From Acidobacteriota bacterium (GTDB taxonomy: Bacteria > Acidobacteriota > Terriglobia > Terriglobales > Acidobacteriaceae), in NCBI GenBank assembly GCA_019243475.1, contig JAFAUE010000176.1, positions 1 to 33,541 of the forward strand: a stretch of 33,541 nt of DNA, written 5' to 3'. The position numbers and the translations under genes were made by a program. Within the stretch, counting starts at the first letter, position 1. The number at the start of each line of letters is the position of its first letter. Below are positions 1 to 33,541 of this stretch, piece after piece. The notes beneath the pieces were generated by a model. It was given only the letters and a program-made list of their open reading frames with translations. It did not search any database and was not told the origin of the DNA.

Positions 1-1
1 G

Positions 2-2194
2 GCGCCGGACACGTTCAATCTTGCGCCCGGCGGTGAAGTCCGCAATGTGAGCGGACTTTGGGTAAGCGGCGATTACTTCAGCGTGCTTGGCGTTCGTCCC
101 ATTTTGGGAAGAGTACTGAACGACTCCGACGACCACCGAGGCTGCGGGGTTCCCGGCGCAGTGATCAGCCATTCTTTCTGGCAGCGCGAGTTCCACGGCG
201 ATCCATCGACTATCGGCCGCATTCTGAGCGTGAATGGCAAGCCGGTGCAGATCGTCGGCGTGACGGCCGCGGGATTCTATGGGCTGGTCATAGGCTCCAG
301 CTTCGATGTCGCCATGCCGATATGCGGGGTGAAGGCGATCGATGGCGAGAACGGCCCGCTCGATCGCGACTTCATCTGGTGGCTTACCGCAATGGGACGG
401 CTGAAGCACGGAGTCTCCGAAGCGCAAGCGCTGGCGCAGCTGAATGCCATGGCGCCTTCCATGTTCCACGACACGCTTCCCGTGTCGTTCAAAGGGGAAC
501 GGGCAGAACAGTATCTGAAGTTCCAATGGAAGCTGCTGCCGGCGGGCAGCGGTGTCTCTAATTTGCGGCAAGAGTATGAGTCGCCGCTCTGGCTGCTGCT
601 CGGCATAGCCGGACTTGTGCTGCTGATTGCATGCGCAAATCTCGCCAACCTGATGCTGGCTCGCGCCACCACGCGGGAGAGGGAAATTGCAGTGCGGCTT
701 GCCGTGGGAGCATCGCGCGGGCGCATCATTCGACAACTTCTGGCGGAAAGCGCCGTCCTAGCTGCGCTGGGCGCTGTATTGGGATTCATTGTCGCGCAGT
801 GGCTCAGTCGATTCTTGATGTCTTTTTTCGCCACCGAAGGTGACAATTCGCTATTTATCGACCTCAAGCCGGATTGGCAACTGCTGGCTTTTACTGCGGG
901 CGTCGCTACGCTGACGATCGTGCTCTTCGGTTTGGCTCCGGCTCTGCGCGCAACACGCGTCTCACCGCAGGCGGCGATGAAGGCAGGTGGCCGCGGCCTG
1001 ACCTCCGGACAAGAGCGTTTTGGCGTGAGACGCGCGCTGGTCGCTGCGCAGGTGGCTATGTCGCTGGTACTACTCTTCGGCGCCCTGCTGTTTACGCGCA
1101 CGCTGCGCAATGTGATGTCGGTGCAAGCCGGTTTCCGCGAGAACGAGGTGCTGGTTGCAGACCTGGATTTTTCCGACCAGAAGTTGCCGCAGGCCAATCG
1201 GCTCGAGTACAAACGCCAAATCCTCGAGCGCGTCCGCGGCCTTCCCCAGGTGGAAAGCGCTGCGGAAGCATTCATCGTGCCCCTCGGCGGCAATGGCATC
1301 AATGACGAAGTTTGGATAAGCGGCGTTGACAAGCAGAAACGGAAGACGAGCTGGTTCAACTACATCAGCCGAGATTATTTCCGAACGCTGGGAACGTCGC
1401 TGCTCGCAGGCAGAGACTTCAACGACAGCGACACCGCAACCTCGATGCGCGTTGCCATCGTGAACCAGGAATTTGCCCGCAAGCTGACAGGCGGAAACAA
1501 TCCGGCAGGAATGACGTTCCGGCGCGAGGCGACATCACTTGAACCAGAACGGGAATTTCAGATTGTAGGATTGGTTGCCGATACAAAATATATTGGGCTG
1601 CGTGACGAGCCTACGCCAATCATCTACCTGCCTTTTTCTCAAGCGCCGAGCCAGGGGAGCGATGTCAATATGGTCATCCATTCAACCGGTTCGTTCAGCG
1701 ATTTGACCGCGAACATCCGCAGCCTGGCGGCGAACGCCGATCCGCGCATGACAATCTTTTTCCAGAACTTTCATACCATGGTTCGCGATTCCCTGCTGCA
1801 GGAGCGGCTCATGGCTACGCTCTCCGGCTTCTTCGGCGCGCTGGCCGCGCTGCTCGCGACCGTTGGTCTATATGGCGTGATCTCGTACATGGTGGTGCGT
1901 CGCACAAATGAAATCGGTATTCGTATGGCACTGGGGGCAGACCGCGCGGGAATTGTGGCCATGATTCTGCGCGAAGCCGGTTGGCTGCTGGCGCTGGGAG
2001 TCGCCGGCGGCGCGGTGCTGTCCTTGGCAGGCGCGCGCACGGCAAAGTCGCTGCTCTATGGACTTAAATCCTGGGATCCGCTGACGCTGCTCGCGTCTAT
2101 CGCACTGCTGGCAATTGTCGCCATCATCGCAAGTTCCGTGCCGGCGCAGCGTGCCGCGAAGCTCGACCCAATGGTTGCGTTACGTGAAGAATGA
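2..2194 (+). CDS. ADOP-family FtsX/MacB-type permease (5' end cut by window)
   Basis: The reading frame is open from the first bases of the window, so the N-terminus lies upstream; a GTG at 47 is only an internal codon. The visible ~730 residues show the duplicated layout of acidobacterial orphan permeases: end of a first periplasmic MacB_PCD domain (motif VSGDYFSVLGVRPILGR), a first FtsX block with several membrane segments and the typical RATTREREIAVRLAVGAS loop, a second MacB_PCD domain, and a second FtsX block containing RRTNEIGIRMALGA and ending PAQRAAKLDPMVALREE. Such proteins are normally about 800-890 residues, so roughly 80-150 are missing. No ATP-binding subunit is next to it, as is usual for this family. 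The substrate is unknown; related MacB proteins act in mechanotransmission or efflux at the inner membrane. It is convergent with the next gene. Confidence 0.9.
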   Translation, partial: APDTFNLAPGGEVRNVSGLWVSGDYFSVLGVRPILGRVLNDSDDHRGCGVPGAVISHSFWQREFHGDPSTIGRILSVNGKPVQIVGVTAAGFYGLVIGSSFDVAMPICGVKAIDGENGPLDRDFIWWLTAMGRLKHGVSEAQALAQLNAMAPSMFHDTLPVSFKGERAEQYLKFQWKLLPAGSGVSNLRQEYESPLWLLLGIAGLVLLIACANLANLMLARATTREREIAVRLAVGASRGRIIRQLLAESAVLAALGAVLGFIVAQWLSRFLMSFFATEGDNSLFIDLKPDWQLLAFTAGVATLTIVLFGLAPALRATRVSPQAAMKAGGRGLTSGQERFGVRRALVAAQVAMSLVLLFGALLFTRTLRNVMSVQAGFRENEVLVADLDFSDQKLPQANRLEYKRQILERVRGLPQVESAAEAFIVPLGGNGINDEVWISGVDKQKRKTSWFNYISRDYFRTLGTSLLAGRDFNDSDTATSMRVAIVNQEFARKLTGGNNPAGMTFRREATSLEPEREFQIVGLVADTKYIGLRDEPTPIIYLPFSQAPSQGSDVNMVIHSTGSFSDLTANIRSLAANADPRMTIFFQNFHTMVRDSLLQERLMATLSGFFGALAALLATVGLYGVISYMVVRRTNEIGIRMALGADRAGIVAMILREAGWLLALGVAGGAVLSLAGARTAKSLLYGLKSWDPLTLLASIALLAIVAIIASSVPAQRAAKLDPMVALREE

Positions 2195-2238
2195 TCCGGG
2201 TGCGTAGATAATCCCGAGCGCCACGATCCTGTCTTTTT

Positions 2239-2266
2239 GCTGAGTGCTGAATGCTGACTGCTGAAA
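2239..2266. repeat. Four tandem heptamers GCTGANT/GCTGAAA
   Basis: Four consecutive 7-nt units of the form GCTGANN fill most of the 78-bp gap between two convergent genes. This is a short-period tandem repeat. No hairpin with a T-tract is formed, so it is not an obvious terminator. It belongs with the 8- and 9-nt periodic tracts elsewhere in the window. Confidence 0.75.
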
Positions 2267-2272
2267 GCTTCT

Positions 2273-3694
2273 TCAGCGTGAATAATTCCCCAACGACACT
2301 GGCTGATCGAGCCGGATCTTCAGTCCGGTGTTCTGTGGAAGTTCAACATCCTTCCCTTTCGTTGCCAGGATGTAGCCGCCGCCCGCAATCGCGCCGATCG
2401 CCAGCCCCTTGAACGGGCCGCCCAGAATCAAACCGGCGATCGTTCCAAGGCCCGCGCCCACGGCGGCTCCTTTCGCAGCGGTTGACGTCTTGGTTTGCGA
2501 CTGCACTTCGCCTTCGGAGTTGACTGACCCGTTGCCGCCGGAATCATTCACCGAAATCAACGTTGCCGAAATGGGAAGGTTCGCTCCATTCGGCAGGCTG
2601 ACGGTCTCGAACCGCATGTTGAGTTTGCCCCGTCCGCGGACGGTTGGAAGGTTCTTGCCCTCTTCCGATTCGGTCACCTGTCCGTTCACCTTTGCGCCGG
2701 TGGGAATCACGATCTGATCGTTGAGATCGCGCACCGGCTGCGAGATGGTCGCGGTGAATCGATCGCCGGGCTGAGAGTTTCGCGTGGAGAGCTCGTTATC
2801 CAGACTGAGAAAAATCTCGGTGCCCGAGGGCAGCTCGTTGGTGTGTCCAGCCGCGTGTTCGCGATGGCTAAGCTGCGGCCCACGCGCGTTCGACGCTCCA
2901 GAAAACGGCGCTGGAGGCTGATCGTAGAGCGGCTGTCCACCTGCGCTCACAGTGGTGAAGCTGGCAACGGGCTGCTGAGAGGAAGGCTCGTCGAACTCGA
3001 AGTAGTAGCGCGTGTTCGGCCGGAGATTAGAAAGATGGATGCGATGTTCGGTTGCGTCTTTGAAATCGCCGCCGGTGTAAAGCAAGTTTGAGCTATCCGG
3101 ACCATAGTAAAGCGTGTTGCTGGCCGGCACGTTCGTCGTCCAGGCGATGACGGCCGTGCTGTCATCCAGGTATTGGATTGCGGGTCCGCGCGTGACAGTG
3201 ATGTGGCCGAAGTTTGCTGTCGCGGCCGTCTGGCCCGTAGCTTGATTGGCGACGGGCTGGATCGAGCCCTTGAATGGTGGCTGATTGCGAACCGGATTCG
3301 CTCCTAAAGCAGTGGTTTGAAAACCGTTCACGCTGTCAGCAGAAGTTGTCGCGTTGCCGGCGCCGGTATCGATGCGGAAATAGTAAGTCGTGCTTGCCTG
3401 CAGATTGCGCAGATCGACCTGATGCCGCAGGCTCAGCGCCTTTCCGTCTTCCGATATCTGGTTCAAGTTACCGGCGTCTTTGCCATAAAACACTCGGCTG
3501 GCAAACGGCTGATCGGTCGACCAGGTGATGACCGCGAATTCGTCGTCGGCGTACTGAATCATCGGACCTTGCGTGAGGATGACGGTCGTGGGCGCCGATG
3601 GCGCGGCATCGGACTGATCTTGAGGGAAGGCCGCGCCGACCGACAACAGCAAGAACGCAAATAAAGCGGTGCGCTTCAGGAATACGAAACTCAT
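2273..3694 (-). CDS. Exported protein with two fibronectin-III-like domains and a glycine-zipper segment
   Basis: The start is placed at the ATG at 3694, which has a GGAGG ten bases upstream and opens directly into a signal peptide (hydrophobic stretch ALFAFLLLSVGAAF); the longer frame to 3790 lacks both. The 473-residue product has two homologous FN3-like modules (about residues 36-128 and 165-252), each starting with a GPxIQYxDD motif and containing WSTDQP or WTTNVP and a TTYYFRID or TRYYFEFD strand. A polar linker follows, then a beta-rich domain (about 290-385) and an alanine/glycine-rich glycine-zipper stretch (GAAVGAGLGTIAGLILGG) that may insert in or lie on a membrane. It probably acts in the periplasm or at the cell surface, in binding rather than catalysis; no active-site motif was seen. 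It is divergent from nth. The function is unknown. Confidence 0.8.
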   Translation of the reverse strand: MSFVFLKRTALFAFLLLSVGAAFPQDQSDAAPSAPTTVILTQGPMIQYADDEFAVITWSTDQPFASRVFYGKDAGNLNQISEDGKALSLRHQVDLRNLQASTTYYFRIDTGAGNATTSADSVNGFQTTALGANPVRNQPPFKGSIQPVANQATGQTAATANFGHITVTRGPAIQYLDDSTAVIAWTTNVPASNTLYYGPDSSNLLYTGGDFKDATEHRIHLSNLRPNTRYYFEFDEPSSQQPVASFTTVSAGGQPLYDQPPAPFSGASNARGPQLSHREHAAGHTNELPSGTEIFLSLDNELSTRNSQPGDRFTATISQPVRDLNDQIVIPTGAKVNGQVTESEEGKNLPTVRGRGKLNMRFETVSLPNGANLPISATLISVNDSGGNGSVNSEGEVQSQTKTSTAAKGAAVGAGLGTIAGLILGGPFKGLAIGAIAGGGYILATKGKDVELPQNTGLKIRLDQPVSLGNYSR

Positions 3695-3701
3695 AGACAG
3701 A

Positions 3702-3709
3702 TTTCCTCC
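3702..3709 (-). promoter_or_regulatory. Shine-Dalgarno that fixes the start of the FN3 protein
   Basis: On the minus strand the sequence reads GGAGGAAA, with its GGAGG core ten bases before the ATG at 3694. It lies inside the longer open frame, so it argues against any upstream start. Confidence 0.7.
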
Positions 3710-3842
3710 GGGGGAAAGCGGCACACCTATATTTTGACGCACTGGAGCGCCGCCTGTAATCCTAAGGCACCAGAGTAGGCACTCAGGCAAAGAGTTTCAA
3801 TCGCCGCTTTGACAAGATGTGCGTCTGTAAAATCCATGTTTC

Positions 3843-4568
3843 ATGCCGAGAAACTCAATAACCACGCCGTCGAAAAAAAAATCTGCCAAATACAATCCCA
3901 TCGCGCCGGCGCGCGTCAACGACATCCTGACGCGCCTCAAAGAAATGTATCCGAAAGCCACATGCGCGCTGCATCATTCGAACGCCTGGGAGTTGCTGGT
4001 TGCGACGATCCTTTCGGCTCAGTGCACGGATGTGCGCGTGAACATGGTGACGCCGATTCTGTTCAAGAAATATCCGACGCCGAGGGATTTCGCGGCCTTG
4101 AAGCCCGAGGCACTCGAGCCTGACATCCGCTCCACCGGATTCTTTCGCAATAAGTCAAAATCGATCGTCGGCGCGGCGCAGAAGATCGTGAATGAGTTCG
4201 GCGGAAAAGTTCCCGACGAGCTCGCGAAGCTGATCACCGTCCCCGGCGCGGCGCGCAAAACTGCAAACGTGGTGCTCGGCACGTGGTTCGGAAAGGCCGA
4301 AGGAGTGGTGGTTGATACTCACGTACATCGAATCTCACGCCGGCTGGAGCTGACGACGAACAACGACGCTCCCAAAATCGAACAGGATCTGATGAAGGTG
4401 ATTCCGAGCGATGAGTGGATCGACTTCTCTCATCGCGTGATCTGGCATGGCCGCGCGCTGTGTGTGGCGCGCAAACCTAAGTGCGTCGATTGCAAGCTGG
4501 AAACGATCTGCCATGCTGCAGATAAAACCTGGTCAACTGTCGAGGTACATAAGAATGCGAAGCCGTGA
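3843..4568 (+). CDS. nth: Endonuclease III (base-excision repair DNA glycosylase/AP lyase)
   Basis: This is a 241-residue bifunctional glycosylase/AP lyase that removes oxidised pyrimidines. The core matches E. coli Nth (211 aa): LSAQCTDVRVN (residues 58-68), a helix-hairpin-helix (about 133-143) with catalytic Lys139 in RKTANVV, catalytic Asp158 in VVDTH, and a complete [4Fe-4S] ligand set Cys207-x6-Cys214-x2-Cys217-x5-Cys223. About 25 residues of Lys/Ser-rich extension precede the core. The HhH hairpin reads PGAARK where E. coli has PGVGRK, so one hairpin glycine is replaced by alanine. The start at 3843 has no clear Shine-Dalgarno; a TTGACA box sits at 3809-3814 but the nearest -10-like TAAAAT is only 13 nt away. 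It is monocistronic and divergent from the FN3 gene. Confidence 0.95.
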   Translation: MPRNSITTPSKKKSAKYNPIAPARVNDILTRLKEMYPKATCALHHSNAWELLVATILSAQCTDVRVNMVTPILFKKYPTPRDFAALKPEALEPDIRSTGFFRNKSKSIVGAAQKIVNEFGGKVPDELAKLITVPGAARKTANVVLGTWFGKAEGVVVDTHVHRISRRLELTTNNDAPKIEQDLMKVIPSDEWIDFSHRVIWHGRALCVARKPKCVDCKLETICHAADKTWSTVEVHKNAKP

Positions 4569-4608
4569 AGAGCGGTACTAGGGCGAGAAGCCGCTCGCAG
4601 AGCAGGAA

Positions 4609-4875
4609 CTAATTCTCGCGCAATCTACCTGCAGCGTACTTGTGTAAGAGACTAGAAATCAGCGTCTGATACGGCAGGCCTTCTTCCACTGCGCGCTTCT
4701 GGATGGCTTCCAGGTCCTTGCTAGAGATGCGGATGTTCAGTCGGCGGTCCTTTCGAAACGTGGCCTTAGCATAGGAGACAAAGCGAGCCTTTTCCGACGA
4801 TAAGCGGCGCGTCGAGCGCCACTCGCCTCGCTCAACCGATTCAAGTGTTTCTTTTTCGCTCTTGTCAAGCTTCAT
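4609..4875 (-). CDS. brnA: BrnA-like / CopG-type antitoxin
   Basis: The 88-residue product has a charged N-terminal half and a C-terminal ribbon-helix-helix-like segment (RLNIRISSKDLEAIQKRA, then GLPYQTLISSLLHKYAAG), as in BrnA/CopG antitoxins that bind their toxin and repress their own operon. Its start overlaps the end of the upstream toxin gene by 11 bp, and a GAGGAG lies seven bases before the ATG inside the toxin gene. The order toxin then antitoxin is that of BrnT-BrnA loci. The assignment rests on the RHH pattern plus the partner; the protein alone could be any small RHH regulator. Confidence 0.8.
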   Translation of the reverse strand: MKLDKSEKETLESVERGEWRSTRRLSSEKARFVSYAKATFRKDRRLNIRISSKDLEAIQKRAVEEGLPYQTLISSLLHKYAAGRLREN

Positions 4876-5158
4876 CGTCTTGCTCCTCGGGTTGCAGATA
4901 CCGTTTCGTCGCTTTGCGGCTTGGGATGATCGTTTTCAGAAAAACAGAAGATTCATCCGAAACAAATGGAACCAAATAAGCATAGCCATTTCGCTCAATG
5001 ACGAATATTCGCTGCCCGGAATAACGATCCCGATTCGGGTGGTCGAGGATGTCTAGTACTCGGCCTATGCCGATCAAGAACACTATTTCTTCAAATCCAA
5101 TGCCGCGATCCGCCTTTAGCTTCTCGTTCTTACGCTCATCCCAGGCAAAATATTTCAT
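4865..5158 (-). CDS. brnT: BrnT-family ribonuclease toxin
   Basis: The 97-residue product has the BrnT pattern from end to end: FAWDERKNEKLKADRGIGF at the N-terminus, HPNRDRYSGQRIFVIER in the middle, YLVPFV, and the C-terminal FLKTIIPSRKATKRYL. BrnT toxins are RelE-fold ribonucleases that arrest translation and are neutralised by BrnA, encoded immediately downstream with an 11-bp overlap. The start is set at the second in-frame ATG (5158), because GGAG lies six bases before it while the ATG at 5170 has no ribosome site. The operon is divergent from the peptidase gene, about 70 bp away. The gene appears intact. Confidence 0.88.
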   Translation of the reverse strand: MKYFAWDERKNEKLKADRGIGFEEIVFLIGIGRVLDILDHPNRDRYSGQRIFVIERNGYAYLVPFVSDESSVFLKTIIPSRKATKRYLQPEEQDDEA

Positions 5159-5216
5159 GCCTGACTCCATTGTGTGCTAAATAGGCATGCAATGGCAACA
5201 TCAGATTTATCTTCGC

Positions 5217-5222
5217 TATAAA
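5217..5222 (+). promoter_or_regulatory. Candidate -10 box (TATAAA) of the S9 peptidase gene
   Basis: TATAAA ends eight bases before the GTG start of the peptidase. A weak -35 match (TGGCAA, 5193-5198) lies 18 bp upstream. If used, transcription would begin at or within a base or two of the start codon, giving a leaderless mRNA; no Shine-Dalgarno is present. This is a prediction from spacing only. Confidence 0.35.
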
Positions 5223-5230
5223 ATTCTCAG

Positions 5231-7216
5231 GTGACCTTTCCTTTTAGCCTGCACCGCTGGCCAGCATTTCGAGCCACGCTGCTTCTTCTGCTTGCCGGCT
5301 CCAGTCTGGCGCAGTCGCCCACTCAGCCAATCACCGACGCCAAACAGATCACCAGCAAAATCCTGAAACGGGAAGTGCAGCCGCTCTCTATCGAGAAGCT
5401 GTATATGTCCCACATTGTCGGGGATTCCGACTGGTCTCCTGATGGCAAGCAGGTGGTGTTCGTCACGAACATCTCCGGACGCAACAATCTGTGGCTGGTT
5501 CCCGCAGAGGGTGGATGGCCGTCTCAGCTTACCGTCTCCGATCAGCGGCATGCAGCTCCCGTCTGGTCGCCTGACGGCAAGTGGATCGCTTTCAATCAGG
5601 ACAAGGATGGCGATGAGCAGTGGGACTTGCTGCTGGCCTCTCCGCAAACTGGGGAGGTTACGAATTTGACGAATACGCCTGACATCGACGAGGAGGGGCA
5701 GGCATGGTCGCCTAACTCGCGCTATCTCGCGTTCATGGCGAAGCCGCGGAGCTCGTCCACGTACGAAATTGAAATCATGGACGTGCTCACGAAACGCTCC
5801 CGCGCGCTTACGAAAGAGACGGCAAAAGATCAAGGAAACTTTGGTCCGCTCTGGTCGCGCGACGGCAAGTGGATCGCCTACACGCGAGAGCAGGCGGATG
5901 CGCGCGACTCGAACGTGTTTGTAGCCGAGGTAGCCACAGGAAACTCTGTGCTGCTTACGCCGCACAGGGGTGAGCTTCTCTATTCCGCAACGGCGTTTTC
6001 TCCCGATGGCAGATATTTGCTGATTACTTCGAATGCAAATGGGTACGACAATGCCGGCTTGCTGGAGATCGCGACCAAGAAAATCGACTGGCTCACGGAC
6101 GATAAGTGGAGCGTGCAGTCGGGGTCATTTTCGCCGGACGGACAGCGGTTGACGTTGGTACTGAACATTGATGGCAATGCCCAGATCGTCGCGTACGACA
6201 TCGAAAGCAGACAAAAAACGACACTCTCCTTGCCTGCCGGCCTTAACCTTCCGGCAGGCGGAGTAACAGCTTTCTCTCCCGACAACCGGCGGCTGCTCTA
6301 TTCCCATAATGGGCCGACGGCTCCCAATGACCTCTGGACCTACGACTTCGCAGGGCAGCAATCGCGCCAACTCACGCATTCGCTGCTGGCCGGAATCAGC
6401 TCTGACGATATGGTCGAGCCGTTTCTGGTGCATTATCCGAGCCGCGACGGCAAGTGGCAGATTTCTGCGTTCGTCTATGTGCCGCACAATGCGCCGCGCG
6501 ACCGCACTCATCCCGCGATCGTGTATGTGCATGGCGGGCCGCAGTCTCAGACTGTGAACAGCTTCAATCGCGTGATTCAGTACCTGGCCAACCAGGGTTA
6601 TCTGGTGATTGCGCCCAATTATCGCGGTTCAACCGGCTACAGCCGGGAGTTCATGGACGCCAATCGCTATGACATGGGCGGCGGCGACCTCGACGACGTG
6701 CTTGCCGCAGCCGACTGGATTCAGCAAACCGGCTACGTCGATCCAAAAAAACTGGTGATCATGGGCGGCAGCTATGGCGGCTACATGACCATGATGGGCA
6801 TTACCAAAGCTCCGCAAATCTGGGCAGCCGGGGTGGCGATCGTCCCATTTGTGAACTGGTCGACCGAGGTGCAGAACGAAGATCCGCTGCTGCGCGAGTA
6901 CGACCTCGCCACTATGGGCGATCCGGTGAAGAACCAAGCCTTATGGCAGGAGCGCAGTCCCATCAACTTTGTCGAACGAATCAAGGCGCCGGTGCTGCTC
7001 CTGGCCGGCGGCAACGATCCACGCTGTCCAAAGTCGGAAGCGCAGCAGGTCGCCGATGCCGTGAAAAAGCGCGGAGGAATAGCGGAATTGAAGGTGTACG
7101 AAAATGAAGGGCACGGCTTCGCCAAAGTGGAGAACCAGATTGATGCGTACACGCGCGTGACACAGTTTTTGAAGAAGTATGTTCCGGCTCCGCCCTGCGG
7201 ATGCAATTTGGACTAA
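5231..7216 (+). CDS. S9 family (prolyl oligopeptidase/acylaminoacyl-peptidase-type) exported serine peptidase
   Basis: The 661-residue protein starts at GTG 5231 and opens with a signal peptide (hydrophobic ATLLLLLAGSSLA, predicted cut before Gln28), so it is exported. Residues ~60-380 form a TolB/WD40-like beta-propeller with repeated WSPDGK or FSPDGR motifs (about 68, 112, 159, 209, 257, 301, 349). Residues ~400-655 are the alpha/beta-hydrolase domain: HGGP oxyanion region (434-437), nucleophile Ser514 in GGSYGG, Asp596 in GGNDPR, and His628 in EGHGF. The triad is complete. Enzymes of this type cut short peptides in the periplasm. It is followed on the same strand by galM (72 bp to its chosen start) and recG, possibly as a loose operon. 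Confidence 0.93.
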   Translation: MTFPFSLHRWPAFRATLLLLLAGSSLAQSPTQPITDAKQITSKILKREVQPLSIEKLYMSHIVGDSDWSPDGKQVVFVTNISGRNNLWLVPAEGGWPSQLTVSDQRHAAPVWSPDGKWIAFNQDKDGDEQWDLLLASPQTGEVTNLTNTPDIDEEGQAWSPNSRYLAFMAKPRSSSTYEIEIMDVLTKRSRALTKETAKDQGNFGPLWSRDGKWIAYTREQADARDSNVFVAEVATGNSVLLTPHRGELLYSATAFSPDGRYLLITSNANGYDNAGLLEIATKKIDWLTDDKWSVQSGSFSPDGQRLTLVLNIDGNAQIVAYDIESRQKTTLSLPAGLNLPAGGVTAFSPDNRRLLYSHNGPTAPNDLWTYDFAGQQSRQLTHSLLAGISSDDMVEPFLVHYPSRDGKWQISAFVYVPHNAPRDRTHPAIVYVHGGPQSQTVNSFNRVIQYLANQGYLVIAPNYRGSTGYSREFMDANRYDMGGGDLDDVLAAADWIQQTGYVDPKKLVIMGGSYGGYMTMMGITKAPQIWAAGVAIVPFVNWSTEVQNEDPLLREYDLATMGDPVKNQALWQERSPINFVERIKAPVLLLAGGNDPRCPKSEAQQVADAVKKRGGIAELKVYENEGHGFAKVENQIDAYTRVTQFLKKYVPAPPCGCNLD

Positions 7217-7288
7217 CCTTTCTCGCTTTCCATCAAGTTATTTGGTCCGCCAAGGGTGGACTGCAGAAACAGACGTCGCGAGCTCTTC

Positions 7289-8350
7289 ATGAGTACCGCC
7301 ATCGAGAAATCGGCATTCGGCAAGATGCCGGACGGAAAACCGATTCAGCTTTACAGGCTGCGAAGCGACGGGCTTGAAGCGCGCGTGATCACCTATGGCG
7401 GGATTCTCGTTTCCCTGAAAGTCCCGGACCGAAATGGGAATGCTGAGGATGTGGTGCTTGGCTTTGAGACTCTCGCGGAGTACGTCGAGGTCTTCAATAG
7501 CCATGCGAATCCATATTTTGGAGCGATCATCGGCCGCTACGCCAACCGAATTGCTCGCGGCAGGTTCAAGCTGGATGGGAAGACCTACTCTGTGCCGGTA
7601 AACAACGGACCGAACTCGCTGCACGGAGGGCCGCGCGGCTTTCACAACGTGGTTTGGCAGGCGCAGGAGATTGACGGCGGCGTGGAATTGAAGTACTTGA
7701 GCAGAGATGGTGAAGAAGGTTACCCGGGAAATCTCGAAGTTAGCGTTCGCTACGTTCTCGAAAACGCCGAACTGAGAATCGCGTATTCTGCCGGCACCGA
7801 CCAGCCGACTGTCGCGAACCTGACTCAGCATTCCTACTTCAACCTCGCTGGGCAAGGATGCGGCAACATTCTGGATCATGAGCTGCGCCTCGCGGCTTCG
7901 AGATTCACTCCGGTCGATTCCACGCTGATCCCGACAGGCGAATTAAAGCCGGTAGATTCCACGCCTTTCGATTTTCGCAATCGACACCGAATCGGCGAGC
8001 GAATTGACAGTGCCGCGGAGCAGCTTCGCATTGCCGGAGGCTACGATCACAACTGGGTGCTCAATGAAGATCCGGGCTCGCTGCGCGAAGCTGCGCAAGT
8101 GTTTGAGCCGCATTCCGGGCGAGTACTCACTGTGCTTACAACACAGCCGGGAGTGCAGTTTTACAGCGGAAATTTCCTCGACGGTAAACTCAAAGGCAAG
8201 CAGGGGAAGATTTATCCGCATCGCGGAGGATTGTGCCTGGAGACGCAGCACTTTCCCGACTCGCCCAATCATCCGCAGTTTCCCTCGACACTGCTGAGGC
8301 CCGGCGAGCGCTACCAGCAGGGAACCGTCTTTCGTTTCTCGACTGCATGA
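7289..8350 (+). CDS. galM: Aldose 1-epimerase (galactose mutarotase)
   Basis: GalM interconverts alpha and beta anomers of aldoses such as galactose. Family residues are all visible, numbered from the chosen start: His112 in SLHGG, the catalytic acid His181 in NLTQHSYFNL, Asp253 in YDHNW, and the catalytic base Glu318 in CLETQHFPDSPN. The length (353 residues) is normal. The frame continues back to a GTG at 7256, but the extra residues (MDCRNRRRELF) do not resemble the family and the ATG at 7289 places the usual EKSAFGKMPDGKPI just after the start. There is no signal peptide, so it is probably cytoplasmic. The recG start lies 40 bp after the stop. Confidence 0.93.
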   Translation: MSTAIEKSAFGKMPDGKPIQLYRLRSDGLEARVITYGGILVSLKVPDRNGNAEDVVLGFETLAEYVEVFNSHANPYFGAIIGRYANRIARGRFKLDGKTYSVPVNNGPNSLHGGPRGFHNVVWQAQEIDGGVELKYLSRDGEEGYPGNLEVSVRYVLENAELRIAYSAGTDQPTVANLTQHSYFNLAGQGCGNILDHELRLAASRFTPVDSTLIPTGELKPVDSTPFDFRNRHRIGERIDSAAEQLRIAGGYDHNWVLNEDPGSLREAAQVFEPHSGRVLTVLTTQPGVQFYSGNFLDGKLKGKQGKIYPHRGGLCLETQHFPDSPNHPQFPSTLLRPGERYQQGTVFRFSTA

Positions 8351-8390
8351 TGTCGGAATTCATCTTTATGAAGGCGGCAGTGCGCATCCG

Positions 8391-10862
8391 ATGCTCGAGC
8401 TGAATACTCCGCTTCAACACGTGAAAGGCGTTGGGCCGCGCTTTGCCGCTATTCTCGGGGAGAAAGGACTCACCACCGTCGAGGATCTGCTGTACTACCT
8501 GCCCTTCCGCTACGAAGACCGAGCCAATCCGAGATCGTTTGCGGAGCTGCGTGCGGGAGAAATGGCCAGCGTAGTGGCAGAGGTACGCGCCTCTCACCTT
8601 TACCGCACAAGAAGCGGCATGCCCATTTTTGAACTGGTCGTCGGTCAGGATCTGAAGTCCATGGTGTGTACATGGTTCCATGGAACCTATCTCAAAGACC
8701 GCTTCAAACCGGGGCAAATGCTCGCCCTCTACGGCAAGGTGGAAGAGGGCTGGGGCAAGATGAAATCGCGACTGCAGCTCATGCAGCCACAGTTTGAGGT
8801 TCTGGGAGAAAGTGAAGACGAGCAGGAAGGACTGCTCGAAGAACGGCTGGAGCAGTCGCTGGAGATTGGGCGCATTGTGCCGGTCTATGAGGCAGCAGGC
8901 AAGCTGAACTCCCGCTGGTTCCGCAACACACTGCATCGCGTGCTGAAAGAACTATCGCCGGAGATTCCCGACGGCATTCCGGCTGGAGTGCGCAACGAGA
9001 TGCAGCTGATCCCGCGGCGTGAGGCCTTCCAGCAGGCTCATTTTCCCATTGTGGGAGAGAGCCTGGCGAATCTTGAGGCGAGGAACACGCCTGCGCACCG
9101 CCGGCTTATTTTCGAAGAACTGTTCTTTCTGGAGGTCGGCCTTGAGCTGAAGCGCCGCAACTTTCGGCGGCGCACCGGCACATCGTTCGAGCTCAGCGAC
9201 AAAGTGCGAGACGCCATTAAGCGCTTTCTACCCTTCCGTCCAACGGGCGCGCAGAAGAAAGTTTTGGGCGAAATCGCTGCCGACATGCAGACGCCGATTC
9301 CTATGCGCCGGCTCCTGCAGGGTGACGTGGGCTCGGGCAAGACGCTGGTCGCACTTGAAGCGGCAGTCATTGCCATCGAGAACGGCTATCAGGCGGCGCT
9401 CATGGCGCCCACGGAAATCCTCGCCACCCAGCACTACTTGTCCGCCCGCAAGCTCCTGGAGTCGCATGGATACCGCGTTGTGCTGCTCACCGGTTCACTC
9501 GAAGAAGAACGCAAGCGAGCTACCCGCCGCCACATCGCGCAGGGAAATGCTCAGCTTGTTATCGGCACACACGCGTTGATTGAGGAAAAAGTCGAGTTCG
9601 CGAAGCTCGGTCTGATTGTCGTGGACGAACAGCATCGTTTCGGCGTGCTACAGCGCTGGCGTCTGATGCGTAAGCCGACCGAAGTCCCGGGGGAAAGCCA
9701 AAACCTCACGCGGATGCGCGCGGATTCAACCGATTCACGCGGGTCAAAAGCCGGGAAATCAGATGATCACGAAATCACGAAATCACAAAATCCAGCGTCC
9801 CCCGATCACCCGATTCCCCGATCCCCCGATTCTCTTGAGCCCGACGTCCTCGTCATGACGGCGACTCCCATCCCGCGCACGCTTGCGCTCACGCTCTACG
9901 GAGACCTCGACTCCAGCATCCTCGACGAGATGCCTCCGGGACGCACGCCGATTACTACACGGTGTATCTCCGATGACCGCTCCCAGGAAGTGTGGGACTT
10001 CGTACGCAAGCAGGTAAATCTGGGCCGACAGACTTACGTGGTGTATCCGGTCATCGAGAGCGCCGGAGAACCGTCCGATGGATTTGAGGCCGCAACGGAC
10101 AGAGGGGACGTGGAGAGCGGCATCGCCGAGCGAGGGCAAGCTCCATCGCGCAATCGTAGAATCGCGCAATCCCAAAATGCTCCTCGCCAGGCTTCCCTGA
10201 AAGGCATTCCTGCTGCCGCGCCGAAGCGTACGAAAAAGGAAGGCGCTCTGAACTTAAAAGCGGCGACGGCGATGTACGACGAGTTGCGCAAAAAAGTCTT
10301 TCCCGATTTGCGCGTGGGCTTGCTGCACGGCCGTCTGTCGCCCGACGAGAAAGAGATCACCATGGCCCGCTTTCAACGCGGAGAAATCGACATTCTGGTT
10401 TCTACGACGGTGATTGAAGTCGGCGTAGATGTGCCCAACGCGACGGTGATGGTCATCGAGCATGCTGAGCGCTTCGGCCTGTCGCAGCTTCACCAGTTGC
10501 GCGGACGCATTGGACGCGGCGCCTACAAATCGTACTGCGTGCTCATGACCGGCGGCAGGATCTCTCCCGAAGGACAGCAGCGCCTCGACGCGATGATGAA
10601 CACGCAGGACGGCTTCCTGATTGCGGAAAAGGACCTTGAACTGCGCGGTCCCGGCGAGTTCTTCGGCACTAAGCAAGCCGGAGCGCCCAGCCTGCGGGTA
10701 GCCAACCTGATCCGCGACCGTAAGCTGCTCGAACTGGCGCGCGCCGAGGCTCAGCGCATTGTGAGCGGGGAGGAATCGATTCCCAAATCAGAACAGATGC
10801 TCGTTATGCAGCACCTGAAGACCCATTGGCAGCGCAGATATGGGTTGGTTGAAGTGGGTTAA
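8391..10862 (+). CDS. recG: ATP-dependent DNA helicase RecG, with two extra in-frame segments
   Basis: RecG remodels stalled replication forks and Holliday junctions. The 823-residue product begins with a wedge/OB domain (VKGVGPRFAAIL near residue 11) and has the helicase motifs in order: Walker A GDVGSGKT (311-318), DEQH box (412-415), TATPIPRT (490-497), TTVIEVGVDVP (672-682) and HQLRGRIGRG (701-710). E. coli RecG is 693 residues; much of the surplus is two low-complexity segments absent from it, about residues 429-484 (between DEQH and motif III) and about 557-621 (between the helicase lobes' strand VVYPVIE and the ATAMYDEL helix). Both are polar and Pro/Ser/Arg-rich and contain DNA with an exact 8-nt period. 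The frame stays open and all motifs are intact, so the protein is probably functional with surface loops. Confidence 0.95.
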   Translation: MLELNTPLQHVKGVGPRFAAILGEKGLTTVEDLLYYLPFRYEDRANPRSFAELRAGEMASVVAEVRASHLYRTRSGMPIFELVVGQDLKSMVCTWFHGTYLKDRFKPGQMLALYGKVEEGWGKMKSRLQLMQPQFEVLGESEDEQEGLLEERLEQSLEIGRIVPVYEAAGKLNSRWFRNTLHRVLKELSPEIPDGIPAGVRNEMQLIPRREAFQQAHFPIVGESLANLEARNTPAHRRLIFEELFFLEVGLELKRRNFRRRTGTSFELSDKVRDAIKRFLPFRPTGAQKKVLGEIAADMQTPIPMRRLLQGDVGSGKTLVALEAAVIAIENGYQAALMAPTEILATQHYLSARKLLESHGYRVVLLTGSLEEERKRATRRHIAQGNAQLVIGTHALIEEKVEFAKLGLIVVDEQHRFGVLQRWRLMRKPTEVPGESQNLTRMRADSTDSRGSKAGKSDDHEITKSQNPASPDHPIPRSPDSLEPDVLVMTATPIPRTLALTLYGDLDSSILDEMPPGRTPITTRCISDDRSQEVWDFVRKQVNLGRQTYVVYPVIESAGEPSDGFEAATDRGDVESGIAERGQAPSRNRRIAQSQNAPRQASLKGIPAAAPKRTKKEGALNLKAATAMYDELRKKVFPDLRVGLLHGRLSPDEKEITMARFQRGEIDILVSTTVIEVGVDVPNATVMVIEHAERFGLSQLHQLRGRIGRGAYKSYCVLMTGGRISPEGQQRLDAMMNTQDGFLIAEKDLELRGPGEFFGTKQAGAPSLRVANLIRDRKLLELARAEAQRIVSGEESIPKSEQMLVMQHLKTHWQRRYGLVEVG
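9755..9833 (+). repeat. 8-nt-period tandem repeat inside recG (insert 1)
   Basis: From 9755 to 9833 the DNA falls into octamers such as GAAATCAC, GAAATCAC, then CCGATCAC, CCGATTCC, CCGATCCC, CCGATTCT, with an ATC/ATT core recurring every eight bases except for one degenerate unit in the middle. It encodes the residue run around 456-481 of RecG. Three octamers equal 24 nt, so such a tract can grow in frame. Confidence 0.8.
10145..10179 (+). repeat. 8-nt-period tandem repeat inside recG (insert 2)
   Basis: ATC cores occur at 10145, 10153, 10161 and 10169, and a degenerate one at 10177, i.e. exactly eight bases apart, in units such as GCGCAATC, GTAGAATC, GCGCAATC. This lies in the second extra segment of RecG and uses the same core and period as the tract at 9755-9833. 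Confidence 0.7.
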
Positions 10863-10871
10863 AACCGTAGG

Positions 10872-11025
10872 GATTCACCACGGAGGCACGAAGGACACGG
10901 AGGGGAAAGAAGGATGGCTGACGTCTTCACCCCGAAAGTTCCGGTTCCCGATGAACGATGCCCTGGGCTGCGCAGAATTCAACGGCCTTGCTTCCTCCGT
11001 GTCCTCCGTGCCTCCGTGGTGAATC
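10872..11025. repeat. Long inverted repeat (32-bp arms) between convergent genes
   Basis: The arms are 10872-10903 and 10994-11025. They are reverse complements with a single mismatch in 32 positions (31/32) and are separated by 90 bases without a convincing gene. Each arm is built of about three 9-nt units of the type CACGGAGGN. The left arm starts 10 bp after the recG stop and the right arm ends 2 bp from the stop of the convergent gene, so the structure occupies the whole convergent gap. An RNA hairpin from either strand would be very stable; a role as bidirectional terminator is possible, but there is no adjacent T-tract. Its position and composition also fit a dispersed intergenic repeat element. 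Confidence 0.8.
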
Positions 11026-11026
11026 C

Positions 11027-12268
11027 TCACCTTGAGCTCTCGCCTTTTGCGCTGTCGAAGAGAAGGGTCAGGCTATCCGGGCCGGGGTGATAGAGGACAA
11101 ATCGATTTCCCTGATCGCCGAAGGCGCGGAATAGAAGCTCGCCGCGCCCATTGCCGCTGGCGTCCACCGCGTCAACGATCTGCAGTCGGGGATAGACATC
11201 GAGGTGCGTGTCGTCGGTAACCTGGGTAAAGATGCGACGCAGGCTTTGATCGATTTCCTCCCACGCTGCAACGGTAACGTACTTCTTCACCCCATCGATC
11301 ATCGCGCTCGCCGCATAGACGACGATCGGCGCGTTATTGGCGTTCACGTCAAAGACGCCAAAACTGGGATTGCTAAGCTCTACCTCGGGTGCCGCGGCAG
11401 CCGGTGCAGAGGAGCGTGCGCGCGAAGTCCGCGGACTTTTTGCAGGTGCGGCCGCCTGCGGCTTTTTCAATTTCGCCAGCTCGGAGCGCACCAGCTTCTC
11501 CATATCCTCGCGAATCTGCGTCAGCTCACCGCTCTTGTAGTGCGGCGCGAAGGAGTGCGGCTCAGGCCCGCCTGCGTCGGAAACGGCGGGCAGCATGTGC
11601 GTCTCGGGCAGCGTGAACTGGGGCGCAGGCGCGCTGACGGATTGCTGAGGCTTGCTCTCGCTCGCGCTATGCCGCCGTAGCGTCGGCCGCTCGGGATCGC
11701 GATCAATGTTGGTGAGCACAGCATCTGTCTGTTCTTTCGGAGCGGGCGGAGGAGGCGTGCCGCGACGTAGCTTGGGGCGATCGTCTTCACTGCCGGACTT
11801 CGACGCGGCTGCTGTGTCGCCGGCGCGCGTAGTCTGCGCTGTTGACTTGTTCATCTGCACGGTGATCGCCCCCTTGGGTTCAAAGAGGCCGGTCCCATAC
11901 CAGACGTCGTCTTTCTCGCGCGCTCCGCCGACTGTGAAGGTGCCGATCGGCTCGTTGCTCTTTAAGACGTCATACACAACCCCGGAATCGACAGCTAAGG
12001 GCTCCGGTTGGGTCTCGTAGAGATTGGCGTCGTAGTAGCGTCCTTCTACGAGAACGGCGATCGGAGTGAGCACCGAGGCATGCGGAACCGGCTTTGGACT
12101 GTCTCCATTCCAGGAGACCACGGCGATTGCGCGCGGGCCGCTTTGTTTCTTCCTCTGCGCCAACAGCGAAGGAGCAGCGGCCATAGCAATTGTCAGAAGC
12201 GCTGCCAGCGTCCAGACGGTGGTGCTGTATAAATGTTGAAAGCGTTTATTCAAGGACAAACACTCCAT
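11027..12268 (-). CDS. Exported protein of unknown function, Pro/Ala-rich middle
   Basis: The product is up to 413 residues with a signal peptide (hydrophobic TLAALLTIAMAAAPSLLA, likely cut before Gln38). The mature N-terminal part (~40-135) is predicted globular; the middle (~140-300) is rich in Pro, Ala, Ser and charged residues with a short coiled-coil-like stretch (QIREDMEKLVRSELAKL); the C-terminal ~110 residues (from VELSNPSFGVFDVN) look like a second globular domain. I do not recognise the family. The ATG at 12268 overlaps by two bases the ATG of the divergent peroxiredoxin gene and has no ribosome site. A TTG at 12253 with GGAG nine bases upstream is a reasonable alternative and keeps the signal peptide. 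The stop sits 2 bp from the inverted-repeat arm. Confidence 0.7.
   Translation of the reverse strand: MECLSLNKRFQHLYSTTVWTLAALLTIAMAAAPSLLAQRKKQSGPRAIAVVSWNGDSPKPVPHASVLTPIAVLVEGRYYDANLYETQPEPLAVDSGVVYDVLKSNEPIGTFTVGGAREKDDVWYGTGLFEPKGAITVQMNKSTAQTTRAGDTAAASKSGSEDDRPKLRRGTPPPPAPKEQTDAVLTNIDRDPERPTLRRHSASESKPQQSVSAPAPQFTLPETHMLPAVSDAGGPEPHSFAPHYKSGELTQIREDMEKLVRSELAKLKKPQAAAPAKSPRTSRARSSAPAAAAPEVELSNPSFGVFDVNANNAPIVVYAASAMIDGVKKYVTVAAWEEIDQSLRRIFTQVTDDTHLDVYPRLQIVDAVDASGNGRGELLFRAFGDQGNRFVLYHPGPDSLTLLFDSAKGESSR
11035..11063. repeat. Dispersed repeat copy A (second copy in the asnB leader)
   Basis: AGCTCTCG, then CCTT, then the 17-mer TTGCGCTGTCGAAGAGA. The same 8-mer and 17-mer occur at 22409-22433 without the CCTT. 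Here the repeat encodes the C-terminal residues FDSAKGESS of the unknown exported protein on the minus strand. Confidence 0.55.
12228..12234 (+). promoter_or_regulatory. Candidate -10 box of the peroxiredoxin gene
   Basis: TATAAAT lies 32 bases before the peroxiredoxin ATG, inside the signal-peptide codons of the divergent gene. No good -35 partner is seen. An AAGGA (12252-12256) ten bases before the ATG is the probable ribosome site. Confidence 0.35.
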
Positions 12269-12752
12269 GGAAATTGGCGACCAGGTACCGGAGACGAGCG
12301 TCCCGAATCAGGACGGGAAGCCGGTGAGTCTTAAAGACTTTCGCGGCAAGCCCGTTGTGCTGTTCTTCTTCCCCAAGGCCGACACGCCGGGCTGAACGAT
12401 CGAAGCATGCGGCTTTCGCGATCAATTCGCCAAGCTGCAACGTGCCGGCGCGGTCGTGCTGGGCATCTCCAAAGACTCACCTCAGGCACTCAAGAAGTTT
12501 CAAGATAAATATAGCCTGCCCTACACCTTGCTCGCTGACGAGGACAAGAAGCTCTGCGAAGCCTTCGGTGTACTGAAAGAAAAAAACATGTATGGCCGCA
12601 AGACCATGGGAATCGAGCGGACCTCATTCCTCATCGACGACAAAGGCAAGATCGCGAAGATCTTTTCCAGGGTAAAACCCGAAGGTCACGCTGAAGAAGT
12701 GCTGGCAGCGATGAAGAAGTACGTCAAGCGTCCTGATGGCTCGTTCGTCTGA
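12267..12752 (+). CDS. bcp: Bcp/PrxQ-type peroxiredoxin with in-frame TGA at the peroxidatic cysteine (probable selenoprotein)
   Basis: Read through the TGA at 12393-12395, the frame from ATG 12267 to the stop at 12750-12752 gives 161 residues, the normal size of Bcp/PrxQ thiol peroxidases, which reduce H2O2 and organic hydroperoxides with thioredoxin-type donors. Upstream of the TGA are DFRGKPVVLFFFPKADTPG; downstream come TIEACGFRD, GISKDSPQALKKFQDKY, LPYTLLADE and ERTSFLIDDKGKI, all typical. The TGA is codon 43, exactly where the family has the peroxidatic Cys (TPGCT); the resolving Cys48 (U-x4-C) is kept. There is no other stop or frame change. Selenocysteine at this site is known in other bacterial peroxiredoxins, and a hairpin follows the TGA. 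The alternative is a TGC-to-TGA nonsense mutation or base-call error. An ordinary ORF scan would give only a fragment starting near 12456. The Sec machinery is not in this window. Confidence 0.85.
12398..12423 (+). promoter_or_regulatory. Candidate bacterial SECIS hairpin after the peroxiredoxin TGA
   Basis: GATCG (12398-12402) pairs with CGATC (12419-12423) and AAGC (12403-12406) pairs with GCTT (12412-12415). This leaves an apical loop ATGCG (12407-12411) and a 3-nt TCG bulge on the 3' side; an alternative pairing gives a single bulged U. The loop holds G residues and lies 12-16 bases after the TGA, within the short distance expected of bSECIS elements read by SelB. The fold was done by eye and the loop is not identical to the E. 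coli fdhF element. Confidence 0.5.
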
Positions 12753-12848
12753 GCAATGAAATTCCAGATCGGGAAGAACGCATGTTGTCCTCCCGACGAT
12801 TATGATGCCATCTTCGGTTAGCCGGGCGCAGAATTGCAGGATTGATCG

Positions 12849-15800
12849 TTATTTACCGGCTGAGTTGTAAATTTGCTGAACCTCCCCCGCTGAGAGAGCG
12901 CGATTGAAGATCTGCAAATCGTCGATGCTGCCCGAATTGAACTCTGACGAGCCTCCGCGCGAAAACAGATAGAGCACGTTGCTGCCGAATGCATTTGTAT
13001 TCTCTGCCGAGAGATAGTGCTGGGAGGGCGTTTGCAGAACGCCGTCGGTGTACAGCGTAACTTCGCTGCCTGCAGGTTGACTCTTGTCGAAAACAGCGGC
13101 GAAGTGGTGCCAAACGCCTGAGGACGGCTGGGCGTAGCAGTTTATGTTGTAGCCGGCATCGCCGCGTTCCCCAACCATCAAACCATTGCAGCTGCTGTCG
13201 TCGGGGAAGAAGCCGAATCCAGTAGTCGAATTATTGAAATTCGTACTGTTCTCAAACAGTGTAGTACCGCCGGCCGTCGAGTATATGCGTTTAGCCCAGA
13301 GTGTCACAGTTACTGCTTTTGTAGTGCTCAGATTAAGTGCGGGGGTTTTCGCGTACTGCTTGGAGGCACTCGCTGCGGTGATGGCATCTCCCGCCTCTCC
13401 CGCAGTCCAAGTGACTCCATTCACCAGGGTGATGCTATGTCCGTTGCCGGAGGAATCGACTGCTGTGGTTCCGGCCCCATCATCGAAGGCCCAGCGCCCC
13501 ACTAAGCCGGAAATAGTCGCGGACACCGTCAAACCCGTGCTCCCGCTGATCGATCCCGCAGCCGCTTGTATCGTAGTACTCCCCAATGCCAACGCAGTGG
13601 CGAGTCCCGAACTGGAAATACTGACAATGTTGTTCGCGGAGGAAGTCCAGACAACTGAACTTGTCAGGTTTTGCGAGCTGCCATCGGTATAGGTGCCGTT
13701 GGCGGTGAATTGCAGCGAAGCGCCGTTCACGATCGAAGAATTTGCCGGGGTAACACTGATCGAGACCAGTACGGCGGGAGTGACCGTCAGAGTTGTCGAC
13801 CCGGTGATCGAACCTGAGGCGGCCTGAATGCTGCTAGTGCCAACACCTGTGCCGGTGGCCAACCCAGAAGCTGAGATGGTCGCAACGGTCGTCACTGCCG
13901 AGCTCCATTTGGCAGTGGTAGTCAAATTCTGCGTGCTTCCATCCGTGTAAGTCCCTGTGGCCAGGAACTGTTGCGTGAGGCCTTTGGCAATCGACGGACT
14001 TGCCGGAGCAACAGCAATCGAAACCAGCGCGGCGGCGGCCACGGTGAACGTGGTTGAACCAGTGATTGCGCCGGACGCAGCCTGGATGGTGGAGCTCCCA
14101 GTTGCAACCGCGGACGCGAGTCCCGAACTGGAAATGGTGGCTGCAGTTTGATTACTGGAAGACCAGACCACAGAATTCGTCAAATCCTGAGAGCTCTGAT
14201 CGCTGAAAGTGCCGGTCGCCGTGAACTGCTGAGTCGTACCTTTTGCGATGGAAGAATTCGCTGGGCCTACAGCAATCGAAACCAGCACCGGAGCCGTTAC
14301 CGTGAAAGTAGTTGAGTTGTTGACGGTTCCCAACGCGGCTTGAATACTCGTGCCGCCGAGACCGACAGCAGAGGCGAAGCCTGTGTTCGTAATGGTTGCG
14401 ATTGAAGTAGCGCTTGAACTCCAAGCGACGGAACTGGTGATGTCCTGCGTACTGCCATCGCTATATGTTCCCACCGCCGTAAATTGCTGAGTCTTCCCTT
14501 TGGGCAACGACCCGTTGGCCGGTGATATGGCAAGCGAGACAAGAGTGGAGGTTACGTTCAAGTTCGTGGTGCCGTTAATCTGGCCGGATGCAGCTGCAAT
14601 CGTCGTGTTGCCGACGCCTAACGCCGATGCCAGTCCTGTGCTGCTGATCCCGGCCACTGAAGTGTTGCTCGAGGACCAGGTCACAGAGGCACTCACGTCT
14701 TGAGTGCTGCCATCGCTGAAGGTGCCAGTGGCTGCGTATTGCTGACTGCCACCCTTGGCGAGCGAAATGTTCGCCGGCGTGACTGCCAGCGACAGCAAGA
14801 CCGGCGCGGTGACGCTGAAATTCGTCGATCCTGAAATCGAACCGACTGCAGCTTGAATACTGGTGTTCCCAATGCCAGCTGCGGTCGCTAGCCCGGCCGC
14901 GGTGATAGTGGCTACCGCCGTGATCGAGCTGCTCCAAGCGGCTGAACTCGTGAGGTTTTGAGTACTTCCATCACTGTACGTTCCGGTCGCGAGGAATTGC
15001 TGCGTTTTGCCTTTGGGCAGCGAAGCGTTCGCAGGTGTAACAGCAATGGAGACGAGATTTGCACCGGTATAACTGTAAATTGATTGTACGTCAGAGCTGG
15101 ACAGCACTCGATTATAGATTCGGAGGTCGTCGATAGTGCCGGCAGTGAACTCTTGTGTCCCTCCCCGGGAAAACACATAGGTAGCGTTGTTCCCGAAGTT
15201 ATTGGAATTTGTAGTCGTAAGGTAGTTCCGTTTTGGGGCTTGTATGACTCCATCAACATATACCGCTGTCTCGGCGCTTCCAGTTTGACTCTTGTCAAAA
15301 ATGACGGCAAAGTGATGCCAGGTCGTAGAGCTTGGTTGAGCGTAACAATTTACGCTATAACCGTTGTCTCCCTGTAACCCGACTAGAATCCCTGAACAGG
15401 ATGAGTCGTCTGGGAAAAACCCGAAACCCGTAGTTGAGTTATTGAAGTTTGCTGAGTTCTCGAACAGAGTATGCCCGCCGGCTGTTGAGTAGGTGTGGGT
15501 CAGCCAGAAAGTCACCGTTACAGCTTTGGTGGTGCTCATGTCGATTGCCGGGAGAGCGATGTAGTCGTTTGTGCCATGCGCGGTCACGGCAAACTGACCG
15601 ACCTTCCCTGTGCTCCAGGAAATCGCATTCACGAGGGTCGCGGCGTGGTTATTTCCCGAAGAATCGGACGCCTTCGTTCCTGCGCCTTCATCGAACTTCC
15701 AATAGGCGAGCAAGCCCGGCGTAGCGCCGGTAACGACGAGGCTAGTTGAGCCGCTAATGGATCCCAGCGTTGCCTGAATCGACGTATTTCCGGCGGCAAT

Positions 15801-18149
15801 GCAGGTTGCGAAGCCAGACGAGGCGATGGTTGCAACTGCGGTATTTGTCGAACTCCATGAAACTGAGGCGGTCAGATTCTGCGTGCTGCCATCGCTGAAT
15901 GTCCCAGTGGCGACGAACTGCTGTGTGCTGCCCTGAGCCAGGGACGCGTTTGCCGGGGTTACAGCGATCGATTGAAGAATCGCGCTGGTGACGGTAAGGC
16001 CTGTAGAACCGGTGACTCCTCCGAGGCTGGCTTGGATTGTTGTCCCGCCGCCGACGCCTCCAATGGCGAGACCGGTGGCGTTGATAGTGGCGACGTTCGT
16101 GTTACTGGAAGACCATGTTGCGGAGTTAGTAAGGTTCTCTTTGCTTCCGTCGCTGAAAGTACCTGTGGCAGTAAATTGCTGCGAAGCGCCAGGCGAGATG
16201 GATGAATTAGCGGGAGTGACTGCCAACGAAACTAATCCAGCAGGAGTTACAGAGACTGTGACGCCTGCCGACGGAGTTTCTATGTTGACGCTGTCATCTA
16301 CGGCTCTGCTCTTTATAGTGGCCGAACCCAATACTGTGGGTGTCCAGGAGTAGGTCCAGTTCTGCTGACCCGTTGCCCGGTGCCACGTGCTACCGCCGTC
16401 AACGGATACTTCGACGACTGCGACTATTCCCCCACCGGTATCTGCGGCGGTCCCAGTTATGGTGAGCGCGCTGCCGGTATGCACCGTTGAGCCGTTGGTT
16501 GGAGAAGTTATGCTGGACGCAGGCGGCGCTGTATCTGTCGAGGAACTGGCAGCACTTAATCCTGGTTGAAGCGTCGCCGGCTGCGAACCCATGTCCGCCA
16601 GAATGTTGACCGTTGCCTGCTCCAGGTTGATATCTGGCGGCGGCGGCTGGAACGAAAATTGATCGTGATGGGAATCCAGCGCCCAGGACCACTGAACGGT
16701 CCCCGCGCCAAAGACAAGGGCGCCGCTGGCAGCGCGATAGAGCGCGAGGTTATGAGTGGCAGTGCCGTTGCCCTGGGTGGCGCCGTAATCGAGAAGGAGA
16801 TCTGGACTCACGTCCAGCGTGGTTGAAGAGAGATCGATCAAGCCTGCCGGACGGAAACCGTTGTCGAGTTCTTCGTCCCATTCATAACCTAGAGTTCCAT
16901 TTCCGGAAGTGTATGTGGCGCCGGGCGAGAGTTTCGCCACCGCCGTGTTTCGCCAAAATCTCAACTTGCTGTAAGCAAAAGGAACGGCGATCGCGTCGTT
17001 CCGCTGAGCGTTTACGTAGGAGATGGTTCCAGACAATGCGTTTTCTGGAAAACCGCCGTCCGCTGGAGGACTGAAGGTAGGATCGCGCCAAGTGCCGGTC
17101 CAGGTGGGTGGGTCAAGAGGATCCAGCCGGGTTCCGGAGAGGGTCTCCTTGTAACAGACTAGGGTGCGGTAAGGGGTATTCGAACCATCGATGCTATTTT
17201 CCCAGCGCGTTTTCCAGAAAATTTCATTGCCACTGAAGAAACCGAGATGAACACCTGCGGCGAGGGCAGCGGAAACGTTGGAGCGTTGGTTTTTGGACCA
17301 ATATTCGTCGTGCCCGACCGATAAAAAGATTTGGTGCCCGATGATCAGACTCCCATTGCGATCTGTATCTATGCCTGTCGAATAACTGAGGTCATACCCA
17401 TTGGCTTCGAGCCATCGAATCATCGGATATTCGGCACTCATGAACCAACTCAATGGATTTCGCTCTCGAGTGACGAACGGTCGGTTGTAACTCACCTTGT
17501 AAGCGCGGGTGGTTGGATAGGACGGGGCGTAAAAACTGTCGCCTCCGTAGTCGTTGTACGCTTGCCAGGTGGCATCGGAGGTCTGAAAAAGTATCTGCGA
17601 ACCATTATTGTCCGCGCGCACGATGAAGACCATGTGGTTTGCGCCGCCGTTGTCGGAGCGCACCAGACGTGCGATGTAGATTCCCGAAGTGGCATCAGGG
17701 GGCACAGCCCAGGATGCAGATTCGCTCCAGTTCCCGCAATCTATCAGAAGGGTCGATGCGTCCTTCAGGCAGGCCGGCTGGCTCTGCGGCAGCGTCACTG
17801 AAGGAAGAATGCTCGCGATTTTTCGCGCGCCCATCCCTCCGTAATAACCAATGCGATAAATGTCGATACGGTACGCGCTGGCGTTGGTGTTGACTTTGAA
17901 ATGTACCGTGGCGCCCTGGTTCACGCTTATGTCGGTTGCAAATCCCTGAATACTCGAGTCGCCGGTCTGGGTCGAGCCAAGGTCCCATTCACTGGCAGGA
18001 TTGCCTGTCTTTGAGTTCTCACAGGCGATCGCATTGGCGGCCGGAGGTGTGCATCCGAATACTTGCGCTGTTGCGGGCTGAGGCCGCGATAGCAACGCTA
18101 ACGCAAATAAGAAGAGAACGAACGACTGAAGTAGGGGAAGTGACTTCAC
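12849..18149 (-). CDS. Giant exported protein: N,N-dimethylformamidase-beta-like domain, Ig-like, eight Big_2 repeats, two LamG domains
   Basis: The 1766-residue product starts at GTG 18149, with GAGG five bases upstream, and has a signal peptide (SFVLFLFALALL, probable cut before Gln29). Residues ~60-525 match the C-terminal domain of the N,N-dimethylformamidase large subunit (IDIYRIGYYGG, LSVGHDEYWSKNQR, HLGFFSGNEIFWKTRW). An Ig-like domain (~545-635) follows, then two Big_2 modules (~639-812), a LamG/concanavalin-like domain (813-~1028, starting LLAYWKFDEGAGT), six more Big_2 modules (~1030-1548) and a second LamG domain (1549-1766, LVGRWAFDDGAGT). Each Big_2 unit is ~85 residues and opens with L-x-S-I/L-A-V-x-P-A. 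It is probably surface-attached or secreted; amidohydrolase activity of the first domain cannot be judged from sequence alone. No LPXTG or C-terminal sorting signal was seen. It is divergent from the transporter gene. Confidence 0.88.
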   Translation of the reverse strand: MKSLPLLQSFVLFLFALALLSRPQPATAQVFGCTPPAANAIACENSKTGNPASEWDLGSTQTGDSSIQGFATDISVNQGATVHFKVNTNASAYRIDIYRIGYYGGMGARKIASILPSVTLPQSQPACLKDASTLLIDCGNWSESASWAVPPDATSGIYIARLVRSDNGGANHMVFIVRADNNGSQILFQTSDATWQAYNDYGGDSFYAPSYPTTRAYKVSYNRPFVTRERNPLSWFMSAEYPMIRWLEANGYDLSYSTGIDTDRNGSLIIGHQIFLSVGHDEYWSKNQRSNVSAALAAGVHLGFFSGNEIFWKTRWENSIDGSNTPYRTLVCYKETLSGTRLDPLDPPTWTGTWRDPTFSPPADGGFPENALSGTISYVNAQRNDAIAVPFAYSKLRFWRNTAVAKLSPGATYTSGNGTLGYEWDEELDNGFRPAGLIDLSSTTLDVSPDLLLDYGATQGNGTATHNLALYRAASGALVFGAGTVQWSWALDSHHDQFSFQPPPPDINLEQATVNILADMGSQPATLQPGLSAASSSTDTAPPASSITSPTNGSTVHTGSALTITGTAADTGGGIVAVVEVSVDGGSTWHRATGQQNWTYSWTPTVLGSATIKSRAVDDSVNIETPSAGVTVSVTPAGLVSLAVTPANSSISPGASQQFTATGTFSDGSKENLTNSATWSSSNTNVATINATGLAIGGVGGGTTIQASLGGVTGSTGLTVTSAILQSIAVTPANASLAQGSTQQFVATGTFSDGSTQNLTASVSWSSTNTAVATIASSGFATCIAAGNTSIQATLGSISGSTSLVVTGATPGLLAYWKFDEGAGTKASDSSGNNHAATLVNAISWSTGKVGQFAVTAHGTNDYIALPAIDMSTTKAVTVTFWLTHTYSTAGGHTLFENSANFNNSTTGFGFFPDDSSCSGILVGLQGDNGYSVNCYAQPSSTTWHHFAVIFDKSQTGSAETAVYVDGVIQAPKRNYLTTTNSNNFGNNATYVFSRGGTQEFTAGTIDDLRIYNRVLSSSDVQSIYSYTGANLVSIAVTPANASLPKGKTQQFLATGTYSDGSTQNLTSSAAWSSSITAVATITAAGLATAAGIGNTSIQAAVGSISGSTNFSVTAPVLLSLAVTPANISLAKGGSQQYAATGTFSDGSTQDVSASVTWSSSNTSVAGISSTGLASALGVGNTTIAAASGQINGTTNLNVTSTLVSLAISPANGSLPKGKTQQFTAVGTYSDGSTQDITSSVAWSSSATSIATITNTGFASAVGLGGTSIQAALGTVNNSTTFTVTAPVLVSIAVGPANSSIAKGTTQQFTATGTFSDQSSQDLTNSVVWSSSNQTAATISSSGLASAVATGSSTIQAASGAITGSTTFTVAAAALVSIAVAPASPSIAKGLTQQFLATGTYTDGSTQNLTTTAKWSSAVTTVATISASGLATGTGVGTSSIQAASGSITGSTTLTVTPAVLVSISVTPANSSIVNGASLQFTANGTYTDGSSQNLTSSVVWTSSANNIVSISSSGLATALALGSTTIQAAAGSISGSTGLTVSATISGLVGRWAFDDGAGTTAVDSSGNGHSITLVNGVTWTAGEAGDAITAASASKQYAKTPALNLSTTKAVTVTLWAKRIYSTAGGTTLFENSTNFNNSTTGFGFFPDDSSCNGLMVGERGDAGYNINCYAQPSSGVWHHFAAVFDKSQPAGSEVTLYTDGVLQTPSQHYLSAENTNAFGSNVLYLFSRGGSSEFNSGSIDDLQIFNRALSAGEVQQIYNSAGK
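13511..15060 (-). repeat. Six tandem ~255-bp units encoding Big_2 Ig-like domains
   Basis: Unit starts on the minus strand, marked by the VTPAN-type motif, fall near 15060, 14805, 14545, 14287, 14024 and 13770, about 255-262 bp apart. Protein similarity is clear while third-codon positions differ, so the copies are not very recent. Confidence 0.8.
15725..16240 (-). repeat. Two further Big_2-encoding units
   Basis: Two more copies of the same ~255-bp module begin near 16235 and 15978. They are separated from the other six by the first LamG-type domain (about 15061-15713). Confidence 0.75.
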
Positions 18150-18411
18150 TGCGTCCTCACGAGCGCGCTATGGCCGAAGGTTTAAGTTGCGGAGAATCCT
18201 AAATAGGGCTTGAAGGTTGTCAAGTACAAAGAGTTTGCGTTTTTTGCGCAAGAATCTTGTGCGCGGGCTCTTCATGTCACGGAGGCAGGGGTAGCGAATA
18301 GGTATGGAGTGTTCATCGGCTGTCGACGCCTCACAGATGTTTTGGATGTAAAGACTTACCCGAGTAACCACCTGTCGACACTTGGACAGTTAGAATGGGC
18401 TCACCCATTTC
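18150..18411. other. Divergent intergenic region with two small hairpins before the transporter gene
   Basis: These 262 bp must hold promoters for the giant gene (minus) and the transporter (plus); no clean -35/-10 pair was found. Directly before the transporter ATG are two hairpins: CTGTC/GACAG (18372-18376 with 18385-18389) and AATGGG-CTCA-CCCATT (18394-18409), the latter ending two bases before the start codon. No Shine-Dalgarno is present. An imperfect inverted repeat GCGCAAG...CTTGTGCGC lies near 18246-18264. Confidence 0.5.
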
Positions 18412-19176
18412 ATGTACAAGGACGTCCTAGAACGCTTCAGCCGAACGCATCCCAGTCTGCGCAATTTTCGGCATTACGACATCTTGGTCCACATCTTCGT
18501 TGTCGTTCTGCTGATATCCAACTTGGTTGGATCGAAGATCTGCGCGATTGGCCCGTTTCGCATCTCCGGCGCTCAGCTTCTGTTTCCGATTACCTACATC
18601 TTTGGCGATGTCTTTACCGAGGTGTACGGATATTCGGGTTCGCGGCGGGCGATCTGGATTGGCTTCTTTGCTTCCGCGCTGATGGCGTTGATGGGACTCA
18701 TCACCGTACATATCCCTCCGGCGCCGGAGTGGCCAAATCAGCACGCGTTTGAAGTGGTTTTCAATTTCGTGCCGCGCATGGTTGCGGCGAGTCTTGTGGC
18801 GTTCTGGTGCGGCGAGTTTGCGAACTCATATACGCTCGCGAAGATGAAGCTGCTTACAAAGGGCCGCTGGTTATGGACGCGCACAGTCGGCTCGACGGTT
18901 GTAGGGCAGGCGGTGGATACGACCATCGTGATGTTTCTTGCGTTCGGCGGAAGCGAGAGCACGGGGCTGATTGTTCGCCTCATCATCTCCGGCTACCTGG
19001 GAAAGGTTTTGTACGAGGTAGTCGCTACTCCGGCCACTTACGCCATTGTCAACTTTCTTAAGCGGACTGAAGGCGTAGATGTCTATGACACACATACTGA
19101 CTTCAATCCTTTCGCCAAGGAGAAGAAGGGTGAGACGGATGCGGCGGTCTTGTCGGCTGCTGCGGCGAGCGAATAA
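18412..19176 (+). CDS. yhhQ: Queuosine precursor transporter, YhhQ/VUT family (DUF165)
   Basis: The 254-residue protein has about six membrane helices and the hallmarks of the YhhQ family, which imports queuosine precursors such as preQ0/preQ1 for tRNA modification: VVVLLISNLVGSKI in the first helix, the conserved FPITYIFGDVFTEVYGY motif (about residues 58-74), GQAVDTTIVMFLAFGG in the middle, and YLGKVLYEVVATPATYAIVNF near the end. The ~28-residue N-terminal tail and the polar C-tail (from DVYDTHTDFNPF) should be cytoplasmic. The start ATG has no ribosome site and follows a small hairpin. No queuosine biosynthesis gene is nearby, which fits a salvage role. It is convergent with the permease gene 10 bp downstream. 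Confidence 0.9.
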   Translation: MYKDVLERFSRTHPSLRNFRHYDILVHIFVVVLLISNLVGSKICAIGPFRISGAQLLFPITYIFGDVFTEVYGYSGSRRAIWIGFFASALMALMGLITVHIPPAPEWPNQHAFEVVFNFVPRMVAASLVAFWCGEFANSYTLAKMKLLTKGRWLWTRTVGSTVVGQAVDTTIVMFLAFGGSESTGLIVRLIISGYLGKVLYEVVATPATYAIVNFLKRTEGVDVYDTHTDFNPFAKEKKGETDAAVLSAAAASE

Positions 19177-19186
19177 GAATTGATGT

Positions 19187-20383
19187 TTACGCTTCAGTCC
19201 GCAGCGCTTCCACGGGATTGAGGCTGGCGGCGCGGCTCGCGGGTTGATATCCGAACATCAGTCCAATGGCGCTTGAAACCACGAGCGCGAACGCGACTGA
19301 CTCCCATGAAACGTTCAGGTTCACGAAATCCTTCACGAATAAAGCTGCAGAGCCTAGCAGTAAGACCGCAGCGAAGGCTCCCGCGAGCGATCCTGCCGAG
19401 CTGATGAACACCGCTTCAAGGAGAAATTGCAGGCGAATCTCAGATGCGCGCGCGCCCAGTGCCTTTCGCAGTCCGATCTCGTGCTTACGCTCGGCGATGT
19501 TGGCCAGCATGATGTTCATGATGCCGGTGCCGCCCACGATGAGCGTGACCAGACCGATGGCGAGCAGCACAGCGGTCATGGCAAGGGAAATATCACCGGC
19601 TGTCTCAAGTAGAGATGAGAGATTATCAACGTCGTATCTGGCTTCGCGTCTGTGCCGCGATTGCAGCACATGGCGAATCTCTCGAGTCAACGCAGGAACT
19701 TCCCCCGGCGACGCGGCCTGCGCATAGATCACTTGAAGAAAGGCTTCTCCGGTGATGAGTCGCGCGATGGGGTAAGGAACCAAAACGGATTCTGACTGAA
19801 TCTCGGATTGTCCGAATGTAGGAACGCCTTCGGTAAAGGTGCCGATGACGGTGCAGCGGAATTGATCGATGCGCAGACTGTCGCCGAGAGCCAACGTGGG
19901 ATTCCGTTGCACAATTGCGTCGGTCACGAGACAGACCTTCGAGTGCGAGCGGAAATCCATCTCATCGAAGTAGCGCCCGGCGGTAATGTGAAGATTGCGA
20001 ATCTGCAGGAACTCTGGCGTCGCACCGACGAGACGGGCATGGCGCGGACGGCCGCTGATCTGGAAATCTACCGGGGCGTCATATGTGCCGGCGACTGCTT
20101 GTATCCCAGGAATGTTGTTCCGGATTGCGTTGAGATCGGCGAGAGTGAGCTCGTCCTGCGGTTCAACCGGACTGCCGTTGCGATTCAGACTGGCATAAGC
20201 GAGATTCGCGCCAATACCTTCAATTCGGGAAACGATATATCTCTTTCCCGTTCCGGCAATTGTGACCACCAGCACCAACGAAGCGCTCCCGATCAGGACG
20301 CTCAGCGTGGTGAGGAACGCTTTCAGTTTGTCCGCTTTTAGCGCCGAAAAGGCCAGGCGCAGGCATTCAATCCATCTCTGCAT
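19187..20383 (-). CDS. MacB/FtsX-type ABC transporter permease (orphan)
   Basis: The 398-residue protein has the classic four-helix MacB permease layout: an N-terminal helix (TTLSVLIGSASLVLVVTIAG), a periplasmic MacB_PCD domain (about 45-245), then an FtsX domain with three helices and the cytoplasmic motif ERKHEIGLRKALGARASEI, ending PASRAASLNPVEALRTEA. There is no ATP-binding gene on either side. The upstream neighbour on the same strand is the asparagine synthetase gene, 42 bp away, so the two may be co-transcribed. Such permeases work in efflux or mechanotransmission across the envelope; the substrate is unknown. Confidence 0.9.
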   Translation of the reverse strand: MQRWIECLRLAFSALKADKLKAFLTTLSVLIGSASLVLVVTIAGTGKRYIVSRIEGIGANLAYASLNRNGSPVEPQDELTLADLNAIRNNIPGIQAVAGTYDAPVDFQISGRPRHARLVGATPEFLQIRNLHITAGRYFDEMDFRSHSKVCLVTDAIVQRNPTLALGDSLRIDQFRCTVIGTFTEGVPTFGQSEIQSESVLVPYPIARLITGEAFLQVIYAQAASPGEVPALTREIRHVLQSRHRREARYDVDNLSSLLETAGDISLAMTAVLLAIGLVTLIVGGTGIMNIMLANIAERKHEIGLRKALGARASEIRLQFLLEAVFISSAGSLAGAFAAVLLLGSAALFVKDFVNLNVSWESVAFALVVSSAIGLMFGYQPASRAASLNPVEALRTEA

Positions 20384-20425
20384 CTGATACTCGAAATCGC
20401 AAACCCACTGACTGTCTATCCAACC

Positions 20426-22366
20426 TTACGACGACGAAAGAACCAGCTGCGCCGGCGTAGCCACCAACTCCAAATCCCCAACCAGTACTTCCGACACCTG
20501 ATCCGTCGCGGGCAATTCAATGTTCCAGCGCCTGATCCACAGCAAGAGCACCATCAGTCCCCACAGCTGATATCCGGCGTTCTCTTTTCTCTCGAGATGG
20601 CGCGCAATCAAGCGCTCCACCGCCGGCCATCGGAATAATCCCGTGGCCTCGACGGTCTCGCGGTTCAGCGTATCCAGCAGGAAGCGCCGGAGGGGACCGC
20701 GGAACCAGTCATGCGCGGGGATATCGAATCCCACTTTGGGACGATGAAGTATCTCTGCCGGGAGCTTGCCCGCCATTAAGCGCCGCAGGACGTACTTCGA
20801 CGTTCTTCCATGCAACTTGAACTCTTCAGGGAGTGCGGCAGCAAAATCGACGATACGCGGATCGAGAAATGGCGGGCGCACCTCTACGGAATGCGCCATG
20901 CTCATGCGGTCTGCTTTGTAAAGAATGTCGTCGGCAAGAAAATAGCGTTGATCGAAATCAAGGAACCGCTGCAGGCCGCCACGTGGCGCCGCTTCGTCGA
21001 GCCAATGTTTCATGGCGCCTGTCAAAGCGAAGTTGCAGAGCGCGTGTTTATCCGCTTCCGAATGCGTTCCGTTCCAGTACACATGCGCCATTTCCGGCGA
21101 CAAGAGAGAACCCTGGAGAAAACGCTTCAGCTTGTAATCGAAACTTATGCGCCCTTTTTGCGCGGGCAGTCGCAGCGCACAGGCGAGCGCCGCGCGACGG
21201 ATGAAACGCGGGACATAGCGTGCAGCGGCCCGGTAACGATCAGCCTGGTAAGTCAGGTAGCCGGCAAATAGCTCATCGGAACCCTCTCCGCTGAGTGCCA
21301 CGGTGGCGCTCTTTCGCGTCATGCGCGAGAGGAACCACATCGGAAGAGCTCCGGCGTCCGCCCCCGGCTCGTCGGAGTAGTACGCAATCTGCTCGAGCGC
21401 ATCGGGAAGATCTACATCCGGGTTCAGGTCGAACTCGGTATGGTCGGTTCCGTAATGCTTGCTGATGCGCGCGATATGCTCTGACTCGTCGCCGGCGCTG
21501 CCTTTGAAAGTGATGGAGAACGTCTTGAGCCTGGTCGAGTGTTGGGCGGCATAATGCAGAACGGACGAGGAGTCCAGTCCGCCGCTCAACCAAATGCCTA
21601 CCGGCGTGTCCGCAACTAGCTGCTCTCGCACGGCGCTGGACAAAAGACTGTCGAGTTCCTGCGCGGCTTCATCTACGGTCGCAGGAGTGTGGGCCGGAAT
21701 GGAACGACCTGCGAATTCGGTGATTCTGGTGCGACCGTTCCGCCAGACCAGCATGTGTCCCGGAGCGAGTTTCAAAATGCCATCGACAAGCGTGAGCGGA
21801 CCGGGGACGTAGTTGACGCTGAGGAACTGATCCAAAGCCTCGATGCTGATTTGCCGGCGCACGCCGGGGTGGGCGAACAAACATTTCAGCTCTGAACCGA
21901 AAAAGATCTCCCTGTCCTGCGCGCAGTAGTAAAGCGGCTTGATGCCCATGCGATCGCGGGCCAGTACGAGTTCTCGCTGCGAACGAATCCATATAGCGAT
22001 CGCGAACATGCCGCGGAAGCGTGCGAAACAGGACTCTCCCCAATGCAAGAAGCCGTTAAGCACTACTTCTGTGTCGCAGTGTGTTCTAAAAGCGAAACCA
22101 GCCTGCTCCAACTGGGTGCGCAGTTCGCGATGATTGAAAATCTCGCCGTTGAATACGACTATGGTGTCGCCGTCTGCGCTATGCAGGGGTTGGTCGCCGG
22201 CTTCAAGATCAAGGATGCGAAGGCGAGTTGCACCAATCGATGCAAATTGATCTTCGAAGTTGCCAAAACTGTCAGGACCGCGATGTTGAATGGACCGAAG
22301 AGCCGAGGCCAGCACTCCGGCCGGAAGACGCCTTACGGAGTGAGTGAATCCCGCGATTCCGCACAT
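20426..22366 (-). CDS. asnB: Asparagine synthase (glutamine-hydrolysing)
   Basis: The 646-residue enzyme transfers ammonia from glutamine to an AMP-activated carboxylate. The N-terminal class-II glutaminase domain starts MCGIAGF, with Cys2 as nucleophile, and shows HRGPD (28-32), VVFNGEIFNH (70-79) and GMFAIAIW. The synthetase domain has the PP-loop SGGLDSS (261-267) and later the substrate region ALSGEGSDELFAGY. The length is near the usual 600-650 for the AsnB family. Paralogues of this size often sit in polysaccharide clusters and modify sugars rather than making free asparagine, but no glycan genes are visible here. The start is the ATG at 22366, required for an N-terminal Cys. The weak GGA just upstream and AGGAG 14 bases away leave the ribosome site uncertain. 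Confidence 0.94.
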   Translation of the reverse strand: MCGIAGFTHSVRRLPAGVLASALRSIQHRGPDSFGNFEDQFASIGATRLRILDLEAGDQPLHSADGDTIVVFNGEIFNHRELRTQLEQAGFAFRTHCDTEVVLNGFLHWGESCFARFRGMFAIAIWIRSQRELVLARDRMGIKPLYYCAQDREIFFGSELKCLFAHPGVRRQISIEALDQFLSVNYVPGPLTLVDGILKLAPGHMLVWRNGRTRITEFAGRSIPAHTPATVDEAAQELDSLLSSAVREQLVADTPVGIWLSGGLDSSSVLHYAAQHSTRLKTFSITFKGSAGDESEHIARISKHYGTDHTEFDLNPDVDLPDALEQIAYYSDEPGADAGALPMWFLSRMTRKSATVALSGEGSDELFAGYLTYQADRYRAAARYVPRFIRRAALACALRLPAQKGRISFDYKLKRFLQGSLLSPEMAHVYWNGTHSEADKHALCNFALTGAMKHWLDEAAPRGGLQRFLDFDQRYFLADDILYKADRMSMAHSVEVRPPFLDPRIVDFAAALPEEFKLHGRTSKYVLRRLMAGKLPAEILHRPKVGFDIPAHDWFRGPLRRFLLDTLNRETVEATGLFRWPAVERLIARHLERKENAGYQLWGLMVLLLWIRRWNIELPATDQVSEVLVGDLELVATPAQLVLSSS

Positions 22367-22389
22367 TTGATTCCGAGCTTCTCCTAAGC

Positions 22390-22411
22390 GCTGATGCTCC
22401 AGCGCATCAGC
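22390..22411 (-). promoter_or_regulatory. asnB leader hairpin
   Basis: GCTGATGC (22390-22397) and GCATCAGC (22404-22411) form a perfect 8-bp stem with a 6-nt loop. It lies 23 bases before the asnB ATG within the predicted 5' leader and has no T-tract. It may affect translation or mRNA stability, or may be part of a repeat element because it adjoins the dispersed repeat copy. Confidence 0.5.
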
Positions 22412-22433
22412 TCTCGTTGCGCTGTCGAAGAGA
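22409..22433. repeat. Dispersed repeat copy B
   Basis: AGCTCTCG directly followed by the 17-mer TTGCGCTGTCGAAGAGA. It matches 11035-11063 except for a 4-nt gap. Confidence 0.55.
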
Positions 22434-22460
22434 GTCCAAAAAATGACACAACCAAGACTA

Positions 22461-22495
22461 ATTGTAAAGGAATGTTAAGTAACCTGTTCACAGGT
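22461..22495 (-). promoter_or_regulatory. Candidate asnB promoter with palindromic operator on the -35 box
   Basis: On the minus strand TGAACA (22485-22490) is followed after 18 bp by TACAAT (22461-22466), a fair sigma-70-type pair. The -35 lies inside the perfect palindrome ACCTGT-GA-ACAGGT (22482-22495), where a bound repressor would block polymerase. The resulting leader would be about 90 nt. Confidence 0.45.
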
Positions 22496-22654
22496 GAAGC
22501 GCATTACCTTCTTTATTTGACTGCATTTGCAGGTGCGAAACGGCAGTTCGCAGGGAATCCCGCGATCTTTGAGGGATGTGCGAGGCTAAGCTTGGGACGC
22601 ATGCCGGCGAAATAGCACTTTGGTGGGAATCCGATCTTCGGAGGCTTCACAAGC

Positions 22655-22686
22655 GGAAAAGGCGAGATGCCTAAACATCTCGCCTT
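22655..22686 (-). terminator. Rho-independent terminator after the phosphoesterase gene
   Basis: A perfect 11-bp stem (AAGGCGAGATG, 22659-22669, with CATCTCGCCTT, 22676-22686) and a 6-nt loop lie 20 bp past the stop. On the minus strand the stem runs into TTTT. The other strand has fewer T residues after the stem. Confidence 0.8.
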
Positions 22687-22706
22687 CTGTGACGGTTGCA
22701 CTCGAC

Positions 22707-23822
22707 CTATTGCTGGAAGAAATCAGTCATATCTACGGCTCCGCTGGCCGCGCCGGGGTAAACGCCGACTTGTAGCGCATCCACGATCGTCCTGAGCGTG
22801 CTCTCGTGCTTGTAGAGCGAGGAAGACACGGTTCCGGGTTTCACTTTCGGGCCAATCACGGCGGTGTACACCTGCTCGGGGCAGGCACCGACCGCAGCAT
22901 CGCACTCGTCGAAGGTGACGAACATCAGCCCGTCGCCTCCTGCCTGGAAATACTGGGTGTTCAACAACGGCGCGACGTTGCTGCTTAGGAAGTTATCGGC
23001 CTGCTGCAGCGTGCCGTCATGAGCATCGTTGTCCAAATCAGGAATGATGATCGAGTAGTTGGGGAGCTGGTTTGCGGCCATGTCGGCTGCGAGCTGCGTT
23101 AACGGAACGATGTTCTGCTGCAGGGCTGCGCTGTCGAGCACGTCGGAGTACCAGACCGCAGGATTATGGCGCGCTACGTAGGCCCCTGAGAAATAGCCCA
23201 TGTAACCTGCCGACGGTAGTGACTGCGCGTAAACCTTCCAAGTAAGGCCTGCGCGGCCCAGCTCGCGGAAGATGTTGTCATCGGTGATCGGGTCCTGATT
23301 GCCGGTCGTCGGATCGAAGCACCCATCCCCGGTGCAGTGAAAGTCGTGTGTGCCACCCGGAAGGGGCGCGCAATCCTGCGCGTGACAGCTACCGGAAGCG
23401 AGCCAGAGGTAATCCAAGGCGGAACCGGGAGAATCGGCACGGTAGTTCGTCGCATATCCGTACTTGTTTCCCTGGGCAACCAGCCATGGCATACCGCTCG
23501 GGTAAACCTCAGTAAACATGTGATTTTCCTCGATGATCAGGACCACGTGCGAAGAGTGAGGAATGCCATTCGTGCTCGATGTCGGCGATGGTGTAAGAGT
23601 TGGGGCTGGCGTGGGTGTGGGCGTCGGCGTTGGAACTGGCGTGGGTGTGGGTGTCGGGCTCGGCGTCGGGGTAACGCTGGGTGTACTGGAAGTGCCTGAG
23701 GCCGATTGCGCAGACGCGGTGGTCGCCGGGGCCGAACCTCCGCAGCCGGACGTGAACGCGATCACCAGTGCAAGAGCGGTTACGAACAGAAAAGTGACAA
23801 AGGGGGAATTTGAGCGATGCAT
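22707..23822 (-). CDS. Lipoprotein phosphoesterase (acid phosphatase / phospholipase C family)
   Basis: The 371-residue protein has a signal sequence ending in a lipobox-like FTSGC (Cys27), so it is probably lipid-anchored. A ~35-residue Pro-Thr linker (about 48-83) follows. The catalytic domain (~90-371) belongs to the phosphoesterase family that includes acid phosphatases and bacterial phospholipase C: VVLIIEENHMF (93-103, with the metal-site EENH), TDDNIFRELGRAGLTWKVY, YSIIIPDLDNDAHDG, GLMFVTFDECD and a C-terminal YKHESTLRTIVDALQ. These enzymes release phosphate from organic phosphate esters outside the cytoplasm. The start at 23822 has GGAGG four bases upstream, sequestered in a hairpin. 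A strong terminator follows, so the gene is monocistronic. Confidence 0.88.
   Translation of the reverse strand: MHRSNSPFVTFLFVTALALVIAFTSGCGGSAPATTASAQSASGTSSTPSVTPTPSPTPTPTPVPTPTPTPTPAPTLTPSPTSSTNGIPHSSHVVLIIEENHMFTEVYPSGMPWLVAQGNKYGYATNYRADSPGSALDYLWLASGSCHAQDCAPLPGGTHDFHCTGDGCFDPTTGNQDPITDDNIFRELGRAGLTWKVYAQSLPSAGYMGYFSGAYVARHNPAVWYSDVLDSAALQQNIVPLTQLAADMAANQLPNYSIIIPDLDNDAHDGTLQQADNFLSSNVAPLLNTQYFQAGGDGLMFVTFDECDAAVGACPEQVYTAVIGPKVKPGTVSSSLYKHESTLRTIVDALQVGVYPGAASGAVDMTDFFQQ
23596..23690 (-). repeat. Tandem Pro-Thr codons of the phosphoesterase linker
   Basis: On the plus strand the region is a run of GGCGTG/GGTGTG/GGCGTC-type hexamers, which encode Pro-Thr dipeptides on the minus strand. 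It is a flexible spacer between the lipid anchor and the enzyme domain and is likely to vary in length between strains. Confidence 0.7.
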
Positions 23823-23826
23823 TGAT

Positions 23827-23846
23827 CCTCCGGAACAGGCCGGAGG
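23827..23846 (-). promoter_or_regulatory. Hairpin that sequesters the phosphoesterase Shine-Dalgarno
   Basis: On the minus strand CCTCCGG (23846-23840), a 6-nt loop and CCGGAGG (23833-23827) form a perfect 7-bp G/C-rich stem. The second arm contains the GGAGG ribosome site that ends four bases before the ATG, so the site is fully paired in the folded leader. Translation may depend on melting, a protein or coupling. Confidence 0.6.
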
Positions 23847-24032
23847 TTATGGCTGCATCTACTCTGCTTGTATGCGGCTACCCACTTAGTCTTACTCCCA
23901 AAGAATACCGAAGGTGGCCGTAACACGACTGAAATATCTTGCGGAGATTTAAGCTTAACTCCTGTGTTTTCAATAGTTAATGAAGTACATTAAAAGAGAG
24001 AGCGAGTACTAAGGTGGGGAAGTGCACCAGAA

Positions 24033-24047
24033 CTGAGGCGACCTCAG
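24033..24047 (-). terminator. Possible weak terminator after the small exported protein
   Basis: On the minus strand CTGAGG-TCG-CCTCAG is a 6-bp stem with a 3-nt loop, 7 bp past the stop, followed only by TTCT. The rest of the 232-bp gap (23823-24054) shows no gene. Confidence 0.35.
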
Positions 24048-24054
24048 GCGATGG

Positions 24055-24453
24055 TTATTTCTGCGCAGCAGCCGGTTTGGCAGAACCCGCGTTGGTCGGC
24101 AGGACGTTTACCAGCCGCAGCCTATGTCGCTTGCCCTTTTGATCGCGCAGATACATGTCGCTTCCGCTGATCAAGAATTGGACTGGATCATTCACGGAAA
24201 CGGGAAAGCCCTTCTCGTTCTGCTTCAACTGCACGTCGTCGCCTTCGTAGAGCTGATTGCCTTCCTCGACGAAGTAATAGCTGATGTAAAGGCCGTGCTT
24301 TGGTGGCTTCTTTCCCAGTTGTCCCGATTCGCCGGTAAGGTGCTCTTTCGTTACGCGTTTCAGCGTGCCTTGCTTCCAGCCAGAAGACGGCGTTTTAGCG
24401 TTAACAGCAATGGCTGCGGCAAGCAACAAGACCAGCGGAATTGTTTTCATCAT
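24055..24453 (-). CDS. Small exported protein of unknown function
   Basis: The start is set at the ATG at 24453 (a second ATG follows directly) because it leads into a signal peptide (IPLVLLLAAAIAVNA, probable cut before Lys20); the frame extends to 24495 but the added residues are not signal-like. The mature ~112 residues are beta-rich and basic, with WKQGTLKRVTKEHL near the N-terminus, YISYYFVEEGNQLYEGDD in the middle and YLRDQKGKRHRLRLVNV near the end. No cysteine, catalytic motif or membrane helix is present. I do not recognise the family with certainty. It is divergent from the permease pair. Confidence 0.7.
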   Translation of the reverse strand: MMKTIPLVLLLAAAIAVNAKTPSSGWKQGTLKRVTKEHLTGESGQLGKKPPKHGLYISYYFVEEGNQLYEGDDVQLKQNEKGFPVSVNDPVQFLISGSDMYLRDQKGKRHRLRLVNVLPTNAGSAKPAAAQK

Positions 24454-24596
24454 GACCGAAAAATGCACTCTATTTAGTTGAGCTAATCGTAACATCGCGA
24501 CTCACGGACCACCTGCCTCGCCGACGCGCAGACGGTTTTTTGCGAAACAAAGCCGGGGCGGTTCCCGTACACTTAAGCGAAGCAGCACTTGATCCC

Positions 24597-25829
24597 ATGC
24601 ACATCATTGAGGCCATGCGCATTGCCCTGCAGTCTCTGTGGGCAAATAAGCTTCGCTCGGTGCTTACTCTTCTGGGAGTGGTGATCGGGGTGTCTTCAGT
24701 GATTGCCGTAGTCACATTCGTCAACGGCATCAACGGCTATGTGGCGGAGAAGGTGTTTAACCTCGGCGCTGATGTCTTCATCGCCAGCAAGCAAAAGAAT
24801 GTAATCACCAACTTTGAAGACTACATGGCCGGCCAGAAGCGGAAGAACCTTGAGCTCTCCGACTATGAAGCGGTACGCGACCAGTGCATGGAATGCAAGG
24901 TGATTGGCGCCTCGCTCGCGAGTCTTAGCGGCATCGTCAAGTTTGCGCAGGAATCGAGTTCAAACACGCAAGTGCGGGGGTGGACGCCGTCGATGGGCCG
25001 CATTTACGACCTCGACGTCGTCAATGGACGCAGCATCACCGATGCCGACGAGCGATCCGCAACCCAGGTAGTCGTGATCGGGCATGACATCCTGGAGAAC
25101 CTGGTGGGAGCGACGGATCCCATCGGAAAAGAGATCCGCGTCGATGGAGACAGCTACACCATAGTGGGAGTTGGCAAGAAGGAAGGTAAGACGCTCGGCC
25201 AGAGTCGCGACAACTGGGTGATGATGCCCATCACGACCTATCTTAGAAAGTACGGCGCACACAACAACAGCCTTCGCATCTGGGGCAAAGGCTTTGATAC
25301 TGGAGCACCGCTCATCAATGCCATGGATCAGGTTCGCGTAATCCTGCGCACCCGGCGGCATGATGCTCCAGGCGCTGCCGACAGCTTCGAAATCGAGACC
25401 AACGAGAGCTTCATTAGCCTGTGGTCGAGCATCAGCCAGAACTTTTTTTTCGTGACGATAGCCATAGCCTCGATTTCGCTCGTTGTAGGCGGCATTGTCA
25501 TCATGAACATCATGCTGGTTTCCGTGACCGAGCGGACACGCGAGATCGGCATTCGGAAAGCGCTGGGCGCGAAGCGGCGCGACGTGCTGAATCAGTTCCT
25601 GATTGAGTCCGGCACCATGGCGATGGTGGGCGGAGTAATCGGCATTCTGGCAGGCATTTTCATCGCGAAAAGCGTGACGCTCCTGATTGGTATGCCGTCG
25701 GCTATTGCCATGTGGGCGGTTGTGGCCGCTTTAGCCGTAGCGACCAGCGTTGGTCTTTTCTTCGGCGTATATCCGGCCCGGAAGGCGGCGATGCTCGATC
25801 CCATAGTGGCACTGAGGTCGGAGCTTTAA
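24597..25829 (+). CDS. MacB-type ABC transporter permease (first of an abutting pair)
   Basis: The frame opens at a TTG (24540), but the ATG at 24597 fits the family better, because MHIIEAMRIALQSLWANKL is the typical short cytoplasmic start before the first helix (RSVLTLLGVVIGVSSVIAVV). The 410-residue product has a periplasmic MacB_PCD domain (about 45-270), then three helices of the FtsX domain with ERTREIGIRKALGAKRRDV and the C-terminal YPARKAAMLDPIVALRSEL. The stop codon TAA is directly followed by the ATG of the next permease, so the two are translationally coupled and probably form a heterodimer. No MacB ATPase or MacA-like adaptor is in the window. Confidence 0.9.
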   Translation: MHIIEAMRIALQSLWANKLRSVLTLLGVVIGVSSVIAVVTFVNGINGYVAEKVFNLGADVFIASKQKNVITNFEDYMAGQKRKNLELSDYEAVRDQCMECKVIGASLASLSGIVKFAQESSSNTQVRGWTPSMGRIYDLDVVNGRSITDADERSATQVVVIGHDILENLVGATDPIGKEIRVDGDSYTIVGVGKKEGKTLGQSRDNWVMMPITTYLRKYGAHNNSLRIWGKGFDTGAPLINAMDQVRVILRTRRHDAPGAADSFEIETNESFISLWSSISQNFFFVTIAIASISLVVGGIVIMNIMLVSVTERTREIGIRKALGAKRRDVLNQFLIESGTMAMVGGVIGILAGIFIAKSVTLLIGMPSAIAMWAVVAALAVATSVGLFFGVYPARKAAMLDPIVALRSEL

Positions 25830-27089
25830 ATGCTCAATCGCGATCATCTCGACACCATAGCTATGGCGATGGACACGATCGCCAAGAACAAGCTTCGGTC
25901 TGCGCTGACCGTTCTGGGAATCGTGATCGGCGTAATGACAGTGATCGCTATTTCGTCGGTCGTGCGCGGCCTCAACTCGCGCATTCAAGAACAAGTGGCA
26001 GAGTTTGGGACCAACGTTATTTGGGTCTATCGCTTCGACGTATTCCAATTCGGGAGACCATCCACCGAGCTGCTCACACGCAAAGAACTATCTCTTGAGG
26101 ACGCGGAAGCGCTGCAAGGGCTGCCTCACGTTGCCGCGGCTTGCGCCGGCGTGCGCTACGTGAATCCCGTCTTCGGCGCGGGGCTTTACTCGGTGAAGTA
26201 CAACGGGCGGAAGGTCTCAAACACCATCCTTGAAGGTGATTCGGCGGAGTGGCGCGAAGTATATGACCTCGCCCTTAAGGAGGGCCGATTCTTCACTCCA
26301 GAGGAAGACGAACGCCGGGCGGACGTTATCACCGTTGGCTACGACACGGCAGAAGAGCTGTTCGGCAATGAATCTGCCGTTGGCAAGCAATTGAACATTG
26401 AAGGCGAGCTGTTCACCGTGATCGGGGTTGCGGACAAGCGCAAGTCTGGACTCGGCGGCGGGAAAAACCCCGAGGACAACATCATCTGGTTTCCCTTGCA
26501 GACCTTCAAGAAACTGCATCCCGAGCTCAAGGATCACTGGGTGAGCGTGAAGGCCGACTCGCACGCGACCATTGATATCGTCAAGGACGAAATCCGCGAC
26601 ACCTTGCGCCGCCGCCGGCACGTAAAATTTAACCAGGCAGAGAACTTTGCCATCTTTACTCCCGACGCGCTCTCGGACCTGTGGAATCAACTCACCGGCG
26701 GCATTTTTATCTTCATGTTTGCCGTCTCCAGCGTGGGTCTGATGGTCGGAGGAGTGGGGGTGATGAACATCATGCTGGTCTCAGTCACGGAGCGTACGCG
26801 CGAGATAGGAGTTCGGAAGGCAATTGGCGCAACCAAGCGAAATATCCTGTTCCAGTTCACGCTCGAGGCAATCACGCTGTGCGCGCTTGGAGGAGTAATC
26901 GGCATCGTGATCGGAGGCATGGTCACGTGGGGGATTCGCGTAGCGTTCGCCTCTTTCCCCGCTACTATGTCGGTCTTCTGGACGGTCGCAGCCTTTAGCG
27001 TCTCCTGCTCGATTGGCTTGTTGTTTGGGATTTATCCAGCCTGGAAGGCAGCGAACCTCGATCCCATCGAGGCGCTGCGGTACGAGTAA
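25830..27089 (+). CDS. MacB-type ABC transporter permease (second of the pair)
   Basis: The 419-residue product has the same plan as its neighbour: a first helix in RSALTVLGIVIGVMTVIAIS, a periplasmic MacB_PCD domain with the motif LFTVIGVADKRKSG, and an FtsX domain with SVTERTREIGVRKAIGATKR, ending YPAWKAANLDPIEALRYE. It starts on the base after the upstream stop. The two permeases are similar in plan but clearly diverged, which suggests an old duplication. It is convergent with the toxin-antitoxin locus 7 bp downstream. Confidence 0.9.
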   Translation: MLNRDHLDTIAMAMDTIAKNKLRSALTVLGIVIGVMTVIAISSVVRGLNSRIQEQVAEFGTNVIWVYRFDVFQFGRPSTELLTRKELSLEDAEALQGLPHVAAACAGVRYVNPVFGAGLYSVKYNGRKVSNTILEGDSAEWREVYDLALKEGRFFTPEEDERRADVITVGYDTAEELFGNESAVGKQLNIEGELFTVIGVADKRKSGLGGGKNPEDNIIWFPLQTFKKLHPELKDHWVSVKADSHATIDIVKDEIRDTLRRRRHVKFNQAENFAIFTPDALSDLWNQLTGGIFIFMFAVSSVGLMVGGVGVMNIMLVSVTERTREIGVRKAIGATKRNILFQFTLEAITLCALGGVIGIVIGGMVTWGIRVAFASFPATMSVFWTVAAFSVSCSIGLLFGIYPAWKAANLDPIEALRYE

Positions 27090-27096
27090 AGCTAAG

Positions 27097-27367
27097 CTAT
27101 TCGAACAAATCGGCGTGTGTGCCGGTACGGATTAAATACAAGTCATCACCGTCGATCTGGTAAATCAGCAGCCAGTCAGGCTCTATGTGTGCATCCCGAA
27201 AGTGCTTCCATTCTCCGCTGAGCGGGTGATCTCGATAGCGCGCGGCGTAAGTCGCCGCCTGCGACTAGCAACACCATCAATTCGCGTCGCTTGTTCAAGT
27301 CCTTTCCCCGGCGCTGGGCCAGCTTCACATCCTTCCTGAAGCGACTGCCGCGGATTAGATTCCGCAT
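27097..27367 (-). pseudogene. yafQ: YafQ-type RNase toxin, frameshifted
   Basis: The frame from ATG 27367 reads like E. coli YafQ (FRKDVKLAQRRGKDLNKRRE...LLVAGGDL) up to about 27248 and then leaves the pattern. The +1 frame from about 27243 continues with RYRDHPLSGEWKHFRDAHIE, PDWLLIYQIDGDDLYLIRTG and THADLFE, matching the rest of YafQ to a stop at 27097. The full span is 271 nt, one base more than 89 codons plus stop, so a single inserted base in the GCGCGCGGCG run explains it. The catalytic histidines (DHP, DAH, GTHA) and Asp lie after the break, so the truncated product should be inactive. YafQ cleaves mRNA on the ribosome. The gene's ATG overlaps the antitoxin stop by one base (TGATG). 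A base-call error in the GC run is an equally good explanation. Confidence 0.85.
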
Positions 27368-27624
27368 CAAACGCCCAATTCAGCGAAAAGCTCGTCTGCC
27401 GATTTGAACTTTCTGCCCTTGCGCTGGTCGGCAGCCCTCATCGATCTAACTGTTGTCGAATTGGGCGTCCGCACTTCGAATGGCAATGCCTTCTCTTCCG
27501 CTACGCGCACCAGCATTATGCGGACTGCATCCGATACTGACATTCCCATAGCCGCTAGATTTCTTGCTGCCTTGGCTTTCACCTTTTCATCAATGCGCAC
27601 ATGCACCATCGTGGTACTCGCCAT
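27367..27624 (-). CDS. dinJ: DinJ/RelB-family antitoxin
   Basis: The 85-residue product is nearly the length of E. coli DinJ (86). Its N-terminal ribbon-helix-helix reads VHVRIDEKVKAKAARNLAAM followed by GMSVSDAVRIMLVRVAEEKALPFEV, the family signature; the C-terminal half (SADELFAELGV end) would wrap the toxin. The start at 27624 is set by AGGAG six bases upstream; the longer frame to 27711 has no ribosome site. It is the first gene of the operon, and the toxin ATG overlaps its stop. RelB/DinJ proteins repress their own promoter, and a double palindrome lies just upstream. Confidence 0.9.
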   Translation of the reverse strand: MASTTMVHVRIDEKVKAKAARNLAAMGMSVSDAVRIMLVRVAEEKALPFEVRTPNSTTVRSMRAADQRKGRKFKSADELFAELGV

Positions 27625-27635
27625 ATAGAGCTCCT

Positions 27636-27670
27636 GAGATACATTGTATCTCACTGAAACAAGATGTTTC
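27636..27670 (-). promoter_or_regulatory. Double-palindrome operator/promoter of the dinJ-yafQ locus
   Basis: Two perfect inverted repeats stand side by side: GAGATAC-ATT-GTATCTC (27636-27652) and GAAACA-AGA-TGTTTC (27656-27670). On the minus strand a -10-like TACAAT lies inside the first, with a poor -35 (GAAACA) 16 bp upstream in the second. The first palindrome ends one base before the AGGAG of dinJ. Paired palindromes over the promoter are the usual sites for a ribbon-helix-helix antitoxin. Confidence 0.6.
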
Positions 27671-27779
27671 CGACAACAGCGCGGCATTAAAAGCGACCCG
27701 TCGGCTGACATCAGCCATCACCTGAGTTGCTGCAGGCATCCAACTTTCCACTTGCCGGTCCGGCCGCCGCCACTTCCGC

Positions 27780-30221
27780 ATGGAACGCTACATCTGTATT
27801 CACGCTCATTTCTACCAGCCTCCTCGCGAAAACCCATGGCTTGAAACGGTCGAACTGCAGGACTCCGCTTATCCCCACCACGACTGGAACCAACGGATTA
27901 CAAGCGAGTGCTACGCGCCGAACGCGACTGCCCGCATTCTGGACGGCGATGGACGAATAACCGCCATCACCAACAACTACGCAAGAATCAGCTTTAACTT
28001 TGGACCGACGCTGCTGTCGTGGATGGAAGAACAGGAGCCTGAAATCTATCAGGGCATTCTCGAGGCCGACCGCCTAAGCCAGGAGCGATTCTCCGGACAC
28101 GGATCAGCCATCGCCCAGGGCTATAACCACATGATCCTGCCCTTGGCGAACAGTCACGATCGCTACACGCAGATCTATTGGGGCATTCGCGATTTCGAAT
28201 CGCGTTTCCGGCGAATGCCTGAAGGCATGTGGCTGCCGGAGACCGCAGTGGACCTGCCATCGCTCGACATCATGGCACAGCTCGGGATCAAGTTCACGAT
28301 CCTCTCTCCGTATCAGGCATGGCGTTACCGGCGCGTTGGCGGACGTGCTTATCGCGACGCCAGCGGCGGCAAGATCGACCCAAGCAGGCCATATTTGATT
28401 CGCCTGCGCGAGGGTCGCAGCATGGCCGTGTTTTTCTACGATGGCCCGATCTCGCAGGCAGTCGCGTTCGAGCGGTTGCTTAACAGCGGCGAGCAATTTG
28501 CACACCGGCTGGCCAGTGGCTTCGTCGATGGCCGCGACTGGCCGCAGCTCGTGCACATCGCCACTGATGGTGAGAGCTACGGTCACCATCATCCTCACGG
28601 CGATATGGCTCTGGCCTACGCGCTCCGCTACATCGAAGAAAAAAAGATTGCCCGCTTGACGAACTACGGCGAGTACCTGGAAAAACATCCGCCGGAACAT
28701 GAAGTTCAAATCATCGAGAACAGCGCGTGGAGCTGCTCGCACGGTTTAGGCCGGTGGCGCGAGAACTGCGGCTGCAAGGCCGGGCACCCTGAATGGAACC
28801 AGAACTGGCGCGCGCCTCTGCGGCAGGCGCTCGATTGGCTGCGCGATTCGGTGATGGTGCTTTACGAAGAAAAGGCGCGCGGCTTCTTCGATAACGTTTG
28901 GAAAGCGCGTAATGAATATATCTCGGTGATTCTCGACCGATCCGATTCTAGCCGCGACAGCTTTTTCCTGGAGAACGCCTCCCGTCAACTCTCGCAAGAT
29001 GAAGTAATCGCAGCGCTTGAGTTGCTGGAAATGCAGCGCCACGCACAGCTGATGTACACCAGCTGCGGCTGGTTCTTCGATGAACTTTCCGGCATCGAGT
29101 CAGTCCAAGTAATTCAGTACGCCGGGCGCGTAATCCAGCTTGCCCAGAAGCTTGCGCGGGAAGAAGGCGACGCGATGGAAGCCGGTTTCCTCGACCGGCT
29201 GGCACACGCAAAAAGCAATCTTGCGGAACACCGCGATGGGGCGGAGATATATCGCAAATCTGTGAAACCTGCAGTGGTCGGACTCGAACAAGTAGCCGCG
29301 CATTACGCGATCAGTTCCATTTTCGAAACCGGCGGCGCCAAGTATTCCTACACCATCGACCCCGCAGATTACCGGACATTCATCTCGGGTAAGACACAAC
29401 TCGCAATTGGCCGCGCGCAGGTGTGCTCCCGAATCACCCTGGAGAGCGAGCATTTTACTTTCGCTGCGCTACACATGGGCGATCACGCCTTGAGCGCCGG
29501 CGTGAGGAGGTATGGGGGAGAGGAGGTTTATCAGAGCACGATGCAGGAGTTGCACCACGCTTTCTCCCGTGCTGATGTTCCGGCAATCATCCGCGTGCTG
29601 GACAAAAACTTTGGAGGAGCCGTTTATTCGCTGAAGTCGCTGTTCCGCGATGAGCAGCGCCGCATCATGCAGCACATCCTGGAATCCACCTTGCGGGAAG
29701 CCGAAGCCAGCTTGCGGGCTATCTACGAACATCATGCGCCCTTGACTCGCTTTCTCGCCGACGTTAATTATCCTCGCCCGCAGGTGCTTACCGTCGCCGC
29801 AGAGTTCGCGCTGAACGCCTCCCTGCGACGCGAGTTCACCGCTGAGTTTCTCGACATGCGCGAGGTGAGAAACCTGTTGAATCAGGCGAAAGACGAAGGC
29901 ATTCAGCTCGACTCCGCAGGTCTGGCTTATGTGATGGAGCGCAAGCTTAACCGGCTCATGCAGCAGCTCCACCGGCGTCCGCTCAACGGCGGCCTGCTGC
30001 GTAAGATCCTTTTGCTTCTCGATCTATTGCGCGAGCTACCGTTCGCGGTCAACCTCTGGAAGGTCCAGAACCTCTATTACGACATGTCCCGCGCTCAGTA
30101 TCCCGAACTGGCTGCGCAGAGCAGCGCACCCAAAGGATGGGCAGACGACTTCCTCGAACTCGGACGTAAGCTTCGCATCCACGTTGAAGTCCCCACGGCT
30201 CAGTTGGCGACGGCCGGCTAA
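27780..30221 (+). CDS. Glycoside hydrolase family 57 protein with DUF3536 region
   Basis: The 813-residue protein begins MERYICIHAHFYQPPRENPW, the start of the GH57 (beta/alpha)7 barrel. The probable nucleophile Glu154 lies in GMWLPETAVD and the probable acid Asp263 in IATDGESYGHHHPHGD. Residues ~1-300 form the barrel; the rest includes SAWSCSHGLGRWRENCGC and a long helical C-terminal part (DUF3536). GH57 enzymes act on alpha-glucans (amylases, branching enzymes, 4-alpha-glucanotransferases); the substrate of this subgroup is not established. There is no signal peptide, so it is cytoplasmic and probably handles glycogen-type polymers. The start has no clear ribosome site. The next gene begins 25 bp after the stop, so the two are likely one operon. 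Confidence 0.9.
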   Translation: MERYICIHAHFYQPPRENPWLETVELQDSAYPHHDWNQRITSECYAPNATARILDGDGRITAITNNYARISFNFGPTLLSWMEEQEPEIYQGILEADRLSQERFSGHGSAIAQGYNHMILPLANSHDRYTQIYWGIRDFESRFRRMPEGMWLPETAVDLPSLDIMAQLGIKFTILSPYQAWRYRRVGGRAYRDASGGKIDPSRPYLIRLREGRSMAVFFYDGPISQAVAFERLLNSGEQFAHRLASGFVDGRDWPQLVHIATDGESYGHHHPHGDMALAYALRYIEEKKIARLTNYGEYLEKHPPEHEVQIIENSAWSCSHGLGRWRENCGCKAGHPEWNQNWRAPLRQALDWLRDSVMVLYEEKARGFFDNVWKARNEYISVILDRSDSSRDSFFLENASRQLSQDEVIAALELLEMQRHAQLMYTSCGWFFDELSGIESVQVIQYAGRVIQLAQKLAREEGDAMEAGFLDRLAHAKSNLAEHRDGAEIYRKSVKPAVVGLEQVAAHYAISSIFETGGAKYSYTIDPADYRTFISGKTQLAIGRAQVCSRITLESEHFTFAALHMGDHALSAGVRRYGGEEVYQSTMQELHHAFSRADVPAIIRVLDKNFGGAVYSLKSLFRDEQRRIMQHILESTLREAEASLRAIYEHHAPLTRFLADVNYPRPQVLTVAAEFALNASLRREFTAEFLDMREVRNLLNQAKDEGIQLDSAGLAYVMERKLNRLMQQLHRRPLNGGLLRKILLLLDLLRELPFAVNLWKVQNLYYDMSRAQYPELAAQSSAPKGWADDFLELGRKLRIHVEVPTAQLATAG

Positions 30222-30246
30222 GCCCTAACCTCGCCGGAGGCACATC

Positions 30247-31335
30247 ATGAACTTGCTCGACCGCATCGACTTTAATCTTTCCCCGCGAACCAAAAAGCAG
30301 GTCTTAGCCGCCGCAGCGGTAGTCGCCGGTGGCGTCTTTCTAGCCTCCGCAGCCACGGCCGTTGCAGCGACAGCCTTGATCCGCCGCAGCCGCAATCTTT
30401 TCTCGCTTAAGGGGAAGGTCGTCTTCATCACCGGCGGCTCGCGCGGACTCGGCCTGGCGATGGCAGAAGAATTTGGACGGCGGGGTGCACGGATCGCAAT
30501 ATGCGCTCGGGACGCTGAGGAGCTCGAACGGGCCCGGCAGATTATCGAACGCGAGACTGGCGCTACGGTGATGACATTCGTCTGCGATGTGTCAGACCGC
30601 GCACAGGTAGAGGCCACGATTCAGGGCGTACAAAGCCATTTTGGAACCCTCGACGTGCTGGTAAATAACGCCGGTATCATCGCCGTCGGCCCGATCGAGA
30701 ACCAGACGCTCGATGACTTCGAAGAAGCGATGAAAATCAATTTCTGGAGCCAGGTTTACTCCACTCTCGCCGCTCTGCCCAGCATGCGCGAGCGTGCCGA
30801 GGCGCGCATTGTGAACATCACGTCGATCGGCGGCAAAGTGAGCGTTCCGCACCTGATTCCTTATTGCTGTTCAAAATTTGCTGCCGTGGCATTTTCAGAG
30901 GGATTACGCGCGGAGTTGGCGAAGACGGGCCTGAAGGTGGTAACGATCGCTCCGGGGCTCATGCGCACAGGCTCGCATATCAACGCCGACTTCAAAGGCA
31001 AGCACAGTGACGAATTCACCTGGTTCAGCCTCAGCGGCAACAATCCTGTGACTTCGATCAGCGTGGCGAGAGCGGCGAGGCAGATTGTTGGCGCTACCGT
31101 TTCGGGACGAGCTGAGCTGATCATTACCTGGCAAGCTGAATTGTTGGCGCGCTTCCACGGACTGGCGCCAGGCTTGACGACTCACATTCTCGGATTGGTG
31201 AATCGCACTCTCCCCAATGCCGGCGCCTCCGCAGAAAAGCGCAAAGGAAAAGAGAGTCACAATCTGATTACGAAGTCGCCACTCACTGCCTTGGGCGAGA
31301 TGGCAGCAAGACGATATAACCAGAAGCCGGCATAG
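30247..31335 (+). CDS. Membrane-anchored short-chain dehydrogenase/reductase
   Basis: A strong GGAGG lies seven bases before the ATG. The 362-residue protein has an N-terminal Ala/Val-rich helix (about residues 19-46) that should anchor it, followed by a classical SDR Rossmann fold: NAD(P)-binding TGGSRGLG (62-69), CDVSD (113-117), NNAG (140-143), and the catalytic set Ser193, Tyr206 and Lys210 in YCCSK. A ~100-residue C-terminal extension follows the core. Charge around the helix suggests a cytoplasmic catalytic domain. The substrate is unknown. Pairing with a GH57 gene suggests shared regulation rather than a known pathway. It ends 9 bp from a convergent gene. Confidence 0.9.
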   Translation: MNLLDRIDFNLSPRTKKQVLAAAAVVAGGVFLASAATAVAATALIRRSRNLFSLKGKVVFITGGSRGLGLAMAEEFGRRGARIAICARDAEELERARQIIERETGATVMTFVCDVSDRAQVEATIQGVQSHFGTLDVLVNNAGIIAVGPIENQTLDDFEEAMKINFWSQVYSTLAALPSMRERAEARIVNITSIGGKVSVPHLIPYCCSKFAAVAFSEGLRAELAKTGLKVVTIAPGLMRTGSHINADFKGKHSDEFTWFSLSGNNPVTSISVARAARQIVGATVSGRAELIITWQAELLARFHGLAPGLTTHILGLVNRTLPNAGASAEKRKGKESHNLITKSPLTALGEMAARRYNQKPA

Positions 31336-31344
31336 CTGAGAGCG

Positions 31345-32037
31345 TTAGGAGAGGCCCCCGGCTGTTGCCTGCTTTGCATTCTTACGCTCTGCCACCTGTT
31401 CGGCTGCGGCAAGTACTTTTTGCAGCCTGCGGGCGCGCGATTCGGGGGTGCGGTAATAGAAGATGGCCATCAGCTCGCCGCGGCGCTGGTTGGCCGTCAT
31501 GAGTTCCCAGCCGCGGCGCGCCTTCCCGTTTTGGGCAAAGCCATTCTGGATCAAAGGGGGCAACTCGATTTCGGCTACCATTGTCTCCAGTAGTCGTTCC
31601 GCCATCTGCTCCGCTCGCCGTTGTCGGCTGGCCGAACTCTTCGGCTCGGCAATCCATTTCCCAATGTAGTTTCGGTACGAATAGCTGAGATTCTCATACC
31701 ATCGCTGCAACTTTTTACTTTGTTTGAAGATAGTCGAGAGTTCTTTGGGGAGTGCAGGCTCGCGAGGAGCTGTATCGAGCGAAAGCTGGAATTGGGCAAT
31801 TGCGCCGGGGTAAATGTGCGCGCCTTTTTGCACTTTCTTATTGACTAGCAGAAAGTGCCCGCCATTCTTTTCCGAGAAGAGTGTTGTGCGAAAAGAAAAC
31901 CCATTCACTTCACCCTGTACCTTGACGCGCGATTTGCCCCAGGTCTTGCGCACATCGAAGGGAATGCGCACGATCACCCAGCCTAGAGTGGAGTCTAGAT
32001 GCTCCAGTGTGCCGCGAAAGGACTTGGAAGCAGGCAT
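31345..32037 (-). CDS. YdeI/OmpD-associated (OmdA) family protein with N-terminal DUF1905 domain
   Basis: The 230-residue protein has two parts. An N-terminal beta-barrel of the DUF1905 type (about 5-95) contains GWVIVRIPFDVRKTWG and the turn VKVQGEVNGFSFRTTLF. A C-terminal all-helical YdeI/OmdA domain (about 105-225) includes LQRWYENLSYSYRNYIGKWI, then EQMAERLL and a Lys/Arg-rich end. The fused layout is common in soil bacteria. The family is linked to bacteriocin tolerance in enterobacteria, but the biochemical role is not known. There is no signal peptide. It is 12 bp downstream of the metallopeptidase gene on the same strand and likely co-transcribed. No clear ribosome site is seen. Confidence 0.85.
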   Translation of the reverse strand: MPASKSFRGTLEHLDSTLGWVIVRIPFDVRKTWGKSRVKVQGEVNGFSFRTTLFSEKNGGHFLLVNKKVQKGAHIYPGAIAQFQLSLDTAPREPALPKELSTIFKQSKKLQRWYENLSYSYRNYIGKWIAEPKSSASRQRRAEQMAERLLETMVAEIELPPLIQNGFAQNGKARRGWELMTANQRRGELMAIFYYRTPESRARRLQKVLAAAEQVAERKNAKQATAGGLS

Positions 32038-32049
32038 TGGCTTTGCGCG

Positions 32050-33021
32050 CTATCGCGCGGCGGTGGACATGAGCTTATCAAGAGAGACGCTCACCTTGAT
32101 TGGGCGGCCGGGCTTCCCGGCATTAATGGCTTCGCGGACGACTGCCAGGGGAGCCCGGTCGTCGAAGGTGGCGAAGCCGCCTTGATGGGAGACGCCCAGG
32201 TCTTGCCATAATTTATCCAGATCGACCGATACCGGCCGGTCCTTCATTTTGTTATACAGTTCTTCCAACACGGGAACGCCCACTGCCTTGTCTCCCACTT
32301 CAAAAGCACGGCTCAGTTCCCAATCCTCGGTAATCACTCCGCCTGCGTTCATGATCGCGCGTAGAGCGTCTTCGAGACCCTTCTGGTTGTGCGTGCGCTG
32401 ATGGATCTCGATGTCGGCAAGCATGCAAAAGAGCGCTCCGCCCCAGTACGTCCGACCCCAGGTGTGCGTGTGGTCTAAACCTTCATCATCTTCTTCAGGT
32501 AGGCCCTGGTGCATGTCGCGCGCCATCTCTCCCCAAACCTGTTCTTTGTTCGCGTTTCCCGCTCGCAGCCTGGCAAAGGGTTCCACGTAGACGGCAGTGC
32601 CCTCTTCTATCCAGTGATGATCCTCAGGCACGGATGGAAATGTGAGGTGGACCATTTCGTGGGTGAGCATCCAGTCGTCTTTGAGTTCCGAAATGGGAGT
32701 CTCCGTTCCAACTGAGATTCGAATCAGTCCGCCGTTGTGGACTCCGAAGGTGTGGCCGTTGTGCACACCGCGGCCGTTGAAGCTGCGCAATTGCAAGTAG
32801 GTGTGGTCCAGAGGAAACCGGCCGTAATAGGCCACCACGGAGTTGGCCGCGTTGTGGACCCAGGTCATGAGTTGATTATGAGTCTGTTGCGACAGGTCGG
32901 AATCTAGATTCACATCCAGCGTACCTCCGCCAACTTGAAACGAAGGATCGCGTTGTTGAGCGAAAACGGCGGCGGTAAGCACGAAGATTATTCCGGATAA
33001 GAAAATGATAGAACGTGGCAT
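32050..33021 (-). CDS. Exported zinc metallopeptidase-like protein (gluzincin, HExxH)
   Basis: The start is set at the ATG at 33021, which leads into a signal peptide (IIFLSGIIFVLTAAVFA, cut before Gln22); the frame reaches a TTG at 33063 without signal character. The 323-residue product has the zinc motif HEMVH (His121, Glu122, His125) and a probable third ligand Glu140 in WIEEGTAVYVEP, the arrangement of peptidase-MA-like gluzincins. Other marks are YYGRFPLDHTYLQLR before it and WGRTYWGGALFCMLADIEIH after it. It is probably periplasmic or extracellular; the substrate is unknown. It lies between the DoxX gene (56 bp upstream) and the YdeI gene (12 bp downstream) on the same strand. Confidence 0.82.
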   Translation of the reverse strand: MPRSIIFLSGIIFVLTAAVFAQQRDPSFQVGGGTLDVNLDSDLSQQTHNQLMTWVHNAANSVVAYYGRFPLDHTYLQLRSFNGRGVHNGHTFGVHNGGLIRISVGTETPISELKDDWMLTHEMVHLTFPSVPEDHHWIEEGTAVYVEPFARLRAGNANKEQVWGEMARDMHQGLPEEDDEGLDHTHTWGRTYWGGALFCMLADIEIHQRTHNQKGLEDALRAIMNAGGVITEDWELSRAFEVGDKAVGVPVLEELYNKMKDRPVSVDLDKLWQDLGVSHQGGFATFDDRAPLAVVREAINAGKPGRPIKVSVSLDKLMSTAAR

Positions 33022-33077
33022 CGTCCTGTTGCTCCCGAGCTGGTTACAGGTTCGACGTGCCAATGTTGGAGAAGGTT

Positions 33078-33541
33078 TCAGGGTTTGCGTGAAAGAGTTG
33101 AGCCGGCCGCCGCGGCTGACGCACTATTGCGCCTGTCGAGGTACCGGGTAATGAGGTAATCGAGAGAGATCGCACCCGGTCCAAAGACCATGATCATCAA
33201 GGAGATGATGAGGAAGTTGTAAGGCGCGGCGCCCGTGAACTTGTCGGGGCTGGAGAAAAACGACTTTAACGCATCGCGATCGGCAGTGATGTAGGCGACC
33301 ACCATGTCGATTACCAGAGGAATGGAAATCAAGCGTGACGCCAAACCTAAGCAGAGAAGAATGCCTCCGCCACATTCGAGAAGTGAGACAAACCACGCGT
33401 TAAAAACAGGAAACGGAATACCAAGCTGAGTAAAGAAATCAATGGGCTTGGAAATGTCCTGGAGCTTTCCCCAACCCGCCTGAAAGAACTGAATTCCCCA
33501 GTAGAGGCGGATAAAGAGAAGAAACGGACTCTGAAAAGAAT
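33078..33541 (-). CDS. DoxX-family membrane protein (5' end cut by window)
   Basis: The frame is open from the right edge of the window to the stop at 33078, giving at least 154 residues. The visible N-terminal part reads LFIRLYWGIQFFQAGWGKLQ, a typical DoxX first helix, then GIPFP, the second helix with VSLLECGGGILLCLGLASRL, and a final helix in FLIISLMIMVFGPGAISLDYL. A TTG at 33344 is an internal codon, not the start. DoxX proteins are four-helix membrane proteins of poorly defined role, often linked with redox stress. It is probably the first visible gene of an operon with the metallopeptidase and YdeI-type genes. Confidence 0.87.
   Translation of the reverse strand, partial: SFQSPFLLFIRLYWGIQFFQAGWGKLQDISKPIDFFTQLGIPFPVFNAWFVSLLECGGGILLCLGLASRLISIPLVIDMVVAYITADRDALKSFFSSPDKFTGAAPYNFLIISLMIMVFGPGAISLDYLITRYLDRRNSASAAAAGSTLSRKP

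Follow-up and report, generated by a model that had tools for sequence, protein, structure and literature searches.

Selenocysteine (Sec)-containing peroxiredoxins are among the known selenoprotein families (PMC1088965; PMC1794560; review PMC13188914). The Sargasso Sea selenoproteome, published in 2005, included 43 genes for a Sec peroxiredoxin of COG1225 with the motif TxxU, the second largest previously known selenoprotein family in those data (PMC1088965). The main text of a 2006 study of bacterial genomes gives twelve Sec-containing peroxiredoxins and five Cys-to-Sec events, and counts four selenoproteins in three families, not named there, for the Acidobacteria (PMC1794560). By 2016, 91 Sec-containing peroxiredoxins had been recorded in 78 organisms (PMC5029168). 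Prx-SUH, a further member of the superfamily, is also listed as a selenoprotein (PMC13188914).

The window analysed here is a stretch of 33,541 nucleotides from a bacterium of the Acidobacteriaceae (contig JAFAUE010000176.1, assembly GCA_019243475.1). Its genome (G000) and those of five congeners (G001-G005) are the six genomes of what we call the window genus. The window carries a prxQ/bcp gene with an in-frame TGA at codon 43. We regard it as very nearly certain, on comparative grounds, that this gene is functional and that the UGA would be decoded as Sec by way of SelA, SelB, SelC and SelD, guided by a hairpin in the coding sequence downstream.

The gene shares with the Sec peroxiredoxin of COG1225 (which we take to be Bcp) the COG itself, the TxxU active site and Sec at the peroxidatic position; it differs in organism and sequence, and the window genus and its Sec relatives have unlike downstream hairpins. 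Cys-type Bcp/PrxQ proteins (for example PDB 5enu, 3gkn and 5iiz) are homologous over the full length and have the same active-site motif, but carry a peroxidatic Cys instead of Sec and have no UGA. PrxU (NF040737) and Prx-SUH (NF045827) belong to the same superfamily; the window protein is weakly similar to both but falls outside them, since it scores 40.8 bits against a cut-off of 270 for the former and 41.9 bits against a cut-off of 298 for the latter. A reading of the sequence alone had proposed a probable unannotated selenoprotein. Its Sec interpretation is supported, but its novelty was overstated: the Sec peroxiredoxin of COG1225 has been recognised since 2005 (PMC1088965) and acidobacterial selenoproteins have been counted since 2006 (PMC1794560). 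With the former reported in 2005 and counted again in 2006 and 2016, the window prxQ is of an already known selenoprotein kind and not a novel system.

The prxQ/bcp frame and its in-frame TGA

The prxQ/bcp gene lies at 12267..12752 on the plus strand. Translation gives 161 codons followed by a terminal stop that is also TGA, and the sole internal stop is the TGA of codon 43 (12393..12395; context KADTPG-*-TIEACGFRD), so that the frame is intact from ATG to stop apart from this codon, as the sequence-only reading had described it. A possible ribosome-binding site (AAGGA, 12252..12256, plus strand) was noted by eye 10 nt upstream of the ATG; a search for a sigma-70-like promoter for prxQ/bcp found none. 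Beyond the gene, at 12849-18149 on the minus strand, is an open reading frame of 1766 residues that encodes DMFA2_C and LamG-like domains together with eight Ig-like stretches of the Big_2 type.

When read through, the 161-residue product is a full-length Bcp/PrxQ (Pfam AhpC-TSA, 3.9e-42; NCBIfam PRK09437 [NF006960], 170.5 bits, above the cut-off of 140). Solved bacterioferritin comigratory proteins align with it nearly end to end, and the TGA coincides with the cysteine of their TPGC motif, which places it exactly at the peroxidatic position (TPG-U-T), as had been claimed. The motif PKADTPG-U-TIEAC fits the pattern PxxxTxxC(U) with a second Cys of the 2-Cys type. Comparison of orthologues points to the TGC of codon 48 (12408..12410, plus strand) as the candidate resolving Cys; it follows codon 43 at a distance of five residues (U-TIEA-C) and not of the four first proposed. 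This UxxxxC spacing is that of 2-Cys PrxQ. The product is predicted to be a thioredoxin-fold peroxidase in which the selenolate of Sec43 would attack peroxide to give a selenenic acid, Cys48 would resolve this to a Se-S bond, and the enzyme would be regenerated from the Se-S form by thioredoxin or a reductant like it. We infer this catalytic cycle, as we do Sec insertion itself and the exact SECIS of the window genus; the Sec-type product may be a more reactive peroxidase.

Among orthologues from 52 related genomes, codon 43 is TGA in 29 and a Cys codon (TGC/TGT) in 23, with TAA or TAG in none of the 52. All six genomes of the window genus have TGA, the five congeners included, and because of this the TGA is neither a chance nonsense hit, as the sequence-only reading had argued, nor a sequencing error. 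Within the genus, third codon positions account for most of the substitutions, ahead of the TGA as well as behind it. Between G000 and G002, dN is far below dS both upstream (0.06 and 1.29, respectively) and downstream of it (0.07 and 0.77, respectively): purifying selection acts strongly on the part of prxQ that follows the TGA. In a set of 80 public loci, 11 have TGA at codon 43; most of these are in records titled as acidobacteria, and the others in records titled as Dehalococcoidia and Krumholzibacteriia. These nearest named relatives also point to the Acidobacteriota as the group of the window's organism.

Selenocysteine machinery and alternative readings of the UGA

The G000 draft assembly (4.18 Mb in 512 contigs, 88% complete) contains selA (contig C461, 553 bits against a cut-off of 268), selB (contig C107, 373.6 bits against 242) and selD (contig C313, 368.9 bits against 125). 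The last of these (L211, C313:1393-2313, minus strand) has one in-frame TGA and encodes a SelD that is a selenoprotein itself (KAAG-U-ASK); throughout the genus and family its gene shows a bSECIS hairpin of the typical form. In G000 this hairpin (GUCCAGC-GGU-GCUGGAC) lies about 20 nt past the UGA and has the usual G-first loop; the SelB of this genome should therefore read the common hairpin type.

Neither the Rfam model nor searches by sequence and pattern turned up a tRNA-Sec in this incomplete assembly, and the best eight matches to the model coincide with ordinary tRNAs. All five congeners have a tRNA-Sec above the cut-off, with anticodon UCA according to ARAGORN; the four copies that were aligned are near-identical. 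The flanks of the gene vary between congeners, and a synteny search led from the flank of the G002 copy to G000 contig C392, where no tRNA-Sec is present. (On the same contig, inspection by eye showed GATGGGATATCCCAT palindromes repeated in a short cluster at L231 1860-1950.) With the assembly 88% complete and in 512 contigs, and the gene present in all five congeners, we read its absence from G000 as assembly incompleteness. The call for selA, selB, selC and selD in this genome is thus answered for three of the four genes, with selC located in the congeners, and the suggestion of a Sec-decoding acidobacterium is upheld. Over the wider set, 28 of the 29 genomes with a TGA-type prxQ have three or all four of the sel genes, and all eight genomes credited with no sel gene have a Cys codon in prxQ (Fisher p 0.0006, kinship ignored); in these counts tRNA-Sec matches of about 50 bits were taken as elongator tRNAs without a match-by-match check.

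A pseudogene, produced by a recent nonsense mutation at the catalytic codon, would account for the single in-frame stop, and the genome does have a second Bcp-like paralogue that is free of stops (contig C52, 42% identity). The TGA is, however, common to six species, most of which are separated by dS of 0.7 or more; the codon is always TGA and never TAA or TAG, selection persists beyond it, and Sec machinery is present. Conservation of the TGA together with the dN/dS pattern refutes this explanation, to which we give practically no credence. It is scarcely less improbable that a suppressor or recoded tRNA inserts Cys, Trp or some other residue at the UGA. The lack of a detected tRNA-Sec in G000 would fit such decoding, but prxQ itself terminates in TGA, the genome has selA, selB and a Sec-type selD, the tRNA-Sec genes of the congeners have anticodon UCA, and the site is an invariant Cys in other homologues. 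Decoding as Sec is by far the better account of codon 43.

Candidate SECIS hairpins

Published bSECIS rules require a G in the first two loop positions, a loop of 3-9 nt and an upper stem of 4-16 bp, with a spacing of 16-37 nt and an MFE at or below -7.5 (PMC13188914). In the window genus, a putative SECIS hairpin lies at 12408..12439 on the plus strand (nt 16-47, counted from the U of the UGA). Its stem pairs nt 16-23 with nt 40-47, with inner pairs 26-27/37-38, and its loop is GAUCAAUUC, opening with a G at nt 28 (12420). In each of the six species it is predicted to be more stable than synonymous recodings are on average (p 0.005-0.08 per species); there is little covariation, with a single compensatory pair. 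The values of -16.4 kcal/mol, 24-nt spacing and a 9-nt G-first loop are obtained only if an internal loop is allowed. A strict search for an uninterrupted bSECIS in the genus gave only a weak 4-bp stem that was not significant, with a long G-first loop solely in G005, and an Rfam scan around prxQ returned no match.

Past the UGA, most Sec relatives outside the genus have a different hairpin at nt 13-32, of the form GCGUGCGG-GUU-CCGCGACGC, whose G-first loop lies 17 nt on. This hairpin is absent from Cys orthologues: the mean folding energy of the region is -10.4 kcal/mol in the UGA relatives vs -4.0 kcal/mol in the Cys forms (Mann-Whitney p 3e-7, kinship ignored), and the difference is mostly due to synonymous codons, such as GGG for GGC and GCG for GCC. 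In the window genus, unexpectedly, this family hairpin is missing; the codons there are of the Cys type (GCC/GCA, GGC, GAT), and the genus has instead the longer hairpin described above. One Cys relative, G017, has a hairpin similar to that of the window genus.

Switching between Sec and Cys

A tree of 51 orthologues, built with the active-site residue masked, requires about eight changes between Sec and Cys, of which at least four are forced by well-supported branches. A single grouping of the family's Sec forms (G020 left out) fails the AU test (p 0.024). The window genus is placed with a clade of Cys forms, most of them lacking Sec machinery, though support for this position is not strong (94/80).

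The gene may be a genuine Sec gene that arose by an independent Cys-to-Sec gain in the window genus, with a newly formed SECIS, and not by inheritance of the Sec form found across the family; this is compatible with Sec decoding as set out above, and we hold it as a serious but somewhat doubtful possibility. The missing family hairpin with Cys-type codons in its place, the grouping with the Cys clade and the rejected single grouping of the Sec forms all favour it. Set against these are the weakly supported sister position, the equal fit of an ancestral Sec followed by losses and SECIS turnover, and the similar hairpin of G017, by which that of the window genus could be a coincidence of coding or a fossil. 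We put at just short of an even chance the broader proposal that in the window genus PrxQ either turned into a selenoprotein or remained one, with a SECIS peculiar to this lineage that replaced the hairpin of its Sec relatives or arose independently of it, and that the PrxQ proteins of this class, with their repeated Sec/Cys switches, form a natural series along which the origin of a SECIS is traceable.

The second Cys also varies. It is replaced by Arg, Ser, Asn or Ile in 12 of the 29 Sec-type proteins, all from other genera (L031, L190-L195, L200, L202-L204, L206), which suggests that these may be 1-Sec enzymes. Only 3 of the 23 Cys forms lack it (Fisher p 0.03), an association that is lost in a phylogenetic pair test with at most three informative pairs.

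Two other TGA-containing peroxiredoxin-like sequences were observed in G000. A second probable selenoprotein of this type (AFTGG-U-EKEM) is encoded at L217 2592-2969 (contig C493:6591-6968); its TGA is kept in all six genus genomes and in most of them is followed, from about 16 nt past the UGA, by a hairpin of up to 9 bp. A peroxiredoxin-like match at contig C74:8143-8577 has both an internal TGA and a TAA, and may represent either a copy in decay or yet another gene that contains a TGA.

Sec decoding is common in this large acidobacterial group (selB in 48 of the 61 genomes searched), and Sec-type PrxQ is conserved through the window genus and widespread in related genera. The gene is easily missed, as standard gene calling would truncate or drop this antioxidant enzyme. 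The chief interest lies in the divergent SECIS and in the repeated switching between Sec and Cys in the class, and not in the Sec itself. The mix of both forms in close relatives, including several Sec forms without the usual second Cys, makes this a tractable set for studying the origin of a SECIS and what a peroxidase gains from Sec.
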